The translations under genes were made by a program, and so were the position numbers. This document shows, piece by piece, positions 1 through 64,000 of a stretch of 64,000 bases of DNA (position 1 is the first letter of the stretch; the number at the start of each line of letters is the position of its first letter). Source of the stretch: Chlorobiaceae bacterium (GTDB lineage Bacteria > Bacteroidota > Chlorobiia > Chlorobiales > Chlorobiaceae); NCBI GenBank assembly GCA_013335115.1, contig JAAXWQ010000001.1, positions 62,001-126,000 of the forward strand. The letters are read 5' to 3'. Below the pieces are notes generated by a model that saw only the letters and a list, made by a program, of their open reading frames with translations, did not search any database and was not told where the DNA came from.

Positions 1-2
1 TA

Positions 3-134
3 CAAGAAAACGAGCAATCAAACTCCGTTGATTATCCCCAATCGCCGAAAGAGCCTGAGGGTTCCCAGGATAAGCATGAGTTTTTGCGGGTGATTGCGTA
101 TTTTGACCAGGCTGCCTGCGGGTGGCGCGTGTAG
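3..134 (+). CDS. C-terminal end of an unidentified protein (5' truncated)
   Basis: This frame is open from the window edge and ends at TAG 132-134, giving about 43 residues ending in FLRVIAYFDQAACGWRV. The early part is polar and looks like a linker (QENEQSNSVDYPQ). I do not recognise the family. It ends 19 nt before the most likely start of the hydrolase at 154, which is the spacing expected for two genes in one operon. It could also be a chance open frame, because only a short piece is visible. Confidence 0.4.
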   Translation, partial: QENEQSNSVDYPQSPKEPEGSQDKHEFLRVIAYFDQAACGWRV

Positions 135-153
135 GACAACAACCTCCCGGGTT

Positions 154-1020
154 ATGGCTCTTCAGGACAAGTATATCGTCATCGGCGGCCATCGGCATCG
201 TTACCTCGAGGCTGGTCGGCAGGGCCCGCCCATGCTTCTCGTACATGGCATCTCTTCGTCGCTGGACTATTTCGGCCCGTCGATCCCGCTGCTCGCGAAA
301 TCCTTCCGCCTGCTGGCTATCGACCTCCTCGGATTCGGAGGTTCCGACAAGCCGAAAGGAAAGGCCTGGTCACTGTCGCTGTATGCCGACCTGATCCGTG
401 GGTTCATCGAGAAAACCGGCGCCGGTTCGGATGGCCCGGTATTGGCCACAGGGCATTCGATGGGCGGAAAGTACCTCCTTGCTACTGCACTGATCCATCC
501 GGGAACCTTCAGCAAGCTGGTACTGAGCAATACAGACGGGTTCATCACCCTGCCATCATTCGCCCGGGCACTGAGCCTGCCGGGTGTGCGGCATATCCTG
601 AAACCGATCGTCACCCGACGGGATATCGCTGAAAAAATGCTCGCTGCCGCGGTACACCGGATGGACAAGGTCGCCCCGGATACCTACCGCAGGATACTGG
701 AGGTCGCCCTTGACCACGACGCCTTCGAAACGGTCATGGGCCTGAACCGCAACCTCATGAACCTCGACCTGAAACGAACGGGGCTCAGGGCGCGGCTGAA
801 GGAACTTGACATCCCTACGCTGATCATCTGGGGGGACCGGGACCGGTACATGTCGCCGAAATACGCACAGATCGCCCTGCGGGAGATCCCTGGGTCCAGA
901 CTTGTCATGATCGGGGATTGCGGGCACTCGCCCATGCTCGAACACCCCGAAGAGTTCACCGCTGCAATCAGGGAGTTCGTCTTTTCTGAACCTCAAACGG
1001 ATAACAACCCATGCTCATAA
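154..1020 (+). CDS. alpha/beta-fold hydrolase
   Basis: A 288-residue single-domain alpha/beta hydrolase. Visible landmarks are the oxyanion segment LLVHGISSS, the nucleophile elbow GHSMGG with Ser102, the acid in [10 protein letters not shown] (Asp230 is the likely member of the triad) and His258 in [15 protein letters not shown]. These complete a Ser-Asp-His triad. The substrate cannot be told; relatives include epoxide hydrolases, haloperoxidase-like enzymes and C-C bond hydrolases. I chose ATG 154 because homology to the family begins there; an upstream TTG at 94 would overlap the preceding frame. The stop overlaps the start of tmk by 10 nt, so the two are probably co-transcribed. Confidence 0.85.
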
Positions 1021-1664
1021 CGTTCGAGGGTATCGACGGGGCCGGCAAATCGACCCAGGTCACCAGACTGAAACGACGCCTCCAGGAGTCGGGCCGCGAG
1101 GTCCTCACGCTCCGGGAACCGGGAGGGACGGAGGTGTGTGAGAACATCCGGGAGCTGCTGCTCCAGAGCAAGCACGACATTACGCCGGTCGCCGAGTTGC
1201 TGCTCTTCGCCGCAAGCCGCGCCGAACTGGTGGAAAAGGTCGTCCGGCCGGCACTCGACAAAGGGGCCGTCGTCATCCTTGACCGATTCTCGGACTCGAC
1301 CACGGCCTACCAGGGCTACGGTCGCGGCCTCAGCCTCGAAATGCTGGAAGAGGTCAACCGGATCGCCACCTTCGGCCTGCAGCCGGACATCACCTTCTAC
1401 CTCGACCTTTCCCCCGAGGATGCCATGATCAGGAAGTTTTCGGAGAAGTCGCTGCCCCTGGCTTTCGACTCCGGGGAGCTCGACCGCATGGAGAGTTCCG
1501 GCCTCGAGTTTTACCGGCGGGTACGCGAAGGGTACCTCCGCCTCCAGGAAGCCCATCCGGATCGCATCCTGCTGCTCGACGCCCGCCTCCCCCCCTCGAC
1601 GCTCCAGGAGACGATCTCCGCGCATGTGGCACATCGGGAGGCTTCACCGGCAAGGATTCCATAA
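1011..1664 (+). CDS. tmk: thymidylate kinase
   Basis: Phosphorylates dTMP to dTDP with ATP, an essential step in dTTP synthesis in the cytosol. At 217 residues it has the usual length. The P-loop is GIDGAGKST (residues 7-15), followed by [14 protein letters not shown], the typical dTMP-binding TREPGGT segment. The DRF motif lies in [20 protein letters not shown], which holds the base-binding and lid-side residues. The start ATG lies inside the end of the hydrolase gene, which implies translational coupling. No other family fits. Confidence 0.95.
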
Positions 1665-1799
1665 AAACGGCGTCAGTTGACGTAACGGGAAACGCTTGGG
1701 CACCTGTTCGGCGTTGTAATTTAAAGTCGTTTCTTGAGCCATTTTTTTTCGTAACTTTAATGTCATAGTACTTCGTTATTTTCCTTCAGCCGGCTTTGC

Positions 1800-3062
1800 A
1801 TGCACAACACTATCGTCAAGGAAAGAAGTCTTCGTACCTGCAACTTCCCGATCACCCTGCAGGACATCAGAACGCTCAAGGAGCTCTATCGCCTCAAGGC
1901 CGAGACGAGGGATCTGCGCGAACCCATCGTGAAGAACATCATGAAGCAGCGGGTGGTCGGCAAGGGGTGCCTGGAGTCCCTGAAGAACGCTCTCTACTCA
2001 CTTGAGACCATCTACATCGACGACTATACCGGCCAGCGTCTCTTGCGCCTCGACGGCATGAAGCAGATCGAGGTCGACCTGACCTATGAGATCCGCGAAC
2101 TGCAGAAGGACATCTATTACCTCGAATACGGCGAAGACCGCTTCATCGAGTACCTCGCGAAGTTCATTCCGGGCTTCACCGATTACGTGAGCCAGGGGGT
2201 CGAAATGCTTCGGGGCAAGCGTTTCAGCGCCTTCATCACGGACCGCGACGGCACGACGAACAACTACTGCGGGCGCTACCGCTCTTCAATCCAGCCGATC
2301 TACAACTCGGTGTTCCTGTCGCGCTTCGCGAAAAACTGCTGTGACCACCCGTTGATCATCACCTCGGCACCGCTCAAGGATTTCGGGATCCTGAACGTCT
2401 CGATCAACCCCGAGCACATCTTCCTCTACGCCGGCTCCAAGGGCCGCGAATTCATCGACGTCGAGGGGAGGTTCAACTCGTTCCCGATCGAAAAGGGCAA
2501 ACAGGAGCTGATCCAGTTGCTCAACGAGCGCATGCAGCTGATCCTGCTCGACCCGTCGTTCGAGAAGTTCAACTTCATCGGCTCGGCGCTACAGATCAAG
2601 TTCGGCCAGACCACGATCGCCCGCCAGGACATCACCCGCTCAGTCAACGAAACCGAATCGGCGGACTTCCTCGAGAAGGTCAAGGGGATTGTCAGGGAGA
2701 TCGACCCGGAGGGCAAGAACTTCAGGATCGAGGATACCGGGCTCGACATCGAGATCATCCTGACCATCGACGTCGACCCTGCGACCGGCGGGATCCGCGA
2801 CTTCGACAAGGGGGACGGCCTCGAGTTCATCTGCCGGGAACTCGGCATTGAAAAGGCAAAAGGGCCGGTACTGGTCTGCGGCGACACCTCGTCCGACCTT
2901 CCCATGCTGCAGAAAGCCATGGAGATGTACGACGACGTCTGGGCCATCTTCGTCACCAGGGACGAGAAACTGATCAAGAACGTCCGCGAGATCTGCCCGA
3001 AGAGCTACATGGTGCCCTATCCGGATATCCTCCTGACCGTGCTGGGCCTGCTCTCACTCTGA
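1800..3062 (+). CDS. HAD-superfamily phosphatase, trehalose-6-phosphate phosphatase-like
   Basis: A 420-residue protein whose C-terminal two thirds form a HAD phosphatase: motif I is DRDGT with Asp148 and Asp150, motif II lies near LIITSAPL, and motif IV is [10 protein letters not shown] with Asp362. The first ~130 residues are a helical, charged extension absent from short trehalose-6-phosphate phosphatases. Subfamily IIB enzymes remove phosphate from sugar phosphates. The next gene, 43 nt on, carries a GH65 disaccharide phosphorylase, so a disaccharide phosphate such as trehalose 6-phosphate is a reasonable substrate guess. No trehalose-6-phosphate synthase is seen in the window. The exact substrate is inference. 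Confidence 0.75.
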
Positions 3063-3105
3063 TAGAAATGTTTTGTTTTTGCAACCAATTCACCGCAACC
3101 ATTCG

Positions 3106-6100
3106 ATGAGCATCAACTTCAAAGGCGTCATCTTCGATCTCGACGGAGTCATCACAGGAACGGCCAGGATCCACAGCCTTGCCTGGGAGGCCATGTTCAA
3201 CTCCTTCCTGAAAAACTATGCTGAAGTCAACAACGAGCCATACGTCCCGTTCGACCCTGCACATGACTACCTGAAATACGTCGATGGAAAGCCGAGAATG
3301 GAGGGGGTCAAGAGCTTCCTCGCCTCCAGGGATATCGAGATCCCCTACGGCGAGCTCGACGACATCCCGGAGCAGGAGACCGTCTGCGGGCTCGGAAATC
3401 GCAAGAACAGCCTCTTCACGGAAATCCTGGTCAAGGAGGGCCCGGAGGTCTTCCAGACTTCGGTCGAGTTCATCAAGGCGCTCATCGCCCGTGGCGTGCG
3501 CATCGGTATCGCCTCGTCAAGCCGCAACTGCAAGCTTATCCTCGAACTGTCCCACCTCGAAGAGCTTTTCGAGACCAGGGTCGACGGTGAAGTCTCCATT
3601 GAGCTGAAGCTCAAGGGCAAACCGAACCCCGACATCTTCATCACGGCGGCGGCGAACCTCGGCCTCGAACCACACGAATGCGTGGTGGTCGAGGATGCCA
3701 TCTCGGGTGTCCAGGCAGGAGCCAGGGGCAACTTCGGCCTCGTGCTCGGCATCGCGCGTGAAATCGAAGGCATCAAGCTCAAGGAGCAGGGGGCGGATAT
3801 CGTGGTCAGGGACCTCGGCGAGATCACCATCGAAGAGATCGAGGAGTGGTTCGGCCCCGAACTGGAAAAGGATGGATGGAACCTGCGCTACGACTCATGG
3901 TCGCCGCGCGAAGAGAAGCTCCGCGAAGCGCTCACCTCGACCGGCAACGGCTACATGGGCGTCAGGGGCGCCTTCGAATGCGGCATGCAGTCGAACCACC
4001 ACTACCCGGGCACCTATATCGCGGGCATATTCAACAAGCTCCCCTCCGAGGTCCACGGCCAGACCGTCTGGAACAACGACATGGTCAATTGCCCCAACTG
4101 GCTCTCGATCGAGTTCCGCATCGGCAACGGCGAGTTCATCAACCCGTTCGAGCAGAAGATCCTGAGCTACACCCAGAACCTCGACCTGCGCCAGGCCGTG
4201 ATGACGCGTGAAATCGTCATCCAGGACACCCTCGGCTGGATCACCAAGATCCGGAGCGAGCGCTTCTGCAGCATGGAAAACCCGCACCTGGCCGCCGTCC
4301 GGTTCACCATCGTACCGGTCAACTTCAGCGCGGAGGTCGAAATCCGCTCGGCCATCGACGGCAGGGTGCAGAACAAGGGCGTGGCCCGATACAGCAGCCT
4401 CGCCACCGACCATCTCGAACACGTTGACCACGGCCAGTCGGGAGACACCCTGTTCCTGCACGTCCGCACGAACCACTCGCACTATGACATCGTCACCCAT
4501 GCCCGGACGACCGTCACCTGCCAGTCTGCCAAAGCCCTTTCTTCTGAACGCAAGATCGTCAGTTCGCCTCGTTTCATCAGCGAGCGCTTCAGGCTTCCGC
4601 TCTCGGCCGACCAAGGATGCTCCATCGAAAAAGTGGTCTCGATCCACACATCGCTCGACCACGGCCATCCCGATCCGGTCGCGGCAGGCAAGGAGAGCCT
4701 GTCGGCTGCCGGCAGCTTCGACGAGCTGCTCGCCGCACACGCCAGGGCATGGGAAGCCGTCTGGGACCGTGCGGACATGCTGATCAAGGGCGACCGCTTC
4801 TCGCAGAAGGTACTCCGCCTCCACATCTACCACCTGATGGCGACCTCGTCGCCGCACAACCGGACGATCGACGCCGGCATGCCGGCAAGGGGCCTGAACG
4901 GCGAAGCCTACCGCGGGCACATCTTCTGGGACGAAATCTACATCTTCCCGTTCTTCAACCAGCATGCGCCCGAGGTCACCCGCGCCCTGCTCATGTACCG
5001 CTACCGCAGGCTTGACGCCGCCCGGGAGTACGCCCGCGAAAACGGCTACAAGGGGGCCATGTTCCCCTGGCAGACCGCCGACGACGGTAGGGAGGAGACA
5101 CAGGTCATCCACTACAACCCGAAGAGCGGCGCCTGGGACCCCGACTTCAGCTGCAGGCAGCGCCACGTTTCGATCGCCGTGTTCTACAACACCTGGCGCT
5201 ATATCCACGACACCGGCGACACGGAGTTCCTGAACAGCTGCGGCGCCGAGATGATCTTTGAAATCGCCCGGTTCTGGGCTGGCATCGCCACCCTCTCGCC
5301 CGATACCGGCCGCTACCATATCGAGGGGGTCATGGGTCCCGACGAGTTCCATGAGGAGCTGCCGGGCTCCGGCAAGCACGGAATCCGGGACAACTCCTAC
5401 ACCAACATCATGACGGTGTGGCTGCTTGAGAAAGCCCTCGAGGTCAGCGAGAAGCTAGACCCGGAGGTGATGGACCGCCTGATGGAGCGAATCCACATCG
5501 GCCACGACGAATTCTCGAGGTGGCGTGACGTCAGCAACCGCATGAACGTCCTGGTCGACGGTGACGGCATCCTCGAGCAGTTCGACGGCTATATGGGGCT
5601 CAAGGAGCTCGACTGGGAGCATTACAAGCACAAATACGGCAACATCCACCGGATGGACCGCATCCTGAAAGCCGAAGGCGACACGCCGGACAACTACAAG
5701 GTGGCCAAGCAGGCGGACGTGCTGATGACCTTCTACACGCTCACCCCGGCGGAGGTATGCCGCATCCTGGAGCGGCTCGGCTACCACATCGCCGACCCGG
5801 CAAGGTTCGTCCGCCAGAACTATGCTTATTATGAACCGCGCACGAGCCACGGATCGACCCTCAGCAAAGTGGTGCACTCGATCATTTCAAGCTACCTGCA
5901 CGACGGGCACGAAACCGCCTGGAACTGGTTCGCCGAAGCGCTGAAGAGCGACATCAACGACACGCAGGGCGGGACGACGCAGGAAGGCATCCACTGTGGC
6001 GTAATGGCCGGCACGATCGATACCGTGACCCGGTATTTCGCCGGAATCTCTTTCGACGACGACATGCTGAACATCGCCCCGAACCTCCCTGCCCACTGGA

Positions 6101-6273
6101 AGCACTTCGAAACGAAGCTCTGCTTCAGGAACAGCTGGTTCCGCATCAGGCTCTCCACGGCGGAGATCGCGGTCACGCTGCTCGACTCACCGTCCGGCGA
6201 GCTCAAGGCGCGCCTGGCGGGGCGCGAGGCCAAGCTCGTCAAGGGCGCCGAAACGAAGGTGCCCCTCGGCTGA
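3106..6273 (+). CDS. beta-phosphoglucomutase / GH65 disaccharide phosphorylase fusion
   Basis: A 1055-residue bifunctional protein. Residues 1 to ~230 are a HAD beta-phosphoglucomutase ([10 protein letters not shown] with nucleophile Asp11 and Asp13; cap and core motifs to [16 protein letters not shown]). Residues ~255-1055 are a glycoside hydrolase family 65 phosphorylase; the general-acid motif GPDEFHEE places the catalytic Glu at 747, and HGSTLS and [12 protein letters not shown] match the phosphate-site region. GH65 enzymes split trehalose, maltose or kojibiose with phosphate to beta-glucose 1-phosphate, which the mutase converts to glucose 6-phosphate, so the fusion links successive steps. 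The specific disaccharide is not settled. ATG 3106 is preferred over a TTG at 3073. Confidence 0.9.
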
Positions 6274-6279
6274 GGCAAC

Positions 6280-6309
6280 AAAACCGGGAGGGGGTGCCCT
6301 CCCGGTTTT
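6280..6309 (+). terminator. rho-independent terminator after the GH65 fusion gene
   Basis: A perfect 13-bp stem (AAAACCGGGAGGG at 6280-6292 pairing with 6297-6309) closes a 4-nt loop, starts 7 nt after the stop codon and ends in TTTT. It separates the disaccharide module from queA. Confidence 0.85.
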
Positions 6310-6387
6310 GCTTATGTCACCATCAAACACTATATACTCAGGTTCATAGGTTTTCAGGGACCTTAACCCATTGACCCATAACTGCAT

Positions 6388-7428
6388 ATGCGGCTATCGA
6401 ACTTTCGCTATACCCTTCCCAAAACCAGGATCGCCGATCACCCGGAATCTCCACGCGACGCTTGCAAGCTGATGGTGTTGAACCGTCGCAAGAAAGATAT
6501 CGAGCACAAGGTGTTCACCGACATCGTCTCCTTCTTCAAGAAGGGCGACCTGCTGGTGGTAAACAACAGCAGGGTGTTCCCGGCAAAGATCTTCGGGCAG
6601 AAGGAGAAGACCGATGCCAAGATTGAGGTGTTCCTGCTCAGGGAGCTGAACAAGGAGGCCGGGCTGTGGGACGTGCTGGTCGACCCGGCAAGGAAGGTCC
6701 GCGTGGGCAACAAGATTTACTTCGAGGACGACGTCGTGGCTGAAGTGGTGGACAACACCACCTCGAGGGGCCGGACGATCCGCTTCCTCAACCCGGAGAT
6801 CGACGTTTTCGAGATGGTCAACAAGATCGGCCATGTACCGCTTCCCCCCTACTTCACCCGTAAGCCGAAGGAGTGCGACCGCGAGGACTACCAGACGGTC
6901 TACGCGAACCAGACTGGCGCGGTGGTGGCTCCGATGGCTGGCATGCACTTCACCATGCCGCTCCTGCAGCAGATCCAGAAGGTCGGAGTCAAGATCCTGC
7001 CGATCACCCTGCACCCCAGCCTGAGCACGTTCAACGCGATCGAGGTCGAGGATGTCTCGAAGCACAAGATGGACTCCGAGTACTTCAACATTCCGTACCA
7101 GACGGCCATGGAGATCAACGAGACCAAGGTCAACAAGTCCGGCAGGGTGTTCGTGGTCGGCACCACCACGTGCCGAGCGCTCGAGGCCAACGCCACCGTC
7201 GACGGAAAGATCAAGTTCGGCCAGGGATGGACCGACAAGTTCATCTACCCGCCTTACCACTTCAAGGTGACGGATGCCCTCATCACCAACTTCCAGCAGC
7301 CCGAGACGACCCTCATGATGGTGGTCAGCGCCTTTGCCGAACACCGCCTGCTCATGGAGGCCTACAAGACGGCGCTGAAGAACAACTACCGCTTCCTCGC
7401 CTACGGGGATGCCATGATCATCTGCTGA
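6388..7428 (+). CDS. queA: S-adenosylmethionine:tRNA ribosyltransferase-isomerase
   Basis: Transfers and isomerises the ribosyl part of SAM onto 7-aminomethyl-7-deazaguanine in tRNA, making epoxyqueuosine in the wobble position of GUN-anticodon tRNAs. Its 346 residues match the family length. Diagnostic stretches are MRLSNFRYTLPKTRIA at the N-terminus, GDLLVVNNSRVFPAKIFG, LPPYFTRKP, then AGMHFTMPLL and TTTCRALEA. It is followed after 5 nt by ispD, probably in the same transcript. Confidence 0.95.
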   Translation: MRLSNFRYTLPKTRIADHPESPRDACKLMVLNRRKKDIEHKVFTDIVSFFKKGDLLVVNNSRVFPAKIFGQKEKTDAKIEVFLLRELNKEAGLWDVLVDPARKVRVGNKIYFEDDVVAEVVDNTTSRGRTIRFLNPEIDVFEMVNKIGHVPLPPYFTRKPKECDREDYQTVYANQTGAVVAPMAGMHFTMPLLQQIQKVGVKILPITLHPSLSTFNAIEVEDVSKHKMDSEYFNIPYQTAMEINETKVNKSGRVFVVGTTTCRALEANATVDGKIKFGQGWTDKFIYPPYHFKVTDALITNFQQPETTLMMVVSAFAEHRLLMEAYKTALKNNYRFLAYGDAMIIC

Positions 7429-7433
7429 GGCCC

Positions 7434-8177
7434 GTGAAAACCTTCGTCATCATCGCGGCCAGCGGCGTGGGCAAGCGCATGAACCTGGAAGGTGGCCTGA
7501 GCAAGCAGATGCTCCTGATCGGCGGACATCCGGTCATACGGCACACACTCAAGGCGTTCGAGGAGGCCTTGAGCGTCGAATCGGTCTACGTCGCAACCAA
7601 AGCCGACAACATCGCCCAGCTCGAAGAGCTCGTCGCCGGCCAGGGGTTCAGGAAAGTCAGGGCCATCATCGAAGGCGGCAAGGAGCGCCAGGACTCGATC
7701 GGCAATTGCATGGAGCTCATCGGCAAGGAGATCGCCCGCACGGGGTCCATGCCCGATGCCATCCTCGTTCATGACGGGGCCCGCCCTTTCATCCAGCCGG
7801 GGGAGATCGACGATATCGCAAGGCTCTCGGCGCAGTACGGCGCATGCGTGCCCGCCACCAGGCCGAAGGACACCATCAAATTCATCGGCAGTGAGCCCGG
7901 GATCTTCGGGGAGACCCTCGACCGGGGCCGGCTGCTGCAGGTGCAGACGCCGCAGGGGTTTGCACCGGAAAAGCTCATCGAGGCGCACCGCATGGCGCAG
8001 CGTGATGACTATTACGCCACCGACGATGCTGCCCTGGTCGAACGCTACTTCCCGGACCAGGGCATCCGAGTTTACGAAACCGGCTACCACAACATCAAGA
8101 TCACCACTCCCGAGGATGTCTTTATCGGCGAGGCGATCCTCGAAAGCCTGAAATCGCGCAAGGAAGAAAGGAATTAA
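7434..8177 (+). CDS. ispD: 2-C-methyl-D-erythritol 4-phosphate cytidylyltransferase
   Basis: Makes CDP-methylerythritol from MEP and CTP, the third step of the non-mevalonate isoprenoid pathway that feeds carotenoids, quinones and the bacteriochlorophyll tail. The 247-residue protein has the nucleotide-binding N-terminus AASGVGKRM with SKQM (family consensus GxGxRMG...PKQ), HDGARPFI and the ATRPKDTIK loop. The start is GTG at 7434, 5 nt after queA; the reading frame is open much further upstream, but that part is a shadow of queA. Confidence 0.93.
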   Translation: MKTFVIIAASGVGKRMNLEGGLSKQMLLIGGHPVIRHTLKAFEEALSVESVYVATKADNIAQLEELVAGQGFRKVRAIIEGGKERQDSIGNCMELIGKEIARTGSMPDAILVHDGARPFIQPGEIDDIARLSAQYGACVPATRPKDTIKFIGSEPGIFGETLDRGRLLQVQTPQGFAPEKLIEAHRMAQRDDYYATDDAALVERYFPDQGIRVYETGYHNIKITTPEDVFIGEAILESLKSRKEERN

Positions 8178-8231
8178 AACACCTCTGTCTTGTTGCTAAT
8201 TCAAGGGCGGCGTTTTATATTAGGGGCCTTT

Positions 8232-8305
8232 GGTGAGGTAGCTCAGTTGGTTAGAGCACAGGATTCATAACCCTGAGGTCGAGGGTTCAACTCCCTCTCT
8301 CACCA
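8232..8305 (+). tRNA. tRNA with CAT anticodon, probably elongator tRNA-Met
   Basis: A 74-nt cloverleaf. The acceptor GGTGAGG pairs with TCTCACC (one G-T), the D-arm is GCTC..GAGC, the anticodon loop is TTCATAA, and the T-arm is GAGGG TTCAACT CCCTC. There is one A-C mismatch at the base of the anticodon loop. CCA is not encoded. The absence of an unpaired 5' base argues against the initiator. A CAT anticodon can also belong to the lysidine-modified tRNA-Ile2; that cannot be excluded by eye. Confidence 0.9.
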
Positions 8306-8314
8306 CGTGGAAGG

Positions 8315-8334
8315 AGCCCCGGAAATCCGGGGCT
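8315..8334 (+). terminator. hairpin between the two tRNA genes
   Basis: AGCCCCGGA (8315-8323) pairs perfectly with TCCGGGGCT (8326-8334), followed by a short TT run. It may terminate part of the tRNA-Met transcript or act as a processing spacer. The weak T-tract makes full termination uncertain. Confidence 0.5.
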
Positions 8335-8346
8335 TTCCTCGCAAAA

Positions 8347-8419
8347 GCGGGTGTAACTCAGTTGGTAGAGTGTTTGCTTCCCAAGCAAAATGTCGCGAGT
8401 TCGAATCTCGTCACCCGCT
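8347..8419 (+). tRNA. tRNA-Gly (anticodon CCC)
   Basis: A 73-nt cloverleaf with acceptor GCGGGTG/CACCCGC, anticodon stem-loop TTTGC TTCCCAA GCAAA giving anticodon CCC, a T-loop GTTCGAATC and the discriminator T usual for tRNA-Gly. CCA is not encoded. It lies 41 nt after the CAT tRNA, with a hairpin between them. Confidence 0.92.
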
Positions 8420-8471
8420 CCCTCCGGTAACCGGCAGCTGCCGGCCCCCTTGTAGCATAACGCATCCCGTC

Positions 8472-8924
8472 ATGACACAGACATCGATCTTCACCGAGCC
8501 CATCACCCCCGAAGAACTCAACGCATCGCAGATCGTCGACGGCCAGATGGCACGGCACCTCGGCATGGAAATCACGGCGATCGGTGCCGACTACATGACG
8601 GCGAGGATGCCTGTCGACCACCGCACCATCCAGCGTATCGGCATCCTCCACGGCGGAGCCTCGCTCGCCCTGGCAGAAACCGTCGGCAGCATCGCGGCGT
8701 CCTACTGCGTGGACCGCAACCGGTTCTTCATCGTCGGCCAGGAGATCAATGCGAACCATCTCCGTCCCGTCAAGGACGGTGAAGGCTACGTCTACGCGAC
8801 CGCGAAACCGGTCCATCTCGGCCGCACTTCCCAGGTATGGGACATCCGCATCAGGAACGAAGAGGGCAAGATGGTCTGTATCAGCCGCTTCACGGTGGCC
8901 GTGCTCACGAAACCTGCCGGCTGA
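8472..8924 (+). CDS. hotdog-fold acyl-CoA thioesterase, MenI/YdiI-like
   Basis: A 150-residue hotdog thioesterase. The conserved core reads RIGILHGGASLALAETVGSIA, with the HGG catalytic turn and downstream Glu, then VGQEINANHLRPV and GRTSQVWDIRIRNEEGK. This pattern is characteristic of the YdiI/MenI branch, which hydrolyses 1,4-dihydroxy-2-naphthoyl-CoA in menaquinone synthesis. Green sulfur bacteria make menaquinone-7, so that role is plausible, but the branch also includes broader thioesterases. ATG 8472 is used; the frame upstream runs through the tRNA-Gly gene and is not coding. Confidence 0.85.
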   Translation: MTQTSIFTEPITPEELNASQIVDGQMARHLGMEITAIGADYMTARMPVDHRTIQRIGILHGGASLALAETVGSIAASYCVDRNRFFIVGQEINANHLRPVKDGEGYVYATAKPVHLGRTSQVWDIRIRNEEGKMVCISRFTVAVLTKPAG

Positions 8925-8999
8925 CAGGGTTTTTCCCGCTTCGCCGGCCGTTTTTCGGGAAACTTTTCATACCTTGAGCTTTCTTAACGTCCATTCTTC

Positions 9000-10400
9000 A
9001 TGGAGTTCAACGGCATGTTTGAAAACGGAGCCCCCTCCACCAACGGCGCTGCAATATCCCTCGAACGCCTGGCCAGTAAACAGAAAACCAGAAAGAAGTG
9101 GCTTCTGGTGCAACCGAAGAGCAGCACGAGCATGATGGTCGACTCCGGCTCGGTCAGCATGCCCCTCAACCTCATCATGGTCGCAACCCTGGCAGGGAAG
9201 CTCTTCGACGTCACCTTCCTCGACGAACGCACCGGCGACCAGGTACCCGAAGACTTCTCGGGCTATGACGTCGTAGGTATCACCTCCAGATCCCTCAATG
9301 CCACCAAGGCCTACGCCATCGCCGACCGTGCAAAAGAACAGGGCAAGATCGTGCTGCTCGGTGGCGTCCACCCTACCATGCTGAATGACGAGGCGCGCGC
9401 TCACTGCACCAGCGTCGTCTACGGCGAGATCGAATCAGTCTGGACGGAACTTGCCTCCGATATCCTGCAAGGCACCATGAAACCGCTCTACAAGGCGTCG
9501 GAACTGAAGCCGATGACCTCGATGGCCCGGCCCGACTTCAGCTACGCCCTCGACTCGCCCAACGCGAAGAAATACAGCACGAGGATTCCGATCCTGGCCA
9601 CCAAGGGCTGCCCGGTCGGCTGCAGCTTCTGCACCACCCCGACCGTCTACGGCAAGAGCTACCGTTATCGCGAGATGGAGCTGGTGCTCGACGAGATGCG
9701 GTACCATCAGGAGCGGCTCGGCAGGAAGCAGGCCATTTTTTCGTTCATGGATGACAACATCAGCTTCCGGCCGCACTACTTCACCGAGCTGCTTGAAGGC
9801 ATGGCGAAACTCGGCGTCCGCTGGAACGCCAACATCTCGATGAACTTCCTGCACAAGCCGGAGGTGGCCGAGATTGCCGGACGATCGGGCTGCGACCTCA
9901 TGAGCATCGGCTTCGAGTCGCTCAACCCTGACGTCCTCAAGAGCATGAACAAGGGCTCCAACCGCCTGCACAACTACCAGACGGCGGTCGGCAACCTGCA
10001 CAAGAATGGCATCGCCATCCAGGGATACTTCATGTTCGGCTTCGACGACGACACCGAGAAGAGCTTCCAGGCCACCTACGACTTCATCATGCAGAACCGC
10101 ATCGAGTTCCCGGTCTTCTCGCTGGTCACCCCCTTCCCCGGGACTCCGTTCTTTGAAGAGATGAAGCCGCGCGTCCGCCACTTCGACTGGGACAAGTACG
10201 ACACCTACCACTACATGTACGAGCCGAAGAAGATCTCAGGCGAGAAACTGCTCGGGAACTTCATCAAGCTCCAGCGTGAGGTCTACAAAGGCCGCGCCAT
10301 CATGCAGCGCATGCAGGGCAAGCCCCTCAACTGGGTCTGGATGGCCAACTTCGCCATGAACCGCTTCACCAGGAAACTGACGCCCGAGAGTTACCTGTAA
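9000..10400 (+). CDS. B12-dependent radical-SAM protein, BchE/BchQ/BchR family (probable bacteriochlorophyll side-chain methyltransferase)
   Basis: A 466-residue radical SAM protein. The N-terminal ~170 residues resemble a cobalamin-binding fold (LNLIMVATLAG, VLLGGVHPTML). The radical-SAM core carries CxxxCxxC in GCPVGCSFC (Cys204, Cys208, Cys211). The family includes BchE (ring E cyclase) and the green-sulfur methyltransferases BchQ (C-8 side chain) and BchR (C-12 side chain). Its 466 residues are shorter than BchE, so BchQ or BchR is more likely, and I cannot decide which; BciD-type C-7 oxidation is a further option. bchU lies 9 kb away on the other strand. It appears monocistronic. Confidence 0.8.
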   Translation: MEFNGMFENGAPSTNGAAISLERLASKQKTRKKWLLVQPKSSTSMMVDSGSVSMPLNLIMVATLAGKLFDVTFLDERTGDQVPEDFSGYDVVGITSRSLNATKAYAIADRAKEQGKIVLLGGVHPTMLNDEARAHCTSVVYGEIESVWTELASDILQGTMKPLYKASELKPMTSMARPDFSYALDSPNAKKYSTRIPILATKGCPVGCSFCTTPTVYGKSYRYREMELVLDEMRYHQERLGRKQAIFSFMDDNISFRPHYFTELLEGMAKLGVRWNANISMNFLHKPEVAEIAGRSGCDLMSIGFESLNPDVLKSMNKGSNRLHNYQTAVGNLHKNGIAIQGYFMFGFDDDTEKSFQATYDFIMQNRIEFPVFSLVTPFPGTPFFEEMKPRVRHFDWDKYDTYHYMYEPKKISGEKLLGNFIKLQREVYKGRAIMQRMQGKPLNWVWMANFAMNRFTRKLTPESYL

Positions 10401-10412
10401 ATCACTATCGCT

Positions 10413-10445
10413 GCTCAATGGGGAGAGGATGAAGAAATCGATTTC
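10413..10445. repeat. imperfect direct repeat, left copy
   Basis: This 33-nt stretch (GCTCAATGGGGAGAGG, then ATGAAGAAATCGATTTC) matches 13168-13199 with three substitutions and one single-base gap. The next ~25 nt are simple CGATTTCGATACC-type sequence. The pair brackets the TetR/membrane/flavoprotein operon. Confidence 0.7.
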
Positions 10446-10505
10446 ACTTTCGATACCGATTTCGATTTGGAGCGCCCCCTTCGGTAGAGATTTTGTTCTC
10501 GCCGG

Positions 10506-11813
10506 TCAGCTTGCGTCGCGCCGGTAGGGCTGGTCGTCGATTTTTTCGAGGATGCCGTTTTGGCGGGCCTTTTTCTTCCAGTTTCTTGATCCGACGAAAC
10601 GGTAGACCCAGGCTGGAATGAAGGGCTTTCCAAGCTGCTGACGGGCCTGTTCGGGAACGGGTTTTCCTGCGATGAAGGCGTCGGCGACGCGGTCGAGCGC
10701 TTTTTTGTATGGAATGAGCGGCCCACCCTGTTCGGAGAGGCTCTTCTGCTTGACCAGCCCTTCACCTCCACCGATAGCAATACTTCCCATCCACAGATAT
10801 CCTGCGACACGGGCAAAAACTGCACAGGAGGTCAGGGCATGTTCGTTCTGAGCCGATTCGATGAAGCCGCAGTTCGAAATAGCGGCAAAGGATCCGTGCG
10901 CTGGCGTTCCGGACCGGCGTTCCCTGATGGTGCGCATGAGGGTGAGCACCGGTGCGGGGATGCTGTCGATATAGAGTGGAAAGGAGAGGATGCGGAGGTC
11001 GGCGCTGTCGATGGCATCGAGCATTGCCTGTCGTTTCGAGTCCTCATGCATTGCGTGGTAAATGTGGATGGTCTCGGTTTCGATTCCGGCGTGTGCCATG
11101 CGGTCAAGCAGATAGCCGCCCAGCGAGGCTGACGAGCTTTTTGCCATGCGCGGGCTTCCGGTGAGCAGCAGTACTTTGCGGGGGGCGTGCGTCATGCTTT
11201 CAGTCGCGCCGATTCGGGGAAGCTCTTCGCCTGCGTGATTTGCGGATTTTTCGAGCTTCAGCACCAGCCTTCCGACCTCTTCTGCCAAAGCTGCGCTGTC
11301 GGCCGTACGATCGAGGATACCCCACGATCTGCGCGGTGCATGGAAGTTGATGGTGTTGCGCCATGCAAGGTGATTGAACATCACTTCCTGCTCCGGGTCG
11401 GGCTCTTCGAGCCAGCCGATAATCATCAGGTCGGGATAGCGATCGTAGCGCTTGCGGTGGTGCGTTTCGCCGTTTACCGTCGTGAAGAAAGGCGAGATGT
11501 TGGCAATAATGTGGTCAAGCATCCGCTTGAGTTCAGGCGAGTAGGCTCCGAAATCTACCGGCGTCAGGAAAATCGCGAGGTCTCCCCCGATGAGTTTCCT
11601 GGAGAGTTCGCGATTGTCGTCGTCGATCATACAGATGCCGGGCGTTTTCAGCCAGCACTGGAAGCATCCCTTGCAGGGCGCGAGGTCCTTGTCATGCAGC
11701 ACGATGTGCCCGGTGTCGTATCCTTTCGCGGCGAGCTGGGTGCCAAGGAGGCCGGCAATCCTTTTTCCGGTCGGATCGTCAGCCGGAGATCCGTCAAAAA
11801 TATACGCCTTCAT
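10506..11813 (-). CDS. tandem flavodoxin-like (NADPH-dependent FMN reductase-type) protein
   Basis: A 435-residue protein of two flavodoxin-like halves. Half one (residues 1 to ~200) starts MKAYIFDGSPADDPTGK, a FMN-phosphate loop, and has the cysteine-rich CKGCFQCWLKTPGIC segment typical of the iron-sulfur-flavoprotein/NADPH:FMN reductase group. Half two starts KVLLLTGSPRMAKSSSASLGG and lacks that cysteine cluster. It probably binds one or two FMN and transfers electrons; the partner is unknown. Its ATG overlaps the stop of the upstream membrane-protein gene by 4 nt (ATGA), so translation is coupled. The longer open frame upstream is a shadow. Confidence 0.75.
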   Translation of the reverse strand: MKAYIFDGSPADDPTGKRIAGLLGTQLAAKGYDTGHIVLHDKDLAPCKGCFQCWLKTPGICMIDDDNRELSRKLIGGDLAIFLTPVDFGAYSPELKRMLDHIIANISPFFTTVNGETHHRKRYDRYPDLMIIGWLEEPDPEQEVMFNHLAWRNTINFHAPRRSWGILDRTADSAALAEEVGRLVLKLEKSANHAGEELPRIGATESMTHAPRKVLLLTGSPRMAKSSSASLGGYLLDRMAHAGIETETIHIYHAMHEDSKRQAMLDAIDSADLRILSFPLYIDSIPAPVLTLMRTIRERRSGTPAHGSFAAISNCGFIESAQNEHALTSCAVFARVAGYLWMGSIAIGGGEGLVKQKSLSEQGGPLIPYKKALDRVADAFIAGKPVPEQARQQLGKPFIPAWVYRFVGSRNWKKKARQNGILEKIDDQPYRRDAS

Positions 11814-12274
11814 TTTTTCTTCTTTTCCATGATGGTGGTAATGGTAACGGCTTCTGCAAAAGCTATGATCGCCCAGAAAAAAAGCTCGAGGGCGATGAGC
11901 AGCAACGGTTCGCCGAACTGGTTGAAGGGGGTGAAGAACTCCCAGAAGAGGTAGGTCATGACGAAGATGAGGCCCGTCATCCTCATGCTCCTCTGGGTGA
12001 CGCCCTGAGGCCAGGCAACCGAGACATGGGTGTAAATGTAGGCGTGGAGGATGCCGAACAGGAGCATCCCGGCAATGATGGGCAGCGGGGTGTTGACCAC
12101 CAGCGGAAGCGGTTCGATCTCCGTCCAGACGGCGATGAGTTTGTGGCTTTGCAAAGACGAGGTCAGGAGAATGCCCCTGCCGTCCCATCCGAAGCCAATG
12201 GTGCGGAAGGTGAGCAGCATGGCGATGTTCATGGCTGCACCGCCACTCAAGCCGGCAACAATGATTTTTCTCAT
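11810..12274 (-). CDS. small integral membrane protein of unknown function
   Basis: A 154-residue protein with about four hydrophobic segments: around IIVAGLSGGAAMNIAMLL, PLPIIAGMLLFGILHAYIY, MTGLIFVMTYLFW and LLLIALELFFWAIIAFAEA. It ends in the cytosol-like tail MEKKKK. I do not recognise the family. It lies between a TetR regulator (22 nt upstream) and a double flavodoxin-like protein (4-nt overlap), so it may be the membrane partner of that flavoprotein. ATG 12274 is the first start matching the hydrophobic N-terminus. Confidence 0.65.
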   Translation of the reverse strand: MRKIIVAGLSGGAAMNIAMLLTFRTIGFGWDGRGILLTSSLQSHKLIAVWTEIEPLPLVVNTPLPIIAGMLLFGILHAYIYTHVSVAWPQGVTQRSMRMTGLIFVMTYLFWEFFTPFNQFGEPLLLIALELFFWAIIAFAEAVTITTIMEKKKK

Positions 12275-12296
12275 GTCTTTGTCCTTGTCTACCTGG

Positions 12297-13016
12297 TTAT
12301 GCCGTCGTTTCCGGTGCGTCTTGTGGTCTGCGGACAAACTGCCGGGCAATCGCGTGAAGTTCAAATTCGAAAAGGGCTGCCCCGTCGTGTGCAAAGAGGG
12401 GCAGCTTTCCGGTGATTTCCAGCGAAACGAGCCCGTGCACCCGGCTCCAGATGAGCATGGCGAGAGCGAGCACGGTGAGCATGGTGTCATCTCCCTTGAC
12501 CATCGTATCGCAGAATCCCGGGCTGTTGTCAACCCGGGGCAGCGGGATGCCCTGCGGATCGATCATGCCCAGGGCATACAGTTCGCCAATGGTGCCGCTC
12601 AGCGCGCTGATGGAACGCATCATGACCGGCATCAGCTCCAGCATGGGTGGGACGTAACCCGGTACCGGATTGCCGAAAATGAGCATGTAGCGATGAGGAT
12701 GGTCGAGCGCCCAGTCCCGGTAAGCCAATCCTGTCGCGACCAAGCGTGCAATCTCCTTGCCGGGGCCCGGTATGGAGTTCATGGCGTCGATCTGCCGGTC
12801 GCCGAACGAAGTGTAGGCGTCACTGACGAGCGCTGTCACAAGGGCATCCCGGTCGGGGAAATAGTTATAGATGGCCGGAGCGGTGATGCCGAGATCGCGT
12901 GCAATCCCCCGGAGGGAGAGCGATGATGCACCCGAGTCGCTGATCTGCCGCCATGCGGCTTCCTTGATGGTTTCGGGCAGGTTTGGCTGCTGGTGTTTCT
13001 TGGACGGTCGTGCCAT
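12297..13016 (-). CDS. TetR/AcrR-family transcriptional regulator
   Basis: A 239-residue regulator. The N-terminal helix-turn-helix (residues ~14-60) contains IARDLGITAPAIYNYFPDRDALVTALV, a standard TetR recognition region. The C-terminal ligand domain has the AYRDWALDHPHRYMLIFGNPVPGY segment found in TetR proteins with a WHG-type C-terminal domain. It is first in an operon with the membrane protein and flavoprotein genes, and a perfect 18-bp palindrome lies 16 nt upstream, which strongly suggests autorepression. The ligand is unknown. A paralogue lies at 21748-22446. Confidence 0.9.
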   Translation of the reverse strand: MARPSKKHQQPNLPETIKEAAWRQISDSGASSLSLRGIARDLGITAPAIYNYFPDRDALVTALVSDAYTSFGDRQIDAMNSIPGPGKEIARLVATGLAYRDWALDHPHRYMLIFGNPVPGYVPPMLELMPVMMRSISALSGTIGELYALGMIDPQGIPLPRVDNSPGFCDTMVKGDDTMLTVLALAMLIWSRVHGLVSLEITGKLPLFAHDGAALFEFELHAIARQFVRRPQDAPETTA

Positions 13017-13032
13017 GGTGCTATTTATTTTA

Positions 13033-13050
13033 CAGTGTAAATTTACACTG
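13033..13050. promoter_or_regulatory. TetR operator (18-bp perfect palindrome)
   Basis: CAGTGTAAATTTACACTG is identical to its own reverse complement and lies 16 nt upstream of the TetR start codon, amid AT-rich promoter-like sequence. Size and symmetry fit a TetR dimer site. The central 10 bp (GTAAATTTAC, 13037-13046) also occur in the promoter of the chlorosome gene at 54408-54417. Confidence 0.75.
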
Positions 13051-13167
13051 ATATATTAAAAAATCAAAACACAATAAGTGAGCTGGTGGGAAGAGCCATG
13101 GATTCTTTGGGGCGTAAAAGCTGTTCTGCATCATCGAAATCGGGGTCGGGGTCAATTATTCCCCGCA

Positions 13168-13199
13168 GCTCGATAGGGAGAGGACGAAGAATCGATTTC
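13168..13199. repeat. imperfect direct repeat, right copy
   Basis: Matches 10413-10445 with three substitutions and one gap. It sits between the TetR promoter and the aspS terminator, in a 250-nt non-coding stretch (13017-13266) that otherwise holds the operator and the terminator. Confidence 0.7.
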
Positions 13200-13222
13200 G
13201 ATGGTGATGGGAAGGGGGAAAG

Positions 13223-13251
13223 AAAAGACCCAGAGGTCATCTGGGTCTTTT
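13223..13251 (-). terminator. terminator of aspS (symmetrical, can act both ways)
   Basis: AAAAGACCCAGA (13223-13234) pairs perfectly with 13240-13251 around a 5-nt loop, giving a 12-bp stem with A/T ends. It lies 15 nt downstream of the aspS stop. Confidence 0.85.
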
Positions 13252-13266
13252 GGGTCTTGGCTGCAA

Positions 13267-15078
13267 TTATTTCTCCTCTGCAGGCAACTCCACTTTGAGA
13301 CAGAGCTCCTTGAGCTGCTGCATGGTCACCTCTGAAGGGGCACTCATCATGAGGTCCTGGGCGGACTGGTTCATCGGGAAGGCGATGACCTCGCGGATGT
13401 TCTGCTCGTCGCGCAGGATCATGACCAGGCGGTCCAGGCCGGGGGCGATCCCGCCGTGCGGTGGGGCACCGAGTTTAAAGGCGTCGATCATGTGACCAAA
13501 GCGGGCGTCGACTTCATCCTTGGTATACCCGGCGATCTCGAAGGCCTTGTACATGATGTCGGGGCGGTGGTTCCTGATCGCGCCGCTGGAGAGTTCTATG
13601 CCATTGCAGACGATGTCGTACTGGTAGGCAAGGATGTCAAGCGGGAACTGCGACTCGAGGGCATCCATCTCGCCCTGGGGCATCGAGAAGGGATTGTGCG
13701 AGAAGTCTATCTTCTCTGCCTCCTCGTTGTACTCGTACATCGGGAAATCGACGATCCAGCAGAACGACAACTCGTCACGATCAAGCGGGAAGAGCTCGCC
13801 GAAATATGAGCGCATGCCGCCCATGATCTTGCAGGTCTTCTCCCACTTGCCGGCGCCGAAAAAGACCACATCGCCGTTTTCAATGCCGAGATGCGTCTTG
13901 AGTGCGGCCATCTCCCCTTCGCTCATGAACTTGACGACCGGTCCCTTCGGGCCCTCCTCCCTGAACTGGATATAGGCCAGGCCGGCCGAGCCGAGTTCCT
14001 TTGCCCGCTTCTCGGCCTTGTCGTAGAAAAGGCGTGATTCGTTGCCAAGGCCCTTCAGCACCAGCGCCTTCACGCAGGAGCCCTCCTTGGTATTGGAAGC
14101 GAAGACCTTGAAGCCGGAGTCGACGAACAGTGGCGTCACATCCCGGATTTCAAGCGGGATCCTGAGGTCCGGCTTGTCGGATCCGAAGCGGTTCATCACG
14201 TCACGATAGCTGATGCGCGGAAACGGGAACTGCGCAATGCGCTTGTCGGACATCGACTCGACGAGATGCCTGAACATACCCTCGAGGATGGCGAAAAGGT
14301 CGTCCTGCTCGATGAAGGACATCTCGATATCGACCTGGTAGAACTCGCCGGGGCTACGGTCGGCTCGGGCATCCTCGTCGCGGAAGCAAGGGGCTATCTG
14401 GAAGTAGCGCGGGAAGCCGGCCACCATCAGGAGCTGCTTGAACTGCTGGGGCGCTTGCGGCAGCGCGTAGAACTTGCCGGGATGCAGGCGGCTCGGCACG
14501 AGGAAGTCGCGGGCGCCTTCGGGAGAGCTCGAGGTGAGGATCGGCGTCTGTATTTCGATGAAGTCCCTGTCGGTGAGGAACTTCCTGACGGCTGCGGTCA
14601 GCTTGCTGCGGAACACGATGTTCTCGTGCAGCTTTTCGCGGCGAAGGTCGATGAAGCGGTACTTGAGGCGAAGCTCCTCGGAGGTCGGCATGTCGTCGGC
14701 CACCGGAAACGGCAGCGGCTGTGCGTTGCTCTCGACATGGAGCGCAGAACCGACCACCTCGATTGCCCCGGATGCGAGGCGCGGGTTGACGGTTTCGGGT
14801 GAGCGGCGCACCACGGTTCCCTCGATGCTGATCACCGATTCGGAATGCAGCCCTTCAGCCTGGCGGAACAGCTGGACGTTCTCCGGCTGGATCACCATCT
14901 GGCAAATGCCGGTATGGTCCCTGAGGTCGATGAAGATCAGGCCGCCATGATCCCGCTTGCGATGGACCCATCCGCCGAGTTTGACTTCAGTCCCCTCGAA
15001 CCCGGGATTCAGGAGTCCGCAATAGTGGGTACGGAAACGGTTTTGCAGACTCTCTCCGGGGGTTGGCGCCTTACTCAT
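13267..15078 (-). CDS. aspS: aspartyl-tRNA synthetase (bacterial type)
   Basis: Charges tRNA-Asp. At 603 residues it has bacterial-type length, with an OB-fold anticodon domain ([21 protein letters not shown]), class II motifs 2 and 3 ([10 protein letters not shown], and GLDRLVMIL near the C-terminus) and the inserted GAD domain between them. Whether it is discriminating or also mischarges tRNA-Asn cannot be told reliably by eye. The gene stands alone, ending at a strong hairpin. ATG 15078 gives [10 protein letters not shown]. Confidence 0.96.
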
Positions 15079-15167
15079 ATGATCGATGATGATACCTTTG
15101 GTTGAATACGGATTTGAAAACCTGAATATGCTGATTTTTCGCGACTTGTGAAACCGTCAGAGCCCCT

Positions 15168-16963
15168 TCAGTAGGCGAGTTCGCCGCCAAACTCCGTAAT
15201 CAGGAACCTGACCACCTCATTCGTTTCAGACAGCTCCTGGAACATGGTGAAGACGGTCTTCTCCTTCGTGCACGCATCACGCTCGGCGTCGTAGCGAACC
15301 TGCAGCTTCAGCGGCAGGTGATAGAATTCGCACAACTCCTGTTCAAGGAGCGACGAATCGTGCAGCAACTCCTCGTAGGAGAATTTCCGGCAGCAGCCAA
15401 GCACGACGAGCCCCATGTGGCTGCATGAGTGCAGTTCGCTGACATGCAGGTGCGACACGACCACCTGCATGCCCTTCCTGATGAGATGGTCAAGGAAGCG
15501 GTGCCACTCGAGCCTGAGCTGGTCGAGCACGGCCACCGGAGGTTCACCGTCGGTGCCCTGCGGCTCGGCAAGGGCTTTCACGGCAGCCGGCATCCTCGGT
15601 TCGGGACTGTTGCCGAAGTTTGAGAAGGCCTGTTTCCAGGAACCAAGGTCGATGGAGGGCGAGGCCTCCTCGACCTCCAGGACGGCACGCACGGAACCGG
15701 ATGGTGCCAGTGGCGGCATCGAGGCCGGCCGTGGTGCTGGCGGCGGTGGCGGTGTCGCCGGCCGGGGAGCGCCTACATGCTCAGCTGAGGCTTTTTTTTT
15801 TCGTCCGCAGGAGCGGAAACCGAAGCCTTGAGGCCTGGGCCGGCCAGGTCGATCAGCTTGAGCAGGGCGAGTTCAAAACGAAACTGGTGCTCGGTTGAAA
15901 ACTTCAGTTCTCGCTGCGTCTGCAGGAGCAGGTCGGTCATCGCCATGATCCCCTGCGGATCGAGATGGGAGGCATCACGCTGATATCGCTCCTTGACCGG
16001 CTCCGGGCGTTCGATCAGCCGGCTGGAACGGAGGTTGTGGATGATCAGGAAATTCCTGAAATGCTCGATGAGCTTCTCGATGAAATCCTGCTCGTCGTAA
16101 CCGTTGCGGTTCACCATCATGGCAACCTCGAGCATCAAGGCGGCATCGCCCGAGGCGATGGCGTCGGTCACCATGAAGAAGTGCTCGTCGTCGATGTAGC
16201 TCAACAGCTCGGAGACCTTTTCGTAGCTGATTTCCCGTGCACCGTCCGCATCAAGCGCGAAGGCGATTACCTGGTCAAGGATGCTCTGTGCGTCGCGCAT
16301 CGAGCCCTGGGCCTTGCGGGCCACGAGCTGCAACGCATCGGCATCGGCCCTGATGCCTTCAGCATCGCAAATAGTCTGGAGTTGCCGCTGGATCTCCATG
16401 ATTGGGATCCGCTTGAAGTTGAAACGCTGGCAGCGCGAGGCGATGGTCGCCGGGATCTTGTGCAGTTCTGTGGTCGCGAAGATGAAGATGGCATGCGGTG
16501 GCGGCTCCTCGAGCGTCTTAAGGAATGCATTGAATGCTGCCGTGGAGAGCATGTGCACCTCATCGATGATATAGACCCGGTAGCGCCCTTTCTGGGGACC
16601 GTAGCGCACGTTCTCGCGAAGCAGCCGGATGTCGTCCACGCTGTTGTTGGATGCCGCGTCGAACTCGGCGATATTGAGGCTCGCACCGGCGTCGAAGTCC
16701 CGGCAGCTCTCGCACTCGCCGCAAGGTTCGGTCACCTCCTTCAGGTACACCGGGTCGTCGATCATCCGCTCGCAGTTGACTGCCTTGGCGAACACCCTGG
16801 CCGCCGTGGTCTTGCCGACCCCCCTCAGGCCGGAAAAGATATAGCCGTGGCCCACCCTGCCCATCCTGAGGGAATTCTGGATGGTGCCGGTGATATGCTC
16901 CTGCGCGGTGATGTCCGCGAAGCGGGATGGACGGTATTTTCGTGCTATGACCTGGTAACTCAT
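15168..16963 (-). CDS. dnaX: DNA polymerase III tau subunit, read through a -1 frameshift or slippage site
   Basis: Full-length clamp-loader subunit made if one base is regained at the A10 run 15792-15801. The first ~390 residues (gamma part) join a Pro/Ala-rich linker ([13 protein letters not shown]) and then a C-terminal domain ending EFGGELAY. Counting a -1 shift, the product has 598 residues. The second frame has no stop between the A10 run and 15168, so the two parts form one gene, as in E. coli (A6G -1 frameshift) and Thermus (A9 transcriptional slippage). In tau, the C-terminal part binds polymerase alpha and DnaB. The start overlaps the yihY stop by 4 nt. Confidence 0.85.
15773..16963 (-). 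CDS. dnaX: DNA polymerase III gamma subunit (in-frame dnaX product)
   Basis: Reading straight through gives 396 residues: AAA+ ATPase domain with Walker [10 protein letters not shown], a zinc-binding group of cysteines (NCERM and CGECESC), Walker [11 protein letters not shown], the sensor-1 region [10 protein letters not shown], and then domain III for clamp-loader assembly. It stops six codons past the A10 run with ...KKKPQLSM. That is the gamma form: it loads the sliding clamp but lacks the polymerase-binding tail. It is slightly shorter than E. coli gamma (431 residues). Confidence 0.9.
15791..15802 (-). promoter_or_regulatory. dnaX slippery sequence (G A10 G on the minus strand)
   Basis: On the coding strand a run of ten A is flanked by G, read GAA AAA AAA AAG in the gamma frame. 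It contains A AAA AAG, the E. coli dnaX heptamer, and is long enough for RNA polymerase slippage. A palindrome CTCAGCTGAG follows 2 nt after the run. No obvious internal Shine-Dalgarno lies just upstream, which leans towards transcriptional slippage, though both are possible. Confidence 0.8.
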
Positions 16964-18234
16964 GGAACCTTTGATGTTGAATCTTGCAGGAGTTCGGCGA
17001 GCGGCACGTGCAGGCCCACCCTGAGCGTCTCCCCCACCTCACGCCGCACCCCGGCGAAACGATCTCCCGTCGCCACCTCCGGTGCACCGGCCTGGCCGCG
17101 CGCCATCTCCGGCGGAAGCTTCAGGTACAGCTCGTAAAGGGTGAACGAATGAAGGTCCGCGGTGAGTGCGAGGCCTCCGTCGGCCGTCTGGTGGATGACG
17201 TTTTCCTGCGTCAGGAACTCGACGATACGGGTCAATTTACTACGGTCCGGGATATTTTCCGCTGTAAAGAGCTTTTTCATGTCCATGAACCTGCACGATG
17301 CCTGGGCAGCGTGGATATGACCGATAACGACCAGGATTTCGGGCAGCCCCTTGAGGGGATCGTACTCCCTGCCCGCCTCGGGCGAAGCGGTAAAATATCC
17401 GAGGGAGTAGACGAATTCGGCGGCCGTCAGCACGACGACCCATTCGAGGTAAATCCAGAAAAAAAGCATTGGCACGACCGAAAGGGCGCCGTAGATCTGT
17501 GCGAACGTCGCGAAATGCGATACGTAGAAGGCGAACCACCGCTTGGCGAGTTCGAAAAGCACCGCTGCAAGCAAGCCGCCCGCCAGGGCATGGTCAAACC
17601 TCACCTTGCGGTTCGGCACGAGCAGGTAGAGGAGGGAAAAGGCAAGGATCGAATTGATGAACGGAATGAGGGAGAGGAGGCGGGACTGCATCTCAAGCAG
17701 CGGCCCCTGGGTGAACACCTCGTACCAGACGAACGAACTGGCCACCAGGCTGGTTCCGATGAAAACCGGACCGAGCGTCAGCACGGTCCAGTATAGCGTG
17801 AAGCCCTCGAGGAACTTCCGGGGGGCGTGCACCTCCCAGATGCCGTTCAGGGTATGGTCGATGGTGGAGATCAGGAACAGTGCGATGACGAACAGGAATA
17901 CGCCGCCGATGGTCGAGACCGCCGAGGCCTTGTCGATGAACCCCCAGAGGTACGACTCGAGGAGATCGACCTGTGCAGGAGCGAAGTTCTGGAAAAGGAA
18001 ATCGCCGATGTGGCCTTTAAACGAGGCGAAAAATGGAAACAGCTTGAGCATCGAAAGGATCACGGCCAGGAGGGGCACCATCGAAAGCAGCGTCTGGAAC
18101 GACAGGGAGCCAGCGCTCAACAGGATACGGTCCTGCACGAAGTGCTTCGCCGTAAAAGTCAGGAGCGATGAGAGCTCCCTGAACCCCCACCTTCCGGAGC
18201 CCTGGACTCCTGATGTCTTGAGCGTCTCTTTCAT
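16960..18234 (-). CDS. YihY/BrkB-family membrane protein with C-terminal extension
   Basis: A 424-residue protein; the first ~290 residues are a YihY (UPF0761, once mis-named RNase BN) membrane domain with about six hydrophobic segments and the hallmark [23 protein letters not shown]. The rest (~130 residues) is soluble and resembles the winged-helix extension seen on many family members ([21 protein letters not shown]). The function is unknown; a transport or permease-like role has been suggested. It overlaps dnaX by 4 nt (ATGA), so dnaX is probably translationally coupled to it. Confidence 0.88.
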
Positions 18235-18474
18235 GAATCAATCTTCTTCGAAAGCTGCCATCTCCCCGATTGTGCCTGCATGCCGGAAACCGGCTCGTTC
18301 AAGGTAGCCAACCGGCGCCAGAATAGCAAAGTCCACGCAACGACAGGACCGGACATCTCTTCCGGCCTGCGAGGGAGCAGGTGTTTTCAACTGGATTGAC
18401 TATATTCTTGTGTGCCTGAAACCCCCTCGCTCTCTCTTGCCGGGCACAACTTACGAGACACCGGATAACCGAGC

Positions 18475-18936
18475 ATGGCATACAAAAGCACAAGCACGAA
18501 TAACGGAATGGAACGATTCATCGATCGCTGCCGGCAGGAGGGCCTGAAGGTAACCCCCCAGAGGATTGCAATCTACCAGGTACTGATGGGATCAAGGAAC
18601 CACCCCTCGGCAGATACCGTGTATCGGGAAATGACCGGGACGCACCCTACCATTTCGTTCGACACCGTGAACCGGACCCTCCTGACCTTTGCCGGCATCG
18701 GAGTGATCAACACCGTGGAGTCATACTCCGGATCGCGCCGTTTCGATACGGAGACCGAACCCCACCATCATGTGCATTGCGTGAAATGCGGAAGGATCAG
18801 CGACTTCAACGACCTCGAGATCGATGCCCTCAAGGTACCTGAGCGGATTACCCGGGAGTTCGATATCATCGGTCACCGGATGGTCGTCAGCGGTATCTGC
18901 ACGGAATGCGGAAAGAAAATGATGCGTGATAAGTGA
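18475..18936 (+). CDS. Fur-family metalloregulator, PerR-like
   Basis: A 153-residue Fur-superfamily repressor: winged helix (VTPQRIAIYQVL, HPSADTVYREM, TISFDTVNRTL) and a metal-binding dimerisation domain with HHHVHCVKCGR and a C-terminal CTECGKK, giving the two CxxC pairs of a structural zinc site. The residue after the first CxxC in ISDFND is Asp where classical Fur has Glu (IEF); Asp at this position marks peroxide-sensing PerR. A role in oxidative-stress control in an anaerobe is therefore likely but inferred. It is transcribed alone and converges on bchU. Confidence 0.88.
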   Translation: MAYKSTSTNNGMERFIDRCRQEGLKVTPQRIAIYQVLMGSRNHPSADTVYREMTGTHPTISFDTVNRTLLTFAGIGVINTVESYSGSRRFDTETEPHHHVHCVKCGRISDFNDLEIDALKVPERITREFDIIGHRMVVSGICTECGKKMMRDK

Positions 18937-18994
18937 TGCATTGGAAGACGATACTTTGGTAGCCTTTCGTTGATCTTTGACAACTCCTTCTTCT

Positions 18995-19106
18995 CATTCA
19001 TCACTCATCATTCATCACTCATCATTCATCACTCATCATTCATCACTCATCATTCATCACTCATCATTCATCACTCATCATTCATCACTCATCATTCATC
19101 ACTCGT
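18995..19106. repeat. 14-bp tandem repeat, 8 copies
   Basis: The unit CATTCATCACTCAT is repeated head to tail eight times; seven copies are identical and the last has A to G at position 13. It lies between the perR-like stop and the shared terminator. The 14-bp unit is not a multiple of 3, so it is not coding. Perfect copies suggest recent expansion and a length-variable locus. Confidence 0.92.
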
Positions 19107-19162
19107 GAAGAGACAACCAAAAAAGCCCGCGGAAAGCGGGCTTTTTTGGTTGTCTCTTCACG
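19104..19162. terminator. bidirectional terminator with a 27-bp perfect stem
   Basis: 19104-19130 pairs without mismatch with 19136-19162 around the loop GGAAA. The inner part (AAAAAAGCCCGC / GCGGGCTTTTTT) is a classic terminator in both directions, serving the perR-like gene (+) and bchU (-). The outer ~15 bp make the stem unusually long. Confidence 0.92.
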
Positions 19163-19163
19163 C

Positions 19164-20183
19164 TCACGCAGGCTTGACTGCTTCGCAGAACAGGTGGTCG
19201 TACTTCCTGACGATGCGAACGTTGCCGAATCCGATTGATTCAAGGATAGTACCGTAGGCTTCCTGCGGCTTGAAGCCGAGCACCGAGAACGGCATGCCTG
19301 CGCCGAGGATGTAGTGGCTCAGGTAATCGAAATTCGGTTTTTCCTGATCGTCGATGATCATGTCGAGGATGATCACCTTGCCTCCTGCCGGCAGGGCATC
19401 GAAGGCCTTCCTGCACATCATCCCGGTCAGCTGGGCATTGGCGGAGTAGAGGATCCGGCAGAACATGACGACGTCTGCCTGCGGGTACGTATCCCTGTAG
19501 ATGTCTACGGCAGCGCCCTGCAGGCGGTCGCCGAGACCCTTTTCAGCGGCATTCTCATTGACCAGCCCGATAGCGCCAGGCAGATTGAGGATGGTGGAAC
19601 GAAGTTCCGGATATTTCTTCAGCAAGGCTGCCGAGATATCGCCGATGCCGCCGCCGACGTCAACCAGGTTCCTCGCTGAAGAGAGGTTGGTCTCCTCGAG
19701 CAGCAGTTTGATGGCAAAAAAGGCGTTGCTGCGGTGGATCTCCTCGAAATACCAGTTATCCTCCTTCGTTACCGGCGGATAGGGGACCTCGCCCTTGAAG
19801 TTCAGATTGCCCCTGACCGCATCGGCCATCTTGAGGTAGAAGTTGTCGGCAAGATGCGTCATCGCCTTGACCACGGGCACCATGTAGAGGTTCTGGTTTT
19901 CGGGACTCGGCAGGAACATGTTCCTGGTAAAGGTGGTGAGGCCCCATTTGCCATCCTCATGCGTGGTCATTCCGATCTGGCGGAGCGCTTCGAGCAGCAT
20001 GGCCAGGCGGGGCGGGACAGCGCCTACATCCGTGGCGATTGCTTCAAGGCTCTTCGGCTCACCGGCCAGATTTGCGAAAAGATCCAGCTCAAGGGCGGCC
20101 TTCAGGCAACCGAGTTCGACAACACCCTGGAAAATAAGCTGGTTCGCCCTGTGGCTCTGCTGCAGTAACTCGTTGGAGTTCAT
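19164..20183 (-). CDS. bchU: bacteriochlorophyllide C-20 methyltransferase
   Basis: SAM-dependent methyltransferase that adds the C-20 methyl group characteristic of bacteriochlorophylls c and e in chlorosomes. The 339-residue protein has an N-terminal dimerisation/winged-helix part (ELDLFANLAGEPKSLEAIATDVG) and a Rossmann methyltransferase domain with the SAM loop NLVDVGGGIGDISAALLKKYP, as in plant-type O-methyltransferases to which BchU is related. The gene looks intact; in some green sulfur strains that make bacteriochlorophyll d it is broken. It lies 33 nt downstream of an ArsA-like ATPase on the same strand and ends at a strong terminator. Confidence 0.88.
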   Translation of the reverse strand: MNSNELLQQSHRANQLIFQGVVELGCLKAALELDLFANLAGEPKSLEAIATDVGAVPPRLAMLLEALRQIGMTTHEDGKWGLTTFTRNMFLPSPENQNLYMVPVVKAMTHLADNFYLKMADAVRGNLNFKGEVPYPPVTKEDNWYFEEIHRSNAFFAIKLLLEETNLSSARNLVDVGGGIGDISAALLKKYPELRSTILNLPGAIGLVNENAAEKGLGDRLQGAAVDIYRDTYPQADVVMFCRILYSANAQLTGMMCRKAFDALPAGGKVIILDMIIDDQEKPNFDYLSHYILGAGMPFSVLGFKPQEAYGTILESIGFGNVRIVRKYDHLFCEAVKPA

Positions 20184-20216
20184 GACGTTGATTTCTCTTT
20201 GGTTAAAGAAAAAATA

Positions 20217-21440
20217 TCAGTCGATGGCCCTTTCGTAACGCTCGTCACGTTGGTGTTCCTTCTGGCTTTTCAGGTCGAAGGGGATGTGCAGCCACTTGTC
20301 CTGGAAGTAGGCATCCCCCGGCTCGAGCCCGGTCAGGCTGATCGGAAGCGTGATGATCTTCCTCTGGTTGCCCATATGCACAAAAAGCTCGTCGCCGGTC
20401 ACCCAGACGTCGATATCTTGCGGATTGGCAAACATGAGCTTCAACTGGACCTCGTAGAGCTCCTGCTTTTTTACGAACCTGATCGGCGGCTCGTCGTACA
20501 TCATGTCGGCCGGATCGATGTCGCCGTAGATGTCACGAGCGAAGCGGTCGAGCGCCTGGAGTCCGACAACCTCCTGGTCGTACATCTTCAGCTTCATGAC
20601 CGGCAGGGGCGAAAAACCCGCCTCGATCTGGCCGAGGTACTTCTGCTGGATCCCTTTCCACTTCTCGAGGTAGCCGCTCTCCTCGTTGATGTCGAGCAGG
20701 CGGTTCACCAGTACCATATCGACCTTGAAGCCATAGAGGTTCAGGTAGGTCAGGGCCCGCATGGTCTCCTTGATCGACATCTTCTCGGCGTTCATGACCA
20801 GCCTGACGGTGGACGTGAGGTTGTCCGTCAGGATCTCGCGTATCCCCTCCAGCTCTTCGAAAACGTTGTCCACCGAATCGATGGCTGCTTCCGGCGGGAT
20901 GTACTGGGCGATCTTGTCCGACATTTTCGACAGCGGCTTGCTGAGCGGGCGGACGATGTACTTGGTCACGTTCTTGACGGCCTTGATTCCCCAGGAAAGG
21001 GTATCGGGAAGGGAGAGCAGCCGAAGGGTCTCACCGGTTGGCGCCGTATCGAGCACGAGGACGTCGTAATCGCCGGAGTTCTTGTAGCGCTTGATCCTCA
21101 GCAATGAGAACAGCTCCTCCATGCCCGGCAGGATCGTCATCTCGTCGTTCATGACCCCGGAAGCACCCTGGGCCATGAAAATCCTGGAGTAGAACTTCTG
21201 CACCTCATGCCAGTTCTCCTTCAGGTCGACATAGGGGTTGACCTCAATGGCGTGGAGGTTCTCCCTCACCTTCGTGGGTTCCGCACCGAGCGGCAGGTTG
21301 AAAGAATCGGAAAGGCTGTGGGCCGGATCGGTCGAAAGGATCAGTGTTCGGTAGCCGAGCTGCGACAGCCTGACGGCCGTAGCGGCCGAAACACTGGTCT
21401 TACCTACGCCGCCTTTACCCGTAAATGTTAGGATTCGCAA
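20217..21440 (-). CDS. ArsA/Get3-family ATPase
   Basis: A 407-residue P-loop ATPase. The N-terminus LRILTFTGKGGVGKTS is the deviant Walker A (GKGGVGKT, residues 8-15); then come STDPAHSLSDSF (switch I) and LDTAPTGETLRLL (switch II), where the usual DTAPTGHT has Glu for His. The last ~90 residues form a small beta-rich domain, as in many bacterial ArsA-like proteins. No cysteine arsenite site or ArsB pump is visible, so arsenic export is unlikely. Its place just upstream of bchU suggests a role linked to the antenna, which is inference. The start is taken as TTG 21440, where the family N-terminus begins; the frame is open to ATG 21578. Confidence 0.82.
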   Translation of the reverse strand: MRILTFTGKGGVGKTSVSAATAVRLSQLGYRTLILSTDPAHSLSDSFNLPLGAEPTKVRENLHAIEVNPYVDLKENWHEVQKFYSRIFMAQGASGVMNDEMTILPGMEELFSLLRIKRYKNSGDYDVLVLDTAPTGETLRLLSLPDTLSWGIKAVKNVTKYIVRPLSKPLSKMSDKIAQYIPPEAAIDSVDNVFEELEGIREILTDNLTSTVRLVMNAEKMSIKETMRALTYLNLYGFKVDMVLVNRLLDINEESGYLEKWKGIQQKYLGQIEAGFSPLPVMKLKMYDQEVVGLQALDRFARDIYGDIDPADMMYDEPPIRFVKKQELYEVQLKLMFANPQDIDVWVTGDELFVHMGNQRKIITLPISLTGLEPGDAYFQDKWLHIPFDLKSQKEHQRDERYERAID

Positions 21441-21747
21441 GCTGTAACAGGATTTGACAGAAGTTGAAAGAGGTGATGATTCATCCGTCCTCGATGCTTT
21501 TCCGCACGGGCTGGGTTTTGCCGGAAACAGCAAAGGCAACACTTCACTTCCGTGAATGTCCACAAGAACGCTCACCAAGCGAAAACAGTGCCAGAAGATA
21601 GCAATTCCAATATATCACACCATCAGAAAAGAACAAAGGAGGTCACTGGTCAATCCCCGCGCAGCCTCTGTTTCATCGACAACCCCTTCACCATTGGCAC
21701 GGGACGAAAAAGCGCAAAAAAGGGCTGGCCGTCCGGATGGAATGGGG
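21441..21747. other. 307-nt non-coding gap between ArsA-like and TetR genes
   Basis: This stretch should hold the promoter of the ArsA-like/bchU operon and the 3' end of the TetR transcript. I see no convincing -35/-10 pair, hairpin terminator or repeat in it. If the ArsA-like gene starts further upstream (ATG 21578), the gap shrinks to 169 nt. Confidence 0.5.
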
Positions 21748-22446
21748 TCAGATATCTATAAAATGCCTGACGATCGATTTTATTTCGTACTCGTACAGGG
21801 AGGACGCCCCTTCGCCTGAATGGGGAAAATGGCCTGAGATCTCCAGCGATACCATACCGTGGAGGCGGCTTCTTATGACCATCGCCAGGGTATGGACAAG
21901 CAGTTCCTCTATTGACATTGCAGAGACGCCCCAGAAATAGCCTTCCAAGGCTGAAGGTTCCAAAAGCGGCATGGCTTCGACGTTCAGCAGCTTTGCACCC
22001 CGGAGTTCCCGAATCACGCCGACCAGCGGACTGATCGAACGCATCATGAACGGCCGGAGAATCCCAAGGGGCGTTTCGCAACCGGGTACCGGGGGCCCGA
22101 ACAGTAACATATATCGTTCAGGATACCGTATCGCCCACTCACGATACGCCAGGCAGGTTGCCATGAATCGCTGCAGGAACTGCCCGACACCGGGAAAGGA
22201 ATCCCTTGCCGATATCTGGTAGTCGCCGAACGATGCGTGGGCATCGATGAGCATTGCCGTCACCAGGTCATTGATCCCCGGAAAATAGATGCCGACCTCT
22301 TCGCTGGCAATCCCGAGCTGGCGGGCGAGCCCCTCCACGGATAGCGAAGCGGCACCGGATGCGGTGATTTGCCGCCATGCCGCATCCTTGATCTCCTGCT
22401 GAAGAGTCGGCAGCTGTCTTGATACTGGAAGTCCGAACATGAGCAT
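21748..22446 (-). CDS. TetR-family regulator, orphan paralogue
   Basis: A 232-residue protein clearly related to the TetR at 12297-13016: both have IKDAAWRQI or IKEAAWRQI, an LAYREWAI..P(E/H)RYML(L/I)FG(P/N)PVPG segment and HGMVSLEISG. The recognition part has drifted (ASEEVGIYFPGINDLVTAML against APAIYNYFPDRDALVTALV), so it may bind a different site. No adjacent co-directional target gene is visible. The start could be ATG 22446 or two codons later. AT-rich upstream sequence holds a small palindrome at 22481-22493. Confidence 0.82.
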   Translation of the reverse strand: MLMFGLPVSRQLPTLQQEIKDAAWRQITASGAASLSVEGLARQLGIASEEVGIYFPGINDLVTAMLIDAHASFGDYQISARDSFPGVGQFLQRFMATCLAYREWAIRYPERYMLLFGPPVPGCETPLGILRPFMMRSISPLVGVIRELRGAKLLNVEAMPLLEPSALEGYFWGVSAMSIEELLVHTLAMVIRSRLHGMVSLEISGHFPHSGEGASSLYEYEIKSIVRHFIDI

Positions 22447-22480
22447 TTACTGATTAATGAACACTTCGTATGCATGAATA

Positions 22481-22493
22481 AAGTATAATACTT
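22481..22493. promoter_or_regulatory. possible operator upstream of the orphan TetR
   Basis: AAGTATAATACTT has 6-bp arms around a central base in an AT-rich stretch 35 nt upstream of the TetR start. It could be an operator or part of a -10 region. It does not match the operator of the other TetR. Confidence 0.3.
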
Positions 22494-22678
22494 ATTATTT
22501 AATCATAAATAGCATATACAAACTACCAAACAGTCCCCATCCGTCGTTAATCCCGACTCCCAGGGGGCGGTGGCCTGTCTGATCCAGACATCCGGATCCA
22601 CGTCATTCCGTTCGAGGAGGAACTTCGAATCATCGAATGATGGCGGGGGGTTTTGAAGAAAAAACGGCGGAGGGCTGC

Positions 22679-23956
22679 TCAAAGATCGACCAGGTCGGAG
22701 ACCGTTGTACTGGTTCGGACGCCGGTCATGATGATGAGGCCGGTACCGAAAAAAATAAGCAGCGAGGCCAGGGCGAGCTTCTGGCTGCCGGCCTGGGAAG
22801 AGACGAGCCCGAACACGAGAGGGCCGACGACCGCGGAGGCTTTGCCGAAGGTGCCGTCATAGAAGCCGAAGAACTCGGTGATATGCTCCTTCGGGGTCAG
22901 TCGGGCCATGAGGGAGCGGGAGGCGGCCTGGGACGAGCCCATGGACATTCCGGCAACAAGGCCGGTGATGTAGAAAAGTGTTTTGCCCTGCGAGAGGATC
23001 GCCATGAAAATGACCGCGAACCAGATAAACAGGGTGATCACGATGGTGCGCTTCGGGCCGATACGGTCGGTCACGAAGCCGAATACCACCGAGCCAAGTA
23101 TGGCCGTCGTCTGGACGGCCATGAAGAAAGCGATCAGATCCCCGGTCGTGAAGCCGAGCGTGTTCTGGGCATAGATGGAGGAGAAGGCGATGACCGTGAG
23201 GATGGCGTCGTTGTAGAAAAAGTAGGCAAGCAGGAAGCGCGCAAGGTCCGGGTAGCCCATGATGTGCCGTACGGTATGGGCTACCTCTGCGACAGAACGG
23301 GAGATGGAGGCGCCCTGACGGTCAGGGGAAATATCCGGAGCCCTTCGCACGCCCCGGGTATCGCGCAGCGTCAGGAAGAGCGGTGTGGCGAACAGGGCAA
23401 AAAAAAGGGCGACGACCAGGAAACCCAGCTGCAGGTTGTGCATGTTGGAGGCCACGATACCCTTCGAAAGGAGTGGCTTCAGCAGCAACAGGATGGCAAA
23501 CGCTCCCAGGTATCCCATCGCGAAGCCATATCCCGACACCCGGCCCAGGCTCCTTCGAGACGTGATTTCGGGCAGATAGGCATCATAGAACACCAGGCCT
23601 CCCTCGAATCCGATGTTGGCGACCATGAATACCAGCGCCGCCGGCAACGCGGAGCCGGGTCCGGAAAGTGAAAGCAGCGCCGTGGCGACGACCGACATGA
23701 GGGTGAAGAAAAAGAGGAAGCGTTTGCGGCGACCCGAGTAGTCGGCCTGTGCGCCCAATACCGGGGAGATGAGGGCCACCATCAGCATGGAGATGCTGAT
23801 GCAGGCGCCCCAGATGGCGTCACCCGAAGGATTGCCGGCGCAGATGACGTTCTTGAAGTAGAGGGGAAAGGCAAACGTGACCATCATGACGCTGAACGAC
23901 GTGTTGGCGAAGTCGAACAACAGCCAAGACAATATCCTGCGTTTGCTGGAGCCCAT
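22679..23956 (-). CDS. MFS transporter, UMF1/Atg22-like family
   Basis: A 425-residue inner-membrane protein with about twelve hydrophobic segments. The N-terminus RRILSWLLFDFANTSFSVMMVTFAFPLYF (WxxyDfANsaF) and the DYSGRRKRF loop mark the UMF1 branch of the major facilitator superfamily. The substrate is unknown; sugar or amino-acid efflux has been proposed for relatives. It is the last gene of a minus-strand run, 12 nt after purQ, which looks like shared transcription without an obvious functional link. The 232 nt upstream of the TetR start side (22447-22678) hold no gene. Confidence 0.88.
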   Translation of the reverse strand: MGSSKRRILSWLLFDFANTSFSVMMVTFAFPLYFKNVICAGNPSGDAIWGACISISMLMVALISPVLGAQADYSGRRKRFLFFFTLMSVVATALLSLSGPGSALPAALVFMVANIGFEGGLVFYDAYLPEITSRRSLGRVSGYGFAMGYLGAFAILLLLKPLLSKGIVASNMHNLQLGFLVVALFFALFATPLFLTLRDTRGVRRAPDISPDRQGASISRSVAEVAHTVRHIMGYPDLARFLLAYFFYNDAILTVIAFSSIYAQNTLGFTTGDLIAFFMAVQTTAILGSVVFGFVTDRIGPKRTIVITLFIWFAVIFMAILSQGKTLFYITGLVAGMSMGSSQAASRSLMARLTPKEHITEFFGFYDGTFGKASAVVGPLVFGLVSSQAGSQKLALASLLIFFGTGLIIMTGVRTSTTVSDLVDL

Positions 23957-23968
23957 TCCGGAAAGGCC

Positions 23969-24673
23969 TCAGACGCCGGCCACGTGGCGGAAAAGGGATT
24001 CGAAAAGCCTGCGGCCATCTTCCGAACCGAGGAGCTGCTCACTGGCTCTTTCGGGATGCGGCATGAGGCCAAGCACGTTGCCTGCGCGGTTGACGATACC
24101 AGCGATATTGCCCAGTGAACCGTTGAAGTTCGCCTCCTCGCTCGCGCGCCCTTCGGCATCAGTGTACCTGAAGACGACCTGTCCGTGCTCCTCGAGGCTT
24201 TCGATGGTCTCGGGGGAAGCGATATAATTGCCTTCACCGTGCGCCACGGGAATCCTGAGCACCTCGCCCTCACGGTAGCCGTCGGTGAAGATGGTGCCGT
24301 TGTTGACCACCTTGATGGTGGACTGGCTGCAGATGAACTTCTTGCCGGTATTGCGGATGAGGGCGCCCTCGAGCAACCCGCTCTCGACGAGCACCTGGAA
24401 CCCGTTGCAGATGCCGAGCACCGGACGGCCCTTGCTGGCGAAATCCATCACCTCGCGCATGATCGGGGAAAACCTGGCGATCGAACCGCAGCGGAGGTAA
24501 TCCCCGTAGGAGAAGCCACCGGGCAGGATGACGGCGTCGCTGCCCTTCAGGTCATGGTCGTTGTGCCAGAGCATGACCGGCCTGACGCCGGGAAACGATG
24601 CGACGGCATATTCGGTATCGTGGTCGCAGTTCGAACCGGGAAAGACCACGATGCCAACGGTTACATCAGCCAT
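23969..24673 (-). CDS. purQ: phosphoribosylformylglycinamidine synthase, glutaminase subunit
   Basis: Supplies ammonia from glutamine to PurL in the fourth step of purine synthesis. The 234-residue class I amidotransferase has the oxyanion/nucleophile motif GICNGFQVL with Cys89, VILPGGFSYGDYLRCG near the N-terminus, and GLMPHPERA with the catalytic His/Glu near the C-terminus. It lies 14 nt after purS; PurL is not in the window, and the split PurQ/PurS/small-PurL complex is implied. Confidence 0.95.
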   Translation of the reverse strand: MADVTVGIVVFPGSNCDHDTEYAVASFPGVRPVMLWHNDHDLKGSDAVILPGGFSYGDYLRCGSIARFSPIMREVMDFASKGRPVLGICNGFQVLVESGLLEGALIRNTGKKFICSQSTIKVVNNGTIFTDGYREGEVLRIPVAHGEGNYIASPETIESLEEHGQVVFRYTDAEGRASEEANFNGSLGNIAGIVNRAGNVLGLMPHPERASEQLLGSEDGRRLFESLFRHVAGV

Positions 24674-24687
24674 GGGAGTCGAAGGGT

Positions 24688-24942
24688 TTAATTGACGGGT
24701 TCGAGTTCGAAGGTAAAGTCCTCCATGACCGGGTTGGACAGGAGCTTCTGGCAGATTTCGGTGCAGACCCTGCCGGCCTGGTCGGCCGATTGCTCATTGA
24801 TGGACACCTCCATGTACTTGCCGATCCTCACGGATTCGACGCTGGTGTAGCCGAGGTTTGCGAGGGCATGCTGGGCCGCCTTGCCCTGGACGTCAAGGAT
24901 GGAGGGGCGCAGGGTGACCCTGATCTTTGCCTTGTATGCCAT
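24688..24942 (-). CDS. purS: phosphoribosylformylglycinamidine synthase subunit PurS
   Basis: An 84-residue small subunit that bridges PurQ and PurL in the three-part FGAM synthase. The sequence MAYKAKIRVTLRPSILDVQG, KAAQHALANLGY and VRIGKYMEV matches the family (VxLkxgvlDpqG...aLxxlGf...vrvgK). It sits directly upstream of purQ in the same operon. Confidence 0.94.
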   Translation of the reverse strand: MAYKAKIRVTLRPSILDVQGKAAQHALANLGYTSVESVRIGKYMEVSINEQSADQAGRVCTEICQKLLSNPVMEDFTFELEPVN

Positions 24943-24972
24943 AGGTGGTAGAATTGCTGGTTGAAATGAGCC

Positions 24973-25773
24973 TCAGACCTGCCACTGCCGTACCAGCATG
25001 GTCAGGGACCTGACGATTCCGAGCAGAATATACAATAACATGGCCACAAAAAAAGCCTTTGCCTGGAAGAGCAGGACACAGACGATGGCAATGGCATAAC
25101 CCACCATCTGGAAGGGCATACGGCGGAATGTCTCGCGGGTCGGCTTGGGAAGTGCATCGTAATTGACGGTACTCACCATCAGGACGGCAAGCACCACCGT
25201 CAGCCAGGCAAGCACCTCATGCAGGGGATTGCCGGTGAGCAGGGGCTCAGACTGCATCCAGAGGACGAACGAGGCGACCGTCATGGCCTGGGCGGGGGTC
25301 GGGAGACCCGAGAAGGACTCCTTGTGGTAGCCGATCAGGCTGATGTTGAACCGGGCGAGGCGCAGGCCGCTACCGACCATCAGGAGCGAGCTGAGGATGA
25401 GGCCGAGCGGCATCCCGAGGCTCGACAGGCCGAACTTGTAGACCAGGAACGCGGGAGCGGCCCCGAACGAGACGAGGTCCGACAGGGAATCGAGCTCGAC
25501 GCCGAACTCGGAGGTACCATTGGTCACGCGGGCCACGAAGCCGTCCACCGTATCGAAGAAGGCGGCGAGGAAGATCAGCCAGCCGGCGACAGCGAAGCTG
25601 CCCTCGCCGGACATGACGATCGACCCGTATCCCGACACCATGTTCATCACGGTGAACGCTGAGGGCACGAATGAGCGCGATACGAACGGGAACCGGAACG
25701 GCTGCCGCCCCTCCCCGTTATCGAGTACCGGCGGATACCGTTTTTCAATGTCGTTGTTTTCAGGAGTACTCAT
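24973..25773 (-). CDS. pssA: CDP-diacylglycerol-serine O-phosphatidyltransferase
   Basis: Makes phosphatidylserine from CDP-diacylglycerol and serine at the inner membrane, the route to phosphatidylethanolamine. About 266 residues with several hydrophobic helices and the CDP-alcohol phosphotransferase signature within FDTVDGFVARVTNGTSEFG and VELDSLSDLVSFG (DGxxAR...G...D...D). A polar ~35-residue leader precedes the first membrane segment. I prefer ATG 25773 (MSTPENND) over an upstream ATG at 25788. It lies 30 nt upstream of purS. Confidence 0.88.
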   Translation of the reverse strand: MSTPENNDIEKRYPPVLDNGEGRQPFRFPFVSRSFVPSAFTVMNMVSGYGSIVMSGEGSFAVAGWLIFLAAFFDTVDGFVARVTNGTSEFGVELDSLSDLVSFGAAPAFLVYKFGLSSLGMPLGLILSSLLMVGSGLRLARFNISLIGYHKESFSGLPTPAQAMTVASFVLWMQSEPLLTGNPLHEVLAWLTVVLAVLMVSTVNYDALPKPTRETFRRMPFQMVGYAIAIVCVLLFQAKAFFVAMLLYILLGIVRSLTMLVRQWQV

Positions 25774-25878
25774 ATAAAAATCATGCAAGGGACGACACCT
25801 GCCTGGGCGCCGTCCACGTTGGGCTAAAGGTACGGCATTCCTTCAGACTTTTAAAGAAAAGAGTTCCCGGCCAGCCCT

Positions 25879-26712
25879 TCAGTAGCTTTCGTCACGGGAT
25901 GGAAAGCTGTTGCTGCGGACATCGTCGACATACTGGCGGACGGCCCCCTCGATGATGGGGGAAAGGTCCGCATACCGCCTCACAAAACGCGGGCGGAACT
26001 CCGTGCTCAGGCCGAGCATGTCGTTGATGACCAGCACCTGCCCGTCACACTCGGGGCCGGCGCCGATGCCGATGGTCGGAATGGTAAGCGACCGGCTCAC
26101 CTCCCCTGCCAGGGCGGAAGGGATCTTTTCTAGCACCACGGCGAATGCACCGGCCTCTTCGAGGATCTTCGCATCCTCGACCAGCTGCCGCGCCTCGGCA
26201 TCCTCCTGGGCCCGCACCCTGTAGCTGCCATATTTGTAGATCGACTGCGGCATGAGCCCGAGATGCCCCATGACCGGGATACCAACGTCGGTGATGCGCT
26301 TGACCGACTCGGCGATCACCCGTCCCCCCTCCAGCTTCAGCGCGTCGCATTCATGCTCCTTCATGATCTTGCCTGCGTTGCGCAGCGCCTCCTCGGAGGA
26401 GAGCTGGTAGCTCATGAACGGCATGTCGACCACGATCATCGCCCTGCCCGATTCGGCCTTCACGCCCCGCACCACTGCCTTGGCGTGGTAGATCATCTCT
26501 TCGATGGTGATGGGCAGCGTGGTGTTGTGGCCGGCGAATACATTGCTGGCCGAATCACCGACGAGGATCGCGTCGACCCCGGAACGGTCCAGGATGCGGG
26601 CCATCGTGAAGTCGTAGGCCGTAAGCATCGCGATCTTCTCGCCGTTCTGCTTCATGTCGAGCATCCGGCGGGTCGTCACATGCGGTAGTTTCTGGATGGT
26701 TCCTGATGTCAT
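25879..26712 (-). CDS. panB: 3-methyl-2-oxobutanoate hydroxymethyltransferase
   Basis: Converts alpha-ketoisovalerate and methylene-THF to ketopantoate, the first step of pantothenate and CoA synthesis. The 277-residue TIM-barrel protein shows [33 protein letters not shown] (metal-binding Asp), [19 protein letters not shown] and [16 protein letters not shown], all family signatures. It follows the lipoyl-type transferase gene by 4 nt. Confidence 0.95.
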
Positions 26713-26716
26713 GCTG

Positions 26717-27523
26717 CTACAGGTTGGGAGTTGGTTCTTCGATGGTCGGCAGGAACGAAAGATCGGAGGGCTGAAGCACCGTTGCGGCGGAACCTGGGCC
26801 GGCGCCCTCCGCCACGATCAGCTGCACCAGCTCGTCGTAACCCGCCCGGGTGAATTCGTCGAGCGAAGCGGTCTTTCGCTCCATATCGACGGTTATGGCC
26901 TCGATCAACCCCGGTTCGCCGGCGCTGATGTAACGGACGATGTCGCGATGACGGCCCGAAAGGGGCATCGATCCGTGCTGCAGGATAACGTCGCCCCGGC
27001 GGCGCTGGGCTGAACCGACGATCTTCCGGCCGTCAACCTGGAGTTCATACTTTGCCGATGCCGTAAAGCATGGCACCGCCTCGGCCGTCGCGTAGCGTTT
27101 CCGGAAATCGGGCTGTGAACGGCAGAAGTCCGGCACCACCCCGGCATGCTCCAACGCCCTGCCGATCGTTTCGTGCACCATCCGGTAGATCGACTCGTTG
27201 GAATCGACGGTATGGGCAAAAAACGAGTAGGTCAGTTCGTCGGCATGGAAAACGGCACGGCCGCCGGTCGGCCGGACAACGATATCGACCCCGTCTGCGC
27301 GGCAAAGAGCGGCATCAATCTCGGACGGATCCTGGTTCCTGCCGAGCGAAACGGCCGACGGCATCCAGGAGTAGAACCTCCAGAGGCAGCTGCCGGCACC
27401 GAATTCCCGATGGAACGTACCGTCTGCAAACGACTGCATGAGCCGCATGTCGAACGCCATGTTGAACCGGCCGCTGCCTGCGCCGGTATCGATGCAGTAG
27501 ACTGAAGCGAAACGTCCGGACAT
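26717..27523 (-). CDS. lipoate-protein ligase A / octanoyltransferase LipM-like
   Basis: A 268-residue biotin/lipoate transferase-fold protein. It has [18 protein letters not shown] (RxTGGxAVxH) and [22 protein letters not shown] with Cys152 before the YEL...GxKxxGSAQ block and the conserved Lys. A cysteine at that position is the nucleophile of LipM octanoyltransferases, while true LplA ligases lack it, so octanoyl transfer to lipoyl domains or GcvH is the better guess. It starts a minus-strand run with panB; AGAGG precedes the ATG. Confidence 0.82.
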
Positions 27524-27674
27524 CCTCTGTCAGATAATGATGCAACCTCTCGATAACCCATCCGGCAGCTTGCCGGATCGTAAGGGAATATAGGAAAAGA
27601 TGGAGGCTCCCGAAGCATCCGGCCTGAAAAACGTAGCCGGGGCGACGGCATCAGGGCGCGAATGGCTGTGCCCG

Positions 27675-28250
27675 TCATTTCCTGGCAGGAGGGAATTCCG
27701 AGAGGAGCTGCTGCACGGCCTGGTCGATCCGCCCCTGCATCCGGTCGGGCGTACCGTAATCCTCGACCAACCCCCTCACCACGCCGCGCCAGGCAAGCTC
27801 CTTTTTCCGGGCGTCGGTGATGTCGAGCATCAGGGCCCCCTCCTCGTAATAGGCCACGGTCGGCCATGGATCACCCCACCACGAACGGTACCAGACGGGA
27901 CGGCCCCGGTAATACCCAACGTTCCAGCTAACCGGATCGGGCTCCAGGCGCGAAATCTGCCTGACGGTCGCGACCGCCGAAACCATGAAGTCGACCGGGC
28001 CGACCTGCTTGAGCACATAACCGCGCGCGGCCAGCTCGCGATCGACCGCGGCTTTCACCCTGCGGCCGACGATCGGGTTGGACGCCAGGAGGTCCTTGCC
28101 CGAAGCGTCCTGGCCGGGCGCCTGCCACCGGTACGCGTGGTAAGCGGCGAAATCCATCGTATTGTCATAGTCGCTGCTGACCGACAGCGTCGAGCACCCC
28201 GCAAGCGAAAACAGGGTCAAAAGGATCATCAGAACAGTACCTTGACGCAT
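27675..28250 (-). CDS. DUF4136-type lipoprotein
   Basis: A 191-residue secreted lipoprotein. The signal peptide MRQGTVLMILLTLFSLAGC ends in lipobox LAGC (Cys19), followed by SDYDNTMDFAAYHAYRW, the N-terminal signature of DUF4136 proteins, and DFMVSAVATVRQ. The function is unknown; the protein should be anchored to a membrane in the periplasm. A strong Shine-Dalgarno GGGAGGG precedes ATG 28250. It stands alone, diverging from the CoA-binding gene. Confidence 0.85.
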   Translation of the reverse strand: MRQGTVLMILLTLFSLAGCSTLSVSSDYDNTMDFAAYHAYRWQAPGQDASGKDLLASNPIVGRRVKAAVDRELAARGYVLKQVGPVDFMVSAVATVRQISRLEPDPVSWNVGYYRGRPVWYRSWWGDPWPTVAYYEEGALMLDITDARKKELAWRGVVRGLVEDYGTPDRMQGRIDQAVQQLLSEFPPARK

Positions 28251-28443
28251 AACATACCCTCCCGGTAGTCTTCGTTGTGCATGGTTCAACTGAAACTGCC
28301 TTATTCCTACCAACAATCCGGGATAGAGCATAAGTTTCCTTTCTGTCGGGTCGGAAGGGGCGGCACGATTATTTTTGTGAGTCTGCACCGAGACCGGTAT
28401 TTTCCCCAGATAGAGCAGACCGCAGAGCCTCATGTGCACACCA

Positions 28444-28848
28444 ATGGACATCAGATCGATCCTTTCAATGTTCCGGCATATTGCCATCGTGGGCTTGTCC
28501 GACAAGCCTGATCGGCCCAGCCATGGCGTGGCCCGCTACCTCATGCAGGCAGGATACCTGATCTGCCCGGTGAACCCGATGATCGATGAAGTGCTGGGCA
28601 TGCGCTGCTGGCCGTCGATTTCAGCGATCCCCGAGCAACAGCGCAAGCTGGTGGAAATCGTGGTCATCTTCCGGAAGCCGGCCGACGTACCGCCGGTCGT
28701 CGACGAAGCGATCGCCGCAGGTGCCCGCGTGGTCTGGATGCAGCTCGGGATCACCAACGCCAGGGCCGCCGAAAAGGCGCGCCGGGCTGGCCTGGAGGTC
28801 GTCGAGAACCGCTGCATCGCGGTCGAACACCAGCGGATCGGCCTCTGA
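28444..28848 (+). CDS. CoA-binding (Rossmann) protein, YccU-like
   Basis: A 134-residue single CoA-binding domain: HIAIVGLSDKPDRPSHGVARYL (nucleotide loop), YLICPVNPMIDEVLGMRCW, IVVIFRKPADVPPVVDEAIAAGARVVWMQLGI and ENRCIAVEHQRI. This is the small protein related to the N-terminal part of succinyl-CoA ligase alpha; its physiological role is unknown. ATG 28444 is chosen at MDIRSIL; an in-frame ATG lies four codons upstream. It lies 31 nt ahead of ddl. Confidence 0.87.
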   Translation: MDIRSILSMFRHIAIVGLSDKPDRPSHGVARYLMQAGYLICPVNPMIDEVLGMRCWPSISAIPEQQRKLVEIVVIFRKPADVPPVVDEAIAAGARVVWMQLGITNARAAEKARRAGLEVVENRCIAVEHQRIGL

Positions 28849-28879
28849 ACCCGCTCATCCATCAACCATCCCATGACGT

Positions 28880-29959
28880 ATGTCCCGCAGTACTGTCGCC
28901 CTGATCTTCGGAGGAAAATCTCCTGAACACGAGATATCGGTCATCTCAGCCCGTGCGGTGGCCGCCCAGATCGACCCGCAAGCGTATGACGTAACCCCGG
29001 TCTACATCGGCCATGATGGCAGATGGCACGGGGCATGCTGCTCCTCGGAGGTTATCGGGACCGACCTGGCAGCCCTCCTTCGGAGCGGCACGCCCGCCGC
29101 GGCCCGGCAACGGCTCGTGGAAATCACCGCGAAGTTCTCGGCAGAGCGCTTCGACTTCACGGCTTTCCAGGAGGAGACCGACGTCGCATTCCTCGTGCTG
29201 CACGGCGCCTACGGCGAAGACGGCCGGATCCAGGGCTGCCTCGAAACCTTCGGCATCCCCTACACCGGCTGCGGCGTCACCGCCTCGGCGCTCGCCATGG
29301 ACAAGGCATTGACCAAAATCTGCGCCATGGATGCCGGCATCGGGGTCGCCGACTTCATGACGATCCTCAGCACCGACTATTTCCGTGATCCCGCGAAAGC
29401 CTGCGACGCTGTCGCCGCAAAATTCGGCTGGCCGGTCTTCGTCAAGCCGGCAAACCTCGGTTCGTCGGTCGGCATCTCGAAGGTGCACCATGCAGGGGAA
29501 CTGCGGCCCGCACTCGACGAGGCCTGCAGCCTCGACACCAAGGTGCTGGTCGAAACCTCAATCACCGGACGTGAAATCGAGGTCGCCGTGCTCGGCAACG
29601 ACGACCCCCTAGCCTCATTGCCCGGAGAGATCGTCCCGGGCAGCGAGTTCTACGACTTCGAGGACAAATACATCAGGAACGACGCGAAACTCTTCATCCC
29701 CGCCCGTCTGACCGAGCTGGAAACCGCGACGGTCAGGGAGGCAGCGCTCACCGTGTTCCGTGCGCTCGGGTGCAGCGGCCTTTCGAGGATCGACTTCTTC
29801 CTTGAAAACGGAACCGGAAAGGTCATCCTGAACGAGGTCAACACCATCCCTGGCTTCACCGACGTCAGCATGTATCCGATGATGATGGCCGCCACGGGCG
29901 TCAGCTTCCCGGAACTGGTCAGGAAGCTCATCCTCCTGGGCCTCGAAAGGAACCACTGA
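28880..29959 (+). CDS. ddl: D-alanine-D-alanine ligase
   Basis: Makes D-Ala-D-Ala for peptidoglycan with ATP. The 359-residue ATP-grasp protein has the N-terminal VALIFGGKSPEHEISVISA, VLHGAYGEDGRIQGCLE, VFVKPANLGSSVGISKV (ATP-binding Lys), EVAVLGND and the metal-binding C-terminal FFLENGTGKVILNEVNTIPGF. The SVGIS serine and a Tyr-less EFYDFEDKY loop match the D-Ala-D-Ala rather than the D-lactate type. The TPR gene follows after 18 nt. Confidence 0.95.
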   Translation: MSRSTVALIFGGKSPEHEISVISARAVAAQIDPQAYDVTPVYIGHDGRWHGACCSSEVIGTDLAALLRSGTPAAARQRLVEITAKFSAERFDFTAFQEETDVAFLVLHGAYGEDGRIQGCLETFGIPYTGCGVTASALAMDKALTKICAMDAGIGVADFMTILSTDYFRDPAKACDAVAAKFGWPVFVKPANLGSSVGISKVHHAGELRPALDEACSLDTKVLVETSITGREIEVAVLGNDDPLASLPGEIVPGSEFYDFEDKYIRNDAKLFIPARLTELETATVREAALTVFRALGCSGLSRIDFFLENGTGKVILNEVNTIPGFTDVSMYPMMMAATGVSFPELVRKLILLGLERNH

Positions 29960-29977
29960 AACGACCGGCATGCCCTT

Positions 29978-30553
29978 ATGACCATTGCACCGCACCTCAT
30001 CTTTGCCGACGTTTCGCTGGACATCGCCCGCGGGGAGTTCCAGTCGGCCCTGGACAAGCTCTCGAAAGCGGACGCCAACCTGCCCGAATCGTACCTCATG
30101 CACCTGCTCGAAGCCAGGGCCTGGCGTGGGCTCGCCAGGCATGGTGAGGCGGTGCGCCACCTCAGGCAATGCTGCCGGATCGCACCATCGAACCAGGTCG
30201 CGTGGCAGGAACTGGTCGACGCCACCGTGTTGCTTACCCAGCACGGGCAGGAGGCTCCCGAGCCGGCATTCGACCCGGTGGCGGAGGAGTTCGAGCAGCT
30301 GTCGATAGCGCTCGCCGGGTTCCAGGCTCCCCGCGCTTCGGAGTCTTCTGATCCGACCCCGATCTCGGATCAGAAGCAGCCCTTCCCGGACGACGCATCC
30401 ATCGCCGTGCCGACGGAGTCCCTCGCCAACCTCTTTATCTCCCAGGGGGCCTACAAAAAGGCCATCCGCGTCTTCACCTCGCTCATCCAGCTCAAGCCGG
30501 ACAAGGCGGATGAGTACCGCCTGAATATCGACAGCCTGCTCGAGAGGCTCTGA
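29978..30553 (+). CDS. small tetratricopeptide-repeat protein
   Basis: A 191-residue protein with about three helical repeat pairs: FADVSLDIARGEFQSALDKL and SYLMHLLEARAWRGLARHGEAVRHL in the first half, and SLANLFISQGAYKKAIRVFTSLIQLKPDK near the C-terminus, which fits the TPR consensus well. An acidic, proline-rich linker joins them. No signal peptide, so it is probably cytosolic and acts by protein contact. The partner is unknown; it shares a transcript with ddl by spacing. Confidence 0.7.
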   Translation: MTIAPHLIFADVSLDIARGEFQSALDKLSKADANLPESYLMHLLEARAWRGLARHGEAVRHLRQCCRIAPSNQVAWQELVDATVLLTQHGQEAPEPAFDPVAEEFEQLSIALAGFQAPRASESSDPTPISDQKQPFPDDASIAVPTESLANLFISQGAYKKAIRVFTSLIQLKPDKADEYRLNIDSLLERL

Positions 30554-30653
30554 CGAGAACCCTTCCCGATCCGGAACTCACCGATAGTCGCCCGTTGTTG
30601 ATTATATTGTCGACCGACACGAACACAACGATACCGATCCAAAGGTCCAACCC

Positions 30654-32078
30654 ATGCCATCGACCATAACAAGAGCCCTCGCCATCCTCGTCACCATGCT
30701 CGTGGTGACGTTGCATGACGGAGCCGCGGAACCCGCCGTCCGCAAGCTCTCCCTGAAGGAGTGCGTCTCGATCGCCATGGAGAACGCCACGTCGGTCAGG
30801 AAGGCAGGGAACAACCTGAAGCTCGAGGGTGCCGACGTCCTGAAAAGCTACGGCAGCTTCCTCCCGAAGCTCACCTCCACGGCCAGCTACGTTCCCCGCT
30901 CGGTCTCCCAGAGCTACAACTCGACCACCTACGGCACCACACCGGGCAGCAAGGTAAAGACCGAAAGCCGCTCGCTCGGACTGGGCATCACCGCCTCCCT
31001 GAACCTGTTCAACGGCCTGTCGGACTATGCCGCCCTGCAGTCGGCGCTCGACCTCGAGGGGGCGGCAGGGCTCTCGCTGCGGCGCGCGAAGGAGACCGTC
31101 GTGTTCGACGTGACGCAGCACTACTACCAGGCCCTGCTCGACCAGGAGCTGCTCGGCATAGCCAGGGGGAACCTGCTGTCGACCAACGACCTCCTGACCC
31201 TCGTCGACCGGCAGTACCGGATCGGCATCAAGTCACTCGCCGACCTCTACCAGCAGCAGGCCGAAGTCGCCGGTAACGCGCTTACGGTAATCAGGGCCGA
31301 GAACCAGTCGAGGAAGAGCCGCCTCGAACTGCTCCGGCGCCTCCGGCTCGACCCGCTCACCGACATTTCGCTCGAACCGGCAGACACCACCCGCGCGGAG
31401 TCCCTCTCCCCCGCCGTCGACATCGCCGGCCTTGCCGCCGAAAGCCTGAAGAACCGCGCCGACCTGGAAGCCGGACGGCTCCAGTCGGACGCCGCCCGCT
31501 GGCAGGTCAGGGGCGCCGCGGGGTCGCGCCTCCCGAAGCTCGACCTGGCTGTATCGGCGAACTCAAACGGCATCGACGCGTACCGCATGACCACCGGGAG
31601 CACAAGTATCGACTACCCTTACCCCCCTTTAGGCACGCAGCTTGCCAACGGCATCGGCTACGCAGTCTCCCTGAACCTCAGCTGGGCGATCTTCGACGGC
31701 TTCCAGACCCGTTACGCCGTCCAGGCGGCCAAAAGCAGCTGGCTGAACCGGCAGCTCGACTACGAGGAGCTGAAGGACGGCATCGTGCTCGACCTCCAGC
31801 AGGCGGCCGGGGACTATCGCGCGGCCTTCACCCAGATCGCCGCCTCCAGGGCCAGCCTCCTTGCCGCGACCTCGGCATTCAACGCCGTGCAGCGGAAATA
31901 CGAGCTCGGGGCGTCAGGCTTCGTCGAACTGAGCAACGCCCGGGCGACCCTGTTCAACGCCAGATCGAACATGACGCAGGCATCCTACAACCTCGCCCTG
32001 CAGAAAGCCCTGCTCGACTACACCTCCGGGAGGAGTGGTCTCGGGCAACTTGACAACGCATCACCATCGACCCCATGA
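30654..32078 (+). CDS. TolC-family outer-membrane channel protein
   Basis: A 474-residue outer-membrane efflux protein. A signal peptide (ITRALAILVTMLVVTLHDGAAEP) precedes the helical TolC repeat starting LSLKECVSIAMENATSV. Two halves with LRRAKETVVFDVTQHYYQALL and GASGFVELSNARATLFNARSN match the efflux family. It is the first gene of an exporter operon with an adaptor, an ABC ATPase and two permeases, each joined by a 4-nt overlap, so it is the outer channel of that complex. Confidence 0.9.
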   Translation: MPSTITRALAILVTMLVVTLHDGAAEPAVRKLSLKECVSIAMENATSVRKAGNNLKLEGADVLKSYGSFLPKLTSTASYVPRSVSQSYNSTTYGTTPGSKVKTESRSLGLGITASLNLFNGLSDYAALQSALDLEGAAGLSLRRAKETVVFDVTQHYYQALLDQELLGIARGNLLSTNDLLTLVDRQYRIGIKSLADLYQQQAEVAGNALTVIRAENQSRKSRLELLRRLRLDPLTDISLEPADTTRAESLSPAVDIAGLAAESLKNRADLEAGRLQSDAARWQVRGAAGSRLPKLDLAVSANSNGIDAYRMTTGSTSIDYPYPPLGTQLANGIGYAVSLNLSWAIFDGFQTRYAVQAAKSSWLNRQLDYEELKDGIVLDLQQAAGDYRAAFTQIAASRASLLAATSAFNAVQRKYELGASGFVELSNARATLFNARSNMTQASYNLALQKALLDYTSGRSGLGQLDNASPSTP

Positions 32079-33342
32079 ACCAGAAGAAGCGATCCGGCAA
32101 GCGCAACACCATCCTCGCCATCACCGGCGCCGTCATCCTGCTCCTGGGCGCTCTGGCGCTCTGGATGAAAATCCGCGAAAAACCGGTCGAAATCACGACC
32201 GAAAAGGCATTTCGCAAGGAGGTGGTGCACGTCGTGACCGCCACCGGCAAGATCCAGCCCGAAGTCGAGGTAGCCATGTCTCCGGACGTCTCCGGCGAGA
32301 TCATCGCCCTGCCGGTCAGCGAGGGACAGTCTGTCGGCGCCGGCGACCTGCTCTTCCGCATCCAGCCCGACATCTATGAGAACCAGGTCGAGCAGAGCCG
32401 GGCCCAGATGAACCTTTCGAGGGCCCAGAGCCTCGATTCGAAGGCCCGTATGCTCAAGTCGAAGGACGACTTCCGCAAAGCCGGCCTGCTCTTCAAGGAG
32501 CACCTGATTTCCGAGACCGAATGGCTCACCACCAAGACCAACGCCGAATCGGCAGCAGCCACGTACGAGGCCTCCCGTTTCGGAATCGAACAGAACCGCA
32601 GCCTGCTCAGCCAGAACGAGGAGCGATTGAAGAAGACGGTGGTCAAGGCGCCGATGGCCGGCACGATCACCCTGCTCAAAAGCAAGCTCGGGGAGCGGGT
32701 CGTCGGCACCGGGCAGTTCCCGGGCACCGAGGTACTCAGGATCGCCAACCTCGACAGCATGCGGGTCGAGGTGGAGGTCAACGAAAACGACATCGTCAAC
32801 GTGAAGGTCGGCAACCCGGTAACGGTCACGGTCGATGCCTTCGGTGACCGGAAGTTCTCGGGCTTCGTCCGCGAAATCTCGAACTCGGCCATCACCAAGG
32901 CCGCAGGGACCCAGGAGGAGGTGACCAATTTCCTGGTCAAGATCCGGGTGCTGAACCACCAGCGCCTGCTCAAGCCGGGCATGAGCGCAACGGCCGATAT
33001 CGAAACCGTGCGGGTGCCCAACGCACTGGTCGTGCCCATCCAGAGCGTGACGATCCGCGAGGAGGGCGGCCGGGCGGCCATGGCCCGGAAGCAGGAGCCT
33101 GCAGGTGAGGCGGTCGTGCAGGCGCCGGCGGCCGGAAAGCGCAACACCGAAGGGAGCGAGGGGGTGTTCGTGGTTTCCGACGGCCGGGTGCGGTTCAGGA
33201 AGGTCTCCACCGGCACGACCGACAACACCCACATTGTCGTACTTTCCGGACTCAAAGCGGGTGAAACGGTGGTCTCGGGAAGCTTCGGCGCCATCACCCG
33301 TGAACTCCGCGACGGCAGCAGGATCAAGCTCCAGGAGAAGCA

Positions 33343-33346
<4 letters not shown>
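32075..33346 (+). CDS. periplasmic adaptor (HlyD/MacA-type membrane fusion protein)
   Basis: A 423-residue adaptor: one N-terminal membrane helix ([20 protein letters not shown]), a lipoyl-like half ([22 protein letters not shown]), a coiled-coil hairpin (~residues 100-190), the second lipoyl half ([19 protein letters not shown]) and beta-barrel domains. It should connect the inner-membrane ABC permeases to the TolC-like channel. The start overlaps the tolC-like stop by ATGA, and its stop overlaps the ATPase gene in the same way. Confidence 0.9.
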
Positions 33347-34031
<685 letters not shown>

Positions 34032-34035
<4 letters not shown>

Positions 34036-35297
34036 AGGGGGCGATCCGGCAATTCCGCTACGAGACGGCAGAAAGCCTGGACATCGCCGTCTACCAGATC
34101 AGGGCCAACAAGACGCGCTCGTTCCTGACGGCGCTCGGCGTCATCATCGGCATCGTGGCCATCACCATGATGGGCACGGCGATCAACGGTATCGACATCG
34201 GCTTCGAAAAGAGCCTTGCCATGATCGGCTACGACGTCGTCTACGTCCAGAAGGGGTCGTGGGGAACCATGGGTCAGTGGTGGAAGTACCGCAACAGGCC
34301 GGACATCAAAACCGACTATGCCGCGGAGGTCAACCGGGCCATCGCCGAAAACCCGGCGTCAGAGCTCGTGGTGGCCGTGCCACAAATGTCGACCTTCGTC
34401 GCTTCGGCACGTTACCAGGACCGGTTGCTGAAGCAGGTCTTTTCAATGGGGACCAACCACGACTACCCGATGACGGCCTCGGGGGACCTGTCGGCAGGAA
34501 GGTTCTTCACCCCCCAGGAGTCGGCCGCCGGCGACATGGTCTGCGTGGTGGGCGACGATATCGCCTCGGGGCTCTTCCCGCACGAGCAGACTATCGGCAA
34601 AGCCATCCGCCTGAAAAACAGCAACGTCCGCATTATCGGCACCTTCAGGAAGCAGGGTAAATTCCTCGGCCTCTTCAGTTTCGACAACCAGGTCGTCATG
34701 CCCCTCGGGGCCTTCGAGAAGATCTACGGCAAGACCTCCTTCGTGAGCCTCAGGGTCAGGATCAGGGATGAGCAGCGGGTCACCCTGGCCAAGGAAGAGC
34801 TCACCGGCCTGATGCGCAGGATCAGGAGACTCGGCCCTGACCGGGAGGACGATTTCGCGGTCAACGAGCAGCAGGCGTTCAAGAGCCAGCTCGACCCAAT
34901 CAAGAACGGCATCGCCGCCGCAGGCATCTTCATCACCGGCATGTCGCTGTTCGTCGGGGCCATCGGCATCATGAACATCACCTTCGTCAGCGTCAAGGAA
35001 CGGACGCGGGAAATCGGCCTTCGCAAAGCCCTCGGGGCAAGGCGGAGGACCATCCTCCTGCAGTTCCTGATCGAATCGGTGATGATTTGCCTCATCGGAG
35101 GCCTGATCGGCCTCTGCACCTCGGTCTCGATCACTTTCGCCATCCGATTCCTGCTGCCCGACTTCCCCGTGCGCTTCTCCCCGATGCTCGTGCTGGCGAG
35201 CCTTGCGGTTTCGGTGGCCACCGGGGTCGTATCGGGCCTCGCCCCCGCCGTGAGCGCCTCGAAGCTGGATCCGGCCACATCACTCAGGTACGAATGA
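34032..35297 (+). CDS. MacB-like ABC permease, first copy
   Basis: A 421-residue permease with the MacB topology: N-terminal helix ([20 protein letters not shown]), a ~220-residue periplasmic domain, then three helices near the C-terminus, with the conserved [28 protein letters not shown] loop before them. The ATPase is separate, unlike the fused E. coli MacB. It overlaps both neighbours by 4 nt. It likely pairs with the next permease to form the membrane part. Confidence 0.9.
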
Positions 35298-36547
35298 CCA
35301 TGAGGACGACAGAGATCCGGGAAACGCTGGTGCAGGCCGCAATCTCGCTCGCGGCCAACAAGCTGCGGTCGGCGCTGACCACGCTCGGCGTAGCCGTGGG
35401 GGTATTCTCGATCATCGCGGTCATGACGGCCCTCGACGCGGTCGAACGTTCGGTCGCCACCGGACTTTCGAGCCTCGGGGCCAACACCTTCCAGATCCAG
35501 AAGTACCCGGCGACCGTCTTCGGGGGAGGCCACGGGCGCGACGAGTCCGTGAACCGGCAGGACATCACCTGGCAAGAGGCCCTCCTGTTCAGGAAGTTCA
35601 TGGGGCAGAAAGCTGCAAGCGTCGGCCTGGTCATCACCCGGCAGGCGACCCAGGCAAGGTTCTCCAACCGGACGACCAACCCCGACGTCATCCTGACGGG
35701 GGGCGACGAGAACTTTGCGCCATCGAACGGCTTCGACCTCGCCTCCGGAAGGAACCTGAACGGCAACGACATCATCCATGCCGGCGATACCGCAGTGCTC
35801 GGGAGCGAGGTAGCAGAGTCCCTCTTCGGACAAGGGGAAAATCCGCTGAACCGCCAGATCAAGGTCGAGGGCAAAGCCTATACGGTCGTCGGGGTCTTCA
35901 GCAAGAAGGGAGCCGCATTCGGGCAGAGCCAGGACAACTTCGTGCTCATCCCGATCACCCGGTTCCTCGGCCATGTCAATGAAAAAAGCAGCCTGGCGAT
36001 CACGGTAGAAGCCCGCTCACAAAAAGAGTATCCCGCCACCGTGGACCAGGCTGTCGGGGCCATGCGGCTCGCCCGTGGGCTGAAGGTACGGGAGCCGAAC
36101 GACTTCGAGATCCGCACCAATGAATCGCTCGTCGAGTCCTTCAGGGAGATCCAGAACACCATCGGCGTCGGAGCCTTCATCATCAGCTTCATGGCGCTCC
36201 TGACCGCTGGCGTGGGCATCATGAACATCATGCTGGTCAGCGTCACCGAGCGGACACGGGAGATCGGCATCCGGATGTCGGTAGGCGCACCACGCCGGAC
36301 AATACTCCGCCAGTTCCTGCTCGAAGCCCTGCTCCTTTCCATCGGCGGAGGCATTCTGGGAATCGCCACCGGTGCAGGGGCCGGCAACCTGGTCGCCATC
36401 AGGTTCAACCTCCCGGTAATCTTCCCCTGGGGCTGGATGATGGCGGCCATACTGGTCTGCTCGACCATCGGCATCGCCTTCGGCCTCTTCCCCGCCTGGA
36501 AAGCATCCAACCTCGACCCCGTCGAAGCCCTGCGTGCGTCGAAATGA
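35294..36547 (+). CDS. MacB-like ABC permease, second copy
   Basis: A 417-residue permease of the same family and topology as the preceding gene (VGIMNIMLVSVTERTREIGIRMSVGAPRRTILRQFLLEAL), clearly diverged from it in the periplasmic domain. Together they could make a heterodimer, or one may be a duplicate with its own substrate. ATG 35294 overlaps the previous stop as ATGA; a second in-frame ATG at 35300 is the alternative. It is the last gene of the exporter operon. Confidence 0.9.
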   Translation: MTMRTTEIRETLVQAAISLAANKLRSALTTLGVAVGVFSIIAVMTALDAVERSVATGLSSLGANTFQIQKYPATVFGGGHGRDESVNRQDITWQEALLFRKFMGQKAASVGLVITRQATQARFSNRTTNPDVILTGGDENFAPSNGFDLASGRNLNGNDIIHAGDTAVLGSEVAESLFGQGENPLNRQIKVEGKAYTVVGVFSKKGAAFGQSQDNFVLIPITRFLGHVNEKSSLAITVEARSQKEYPATVDQAVGAMRLARGLKVREPNDFEIRTNESLVESFREIQNTIGVGAFIISFMALLTAGVGIMNIMLVSVTERTREIGIRMSVGAPRRTILRQFLLEALLLSIGGGILGIATGAGAGNLVAIRFNLPVIFPWGWMMAAILVCSTIGIAFGLFPAWKASNLDPVEALRASK

Positions 36548-36673
36548 TCACCGGAATGCCTCCTGAGTTCCTGAACCTTTCGGACAGAGGCAGAGTTTCA
36601 TATATTGCCAGTATGTTTTGAGTATCACGCCTACACCAGACATTGCCTGTTGAACGACAAACATGAAAAAGCT

Positions 36674-37378
36674 ATGAGAACCACACAGAAACTGAGCCGG
36701 CCTGTTGCACTCGGCCTCATGCTCACCACCGCCTCCCTTTCCTGGGGATGCCAGTCCGAATTGACCGCCACCGGGGGAAGGGGCACGCGTGGAGCTGCCA
36801 TAGGAGCAACTTCCGGAGCCATTATCGGCGGCATCATCGGCAGCTCTTCCGGTAAATTCGGCAAAGGCGCCCTTATCGGCGCGGTCATCGGCGGAGTAGC
36901 AGGATCGGCAATCGGCAACTACATGGACCGGCAGGCTGCCGACATCCGGCGTGAGGTCGAAGGCGCGAAGGTTGAGCGCGTGGGCGAGGGCATCAGGGTG
37001 GTCTTCGACACCGGCATACTCTACTCCACAGGATCTGCGACCATGACTTCGGCAAGCCGCTACAATATCGAAAAGCTGTCGAGGATCATGAACAGGTACA
37101 ACGACACCAACATCGTCATCGAAGGACACACGGACAACATCGGGGGCGAATCGGCCAACCAGGTGCTTTCAGAACGCAGGGCCGAATCGGTCGCTTCGCT
37201 CCTGCGGGCCTATGGTGTTTCCGGAAACAGGATGAGCACGGTGGGGTATGGACAGACCCGCCCGGTCGCAACCAACGAGACCGAAACCGGACGTCGCCTG
37301 AACCGACGCGTCGAGGTGCTCATCTACGCCAACAACGACCTGAAACGGCAAGCCGAGACCGGTGAACTCAGGATGTAA
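36674..37378 (+). CDS. OmpA-family lipoprotein with a glycine-zipper segment
   Basis: A 234-residue lipoprotein. The signal peptide ends in LSWGC (Cys ~26), followed by a glycine-rich zipper (GAAIGATSGAIIGGIIG, GALIGAVIGGVAGSAIG) and a C-terminal OmpA peptidoglycan-binding domain (NIVIEGHTDNIGGESANQVLSERRAESV and NRRVEVLI). It should sit in the outer membrane and hold the cell wall. ATG 36674 begins the signal peptide; a TATATT box lies ~70 nt upstream. Confidence 0.9.
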   Translation: MRTTQKLSRPVALGLMLTTASLSWGCQSELTATGGRGTRGAAIGATSGAIIGGIIGSSSGKFGKGALIGAVIGGVAGSAIGNYMDRQAADIRREVEGAKVERVGEGIRVVFDTGILYSTGSATMTSASRYNIEKLSRIMNRYNDTNIVIEGHTDNIGGESANQVLSERRAESVASLLRAYGVSGNRMSTVGYGQTRPVATNETETGRRLNRRVEVLIYANNDLKRQAETGELRM

Positions 37379-37586
37379 CCGCCATCGACGCACCGAAACA
37401 CCTCAAGGCCCGGGCGACAGCACGCGCACGGGCCAATGGTGAAGCGGAAACCGTTGTTTCCAAGCGGGAAAAATTGCTTACTTTCAGACGCCGGAACCCA
37501 TGAGCGGTCGTCATCAGGCAATCGGCGATGCGGCAGGGGTTCCATGTTCAGTATCCATGATCCTGAAACCTCACATCAGTACCGCC

Positions 37587-37979
37587 ATGCACTACCAGAA
37601 CCCGGAAGATGTCCTCTCTCGATGGATATCGGGAATCTGCAACGGAGCCATCGACGAAGTCGAAAACCTCTATGACGAACATGCCGTCCTCGTCCCGACG
37701 TTTTCGCCGCACACCGTCAATACCACCCAGGGGATCCGCGAGTACTTCGAGCAGCTCGGCACCAGGGACAACCTGCAGGTCCGGCTCTACGACAAGTCGC
37801 TCAAAAAGCAGCCGCTCGGGGGAAACGCCTTCGTCCTCAGCGGCATTTATGCCTTCGAATTCGAGGTCGACCAGCTCTTGCTGACCTTCCCGTCAAGGTT
37901 CACCTTCGCCGTCGACCTGACCCGTGAAAAGCCGATTATCCACCACCACTCATCACAAGTCCCGCGGAACCTCTCCTGA
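37587..37979 (+). CDS. NTF2-like (SnoaL/DUF4440-type) protein
   Basis: About 130 residues with the NTF2-like cone fold: a helical N-terminus HYQNPEDVLSRWISGICNGAIDEVENLYDEHAVLVPTF, then TTQGIREYFEQLG and a beta-rich C-terminal half. Such proteins may be isomerases, small-ligand binders or orphan domains; the role here is unknown. The start is uncertain: ATG 37587 begins the conserved helix, but ATG 37557 and 37500 are in frame. It is convergent with lpxD (54 nt apart). Confidence 0.7.
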   Translation: MHYQNPEDVLSRWISGICNGAIDEVENLYDEHAVLVPTFSPHTVNTTQGIREYFEQLGTRDNLQVRLYDKSLKKQPLGGNAFVLSGIYAFEFEVDQLLLTFPSRFTFAVDLTREKPIIHHHSSQVPRNLS

Positions 37980-38033
37980 GTATGGCAACGCGTCATCGGC
38001 CGTAAGGGAACCTCTCTTTTATTATCGTGAGGT

Positions 38034-39098
38034 TCAGGAGGCTCGTTCCTGTAGCAGGGCATTGAGCTGTGCCTCGAGATCATCGATCTTCGCCTTCATC
38101 GCGCCGAGTCCGCGGATCTGGGCCTCAAGGCGGAGCTGGTCCCGCATCGACTGGGCAGGAACGCCCCTGATGGCAATGCCTGGTTCGGTGAAGCTCTTGG
38201 AAATGCCAGCCTTGGCGGCAACCGAGGTCCTGTCGGCGATTTCGAGGTGGCCGGCAAATCCCGCCTGCCCGCCGATGAGGCACTGGCGGCCGATCTTGAC
38301 ACTTCCCGAAATCCCCGCCTGCGAAGCGATGACCGTATCCTCGCCGATGCGGCAGTTGTGTGCGATCTGCACCAGGTTGTCGATCTTGGCCCCCTTGCAC
38401 ACCACCGTCTTGCCCATGGTTGCGCGGTCGATCGTGGTATTGGCGCCGATTTCGACGTCGTCCCCGATCTGTACGGTGCCCATCTGGGGAATCTTGATAT
38501 AGGATCCGTCCTTCTGGGGAGCGAAACCGAAGCCGTCGGCACCGATCACCGTGCCGCTATGCACGATGACCCGGTCGCCCAGCTCGGTACCGTCGTAGCA
38601 GGTGACCTGCGGATAGAGCACGCAGCCGCTGCCGACGGTAACGTCGTGCATGAGCACCGTGTTCGGGCCGATGACGGTGCCGTCGCCAATGATGCACCGT
38701 TCGCCGACAACCACATGATCGCCCAGGGAGACGTTCCGGCCGATCCTGGCCGTCGGGGCCACGCGAGCCGAAGCTGCCACTCCCGGCGCGGCGAGCAGGC
38801 GTTCCCCGGCAAACTTCTGGAGCACGAACACGAACGCGGTGTAGGGGTCCTTCACCTTGAGGAAGCTCCGCTCCTCGGCCCCCTCGCCAACAGGCGCATC
38901 GGTATGCACGATCAGCAGTGAAGCCCGGGCCTCGCCGAGGAACCGGTAATATTTTTCGTTGGCCACGAAACTCACCTGGCCGGGGCCGGCATCCTCGATC
39001 TTGGCAGGCCCGGTGATTATCGCGTCGCCTTTGCCCACCAGTTCAACCGGCTGGAAAAATCGCTCGAGAAGGGTTTTGATTTCCTGGATAGTGATCAT
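38034..39098 (-). CDS. lpxD: UDP-3-O-acylglucosamine N-acyltransferase
   Basis: Third enzyme of lipid A synthesis; adds the N-linked 3-hydroxyacyl chain. The 354-residue protein has an N-terminal uridine-binding domain ([23 protein letters not shown]) and a left-handed beta-helix with many hexapeptide repeats ([19 protein letters not shown] and on to [21 protein letters not shown]), including catalytic-His region [10 protein letters not shown], then a C-terminal helix. It stands alone, divergent from prs. Confidence 0.94.
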
Positions 39099-39146
39099 GT
39101 GGAGGTGGCCGGGCAGGCCAGAAAATTTACTGATAATTTTAAAACC

Positions 39147-39166
39147 GATTTCGTATATTCGAAATC
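39147..39166. promoter_or_regulatory. inverted repeat in the lpxD-prs intergenic region
   Basis: GATTTCG (39147-39153) and CGAAATC (39160-39166) are perfect 7-bp arms around TATATT, in the shared 163-nt upstream region of lpxD (-) and prs (+). It may be an operator or a chance palindrome at a -10-like TATATT. Confidence 0.3.
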
Positions 39167-39261
39167 TGTTACCGAAGGGAACCAGGTCAACGGTTTCGGG
39201 TGGCTGGTGACCGCAGATGCAGGCGTAATATAACTCGTTTCATCAGAAAAAGCAGTGAGCG

Positions 39262-40233
39262 ATGGAAACACCTATCAAAATTTTCGCTGGGCGCAGTAAC
39301 CCGGGACTGGCTGAAAAAATCGCCGATTACCTCGGCATGCCCCTCTGCGATGCCAAGGTGGAAAACTTCTCCGACGGTGAGATTTCGGTCAACTATTTCG
39401 AGTCGATCCGCGGCTCCGACCTCTTCATCATCCAGCCAACCAATCCTCCTGCAGACAACCTGATGGAGCTCCTGATCATGATTGACGCCGCCAAGCGTTC
39501 GTCGGCAGCCAGGATCACCGCCGTCATGCCCTACTACGGTTATGCGAGGCAGGACCGGAAGGACAAGCCCCGTGTCGCCATCACGGCAAAGCTCGTCGCC
39601 AACCTCCTGACCCAGGCCGGCGCCGACAGGATCCTAACCATGGACCTGCACGCCCCGCAGATCCAGGGCTTTTTCGACATTCCGTTCGACCACCTCTATT
39701 CGAGCGTGGTCCTGATCGACCATGTCAAAAACATGGACATCGCCGACAACCTGGTCGTCGCCTCGCCTGACGTGGGCGGTGTGAAACTCGCCAGGAAGTT
39801 CGCCGCCGAACTCGGCACCGACCTCGTCATCGTGGACAAGCGACGGCCCAAAGCCAACGTCGCCGAAGTGATGAACATCATCGGTGACGTCAGGGGCCGC
39901 AACGTGCTGCTCGTCGACGACATGATCGACACTGCCGGAACGCTGGTCAATGCCGCCAAGGCCATCAAGGAGGCCGGCGGACTGAAGATCTATGCCGCCG
40001 CGACGCACCCGATCCTTTCGGGTCCCGCAATCGAGCGCATCAACAACTCCGTGCTGGAACGGGTGATCGTCACCGACTCGCTGGTCTCGGACCACGATGA
40101 CTCCCACAAGCTGGAGATCGTCACCATCAGCAACCTCCTGGGCGAAGCCATCAAGAGGATCTACGACGGCGAATCGGTCAGCTACCTGTTCGACAGCAAG
40201 AACATCACGAAAAAGATTACCAATCACCATTAA
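39262..40233 (+). CDS. prs: ribose-phosphate pyrophosphokinase
   Basis: Makes PRPP from ribose 5-phosphate and ATP for nucleotide, His and Trp synthesis. The 323-residue class I enzyme has IKIFAGRSNPGLAEKIA, FSDGEISVNYFESIRG, YYGYARQDRKDKPR (ATP flexible loop), TMDLHAPQIQGFFDIP, VSPDVGGV-like SPDVGGVKLAR and the PRPP loop VLLVDDMIDTAGTLVNA. rplY follows after 38 nt, so the two are probably one operon. Confidence 0.95.
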   Translation: METPIKIFAGRSNPGLAEKIADYLGMPLCDAKVENFSDGEISVNYFESIRGSDLFIIQPTNPPADNLMELLIMIDAAKRSSAARITAVMPYYGYARQDRKDKPRVAITAKLVANLLTQAGADRILTMDLHAPQIQGFFDIPFDHLYSSVVLIDHVKNMDIADNLVVASPDVGGVKLARKFAAELGTDLVIVDKRRPKANVAEVMNIIGDVRGRNVLLVDDMIDTAGTLVNAAKAIKEAGGLKIYAAATHPILSGPAIERINNSVLERVIVTDSLVSDHDDSHKLEIVTISNLLGEAIKRIYDGESVSYLFDSKNITKKITNHH

Positions 40234-40271
40234 TCACAAGAGTCAACAGTCAAAGGAGATAGAGGAATAGT

Positions 40272-40874
40272 ATGGAAACACGAGCATTGTCTGTCAACCT
40301 CCGCGAGGCAAAGAAGAAAGAGGCCGCAAAACTCCGCCGCACCGGCCGGGTTCCCGCAGTCGTCTACCATAAAGGCGAAGAGACCGTCACCATCAGCATC
40401 GAGGAGATGGCACTGAACAAACTGGTCCACTCATCGGAAACGCACATTATCGACCTTCAGTACCCCAACGGGAAAACCACCCGTTCATTCATCAAGGACC
40501 TGCAGTTCGACCCCGTGTCCGACAAGGTCATCCACGTCGATTTCCAGCTTTTCTCTGACGATGAGGTCATCGAGATGGAAGTCCCGACCCACTTCGAAGG
40601 CGAGTGCCCCGGCGTCAAGATCGGCGGCGGCAAACTCCAGGTCAACCTGCACGCCGTGACCCTGAAAGGCAAGCCGGAAGACATGCCCGAACACTTCTCG
40701 ATCGACATCAGCAGCCTCGAACTCGGACATACCCTGCACATCCGCGACCTGGAACTCGGCGCACTGGAAGGCAAGGTCGTCATCCTTGGTGAAGCCGATG
40801 CACCGGTCGTTACAGCCATGGCTCCCAGGAAGGACGCCGAAGCGGCCGCAGCTGAGGCAACTGCCGAAGCCTGA
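40272..40874 (+). CDS. rplY: 50S ribosomal protein L25 (CTC-type, long form)
   Basis: Binds 5S rRNA. The 200-residue long form has the L25 N-terminal domain (RALSVNLREAKKKEAAKLRRTGRVPAVVY, FIKDLQFDPVSDKVIHVDFQ) and the TL5/CTC C-terminal beta domain (VPTHFEGECPGVKIGGGKL), ending in an alanine/glutamate-rich tail. It follows prs and ends at a strong terminator. A Shine-Dalgarno-like AAAGGAG lies upstream of ATG 40272. Confidence 0.94.
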   Translation: METRALSVNLREAKKKEAAKLRRTGRVPAVVYHKGEETVTISIEEMALNKLVHSSETHIIDLQYPNGKTTRSFIKDLQFDPVSDKVIHVDFQLFSDDEVIEMEVPTHFEGECPGVKIGGGKLQVNLHAVTLKGKPEDMPEHFSIDISSLELGHTLHIRDLELGALEGKVVILGEADAPVVTAMAPRKDAEAAAAEATAEA

Positions 40875-40904
40875 TCCCTGTTCCGGCAGCAATGCCGTGC
40901 AACC

Positions 40905-40938
40905 AAAGCTGCCTTTCCCAGGAAAGGCAGCTTTTTTT
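40905..40938 (+). terminator. rho-independent terminator after rplY
   Basis: AAAGCTGCCTTTCC (40905-40918) pairs with GGAAAGGCAGCTTT (40921-40934) and runs into TTTTTTT. It closes the prs-rplY operon. Confidence 0.93.
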
Positions 40939-41024
40939 ATGTCCCGCGGTTTGTTTCCAAGCCGCGCCGATCTCTTTATATTGGAAGTCACGCGTAGCAG
41001 CTACTCCCTTTTGACCGATCCATC

Positions 41025-42512
41025 GTGAAGACACCGAACGAACCGAAAATCACCAAACTCTCCGGCTTTCTGCCGGGACTCGGGCTCCTTGCCGCCGGAA
41101 AAAGGGGGCCGGGACTGTTCTACCTCCTATCGTTCACGGCATTCGCCGCGCTGTTCGCCCTTCGTTTCGACCTCTTTTTGGTCAGCATCCGTTCCCTGGC
41201 CACAGCCATCGCCCTCTTCGCGGTTTCGCCTGACAATTTCCGCCAGGTCTTTACGCAAGAGCTCCTTGAATTCTGGGTCGCCTCCCTCTATATCATTGCC
41301 GTACCGATCCTCCTGGTCGTCTTCTCACGGCGCTCATACCGGAGGGCACTGGCCGAAAATGCGGGGGCTCCGGCAGGCGAACTCAGCCTCTGGCAACTCG
41401 GCATGCGCTCCTTCCGGCGCAACACCATCCCCGTCATGGCCTCGACGGTCATCTTCGTGCTCTATTCGGTCGCCTTCCTGGCCCCCCTCCTCGCCCCGTT
41501 CAGCCCCTTCGACCAGCAGGATTTCCTCGTCACAGCCTACCAGCCACCCCTGACGAGGCTCGACGCCCTCATGCTCGTGCAGAAACGTTCCGGCATGATC
41601 CCCATGAGGACAGGAAGCGACGATGCTTCGCACCTGACCAACGCCCTGATCGGGGATGTGCAGCGCCTGAAGTCCAGGAACCACGTCTACAGCATGAAAT
41701 TCGTCGACAGCTACCGCGTGTCTGGCGATACCATCTACTTCCGCCAGGGCATCAGGGAGCGGAACCTCCCGGTGAGCCAGCTTCGAGACATGGATGGCAA
41801 ATCCTGGACGGGCGGACGGACCGGCTTCGTCGTGCCACGCACCTTCCTCCTCGGCACCGACCAGTATGGGCGCGACATCTTCAGCAGGGTAGTCTACGGC
41901 TCGAGGATCTCGCTCTCCATCGGATTCCTGGTGGTCCTCATCTCGGTTACCCTCGGCACGGTTATCGGCGTATCCTCCGGCTATTTCGGGGGATGGGTGG
42001 ACAACGTCATGATGCGCCTCGTCGATGTGCTGATCGCCTTCCCTGCGCTCTTCCTGATCCTGATCATCATCGCCACCTTCGGCAACTCGATCTACCTGAT
42101 CGTCGTCACCCTCTCTTTCACCGGATGGATGGGCGTTGCTCGCATCGTCAGGGGCCAGGTGCTCTCACTCAAGGAGCAGGAGTTCATCCTTGCGGCCAAA
42201 TCGCTTGGCCTGTCGAACCTGCGAATCATCTTCCGGCACCTGGTGCCCAACGCCCTGACCCCGGTCATCGTCGCGGCGACCCTGAGGATCGGCAGCATCA
42301 TCCTGACCGAGGCCGGGCTCTCCTTCCTCGGGCTCGGCGTCCAGCCCCCGACACCAAGCTGGGGCAACATCATCAACGAAGGTCGGGACAGCCTGTTGAA
42401 CCACTGGTGGATTTCGACCTTTCCCGGCATCGCCATCCTCTCCACGGTAGTCTGCTTCAACCTGATCGGCGACGGCATCCGCGACGCCCTCGACCCAAGG
42501 ATGCGTAACTGA
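41025..42512 (+). CDS. oligopeptide/dipeptide-type ABC permease (DppC-like) with N-terminal extension
   Basis: A 495-residue permease. The C-terminal half is a typical DppC/OppC domain: FLLGTDQYGRDIFSRVVYGSRISL, six-helix core, and the EAA loop AAKSLGLSNLRIIFRHLVPNALTPVIV. The first ~120 residues add two or three membrane helices (GLFYLLSFTAFAALFALRF, ATAIALFAVS, WVASLYIIAVPILLVVF) not found in standard DppC, and a large periplasmic loop (~residues 170-280) precedes the core. It starts at GTG 41025. No DppB, DppD, DppF or binding protein is adjacent, so partners must lie elsewhere. Confidence 0.85.
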   Translation: MKTPNEPKITKLSGFLPGLGLLAAGKRGPGLFYLLSFTAFAALFALRFDLFLVSIRSLATAIALFAVSPDNFRQVFTQELLEFWVASLYIIAVPILLVVFSRRSYRRALAENAGAPAGELSLWQLGMRSFRRNTIPVMASTVIFVLYSVAFLAPLLAPFSPFDQQDFLVTAYQPPLTRLDALMLVQKRSGMIPMRTGSDDASHLTNALIGDVQRLKSRNHVYSMKFVDSYRVSGDTIYFRQGIRERNLPVSQLRDMDGKSWTGGRTGFVVPRTFLLGTDQYGRDIFSRVVYGSRISLSIGFLVVLISVTLGTVIGVSSGYFGGWVDNVMMRLVDVLIAFPALFLILIIIATFGNSIYLIVVTLSFTGWMGVARIVRGQVLSLKEQEFILAAKSLGLSNLRIIFRHLVPNALTPVIVAATLRIGSIILTEAGLSFLGLGVQPPTPSWGNIINEGRDSLLNHWWISTFPGIAILSTVVCFNLIGDGIRDALDPRMRN

Positions 42513-42555
42513 TGACGGCTGCCATGTACCATGAAAGGGAACGGAGGAGGAATCC

Positions 42556-42828
42556 GTGAAAAAGCAGAAGCAGCTCGACCTGCTCGAGGCCGGCATCGCC
42601 GGGCTCGGATTCAGGCTGAGATACGAAAAGGGCAGCTTCATCGGCGGTGACTGTCGGGTCAAGGATAACCGCGTCGTGGTGGTCAACAAGTTCCTGCCCA
42701 TTGAAGGCAAGATTGCCACCATCGCCTCCGTGATCCGCAAGATCAACCCGCCAGGGCTCTCCCCCGAGCTCGCAAAGATCATCGACACCCTCGCCGCCGC
42801 CGGACTGTTCAACAGCCGGGAATCGTAA
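42556..42828 (+). CDS. small protein of unknown function
   Basis: A 90-residue soluble protein, charged N-terminus (MKKQKQLDLLEAGIAGLGFRL) then a short beta-rich part (GGDCRVKDNRVVVVNKFLPIEGK) and a helical C-terminus. I do not recognise it. The start is GTG 42556 with a strong GGAGGAGG Shine-Dalgarno 7 nt upstream, so translation is credible. It lies 43 nt after the DppC-like permease on the same strand and may share its transcript. Confidence 0.65.
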   Translation: MKKQKQLDLLEAGIAGLGFRLRYEKGSFIGGDCRVKDNRVVVVNKFLPIEGKIATIASVIRKINPPGLSPELAKIIDTLAAAGLFNSRES

Positions 42829-42839
42829 TCCCTCACCGC

Positions 42840-45038
42840 TCAGAATCGGGCCTGCACGGTTTTCGAACGAACCATCACCCCTTTGCGGGTCGCTGCATAC
42901 CGGCGCAGCAGTTCCCGCTGTGCGGCCGGCATGAACGATCCGGGAATCAGCAGCACCTTGCCGGGCCTGGACGAATCGAGCCATGCATCGAGCTCTTGGA
43001 ACTGCTTGCCCGTAAACCGGTACATCCAGATCATCGCCACATCGACCCGACCGGCAGGCGTCTCCATCAGGCGCCCCATGCCGGAAACCAGCAGCAGGGA
43101 TCGACGCCGGCTGTCGATCCTGACCACCCGGTCGGTAAGCCTCGTCACGACCGCCGAGTGCAACACCAGCGACCTGTCGCCGGATGCAAGGCAATGGGGC
43201 ACCGGCACAGCCTGCACGACCGTGTCCGGGGAGAACACCCCGACCACGGCCACGGGCCGGGCGAAACCCCAGGCGTCGGCCTGTCGGAGGATCCTCGGCC
43301 AGGTGGTGCGCCTCCGCCCCGCATCGATTACCACGGTCTCGCTGCCCGACGAGAAAAGGATGCCCACGTCCCTGCCGAGATTCACCGTAAGGATCGAGGG
43401 CGGCTTCGGAACCGGCCGCCATACCTCGCGCCAGAGGAGAAGGTTCGCCCCCACGAGCAGCGCGACCAGTGCTTGCCCCCATGACCGGCGACCCATGAAC
43501 AGCATCAGTGCCGCAAGCGTCGCGTACAACACGGCTACCTCGAGCAGGTCGGGGCGCAATTCGAGGCTTGCCATGGGCATCTGGCTGAAAAGTATCGTGA
43601 AAAAGAGCGTCAGCTTTGCAAATGCCCATGAACTCAGGGCAAAAAGCGATGCCGGCCATGCCGCCACGCCGTGGAACGCAAAAAGGGGCAGGGCCGAATA
43701 CATCGCAAGGTTTGAAAAGAAGACTACCGGAAGGTTCGCCACGATGCCCGAAACGGAAAAGGTGCCAAAGAAGAAGGCGATCACCGGCCCGACACCCGCC
43801 ATGGCCGCAATGCCCACGCAAAAAGCGCTCCACGCCAGGCCCAACAAGTGGCGGGCAATCCGCCCGCCTGAAGGAACCAGGGCCGACAACGGCGGATGGA
43901 GGGTGAGAATGCCGAGCACCGCACCGTTGGTCATGAGGAATCCTGCATTGAACAGGTCGAATGGATCGAACAGGAGTATCAGGAGGTCCGACACCGCCAG
44001 GGAGTTCACGGCAAAGGTTTTCCTTCCCAGCACCCCTCCCCCGATCATGACGGCCGACATGATGGCCGCACGCCTGATCGACGGAGCGTTGCCGGTCACG
44101 AAACAGTACACGGCGAGAACCGTCACGAACAGCACGAAGGCGACCCACCTGCCAACGGTCGTCACGTTGAGGCGCTGGAGGAAAAGGTTGACCGCCAGGG
44201 CCAGGAGGGCGACATGCAGCCCCGACACCGCGATGACATGCGCCGTTCCGGTTCGCCTGAAAGCCTCGCCCAGCTCTTCGGGCAGCAACTCCTGCTCACC
44301 GAGGATCATCCCCTTGACGAACTGCTGCTCACGCCCTTGCGGGAAGCGGGAGTCGATGCTTCCTGCGAGATACCGCCTTGCCGGGTTGACTACCGCACCG
44401 AAGATGCCGCCCGCCTTGCCGGCAGCCTCCCTGAGGAGGCACCAGGGCCCTGAGCAGAACATCTGCACGTGGAGCTGGCGGTATCGGGAATGACGCCGCA
44501 TATCATACTCGCCGAGGTTCGACGCCGGAGCGATCAGCCCGGGGCGCCCTTTGACCCGGACGAACTCCCCTTCTTCGACCTTGAGCCCGTTCCCTGCCGG
44601 CAATTTCACGAAAACCTGCACCCGGTCGTCGACCACCACGCGCCTGCCGGCATGGAACACCTCCCGCACACGGAGCCGGAATCCCAGGCCGCCATGGGCG
44701 GACTCCGGCCGCCCCTCGACCTCGCCGGACAGGATCGCATCCTTCCCGACCCAGGAGATCAGCGAAGGGGAGGGAACGAACGCGAAGCGGCTGGATGCAT
44801 ACAGGGCGAATGCCGAGGTGACGACGACGAGGTAGGGCAGGACAAGCTGAACGGGGACCCCGGCCGGGGGGCGACGAAATCGCTCCCCGAGGAGCAAACC
44901 GATGAGCGTGAGGACGGCCATGCAAAAAAGTACGAGCCAAGCCACGGGCGTGACCTGCAAAGCGGCGGCAAGGAGGATACCGACGACGGCGCAGCCGAGC
45001 AGGCGCACCGCAGGCAGGAAAGAAAGGAAATTCCGCAT
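42840..45038 (-). CDS. comEC: ComEC/Rec2-family DNA-uptake channel
   Basis: A 732-residue inner-membrane protein with an OB-like N-terminal part, about 8-10 helices and the competence signature GTAHVIAVSGLHVALLALAVN, then RRAAIMSAVMIGGG and NSLAVSDLLILLFDP. In competent bacteria ComEC passes single-stranded DNA into the cytosol. The C-terminal domain (VIDAGRRRTTWPRIL...) resembles the metallo-beta-lactamase fold but lacks HxHxDH, so nuclease activity is doubtful. It converges on the 90-residue gene. Uptake by this organism is inferred. Confidence 0.88.
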   Translation of the reverse strand: MRNFLSFLPAVRLLGCAVVGILLAAALQVTPVAWLVLFCMAVLTLIGLLLGERFRRPPAGVPVQLVLPYLVVVTSAFALYASSRFAFVPSPSLISWVGKDAILSGEVEGRPESAHGGLGFRLRVREVFHAGRRVVVDDRVQVFVKLPAGNGLKVEEGEFVRVKGRPGLIAPASNLGEYDMRRHSRYRQLHVQMFCSGPWCLLREAAGKAGGIFGAVVNPARRYLAGSIDSRFPQGREQQFVKGMILGEQELLPEELGEAFRRTGTAHVIAVSGLHVALLALAVNLFLQRLNVTTVGRWVAFVLFVTVLAVYCFVTGNAPSIRRAAIMSAVMIGGGVLGRKTFAVNSLAVSDLLILLFDPFDLFNAGFLMTNGAVLGILTLHPPLSALVPSGGRIARHLLGLAWSAFCVGIAAMAGVGPVIAFFFGTFSVSGIVANLPVVFFSNLAMYSALPLFAFHGVAAWPASLFALSSWAFAKLTLFFTILFSQMPMASLELRPDLLEVAVLYATLAALMLFMGRRSWGQALVALLVGANLLLWREVWRPVPKPPSILTVNLGRDVGILFSSGSETVVIDAGRRRTTWPRILRQADAWGFARPVAVVGVFSPDTVVQAVPVPHCLASGDRSLVLHSAVVTRLTDRVVRIDSRRRSLLLVSGMGRLMETPAGRVDVAMIWMYRFTGKQFQELDAWLDSSRPGKVLLIPGSFMPAAQRELLRRYAATRKGVMVRSKTVQARF

Positions 45039-45150
45039 GTCGGGGGAACCGCGGTTAGTCCCGTTGAATTCCTTAAATTAGTCAGCTCGTTGTTTAGGGC
45101 ACCTTTAGTATATTCATTTTTTTTATCACCTCCATTAACCACAGAGACGA

Positions 45151-46020
45151 ATGCTGGTCAAAGAGATTCTCGAATCGAGCACCGAGCCGATCTTCAGCTT
45201 TGAATTCTTCCCTCCGAAAAAGCAGGAGGACTGGGACAATCTCTTTGCAACCATCACGAACCTCTCCCCGCTCGACCCCTCATACGTCAGTGTCACTTAC
45301 GGCGCTGGTGGCTCAACCAGGGAACGCACGCACAACCTGGTCACCAGGATCCAGAAGGAGACCGGGCTGACGGTCGTGTCGCACCTGACCTGCATCTGTT
45401 CGGGCGAGGATGAGATCGGTTCGATCCTCGAACTCTACCGGGAACACGGCATCGTCAACGTGCTGGCCCTGCGCGGCGACAAGCCGGCAGACGTCGCGAC
45501 GATCGAGGAGGCCATCAAGGACTTCCCGCACGCCATCGACCTGGTGAGGTTCATCAAGGCGAACTTCCCCGAGATGGGCGTCGGCGTTGCCGGCTTCCCG
45601 GAAGGCCACCCGGAGACCCCGAACCGCATGAAGGAGCTGGAGTACCTTAAGGAGAAGGTCGATGCCGGCGCCGACTACATCGTCACCCAGCTGTTCTTCG
45701 ACAACCGCGACTATTTCGATTACGTGGAGCGTTGCCGGATCTCAGGCATCAACGTCCCGATCATCCCGGGCATCATGCCGATCACCACGAAAAAAGGGAT
45801 GATCCGAATGTCCGAACTGGCGCTCGGGGCACGCATCCCCGCCCGACTCCTCAGCAAGGTGCTCGAGGCTGACGACGACCGTGCAGTAGCCGAAATCGGC
45901 ATCGAGTGGGCCACCAGCCAGGTCCAGGAGCTCATCGACAACCACGTCAGGGGCATCCACTTCTACACCCTCAACCTCGCCGAAGCCACCCTGAAGATCT
46001 TTCGGAACATCCGGAAGTAG
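45151..46020 (+). CDS. metF: 5,10-methylenetetrahydrofolate reductase
   Basis: Reduces methylene-THF to methyl-THF for methionine synthesis. The 289-residue TIM barrel binds FAD; signatures are FSFEFFPPKKQEDWDNL (catalytic Glu), VSVTYGAGGSTRERT, HLTCICSGEDEI, NVLALRGDKPAD and DAGADYIVTQLFFDNRDYFDYV. It stands alone, followed by a ~140-bp inverted repeat. Confidence 0.95.
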   Translation: MLVKEILESSTEPIFSFEFFPPKKQEDWDNLFATITNLSPLDPSYVSVTYGAGGSTRERTHNLVTRIQKETGLTVVSHLTCICSGEDEIGSILELYREHGIVNVLALRGDKPADVATIEEAIKDFPHAIDLVRFIKANFPEMGVGVAGFPEGHPETPNRMKELEYLKEKVDAGADYIVTQLFFDNRDYFDYVERCRISGINVPIIPGIMPITTKKGMIRMSELALGARIPARLLSKVLEADDDRAVAEIGIEWATSQVQELIDNHVRGIHFYTLNLAEATLKIFRNIRK

Positions 46021-46089
46021 GAAAGAAGAGAAGGACTGCGAGGACATCAGGGACTGCAAGGAAAAGAGCAAGGCAAACACCACGAGAGC

Positions 46090-46230
46090 AAAAGCCTTCG
46101 CTAACCGTTGTGAGCGGCCCGAGAGCAAGGCGGACGGAACGCAGAAACCGGAGCGTACTGAAGTACGTGAGGATTTCGAGTACCGCCCAACGCCGCTATC
46201 GGACCGCGCAACAGGTTAGCGAAGGCTTTT
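46090..46230. repeat. ~140-bp imperfect inverted repeat with 17-bp perfect ends
   Basis: AAAAGCCTTCGCTAACC (46090-46106) is repeated in inverted form at 46214-46230. Inside, further pairing is visible (GCGGCCCGA against TCGGACCGC) and a central hairpin CGTACTGAAGTACG. The right end overlaps the lysA stop codon. It may terminate both metF and lysA transcripts, or be a small dispersed repeat element. The preceding 46021-46089 is purine-rich and holds no gene. Confidence 0.75.
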
Positions 46231-47479
46231 ACACCTCGTTCTGCACGAGCTGCTCATAGCTCTCGCGCCGGCGCATGAGCACCGCCTCGCTGCCGTCGAC
46301 CATCACCTCTGCCGGGCGGAGGCGCCCGTTGTAGTTGCTGCCCATCACGGAAGCATAGGCGCCCGATGAAAGCACGGCGAGCAGGTCGCCCTCCCCGGCA
46401 TTGTCGATCACGCGCTGACGGGCGAAAAAGTCACTCGATTCGCAGATCGGGCCGACGACATCGGCCACGACGCTGTCATCATGAAGCCTGACCGAGAGCA
46501 CCTCGTGGTGCGACTGGTAGAGTGCAGGGCGGATCAGCTCGGTCATGCCGGCATCGACGATGAAGAACTCCTTTCCGGCATGGTTCCGCTTCCTGTAGAG
46601 CACCCTGGTCAGCAGGACCGACGAATTTGCCGTGATGAAACGCCCGGGTTCGAAGATGACCGTGACGCCAAGGCCTTCGAGCATCGGCACCAGTTTCTCG
46701 GCGAAGCGCGCGATCGGGGTTGCCGGCTTCTGGGGATCGTAGGTCACCGGAAACCCGCCGCCGATGTCGAACCACTTGATGTCGAAGCCCAGCAACCTGG
46801 ACGTCGCGAGCACGTCGAGCAGTTTCTGCGTCGCTGCGACATAATACTCCGGATCGAAGATCTGCGAACCGATATGCATGTCAAGCCCCTGCAACGAAAG
46901 GTGCGGCAAGGTCCTGAACAGGCCGAACACCTCGCCAAGTTCAGCCTCGTCGATACCGAACTTCTCCTTGCTGTCGCCAGTGGTGATGTAGGGATGCGTT
47001 TCGGCCGTGACGTTCGGGTTGATCCTGATGGCCACGGAGGCCACCTTGCCGAGGCGGCCGGCGACACGGTCGATGGCCTTGAGCTCCGAGACCGATTCGG
47101 CTTTCAGCATCAGCACCCCGGTAACGAGCCCGTATTCGATCTCCTGCTCGGACTTGCCGACACCGGCCATGATGATGCGGTCCGGCGAAACGCCGGCCCT
47201 GAGGGCCCGGTAGAGTTCGCCGCCGGAATTGACGTCACAGCCGCAACCCTCGGCGGCCAGGGTCCTGATGACCGAGAGGTTGAAATTGGCCTTGACCGAA
47301 TAGCAGGTAAAATGGGGTAACGTCGAGAAAGCGGCCTCGAAATCCCTGAACTGGCCGACCAGGCTCTGGCGGCTGGTCACATAGAGGGGGGTACCGAACC
47401 GGTCGGCAAGCGTAGCAAGCGCCACGGACTCGCAGCGGAGTGCGCCGTCGGCATAAGAGAAGAGGTGACTGTCCAGCAC
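46229..47479 (-). CDS. lysA: diaminopimelate decarboxylase
   Basis: Last step of lysine synthesis: decarboxylates meso-diaminopimelate with PLP. About 416 residues: PLP-Lys segment CYSVKANFNLSVI, the DVNSGGELYRAL loop, HIGSQI, DIGGGFPVTY, the phosphate loop EPGRFI and the substrate CESSDFF near the C-terminus. I chose GTG 47479 (VLDSHLFSY) where the family N-terminus begins; the frame is open to 47626, so a longer start such as ATG 47545 is possible. The last stop base overlaps an inverted repeat. Confidence 0.93.
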   Translation of the reverse strand: MLDSHLFSYADGALRCESVALATLADRFGTPLYVTSRQSLVGQFRDFEAAFSTLPHFTCYSVKANFNLSVIRTLAAEGCGCDVNSGGELYRALRAGVSPDRIIMAGVGKSEQEIEYGLVTGVLMLKAESVSELKAIDRVAGRLGKVASVAIRINPNVTAETHPYITTGDSKEKFGIDEAELGEVFGLFRTLPHLSLQGLDMHIGSQIFDPEYYVAATQKLLDVLATSRLLGFDIKWFDIGGGFPVTYDPQKPATPIARFAEKLVPMLEGLGVTVIFEPGRFITANSSVLLTRVLYRKRNHAGKEFFIVDAGMTELIRPALYQSHHEVLSVRLHDDSVVADVVGPICESSDFFARQRVIDNAGEGDLLAVLSSGAYASVMGSNYNGRLRPAEVMVDGSEAVLMRRRESYEQLVQNEV

Positions 47480-47551
47480 TGCGGAAATATTATGGTGTTG
47501 GTGGAAAGACTCAATAATAGCGTTTCTCGACAAAACAAAAAACATCCACGC

Positions 47552-47580
47552 TTGCATAATCAGGAGGCAGGTTGTATATT
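47552..47580 (+). promoter_or_regulatory. candidate promoter of rpmG
   Basis: TTGCAT (47552-47557) and TATATT (47575-47580) are separated by 17 nt, 39 nt upstream of the rpmG start. The -10 is good, the -35 weak. Confidence 0.45.
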
Positions 47581-47619
47581 CGTTGCTCATTACAACATAA
47601 CAATCGACAGACCTTACAG

Positions 47620-47802
47620 ATGGCAAAGGGAAAAGAGAACAGGATCGTTATCACGCTCGAGTGCACCGAGGCGAAAAAGGAAGGCAAGACGGTTTCGAGG
47701 TACACCACGACCAAAAACAAGAAGAACACGACGGAACGCCTTATCCTCAAGAAGTACAATCCGAACCTGAAAAGGCATACCGAGCACAAAGAGATCAAGT
47801 GA
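47620..47802 (+). CDS. rpmG: 50S ribosomal protein L33
   Basis: A 60-residue ribosomal protein with the family pattern [39 protein letters not shown]. It has the single Cys (LECTE) and lacks the CxxC pairs of the zinc-binding form, so this is the zinc-independent type. Start ATG 47620; AAGGGAAAAG follows. A tRNA-Leu gene lies 55 nt downstream. Confidence 0.94.
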
Positions 47803-47815
47803 TTAGCATAAGAGC

Positions 47816-47849
47816 AAAAAAGGGCTTATCTTGAACCCGGACCTTTTTT
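47816..47849 (+). terminator. possible terminator between rpmG and tRNA-Leu
   Basis: AAAAAAGG (47816-47823) pairs with CCTTTTTT (47842-47849), with a short inner GGG/CCC pairing and a T-run. The stem is mostly A-T, so it may be weak, and it sits 9 nt ahead of the tRNA. Confidence 0.4.
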
Positions 47850-47857
47850 GACTGATT

Positions 47858-47942
47858 GCCCGAATGGCGGAACTGGTAGACGCACTCGTTTCAGGGACGA
47901 GCGCCGAGAGGTGTAGGAGTTCGAATCTCCTTTCGGGCACCA
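47858..47942 (+). tRNA. tRNA-Leu (anticodon CAG)
   Basis: An 85-nt class II tRNA with acceptor GCCCGAA/TTCGGGC, anticodon stem-loop CTCGT TTCAGGG ACGAG (anticodon CAG), a long variable arm GCGCCGAGAGGTGT, T-loop GTTCGAATC and encoded CCA at 47940-47942. Confidence 0.95.
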
Positions 47943-48032
47943 ACAAGCTGCTACAGAGACATGTACAACAGCATGCCACTTGATCGAAAATCAACCATCG
48001 TTTGTTCAGATAGCAGGTTTTGCATACAGGTT

Positions 48033-48061
48033 AAGCACCTTCCATGGAGGTGCTTTTTTTT
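48033..48061 (+). terminator. terminator after tRNA-Leu
   Basis: AAGCACCT (48033-48040) pairs with AGGTGCTT (48048-48055) around TCCATGG, followed by eight T. Confidence 0.85.
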
Positions 48062-48092
48062 CTTCTTCTCCAATATCTAAACCGACGCAGTA

Positions 48093-48902
48093 GTGGATCA
48101 TACAAAAATCAATCTCATCGTTCGCCTTCAGCATATCGACAACCTGATCGAAAGCATCATGAGCCTGCAGAAAGGGCTCCCGGAGGAGATCGCTGCACTT
48201 GACGAAGATCTTGCGTTCACCTCCCGCCAGATCGAGGCAAGGAAGAAAATCGCCGAAGAGCGCCTGAAGCTGCGCGAACGCCTGAACGCCACCATCAACG
48301 ACTGCAAGGAGAAAATCAGGTCGTTCAAGGAGAAGCAGACCCTGGCAAGGAACAACAAGGAGTATGATGCGCTCTCCAAGCAGATCGAGTACGAAGAGAA
48401 GGAGATCGCCCAGTCCGAGATCCAGCTCCAGGACATCGCGCATACCGAACACCACGCACAGGAGCTTCAGAAGAAAGGCCGGGACCTGATCGCCGAAAAC
48501 CGCTACGACGAGATTTCCGAGGAGATGATGCCTGACGACGTCCTGCATCAGCAACTCGAAGACCTCAGCAAGCAGGTCGGCCTGAAAAAGGAGGAGCTCG
48601 ACGGCATCGTCATCGAAACGGCCGAAGAGATCGCCCGGCTCAGGAAGACACTCGACACGCAGCGCAGCGTCGTCACCGCGGAGGCCAAGCGCCTGCTGGA
48701 CAAGTACGACCACCTGAAGAGCGGCACGCTCCAGAATGCGGTGGTCAAGCTCGATCGTCACGCCTGTTCCGGCTGCAACACCAGGGTCCCCACCAACCGC
48801 CACACGCTGATCGTCCAGGGTGGGTTCTACGTCTGCGAATCATGCGGGCGCATCGTCGTCCATGAGCGCCTCTTCGAAGAAGCCGCCGTCGAGACGAAGT
48901 AA
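48093..48902 (+). CDS. coiled-coil protein with C4-type zinc ribbon
   Basis: A 269-residue protein: residues ~5-190 are a long coiled coil (many Glu/Lys heptads), and the C-terminus is a zinc ribbon with CSGCNTRVP and CESCGRIVV (two CxxC pairs). This architecture matches the widespread zf-RING_7/COG1579 family, proposed to bind nucleic acid; the role is not known. The start is GTG 48093. It stands between the tRNA-Leu terminator and rnpB. Confidence 0.87.
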   Translation: MDHTKINLIVRLQHIDNLIESIMSLQKGLPEEIAALDEDLAFTSRQIEARKKIAEERLKLRERLNATINDCKEKIRSFKEKQTLARNNKEYDALSKQIEYEEKEIAQSEIQLQDIAHTEHHAQELQKKGRDLIAENRYDEISEEMMPDDVLHQQLEDLSKQVGLKKEELDGIVIETAEEIARLRKTLDTQRSVVTAEAKRLLDKYDHLKSGTLQNAVVKLDRHACSGCNTRVPTNRHTLIVQGGFYVCESCGRIVVHERLFEEAAVETK

Positions 48903-48978
48903 TCGTAGGTAATCCCGGGTACGGCACCTGAAATGGACGTCCCGGGTTTTTCCTGTTTTCCCACTGTTCTTCCTCATT

Positions 48979-49400
48979 GCTGAAACCGCAAGCGTGCAGT
49001 CGCTGCATGGCTCGTCCATGCAGAGGAAAGTCCGAACTTCACAGGGCAGGGTGCCGGCCGAGAACCTCTGGTTCAAGTCCGGGGGCAGCGGCGCAAGCCG
49101 CCTGCCACAGAGAGTGCAACAGAAAGCGAACCGCCACGGGCAACCGTGGTAAGGGTGAAAAGGCGGTGTAAGAGACCACCAGGTATTCCAGTGATGGGAT
49201 ATGCTATGAAAACCTCCCCGAAGCAAGGCCAAATAAGGAAGCTTTCCCCCTCAGGGGAGAAGGGTTGCCCGCCCGATTCCAGCAAGACGCCTCCGGGCGT
49301 GCTGCTGAAGAGCTTCCGGGTAGGCCGCATCAGATAAATGGCTGCAGCTTCGCCACCTGATGGCGATCCACAGAATTCGGCTTACAGCTTCGGTTTCAGC
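48979..49400 (+). ncRNA. rnpB: RNase P RNA (bacterial type A)
   Basis: The catalytic RNA that trims tRNA 5' ends. Conserved elements appear in order: P1 5' strand GCTGAAACCG at the start, GAGGAAAGTCCGAACTTC, ACAGGGCAGGGTGCC, ACAGAAAGCGAACCGCC, AAGGCGGTGTAAGAGACCACC, AGATAAATGGCTGCAG and ACAGAATTCGGCTTA, ending with the P1 3' strand CGGTTTCAGC. The P1 pairing fixes both ends and gives ~422 nt. A run of nine T follows, so P1 plus the T-run may serve as terminator. Confidence 0.95.
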
Positions 49401-49407
49401 TTTTTTT

Positions 49408-52110
49408 TTACGAATTGACCATCTCCCGCACCTTCTGTGTCAGGGCATGGACGGTAAAGGGCTTCTGCAGGAACGATACCCCACTCCCCTTCTCGCCTGA
49501 GGTCGTGATGATGCTCTTGGTGTAGCCCGACATGTAAAGAACCTTCAGTCCGGGCAAGAGGACGAGCGCCTTTTCGGAAAGCTCCCGACCATTGATGCCT
49601 TTCATGACCAGGTCGGTCAGCAACAGGTCCGGCACGTAGTCGCCCCCCTCCAGCATCTCGAAAGCCTCCTCCCCGCTCGCCGCACTTTGGACCTCGAACC
49701 CCTCATGCTGCAACGCCTGTTCGACCAGCTGCCTGACCTGCTCGTCGTCTTCCACGACAAGGACGGTACCGGAACTTGGTCCCTGCGCTGCCGAAACCTT
49801 TTCAGCCATAAGGGCGCCGACCTCTCCGGCCCGCAACGGGAACCAGATCCTGAAGCAGCTTCCGCGGCCGGGCTCGCTTGAAACCTTGATGTACCCGCCA
49901 TGCTGCTTCACGATGCCGTAGACGATCGACAGCCCGAGGCCGGTCCCCTTCCCTTTCGGCTTGGTGGTGAAGAACGGCTCGAATACATGGGACAAGGTCT
50001 CGCTGTCCATACCGGTTCCGTTATCGCTGATGGAGAGCATGACGTAACGCCCGACGGGAACCCCCTCGAAAAGCGCCTCGCCACCCGGATCCACGACGGT
50101 CAGCGAGGTTTCGATCGTCAGGTTGCCTCCTGAGTGCATCGAATCGTCGGCATTGATGGCCAGGTTCATGATGATCTGTTCGATCTGCCCGGCATCGCCA
50201 ATCATGGAAAGGACCTTGTCGTCGAGATGGTAGGTAATCGCGACATTCGCGCGGATCGTCCGGCGGAGGAGGGACCCGAACCCCCGGACAACGGCATTCA
50301 GGTCGATCACCCGGAACTCGAGGGATTGGCTGCTGCTGAACGCCAGCAGTTGGCGGATCAGGTCCCGGGCCTTGAGCGCCGCATCGTGCATCACATTGAG
50401 TTGCTGGCGGCGGGAATCCTTGGGGTCGAACTTCTGGGCGAGGATTTCCGAGTAGCCGAGGATCGGTGTCAAAAGATTGTTCAGGTCATGGGCAACGCCA
50501 CCGGCAAGGCGGCCGATCGACTCCAGCTTCTGGGACTGGAAAAGCTGCTTTTCCAGTCCTGTCCGCTCCTTGTTGGCCAGTTTCCGCCCGGTGATATCAC
50601 GCATGAACACCAGGGCCCCATGCCGGTGTGCATAGACGAAAGGGACGGCCGAAATCTCCGCATCGAACGACGTGCCATCAAGCCGGAGCATTTTTTCCTC
50701 GATCAGGGGGACCGCTTCAAGCTCTTTGTTGAGCATGCGAATCCTTTCGGAGACGAGTTTCCTGAACTCGGGATGGACATGCTCCAGGACCGGGGATCCG
50801 ATGAGCTGGTCGGGAGTCGTCGCCCCGAACATCCTCATGGCCGCAGTGTTGAGATAGGCGAAGTTCCCGGCAGTCTGGATAAAAATTCCCTCAGGCGCGG
50901 ATTCGACTGCCGAACGGAACCGGATTTCGCTTTCGATCAGCGCCATCTGCGAATGCTGGCGTTCGGTGATATCCTGCACGGTCGCAATCCGGTACACCGG
51001 GTTGCCCTGGTCGCCCAAAATGCTCACGATGTCCATCTGGACAGGGAAGCTGCTCCCATCACTTCGCACCATCCGGGACTCGTAGCTGACTGAACCCTTG
51101 CGGTCAGCCTCCGCAAGTAGCCCGACCACCCGATCATGCTCCTCCGGGACATACATGCCCAGAATGGGAGATCCCTCGATTTCGTCGATGCCCAGCCGGT
51201 GAATCCGGGCGAACGCCTCGTTGCAGGTCAGGATGCAGTTGGTGGACGTAAGGCCTATGGCGATGCCATGGGAGCAGTAACGGAACGCGTCCGCCCATAG
51301 GCGGGTCTCCTCCTCCTGCCTGATTCTTTCGGTTATATCGCGGGCGATCGAATAGAGGGCTTCGCCACTCTTGTAGATGGTATTCCATTCGAGCCAGTGC
51401 CAGGAACCGTCCTTTGCCCGAAACCGGTTGACGAAGGAGCGGGAGGTCCCGCCTGCAAGGATCTTCTGCAACTCCCTGTGACTGTGTTCAGTATCGTCGG
51501 GATGGACCAGGTCGAAACCGGATCTCGAGAGCAGTTCTTCAGGCGTATAACCGAGCGTTGACTGCCACGCGGCATTGACCTTCGTCAGGCATCCTGCCGG
51601 AGTGGAACTGGCTACCAGGTCAGGCACGAGGTTGAACAGGCGTTCGAACTCGAGTTCGGCTGTTTTCCCCCGGGTGACATCCCTGACGAAACAAACGACG
51701 CCGATTATCTCGCCAGCTTCGTTCCCGACCGGGATTTTCCGCGTATGAAGCCAGAGTTTCCCGTTGTTGCCCGACACCTCCCAATCCCGTATCTCAGCCT
51801 GGCGTGTGCGCATGACCTCCCGGTCGCTGTCGACATAGGACCCTGCCTCCGGAGCAGGAAACAGCTCATAGTCCGTTTTTCCGACACTCTCCTCCCGGCT
51901 CTTTCCTACCGCTTTGCAGAACGCTTCATTGACGATACGGTAGACCGAATCCCGATCCTTGAAAAAAAGCGCGTCACCCGTAACATCGATACAAGCATCG
52001 AATATGGACTGCTGTTCAGCCAGTTGCTGCTCGAGGACATCGATTCGTGCCCGTGAAGCATCCAGCTCCTGCCTGAGTCGACTGAGCTCTGTACGATCTG
52101 CTGCGTTCAT
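49408..52110 (-). CDS. multi-PAS hybrid sensor histidine kinase
   Basis: A 900-residue two-component sensor without clear membrane helices. In order: coiled coil (1-35), four PAS domains (~35-155, 160-275, 280-395, 400-515; the second with the W-rich [16 protein letters not shown] motif), HisKA with [13 protein letters not shown] (phosphoacceptor His541), HATPase ([26 protein letters not shown]) and a receiver with Asp833 in [10 protein letters not shown]. It should autophosphorylate and pass phosphate to its own receiver and then to an unseen partner. The signal may be redox, light or a ligand. It is convergent with rnpB. Confidence 0.92.
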
Positions 52111-52122
52111 TGCTGACTGGGG

Positions 52123-52314
52123 CTAAACATCCTCGCTTTTGGTTGCAACCGACACCGATCCGTCATCCGAGACCGTGATGGCCATGGTCACCGGCCGGTT
52201 GCACACCTCACAATCCTCAATGAGCTCCTGATCTCCGATCGAACAGTCCACCAGGACCTCGAAGCTTTGGGCGCAATAGGGACACAACACGACGACTGTC
52301 TGCTCGGTATTCAT
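52123..52314 (-). CDS. CPXCG-motif cysteine-rich small protein
   Basis: A 63-residue protein with CPYCAQSFEV and DCEVCNRPV, two CxxC pairs that should bind zinc, as in the CPxCG cysteine-rich family. The function is unknown. ATG 52314 has a good Shine-Dalgarno (GGAGG 8 nt upstream). It lies 12 nt upstream of the hybrid kinase start on the same strand, so they may be co-transcribed. Confidence 0.8.
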   Translation of the reverse strand: MNTEQTVVVLCPYCAQSFEVLVDCSIGDQELIEDCEVCNRPVTMAITVSDDGSVSVATKSEDV

Positions 52315-52432
52315 TGCTCGCCTCCCGCATTGGAGTTGAAATTGCCGAAACGACCAACCTGCCTGAAGAAAGGACTTACACATTCCTAACAATCCGAATC
52401 ATCCAGAGGTTTCTCAAACCACGCGAAAAACA

Positions 52433-53608
52433 TCACCCTGAACGAATGCCCCTGATACGGTCGCAGGCCTCGGCCAGCACCGGCCCCTCCTTGGCGAAAC
52501 AGAAACGGGCCAGCCCGTCCCCGCCATAGCCATGGTAGAACGCTGATCCGGGCACGGCAGCCACACCGGTCGTGCGAAGGATATGCATAGCCTTCTCCCT
52601 CGGCCCCTGTCCCGGCAAGTGCGAGACATCGGCCAGCACGTAATAGGCCCCCTCCGGGACATACGGCTCCAACCCTGCATCGGCAAGCGCGCCGCAAAAC
52701 AGGTCCCGTTTGGCACCGTACTCAGCGGCAAGCCCGCGGTAATAGTCGTCGCCAAGGGCAAGCAACCCTGCGGCCACGCCCATCTGCAGGGGTGCCGGAG
52801 CGCAGACGTAGACCAGGTCGTTGAAGTTTCCGATGGCGGCAGCCCATTTCGGGTCGCACATGGCATACCCGATGCGCCACCCCGTGATGCTGAAGGTCTT
52901 GGAAAGGCCGGAGACCGTCACCGTCCGTTGGCGCATTCCGGGAAGCGTCGCCATGGAAACGTGTTCCTTGCCATCGAACAAGAAATGCTCGTACATCTCG
53001 TCGGTAAAAACGAACAGGTCATGACGTTCGGCAAACCCGGCAAGCTGCAGGAGCTCGTCACGCGAAAACACTTTCCCGGAGGGATTGGACGGCGTGTTGA
53101 CGAGGATCGCCCTGGTCCTCGGAGTGACAGCCGCCTCGAGGACCTCCATCTCGAACGCCCACCCGGGAGGATGCAGCGGCACGAACACCGCAACGGCCCC
53201 GACGGCACGGAGCGTCGCGACATGGTAGCCATAGAAAGGCTCGAACAGGATCACCTCGTCACCCGGATCGAGCAGGGCCATGAAGGCACAATACATCGCC
53301 CCCGTCGCGCCGGCACTGACGATGATGCCGTTATCCGGGTCAACCTCCATACCGGTGAAGCGCCGTTGTTTTCCTGCAATCGCCTCGCGCAGCACCCGGA
53401 TTCCCGAATGGGCCGTATACGTGTTCTGGCCCCGGAGCACCGCATCGATCGCCCCCTGCACGACCGGCTGGGGCACCGGGGTGTCGCAGACCCCCTGGGA
53501 GAGGTTGATGCCGCCGGCACGGGCGCACTCGACGGACATCGCCCGTATTTCCGACTGCATGACGCAGTCACATCGGGAAGCCAGGGAAAGGGAGGATCCG
53601 GGCATCAT
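52433..53608 (-). CDS. class I/II pyridoxal-phosphate aminotransferase
   Basis: A 391-residue fold-type I aminotransferase: INLSQGVCDTPVP (N-terminal substrate arm), VSAGATGAMYCAF, VNTPSNPSGKVF, the FTDEMYEHFLFDG region and the PLP-Lys in SGLSKTFSITGWRIGY, with a C-terminal RFCFAKEG Arg for the substrate carboxylate. The pattern resembles aspartate/methionine/kynurenine-type enzymes; the substrate is not settled. I chose ATG 53608 (MMPGSSLSL) over an upstream ATG at 53680. Confidence 0.87.
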   Translation of the reverse strand: MMPGSSLSLASRCDCVMQSEIRAMSVECARAGGINLSQGVCDTPVPQPVVQGAIDAVLRGQNTYTAHSGIRVLREAIAGKQRRFTGMEVDPDNGIIVSAGATGAMYCAFMALLDPGDEVILFEPFYGYHVATLRAVGAVAVFVPLHPPGWAFEMEVLEAAVTPRTRAILVNTPSNPSGKVFSRDELLQLAGFAERHDLFVFTDEMYEHFLFDGKEHVSMATLPGMRQRTVTVSGLSKTFSITGWRIGYAMCDPKWAAAIGNFNDLVYVCAPAPLQMGVAAGLLALGDDYYRGLAAEYGAKRDLFCGALADAGLEPYVPEGAYYVLADVSHLPGQGPREKAMHILRTTGVAAVPGSAFYHGYGGDGLARFCFAKEGPVLAEACDRIRGIRSG

Positions 53609-53660
53609 CGTCTTCTCCGGAAAGATGTGGGCATGAGGTTGGTCACCAGGAACGGGCAAG

Positions 53661-53697
53661 GCCTGCCGGAACCGCGACAAAGTCGGCTCCGGCAGGC
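53661..53697 (-). terminator. stem-loop after the chlorosome protein gene
   Basis: GCCTGCCGGA (53661-53670) pairs with TCCGGCAGGC (53688-53697), with an inner CGAC/GTCG stem. It lies 12 nt past the stop of the csm gene. No U-run follows, so it may stabilise the mRNA end rather than terminate. Confidence 0.6.
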
Positions 53698-53709
53698 TGG
53701 ACCGTGCAA

Positions 53710-54357
53710 TCAGGCCTTGGGCGGCGCAACGGTGACCGTGACCCGCTCCAGGATTTCGACCGGCCTGGCCGAAGCGGACGAAAGCCGGAACGGCAACCGG
53801 AAAGGAAGCTGCGGCAAGTTGCCGAGCAAACCCGCGAGCTCGTCCCTGAACGGAATCATCTCGGGCAGGGTCTCAACGACCAGGCCGATTGCACCCGAGA
53901 CAGACTCCTTGAGGTCGTCCGGCCACTCCTTGCATCCCAGGTCGTTCCTCGAGATCCGGTCGGCATAGTGCTGGACGGCAGGGACGATCTGCTGAATCGT
54001 GTCCTGGCCCATTTGGGCACCATAGGCGAACAGGCCGAGCGGATTGCTGAACAACGTGCGGCGAACCTCTTCCGGGCGCGACAGCACCTTCACGGTCCCC
54101 TCGCCGGCGATCGTCGCCTGGCAGGCCATGCGGCCGCCTGCCGCGATCTGGCGGGGTGAAAGCGAGGCCTTCTCGATATCGGTAAGCGGGGCGAGGCAGT
54201 CGGAGCCCTCCTGCACGGTCACATAGCAGGCGTTGCAGACACCGTGCCCTCCGCAGACATAGCCCACATGGCTGTGGTTCAGCCGGGCGGCCTTGCCCAC
54301 CGTCTGCCCGATGGCCGACGAACACGATTTGTCATTGATAATGAGGTTCATGGTCAT
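53710..54357 (-). CDS. chlorosome envelope [2Fe-2S] protein (CsmI/CsmJ/CsmX family)
   Basis: A 215-residue protein. Residues 1 to ~85 form a plant-type ferredoxin domain with cluster ligands Cys35, Cys41, Cys44 (CGGHGVCNAC) and Cys79 (MACQ). The C-terminal part is amphipathic (SNPLGLFAYGAQMGQDTIQQIV and onward), like the CsmC/CsmD-related tail that embeds in the chlorosome envelope. Known family members CsmI, CsmJ and CsmX carry such clusters and are thought to sense or carry redox charge to quench excitation under oxygen. Which paralogue this is cannot be told. It has its own strong promoter. Confidence 0.85.
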   Translation of the reverse strand: MTMNLIINDKSCSSAIGQTVGKAARLNHSHVGYVCGGHGVCNACYVTVQEGSDCLAPLTDIEKASLSPRQIAAGGRMACQATIAGEGTVKVLSRPEEVRRTLFSNPLGLFAYGAQMGQDTIQQIVPAVQHYADRISRNDLGCKEWPDDLKESVSGAIGLVVETLPEMIPFRDELAGLLGNLPQLPFRLPFRLSSASARPVEILERVTVTVAPPKA

Positions 54358-54399
54358 AATCGTTGGAAGTTTGATGCTGATGCCCCCACGAACGGGTGC

Positions 54400-54428
54400 G
54401 TTATAACGTAAATTTACAAAATCGTCAA
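54400..54428 (-). promoter_or_regulatory. sigma-70-like promoter of the chlorosome gene
   Basis: On the minus strand TTGACG (54423-54428) and TATAAC (54400-54405) are separated by exactly 17 nt, ending 42 nt before the start codon. The spacer contains the palindrome GTAAATTTAC (54408-54417), the same core as the TetR operator at 13033-13050. Confidence 0.8.
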
Positions 54429-54505
54429 GAGTTTAAGAACTTCGGGGACGTTCCTGAAAACATTAACTTATAATTTCAAAGCAACAAACACCCAAGCGCC
54501 CGGCT

Positions 54506-54955
54506 TCACCACGTATTTCTCCGGATACTCCTCTTGTCGAGGGAACCACGCACCTTCCCCAGGTAAAGGTCCTCCAGGCGGGTCATCTCCGCGCGCTCCT
54601 TAGGGCTCCCGTCGTCGTAACCCACCAGGTGCAGCGCCGAATGGATCGTCACCCGCATCAGCTCGTCATCAAAGGTGGTGCCGAAGCGGCGGGCGTTGCC
54701 GGCGATGACGTCAAGGCAGATGTAGAACTCACCCTCGATCTCGCCGCCCTCGTCGTACCTGAAGGTGATGGTATCAGTCGCATAGTCGTGCTGCAGGAAC
54801 TCCCGGTTGATGCGCCGGATCATCCGGCTGCCGCAATAAACCGCATCCACCGAACCGGCCGGGCGGCCCTCCTCCCGGAACACGGTAAGGACGGCATGGC
54901 CGAGGCGCCGCTCGTCGATCGTCCGCCTGGTGGTGTTAGCTATCTGCAACGGCAT
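54506..54955 (-). CDS. ybeY: endoribonuclease YbeY (16S rRNA maturation/quality control)
   Basis: A 149-residue YbeY with INREFLQHDYATDTITF and the metal motif HSALHLVGYDD. The E. coli motif is HGxxHLxGYDH, so the third metal ligand His is replaced by Asp here. Some Bacteroidetes/Chlorobi relatives also depart from His at this place. Its start overlaps the hflX stop by 20 nt, indicating one operon with hflX. Confidence 0.9.
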   Translation of the reverse strand: MPLQIANTTRRTIDERRLGHAVLTVFREEGRPAGSVDAVYCGSRMIRRINREFLQHDYATDTITFRYDEGGEIEGEFYICLDVIAGNARRFGTTFDDELMRVTIHSALHLVGYDDGSPKERAEMTRLEDLYLGKVRGSLDKRSIRRNTW

Positions 54956-56240
54956 GGCCTGACCCCGCCGACACCTTCAGCATGGCGTCGATCTGCTTGA
55001 GGTTGTTGCGATGCACCCGGATCGTCAGGAAGACCTGCTCGTCGACGTGCCGCTTTTCGATCACCTCGGCATGGTCGTAGAGGTAGCCGATCAGCTTGTA
55101 GTTCGACACGTGCGTCCGCACCTTCCGCACCCGGAACTCCCTGGCGACATGGTCGGAGATGCACTCCTTCAGCGCCAAAAGGTTCAGCCCCCGTTCGGCC
55201 GAGATGAATACCGCGTCCGGGTAACGCCCCTGAAGGCCGGTCAGGACGGAGGGGTCTTCGAGGACGTCGATCTTGTTGAAAACATCGATGATATGTTCGT
55301 GCTTCACCCCGATTTCGGTCAGGGTCTGGCGAACTACCTGCATCTGGTCCTGAAACGACGGATGACTGACGTCGACCACATGCAAGAGGAAATCGGCCTG
55401 CAGCACCTCGTCCAGCGTCGACTTGAAGCTCTCGATGAGCGTGTGGGGCAGCTTGCGGATGAAGCCGACCGTGTCGGAGAGCAGCACCAGCTTGTTGATC
55501 TTCAGCTCCAGCCGCCGCGTCTTCGTGTCGAGGGTCGCGAACAGCCGGTTCTCGGCGTAGGCCCCCGCTTCCGGGCAGAGCGCGTTCATCAGGGTGGACT
55601 TGCCCGCGTTCGTGTAACCCACCAGCGCCACCCTCGGCACCGATGCGCGCCGGCTCGTCTGGGTGTCGTGCTGCAGGGATACCGCCCGCAGCTTCCGCTT
55701 CAATGCGGCGATCCTGTTGCGCACCAGGCGCCGGTCAGTCTCGATCTGGGTTTCACCGGGACCCTTGGTGCCGATGCCACCCTTCTGTTTCGACAGGTGG
55801 GTCCACGCGCCGGACAGGCGCGGAAGCAGGTACTCGAGCTGCGCCAGCTCCACCTGCGTCCTCGATTGCGCCGACCTGGCCCTGATGGCGAAGATCTGCA
55901 GGATCAGTCCGGTCCGGTCGAGCACCTTGCACTCGAAGATGCGCTCGAGGTTCCTGGCCTGCACGGGCGAAAGGTCGTCGTCGAAGATCACGAGATCGAC
56001 CTTCTCCTCCTTCACGAATTCGGCCAGTTCCTCGGCCTTGCCCCTACCGATGCAGGTCGCCGGATCGGGCTGCCTCTTCTCCTGGATGATGGAACGAAGG
56101 ACGTCTGCCCCGGCCGTATCGGCAAGGAACGCCAGCTCGGCAAGGTACTCTTCGACAAGGGTCCTGGGGACATCTGGCTGTGAAGAGATGCCGATAAGCA
56201 CGGCTTTCTCCCTCCCGGAAGGTGATAAGGGTATCGTCAA
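54936..56240 (-). CDS. hflX: ribosome-associated GTPase HflX
   Basis: A 434-residue GTPase that splits or rescues stalled ribosomes under stress. It has the HflX N-terminal domain (CIGRGKAEELAEFV, VIFDDDLSPVQARNLE), the coiled linker GPGETQIETDRRLV, and the G domain with G1 GYTNAGKST, G3 DTVGFIRKLP and G4 NKID. A C-terminal extension of ~70 residues follows. It heads the operon with ybeY. The 207 nt upstream (56241-56447) hold no gene. Confidence 0.94.
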   Translation of the reverse strand: MTIPLSPSGREKAVLIGISSQPDVPRTLVEEYLAELAFLADTAGADVLRSIIQEKRQPDPATCIGRGKAEELAEFVKEEKVDLVIFDDDLSPVQARNLERIFECKVLDRTGLILQIFAIRARSAQSRTQVELAQLEYLLPRLSGAWTHLSKQKGGIGTKGPGETQIETDRRLVRNRIAALKRKLRAVSLQHDTQTSRRASVPRVALVGYTNAGKSTLMNALCPEAGAYAENRLFATLDTKTRRLELKINKLVLLSDTVGFIRKLPHTLIESFKSTLDEVLQADFLLHVVDVSHPSFQDQMQVVRQTLTEIGVKHEHIIDVFNKIDVLEDPSVLTGLQGRYPDAVFISAERGLNLLALKECISDHVAREFRVRKVRTHVSNYKLIGYLYDHAEVIEKRHVDEQVFLTIRVHRNNLKQIDAMLKVSAGSGHAVADS

Positions 56241-56447
56241 GCGAATCAGGGGAATAATTGGAGTTCGGTACGCCGGAAACCGGCAACGGCCACCCGTCCT
56301 TGCTCTTGCTATATATTGGCCATTAGGTTATCTTGCCGTCACGTTGCTGACAACGCTTTCCGGTTGCTGAAAGTTACATTTTTTTCGCTTTCCCGACGGT
56401 TTCGCAGAACAGAATCCATCAAGTTTCCGATACACCTTCGACGGTCA

Positions 56448-57380
56448 ATGAACTACAGCTACAACGGACAGACCGTATTCCAGGACACCGGCAAGAAGCT
56501 GTCGCTCACCAACGCCTACGAATACTGCCGCCAGATCGCAAAGCACCACGCCAAGACCTTCTACCTGGCCACCCTCTTCCTGCCGAAACGCCAGCAGAAC
56601 CCCATCTTCGCCATGTATGCCCTGTTGCGCACGGTCGACGACCTGGTCGACCTCGCTGAGGACAAGCTGACCAACGGGCAGCTCACTCGCCAGGAAATCA
56701 ACAGTTCCATCGAAGCATGGAAGGCTCGGCTTAGCGAGTGCTATGCCGGCGAGCACCGGAACGACCCGATCCTGATGGCCTGGCAAGACACTCTGCGCCA
56801 CTACGCCATCCCGATCGAACTGCCGCTCGACCTCATCGATGGTGTCGCCATGGACATCGACTTCACCCCGTTCGAGACCTTCGACGAACTCTACGTCTAC
56901 TGCTACAAGGTGGCCTCGGTCGTCGGCCTCATGACCGCCGAGATCTTCGGCTACAGCGACCCGAACGCCCTGAAGCACGCCATCGACCTCGGCATCGCCA
57001 TGCAGCTGACCAACATCCTGCGCGACATCGGCGAGGACGTCGACCGGGGCAGGATCTACCTCCCGCTCGAAGACCTCCGTCGCTTCGGCTACGGCCGCGA
57101 CGAGTTCATGTCGAAAACCATGAACGGCAAATTCACCGACCTCATGAAATTCCAGATCGAGCGCGCACGCCGCTACTACACCTCGGCCGACAAAGGCATC
57201 CCGATGCTCGACAAGGAGAGCCGCCTGGCCGTCGGCATCAGCAGCCGCAACTACAGCGACATCCTCAAGGCGATCGAGCAGAACGACTACGACGTCTTCA
57301 CCCGCCGCGCCTACCGCTCCTTCTACCAGAAAATCGGCACCCTGCCGTCGATATGGCTCAAAAACGCCATGTCGGCCTGA
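56448..57380 (+). CDS. crtB: phytoene synthase
   Basis: Joins two geranylgeranyl-PP to phytoene, the first committed step to the chlorobactene/isorenieratene carotenoids. The 310-residue squalene/phytoene synthase has the two Asp-rich motifs RTVDDLVDLAED and LTNILRDIGEDVDRGRIYLP, HAKTFYLATLFLP near the N-terminus and RRYYTSADKGIPML. ATG 56448 is used; a longer open frame upstream is not conserved. lysS follows after 27 nt. Confidence 0.92.
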   Translation: MNYSYNGQTVFQDTGKKLSLTNAYEYCRQIAKHHAKTFYLATLFLPKRQQNPIFAMYALLRTVDDLVDLAEDKLTNGQLTRQEINSSIEAWKARLSECYAGEHRNDPILMAWQDTLRHYAIPIELPLDLIDGVAMDIDFTPFETFDELYVYCYKVASVVGLMTAEIFGYSDPNALKHAIDLGIAMQLTNILRDIGEDVDRGRIYLPLEDLRRFGYGRDEFMSKTMNGKFTDLMKFQIERARRYYTSADKGIPMLDKESRLAVGISSRNYSDILKAIEQNDYDVFTRRAYRSFYQKIGTLPSIWLKNAMSA

Positions 57381-57407
57381 TTTTATCATTACCCTGATAC
57401 CATACGC

Positions 57408-58943
57408 ATGACCAAAGAACACGAACAGAACAAGCCGTCGCAGGAGCTCCCGCAGGCAGTATCCCTCAACGACCAGATGAAGCGCCGCTTCCAGGAGCGC
57501 GAGCATCTTGCCGCTGCGGGCATCAACCCCTATCCCTACTCGTTCGACGTCACCTCGACATCAAAAGCCGTCCTTGAAGGCTTCGTCGACGACAGCGCCG
57601 CAGAGCTCTCCGTCGCCGGCCGCATCATGGCCATCCGCAAGATGGGCAAAGCCTCGTTCTTCCATATCCAGGACGCCGAAGGCAAGATCCAGATCTACCT
57701 CAAGCGCGACGACGTGGGCGAAGAGTCCTACAACACCTTCAAGCTGCTCGATATCGGCGACATCGTCGGCGTCAAAGGCTTCACCTTCCGCACCAAGACC
57801 GGCGAAATCTCGGTCCACGCCCGACAGTTCGAACTGCTCTCCAAGTCCCTGCGCCCGATCCCGATCGCCAAGGAGAAGGAGGTCGACGGACAGAAAGTGG
57901 TCTACGATGCCTTCAGCGACCGCGAGCTCCGCTACCGGCAGCGCTACGTCGACCTGATCGTCAACCCCGAAGTGCGAGACACCTTCATCAAGAGGACCAG
58001 GATCGTCGCCTTCATGCGTAACCAATTCTCCTCAAACGGCTGGCTCGAGGTCGAAACCCCGATCCTGCAACCGATCTACGGCGGCGCTGCCGCGCGCCCA
58101 TTCACGACGCATCACAACGCGCTCGACATGGAGCTCTACCTGCGCATTGCCAACGAGCTCTATCTCAAGCGCCTCATCGTCGGGGGATTCGACGGCGTCT
58201 TCGAGTTCGCCAAGGACTTCCGCAACGAAGGCATTGACCGTTTCCACAACCCCGAGTTTACCCAGGTCGAGCTCTACGTCGCCTACAAGGACTACGTCTG
58301 GATGATGGAGCTGGTCGAAAACCTGCTGCACCAGGCATGCCTCGAAGTCAACGGCAAGGACTCCACCACCTTCCTCGGCAACGAGATCAGCCTCAAGCCG
58401 CCATTCCGCCGGCTCACCATCGCCGACTCCATCAGGGAGTTCACCGGCATGGAGATCAGGGGAAAATCCGAAACTGAACTCCGTAACACCGCCAAGGACC
58501 TCGGGCTCGAACTCGACCCCAAGATCAGCAGCGGCAAGATCATCGACGAGATTTTCGGCGAGTTCGTCGAACCCAAGCTCATCCAGCCGACCTTCATCAC
58601 CGACTACCCCGAGGAGATGTCCCCGCTGGCCAAAAAGCACCGCACCGAGCCAGGCCTGGTCGAGCGATTCGAGCTCATCGTCGGCGGCAAGGAGGTCTGC
58701 AACTCCTTCTCCGAGCTCAACGACCCCGTCATCCAGCGCGAACGCCTCGAAGAGCAGGCCCGCCTCCGCCAGCGCGGCGACGACGAAGCCATGATTGTCG
58801 ACGAGGATTTCCTTCGCGCCCTCGAATACGGCATGCCCCCCTGCGCCGGCCTCGGTATCGGCATCGACCGCGTGGTCATGCTCCTCACCGGCGAAGACTC
58901 CATCCGAGACGTCATCTTCTTCCCGCACCTGAAACCGGAGTGA
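57408..58943 (+). CDS. lysS: lysyl-tRNA synthetase (class II)
   Basis: Charges tRNA-Lys. At 511 residues it has an N-terminal OB anticodon domain ([33 protein letters not shown]) and the class II core: motif 2 ([22 protein letters not shown]), and motif 3 [15 protein letters not shown]. It is 27 nt after crtB and ends at a strong hairpin. Confidence 0.96.
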
Positions 58944-58972
58944 CGTTGCGTTCAGCAGCTGAACAGCACCCG

Positions 58973-59011
58973 AAAGCAGAAGCCCCGTTGAACACACGGG
59001 GCTTCTGCTTT
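58973..59011 (+). terminator. rho-independent terminator after lysS
   Basis: AAAGCAGAAGCCCCGT (58973-58988) pairs perfectly with 58996-59011 (16 bp) around a 7-nt loop, ending in TTT. The rest of the 246-nt gap to 59189 holds only a short open frame that I could not relate to any family. Confidence 0.9.
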
Positions 59012-59189
59012 CCTGACTGGAAAATTTGGGGACGTTGATCCGTATCTACAATAAAACCGAAGGCAAGGCGACCTGGCTGGAGGAGGCTGGCTTGATTATA
59101 TGGATGCCCGTGCGTAACATGGAATAATGGCGGAAATCCGGCCCCGAGGGCCACAAGGAACTCCGTGATAAACAAGAGCGAGGAGCCCC

Positions 59190-59864
59190 ATGCCTCTCAT
59201 ACGTCCGAAAGCATCACCGTTTTCACTGCTCGGGACCGTGGCGGGCGGGGAGGGGCTCTGCACCGAGTTCAAGCGCATCGTCCACTCCCCTGCCAAGATT
59301 GCGCGTTCAATCGCATCGTTCGCCAACACCTCGGGCGGGCACATCCTGATCGGGGTGGATGACGATGGTCGGATCGTGGGGATCAGCAGCGAGAAGGAGG
59401 CGTTGGAGGTGATCGACGATGCGCTGAGGTTCCACATCGAGCCGATGCCGGCGCTCGACGTGCATGTCGAGGAGTACAAGCACCGCATGGTACTGGTCGT
59501 CAGCATTCCCGAGAGCCCGGACAGGCCGCACGTCCATGTCGAAGAGGGCTACTGCCGGAGCACGGAAAGGCGGATCGTGGAACGAAGGGTGTTCATCCGC
59601 GAGGGTAGCCACAACAAAGCGGCGACGACGGATCGTATCGCCCTGATCCAGGCCGAAAAGAGCCCACTGAAGGTGTCGTTCAGCGATCGGGAGCGGCGAG
59701 TCCTGCACTACCTTGGCGAACATTCGCGCATCACGGCCCCGGAGTTCGCAGAGCATGCCGGCATCCCCGTCCAGGAGGCCCGCAGGATCCTCGTGTCGCT
59801 CGTCAGGGCAGGCGCGGTCCGCCTGCTTGCCGAGTCGGGAACCGGAGTCTACACGCTCGATTGA
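59190..59864 (+). CDS. AlbA_2/Schlafen-type DNA-binding protein with C-terminal winged helix
   Basis: A 224-residue protein. Residues ~25-140 form an AlbA_2 (Schlafen AlbA_2) domain: TEFKRIVHSPAKIARSIASFANTSGGHILIGVDDDGRIVG is the family core, then VVSIPESPDRPHVHVEEGYCRS and VFIREGSHNK. Residues ~160-224 are a winged helix (ERRVLHYLGEHSRITAPEFAEHAG). Such proteins are usually transcription regulators; their targets are not known. GAGGAG precedes the ATG. It stands alone. Confidence 0.88.
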   Translation: MPLIRPKASPFSLLGTVAGGEGLCTEFKRIVHSPAKIARSIASFANTSGGHILIGVDDDGRIVGISSEKEALEVIDDALRFHIEPMPALDVHVEEYKHRMVLVVSIPESPDRPHVHVEEGYCRSTERRIVERRVFIREGSHNKAATTDRIALIQAEKSPLKVSFSDRERRVLHYLGEHSRITAPEFAEHAGIPVQEARRILVSLVRAGAVRLLAESGTGVYTLD

Positions 59865-60022
59865 CAGCACTCCAGAAGGAACAGCATCGGCGACACACCT
59901 GAATTCTGCCAGAATCCCTACATATTCGTATTATTTTTTCAGGAATATTTTTTATTCGCCCGTATTTTTTTAAGTTTAGTGAAAGGATTTTACGCCATTT
60001 CACCAGTTTTCCCGTTCCGCCC

Positions 60023-61471
60023 ATGACTCGCCTGTTCGAAAACTACGATGCCGGGGCCGACCGCTTTTTCGATGAAGTCATATCGAAGGAGGCGGCACCA
60101 AGGGCACATTACGACAAGATGATGCGACGCTTCGCCCAGTTGTCGGTGGAGGACGTCCGGGCCAGGAAGCATCTGGTGAACCTCTTCTTCAGGAACCAGG
60201 GTATCACCTTCACGGTCTACGGCGTGGAGGAGGGCATCGAGCGCATCTTCCCCTTCGACCTGATCCCGCGCATCATACCGGCGCCGGAATGGGACATGAT
60301 CGAACGGGGGCTCATCCAGCGCATCACCGCGCTGAACGAGTTCCTCTCGGACATCTACCACGACCAGAAGATCCTGAAGGACAAGGTCGTGCCGGCGGAT
60401 CTGGTGCTGGGCAGCAAGCACTTCCGCCGTGAGTTCGTGGGGGTGCGCCCGCCACTGGGGGTCTACATCCATGTGACGGGCAGCGACCTTATCCGCAACA
60501 CCGATGGGCGTTACCTGGTACTGGAGGATAACCTGCGGACTCCGAGCGGCGTCTCCTACATGCTGCAGAACCGGCAGGCGATGAAGCGCGCGTTCCCGGT
60601 GCTCTTCGAACGCTACAAGGTGCGCCCGGTGGACGGATACCCGCAGCAGCTGCTCAGGACCCTGCAGGAGATCAGCCCGACGCAGAAGAACGATCCGAAG
60701 GTGGTGGTACTTACGCCGGGCATCTACAACTCCGCCTATTTCGAGCACAGTTTCCTCGCCCAGCAGATGGGCATCCAGCTGACGGAGGGGCGCGACCTGG
60801 TGGTGAACAACAACAAGGTCTATACCCGGACAACGCGCGGCCTGCAGCGGGTGGACGTGATTTACCGGAGGGTGGACGACGACTTCCTCGATCCGCTGGT
60901 GTTCCGGCCCGACTCGAAGCTGGGCGTAGCGGGGCTGGTCAACGCCTACCGCAAGGGCAACGTGGCGCTGGCCAACGCGATCGGCACGGGCGTGGCGGAC
61001 GACAAGGTGATCTACAGCTTCGTGCCGGAGATCATCAAATACTACCTCGGGGAAGACCCGATCCTCAACAATGTCGAAACCTGGCTGGCCAGCAACCCGA
61101 AGCACCTGAAGTACATCCTGCAAAACCTCGACAAGCTCGTGGTGAAGGCGGCCAACGAATCAGGAGGGTACGGCATGCTGGTGGGACCACACGCCACCCA
61201 GGAGGAGCGGGAGAAGTTCGCCGAACTGATCGTAGCCAACCCACGCAACTACATCGCCCAGCCGACCATCTCGCTTTCGCGCCACCCGAGTTTCATGGGT
61301 GACGCGGAGATCGCCCCCTGCCATATCGACCTCAGGCCTTACGTGCTGTACGGCAAGTCCCCGTCGATCGTGCCCGGCGGGCTGACCAGGGTTGCCCTGA
61401 AGCGGGGATCGCTGGTGGTCAACTCCTCGCAGGGAGGAGGAAGCAAGGACACCTGGGTGATCGATATCTGA
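60023..61471 (+). CDS. circularly permuted ATP-grasp protein (DUF404/407, COG2308)
   Basis: A 482-residue permuted ATP-grasp protein. It shows [30 protein letters not shown]-like [45 protein letters not shown] (metal/ATP loop), [23 protein letters not shown] and [16 protein letters not shown], all typical. The family is predicted to ligate peptide-like substrates, but no product is known. It is the first of three co-directional genes with an alpha-E protein (19 nt) and a transglutaminase-like protein (38 nt). AT-rich upstream DNA (59865-60022) holds no gene. Confidence 0.93.
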
Positions 61472-61490
61472 ACCTTAACGAACGCAACGC

Positions 61491-62564
61491 ATGCTGAGCC
61501 GAGTCGCCGAATCGCTCTTCTGGATGAGCCGGTATTTCGAACGCGCCGAAAACACGGCGAGGTTCCTGGACGTCAATTTCAACCTGATGCTCGACCTGAA
61601 CAGCATCACCTCCGTGGACCATCCGAACTACTGGAGCCCACTGATCATGGTCATGTCGGACCATGGGGATTTCAGGGCTCATTACGACGAGTACAACGCC
61701 AACAACGTGACCGACTACCTGGTGTTCAACAGGCAGAACAGCAGTTCGATCATCTCGTCCATCGGCATGGCCAGGGAGAATGCACGGAGCATCATCGAGA
61801 GCATCTCGAGCGAGATGTGGGAGCAGATCAACAACCTGTACCACTACCTGCAGAGCGTAACGCCGCAGCAGGTGCACAACGATCCCTACAGTTTCTACAA
61901 GGAGATCAAGAACGCCTCGCACCTGTTCCAGGGGATTACCGACAACACCTTCTCGCGCAGCGAAGGATGGGATTTCGTCCAGATCGGCAAGTACCTCGAA
62001 CGCGCGGACAATTCTGCCAGGCTCATCGACGTCAAGTACCAGATGCTGATGCCGAAGCGAGGCCAGCACCTCGACCTGGTGAAGAACTCGGTCGACATCA
62101 TCCAGTGGATGGCGGTGCTGAAAAGCTGCAGCGCCCTGGAAGCGTTCCGGAAGGTCTACCTGTCAAAGATCGACCCGGACAACATCCTGCGGTTCCTGAT
62201 CCTCGACCGTGCCTTCCCCCGCAGCATCACCTTCTCGATCTGCGCGGCGCAAGAGGCCCTGTGGAGGATATCGGGAAGCACGACGCACCGGTACGTCAAC
62301 AACGTCGACCGGCTGATCGGCAAGATGGATGCGGAACTGAGTTATACCACGGTGGATGATATCCACATGCGGGGGGTGCACGGATTCCTCGAAGAGATAC
62401 AGGACGGGGTGATCAAGGTGGGCGAACAGCTCCACCTGCTCTATTTCGCCTACCACACGCCGAAGATCGAGCCGCTCGACGCAACGGAAGGGCTGGCGTT
62501 CACCGGAGTTGCCGGAGGCCGGGCGAACTGGAGCCAATCGCAACAGCAGCAGCAACAGCAGTAA
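61491..62564 (+). CDS. alpha-E domain protein (DUF403, COG2307)
   Basis: A 357-residue helical protein. The alpha-E signature is MLSRVAESLFWMSRYFERAENTARFLDV, recurring as FVQIGKYLERADNSARLIDVKY, and AVLKSCSALEAFRKVY lies in between. The tail is a short polyglutamine run (SQSQQQQQQQ) from CAA/CAG codons. Function is unknown, but the gene is almost always found with the ATP-grasp and transglutaminase genes, as here. Confidence 0.93.
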   Translation: MLSRVAESLFWMSRYFERAENTARFLDVNFNLMLDLNSITSVDHPNYWSPLIMVMSDHGDFRAHYDEYNANNVTDYLVFNRQNSSSIISSIGMARENARSIIESISSEMWEQINNLYHYLQSVTPQQVHNDPYSFYKEIKNASHLFQGITDNTFSRSEGWDFVQIGKYLERADNSARLIDVKYQMLMPKRGQHLDLVKNSVDIIQWMAVLKSCSALEAFRKVYLSKIDPDNILRFLILDRAFPRSITFSICAAQEALWRISGSTTHRYVNNVDRLIGKMDAELSYTTVDDIHMRGVHGFLEEIQDGVIKVGEQLHLLYFAYHTPKIEPLDATEGLAFTGVAGGRANWSQSQQQQQQQ

Positions 62565-62602
62565 CCGTCCAGCTAGGGCACAACGGGATAAACAGCAGAG
62601 CC

Positions 62603-63436
62603 ATGATCCTCAAGGTTGAACATACGACGGTGTTTGAATACGAAGAACCGGTCTACGAAACCGCCACCGAAGTGCGGCTGCAACCGGCGAACACTTCCGA
62701 CGGGACGCAGCGTTGCGCCAGCTTCAGCCTCCAGGTCTCGCCATCGGCGACGATTTACGAGTACACGGATTTCTACGGCAACATGGTCCACCACTTCAAC
62801 CTCCTGCAGAGCCACAAGAGGGTGCAGATCGTTGCCACTTCGGTGATCGAAACCACCACCACGGCTCGCAGCATGGTCGACGCGGAGGACGAAATCAAAC
62901 TGCTCGACTTTTCGGCCGAGAGCAAGTACGTGCATTTCGATCCCGCGATCTGCGAGCTTGCCGACAAGTTCAGGGGAACCGGAGACGCCTACAGCCAGGC
63001 GATGGAGATCTGCAGGCACATCAACAGCTCGTTCAGGTACGAACCCGGGGTGACCGACGTGCACAGCACCAGCGCCGTGGTCATGGCCCTCGGGCGAGGA
63101 GTCTGCCAGGACTTCGCCCACATCATGATTGCCGCCTGTCGCCACCTCGGCATCCCTACCCGATACGTCAGCGGCTATCTTTACGGAGGAGGCAGTACCC
63201 CTGACGGCCAGGATGAAGCGAGCCATGCATGGTGCGAGGTGTACTGCGGAGACGGGATGGGGTGGTGCGGCTTCGACCCGACACACAAAACACTGCTTGT
63301 GGATGAACGGTACATCAAGATCGGTTCCGGAAGGGACTATGCGGATGTCCCGCCGGTAAGGGGCACCTACAAGGGCACCTCATCGGAAACACTCCAGGTA
63401 TCCGTTCGGGTCAGCTCCCTCGACAAGCCCTCCTGA
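62603..63436 (+). CDS. transglutaminase-like cysteine protease-fold protein
   Basis: A 277-residue protein with the bacterial transglutaminase N-terminal domain (MILKVEHTTVFEYEEPVYETATEVRL) and core with a Cys-His-Asp triad: Cys168 in GRGVCQDFAH, His208 in ASHAWCEVY, Asp225 in GFDPTHKT. The family includes peptidases and amidases; the enzyme here may process or remove peptides formed by the ATP-grasp partner. It is last of the three-gene set. No Anbu proteasome-like gene is adjacent in the window. Confidence 0.92.
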   Translation: MILKVEHTTVFEYEEPVYETATEVRLQPANTSDGTQRCASFSLQVSPSATIYEYTDFYGNMVHHFNLLQSHKRVQIVATSVIETTTTARSMVDAEDEIKLLDFSAESKYVHFDPAICELADKFRGTGDAYSQAMEICRHINSSFRYEPGVTDVHSTSAVVMALGRGVCQDFAHIMIAACRHLGIPTRYVSGYLYGGGSTPDGQDEASHAWCEVYCGDGMGWCGFDPTHKTLLVDERYIKIGSGRDYADVPPVRGTYKGTSSETLQVSVRVSSLDKPS

Positions 63437-63501
63437 GGCATCCCCGGCCCGATATGCCTTCTGATGAGACGCAATGACCGTTCGCGTATGACGGGAAGCC
63501 A

Positions 63502-64000
63502 TCAAGAGGCGAGGATCTCATTCACCTTCCTGGACAGCGCCATGACCGTAAACGGCTTGTGAATGAAATTGACGCCCGTGTCGAGTATGCCGTGACAGGC
63601 GATGATATCTGCGGTGTAACCGGACATGAACAGCGTCCTCAACCCGGGAATGATGCCCGCGATCCTCTCGGCGAGCTGGTTCCCGTTCATCTCCGGCATG
63701 ACGATATCGGTGATCAGCAGGTCCAGGCGGTCCACCCACTCTTCCGCCAGCCTGATCGCGTCGGTCGGGGTCGAAGCCGGCAACACCCGGTAACCCGTCT
63801 TTTCGAGCATCAACCTGCAGAGATTAAGGATCTCCGGCTCATCCTCGACCACCAGGATCGTCATCTTGCGGTGTTCAGTATCCTCCTTGCAGCAAATCCT
63901 CACCGCCTCGCCGTCGACGTCCAGGATCAGCGGCAGGCAGACCCGGAACACGCTCCCCTTGCCCGAGCCGGTATCGAAATCGATGAACCCCCGGTTCTGC
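63502..64000 (-). CDS. hybrid histidine kinase, C-terminal part (5' truncated by window)
   Basis: The visible ~165 residues begin in the tail of an HATPase domain (DFDTGSGKGSVFRVCLPL) and continue to a receiver domain: ILVVEDEPEI, phosphoacceptor Asp in LLITDIVMPEMNG, LFMSGYTADII and HKPFTVMALSRKVNEIL. The receiver resembles that of the hybrid kinase at 49408-52110 ([27 protein letters not shown]), so the two are paralogues in this part. The sensor region lies beyond 64000. Confidence 0.9.
   Translation of the reverse strand, partial: QNRGFIDFDTGSGKGSVFRVCLPLILDVDGEAVRICCKEDTEHRKMTILVVEDEPEILNLCRLMLEKTGYRVLPASTPTDAIRLAEEWVDRLDLLITDIVMPEMNGNQLAERIAGIIPGLRTLFMSGYTADIIACHGILDTGVNFIHKPFTVMALSRKVNEILAS

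Follow-up and report, generated by a model that had tools for sequence, protein, structure and literature searches.

How one dnaX locus can supply both clamp-loader proteins, gamma and tau, when its reading frame closes shortly after a run of ten A's is the question raised by the window analyzed here, a stretch of 64,000 nucleotides from a Chlorobiaceae bacterium. We propose that this single locus would yield two products, a gamma of 396 aa and a tau of 598 aa, and that RNA polymerase slippage on the A10 run, of the kind known from Thermus, is probably the main mechanism by which it does so.

The run, read directly from the minus strand, is uninterrupted and contains exactly ten A's, and the junction reads GCG GAC GAA AAA AAA AAG CCT CAG CTG AGC ATG TAG (Table 1). 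From the gamma start to the tau stop the gene spans 1796 nt, which is 1 nt short of 599 codons, so that one regained base yields a tau of 598 residues; whether an A is added or the frame shifts by −1 at the run, the gamma and tail frames are fused into a product of this length. Counted from A10, the three frames remain open for 207, 3 and 6 codons. The preliminary description of this DNA had read from the letters a run of ten A's, a 396-residue gamma ending six codons on, a 598-residue tau ending at position 15168 and recognizable protein parts in both frames, and all of this stands; the early stop in the third frame (TGA, 15783-15781) is an addition to it.

Table 1. Positions of the dnaX features within the window.
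Feature	Position	Strand	Basis or remark
dnaX zero-frame ORF, gamma, 396 aa	15773..16963	-	ORF list, Pfam, NCBIfam
A10 homopolymer, proposed RNA polymerase slippage site	15792..15801	-	A9-A11 in 87/87 Chlorobiales loci
In-frame heptamer A_AAA_AAG at the 3' end of A10, potential −1 ribosomal frameshift site	15791..15797	-	Sequence
Gamma stop TAG, zero frame, sixth codon past the last codon of the run (AAG)	15773..15775	-
Third-frame stop TGA (run length n_tau+1), three codons past A10	15781..15783	-	Layout conserved
Tau-specific tail, −1 frame: proline-rich linker, then conserved C-terminal domain	15168..15791	-	207 codons + stop
Conserved tau domain at the C-terminus (residues 88-207 of the tail)	15168..15530	-	28-sequence alignment, structure model

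Runs of this length are scarce. Within the 64-kb window, a search for nine or more consecutive A's gives three overlapping matches in two places, where 0.22 matches are expected, and pattern searches of the 2.1-Mb genome, an assembly of 29 contigs, return three runs of at least ten A's and 35 of exactly nine. The second place in the window is another A9 on the minus strand (49401-49409), toward the 3' end of an open frame of 106 codons. One of the other long runs in the genome (L247, G000:C22:27129-27138) is in frame close to the beginning of an ORF resembling rsmA/ksgA, the gene of a 16S rRNA methyltransferase, where it is possibly a hot spot of slippage or of replication errors; the third (L246, G000:C7:110175-110184) is close to where a long ORF begins on the opposite strand. 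As for the neighbors of dnaX itself, the ORF upstream (16960-18234), by eye a YihY-like membrane protein, shares the four bases ATGA at 16960-16963 with the start of dnaX, which suggests translational coupling. The ORF that follows on the same strand (13267-15078), beginning about 90 bases past the tau stop, reads as an aspartyl-tRNA synthetase of 603 aa.

Both sides of the junction code for parts of the DnaX family. Gamma carries an AAA+ domain (residues 21-186), an ATPase lid (190-236) and domain III (246-374; Pfam PF13177, PF22608 and PF12169, respectively), and the zero-frame product matches the 397-aa NCBIfam model PRK14955 with 797 bits. The 620-aa model PRK14954 (DnaX gamma/tau) spans gamma and the tail, and the tail frame matches only its C-terminal part (positions 417-620, E 9e-72). 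These two models seem to be separate DnaX equivalogs for this group's architectures with tau in frame (PRK14954) and with gamma in frame (PRK14955). The tau tail evolves under purifying selection: its dN/dS against the nearest relatives is 0.09-0.18, with 0.10-0.15 over the last 130 codons, and 0.30 in a further, closely related pair of loci (L203/L211). An alignment of 28 Chlorobiales tails contains invariant residues. A structure model of the tail reaches a pLDDT of 94-98 over residues 91-170. Structural alignment of this model ranked DnaA domain I first (Z 9.8), and the C-terminal domain of E. coli tau is among its matches (2aya, Z 6.1; 5fku_E, Z 6.3; residues 94-201). Such matches fit a tau C-terminal domain, yet they score no higher than unrelated entries; they are suggestive only, and we do not count them as proof. 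Comparison of the tail sequence with solved structures gave no significant match, and a Foldseek search with the tail model gave none below E 0.001.

The preliminary description had proposed to check whether the run is kept in other Chlorobiaceae dnaX genes. A class-wide search provided 98 genomes, in which 87 junction-spanning dnaX loci of the order Chlorobiales were readable, and all 87 carry a pure A-run at the junction (A10 in 78, A9 in eight, A11 in one), counts that describe conservation among phylogenetically related loci and not independent trials. When codons are dealt among synonymous positions, nine or more A's are expected in about 11.5 of 87 genes; the run is retained beyond codon chance. 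Homologues with one continuous frame and no A-run, which the preliminary description had named as counter-evidence, do not occur within the Chlorobiales: continuous-frame homologues exist, but they still carry the run.

The flanks of the run are conserved in a particular way. One tail frame stays open for about 180-250 codons past the run, and in every locus with gamma in the zero frame the tau frame reaches the run without a stop. The two off-frames, in contrast, are both closed within six codons in 80 of the 87 loci and within ten codons in 85, the exceptions being L239 and L240, whose third frame remains open for 40-41 codons; at other codon positions of the same genes such double closure is found in 3.5-6.8% (within six codons) and 7.8-14.8% (within ten). 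The closing stops vary among lineages, being TGA, TAA or TAG in differing codon contexts, a diversity that speaks for the stops themselves being under selection. Their layout relative to tau is the same regardless of which product the template encodes: the n_tau+1 frame mostly closes after 1-3 codons and the n_tau−1 frame mostly after 4-7.

It is the encoded product that changes. Gamma is in the zero frame of the template in 73 of the Chlorobiales loci and tau in 14; the former require a −1 shift or one added A to reach tau, and a +1 requirement was found in none of the 87. On a tree built from the gamma-coding DNA with the A-run excluded, this polarity changes at least 11 times, nine of the changes being forced by well-supported branches, with the qualification that single-A errors in draft genomes could alter some of the polarity calls; clustering of polarity on the tree is only slightly above that of shuffled labels. 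Even near relatives of the window differ, L084 having gamma and L085 tau in frame, and in L085 and L095 the gamma and tail parts form one ORF. Some flips arise from a change in run length (A9 in L218 versus A10 in L200; A10 in L225 versus A11 in L226), others with A10 kept and the flanks changed (the Chlorobaculum-like L090, L092 and L094-L096). They are seen in single-contig genomes as well: G019 (2,154,946 bp), which we take to be C. tepidum, has tau in the template, and G002 (2,289,249 bp), presumably C. parvum, has gamma. Judged from this tree, the A-run appears to have been retained while the template product flipped at least nine times.

The run is not confined to this order. Outside the Chlorobiales we could read 69 dnaX loci, which represent about 45 further families of Bacteroidota (L249-L302, L309-L322), and 34 of them have A9-A11 within codons 345-400, as against one run of nine or more A's in all other codons of the same 69 genes up to codon 600. 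Here the template encodes tau in 27 loci and gamma in seven, and both off-frames are closed within ten codons in 28 of the 34, compared with 19.4% of other tail positions and, in the 35 genes that lack the run, 13.6% of the corresponding positions. Among 42 other named loci from outside the Chlorobiales, mostly from Firmicutes, A9 or A10 stands at the junction in two (L042 and L046), both labeled as Bacteroidota organisms. On the phylum tree polarity changes 12 times and presence of the run 13 times (six of them forced), so the run is either old with losses or has been gained repeatedly. On balance we favor the view that the junction poly-A is an old and widely kept device of the Bacteroidota, one indifferent to whether gamma or tau is templated, such that flips recur while the run and its two stops are kept.

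The model that best accommodates these observations is as follows. RNA polymerase would slip on A10 and produce mRNAs that differ in the number of A's. Messages with the templated ten (10+3n) would be translated to the TAG at 15773 and give gamma; those with one extra A (11, 14 and so on) would be read into the tail and give tau; and those with two extra A's or one missing would be terminated by the TGA at 15781, their product being a gamma of slightly reduced length. Two of the three frames would yield gamma and one tau, a dedicated ribosomal signal would be unnecessary, and some further tau may come from ribosomes that shift by −1 on the A_AAA_AAG within the run. A ribosomal frameshift site needs six A's, and a −1 ribosomal shift requires the closure of one frame only. 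A run longer than ribosomes need, two closed off-frames, indifference to polarity and the lack of consistent stimulators would all follow if slippage is transcriptional. Since a slipping polymerase would supply all frames, it would hardly matter whether the chromosome encodes gamma or tau. It is from these features of sequence that we infer both the transcriptional nature of the slippage and the ratio of gamma to tau, as well as the evolutionary indifference to template polarity.

A less probable, though still conceivable, alternative overlaps with this model: transcript heterogeneity would account for most of the tau, ribosomal shifting on the same run for the remainder, and the proportion would depend on lineage. 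The A-run does hold both signals, and as A_AAA_AAG lies in frame within A10, a ribosomal contribution may exist; a synonymous change to AAGAAAAAAG would break the A10 and retain the heptamer. Some relatives, for example L107, L110, L088 and L200, also have a strong Shine-Dalgarno-like sequence upstream. However, the conserved features can be explained without such a contribution.

That −1 programmed ribosomal frameshifting acts alone on A_AAA_AAG, in the manner of E. coli except that the zero-frame product is gamma, we regard as unlikely. The heptamer is in the right register in the window, and every split gene needs −1 (80 of 80 loci with gamma in the zero frame, from the Chlorobiales and other families), a need that is, however, predicted by ribosomal shifting and by insertion of one A alike. 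Outside the Chlorobiales the last codon within the run is AAA, AAG, AAC or others; it is the run length that is kept and not the A_AAA_AAG register. Frameshifting alone also leaves the closure of the third frame unexplained. Stimulators are not consistently found either. Upstream of the A10 in the window the Shine-Dalgarno-like duplex reaches only −3.2 kcal/mol, with no AGGAG-like sequence, which bears out the absence claimed in the preliminary description; across the group, duplexes of −4.4 kcal/mol or stronger occur upstream of the site in 33% as against 18% elsewhere, a modest excess that weakly favors the ribosome. Downstream, the mean RNA-folding z-score relative to shuffled sequence is −0.07 over the 87 loci (−0.9 in the window), and the small hairpin predicted immediately after A10 in the window is not seen in most of the relatives shown; no consistent stem-loop emerges. 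Rfam holds no frameshift element matching 15400-16200, the one sub-threshold match there being irrelevant. Finally, the genome encodes both tRNA-Lys UUU and tRNA-Lys CUU, the latter, which matches AAG exactly, being confirmed in 14 Chlorobiales genomes. Atkins et al. (2016, PMC5009743) tie the possession of two lysine tRNAs to slippage in Thermus and argue that it disfavors ribosomal shifting on AAG, although the same review mentions E. coli-like stimulators for Chlorobium phaeobacteroides. The preliminary description had preferred slippage to E. coli-type shifting, a choice that is strengthened by the retention of A9-A11, the closed off-frames, the two lysine tRNAs and the inconsistency of stimulators.

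The remaining alternatives fare considerably worse. Phase variation by slippage during DNA replication, with A10 and A11 cells making gamma and tau, respectively, would be in keeping with the changes of run length and polarity over evolution, but tau normally links the polymerases in the replisome, so that switching it on and off would be costly, and A10 is by far the commonest length; we consider it very improbable. More remote still is that the tail is a separate protein begun at the internal ATG at 15719 and never joined to gamma, for although an ORF of 183 aa with that ATG is present, no stop separates the tau frame from the run in any locus with gamma in the zero frame, and L085 and L095 carry both parts as one ORF. 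Equally remote is that the split stems from faulty sequencing or assembly, or that a frameshift has turned the gene into a pseudogene, as might be suspected of a homopolymer prone to error in a 29-contig assembly: A9-A11 in 87 of 87 loci, selection on the tail and the off-frame stops argue that the A10 split is no sequencing error, A10 and the split recur in many independent genomes, including the single-contig L093 and L203 and, with A9, L235, and the arrangement was described independently by Antonov et al. (2013, PMC3711429). We reject error and pseudogene on the strength of the 87 relatives together with the tail selection.

Taken together, we argue that the comparison across the phylum matters more than the single gene, as it offers a natural experiment from which to learn why gamma and tau are both retained by bacteria. 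It suggests that an essential replication gene tolerates one-base changes of frame because polymerase slippage sets the mix of its products. For annotation, split and single-ORF dnaX genes of Bacteroidota are likely equivalent, and neither should be taken for a pseudogene. The idea can be put to the test in a cultured pair of opposite polarity, C. tepidum with tau and C. parvum with gamma in frame.

How does this locus compare with known systems? The preliminary description had not seen anything of the kind described for green sulfur bacteria, but such genes have been published for them. Antonov et al. (2013, PMC3711429) report a GeneTack cluster of 17 two-ORF dnaX genes, nine of them with ten A's, propose transcriptional realignment for them and name as carriers Chloroherpeton thalassium (nine A's, the same length as in L235, a single-contig genome of 3,293,456 bp), Chlorobium chlorochromatii and C. 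phaeobacteroides. For the latter two that paper gives A8 or A7, lengths absent at the junction of our 87 Chlorobiales loci, a set that may lack both species. The reversed arrangement, with gamma in the zero frame, was repeated by Atkins et al. (2016, PMC5009743). With adjacent ORFs in a −1 relation and ten A's at their junction, both found here, the dnaX gene of the window adds one member to this two-ORF poly-A class published in 2013. Closed third frames, polarity flips, the lysine tRNAs of the group and the wider phylum are not discussed in the available text of that paper (PMC3711429). In the open-licence literature searched, we found neither the frequent polarity flips, the double closure and the lysine tRNA inventory nor a Bacteroidota-wide dnaX slippage or A-run.

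The E. coli dnaX gene shares with the window the kind of junction, A_AAA_AAG in the zero frame and two products (predicted here), but it has tau in the zero frame, six A's, a Shine-Dalgarno-like element with a stem-loop and a single tRNA-Lys (UUU), whereas the window combines a zero-frame gamma with ten A's and two tRNA-Lys and showed no clear stimulators of that kind. In E. coli the −1 frame closes after one codon and the +1 frame after 12. In Shigella mxiE and in IS-element genes (PMC1088944), slippage joins two ORFs into a longer product, as proposed here, but these genes are unrelated to dnaX, and for the window we expect gamma and tau alike to function as clamp-loader subunits. A further parallel is Thermus thermophilus, whose A9 at the gamma/tau junction of dnaX is known from experiment to slip (Larsen et al. 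2000, as relayed in PMC3711429, PMC5009743 and PMC1088944) and which, according to the same sources, likewise combines nine or more A's at the junction with two lysine tRNAs and nearby stops in both non-tau frames. Tau is what the Thermus template encodes, gamma being the product of slippage; in the window it is gamma that is templated, and tau would arise once an A is added. The Thermus polarity, with tau as a single template ORF, is not that of the window, but it is present in 14 of the 87 Chlorobiales loci.
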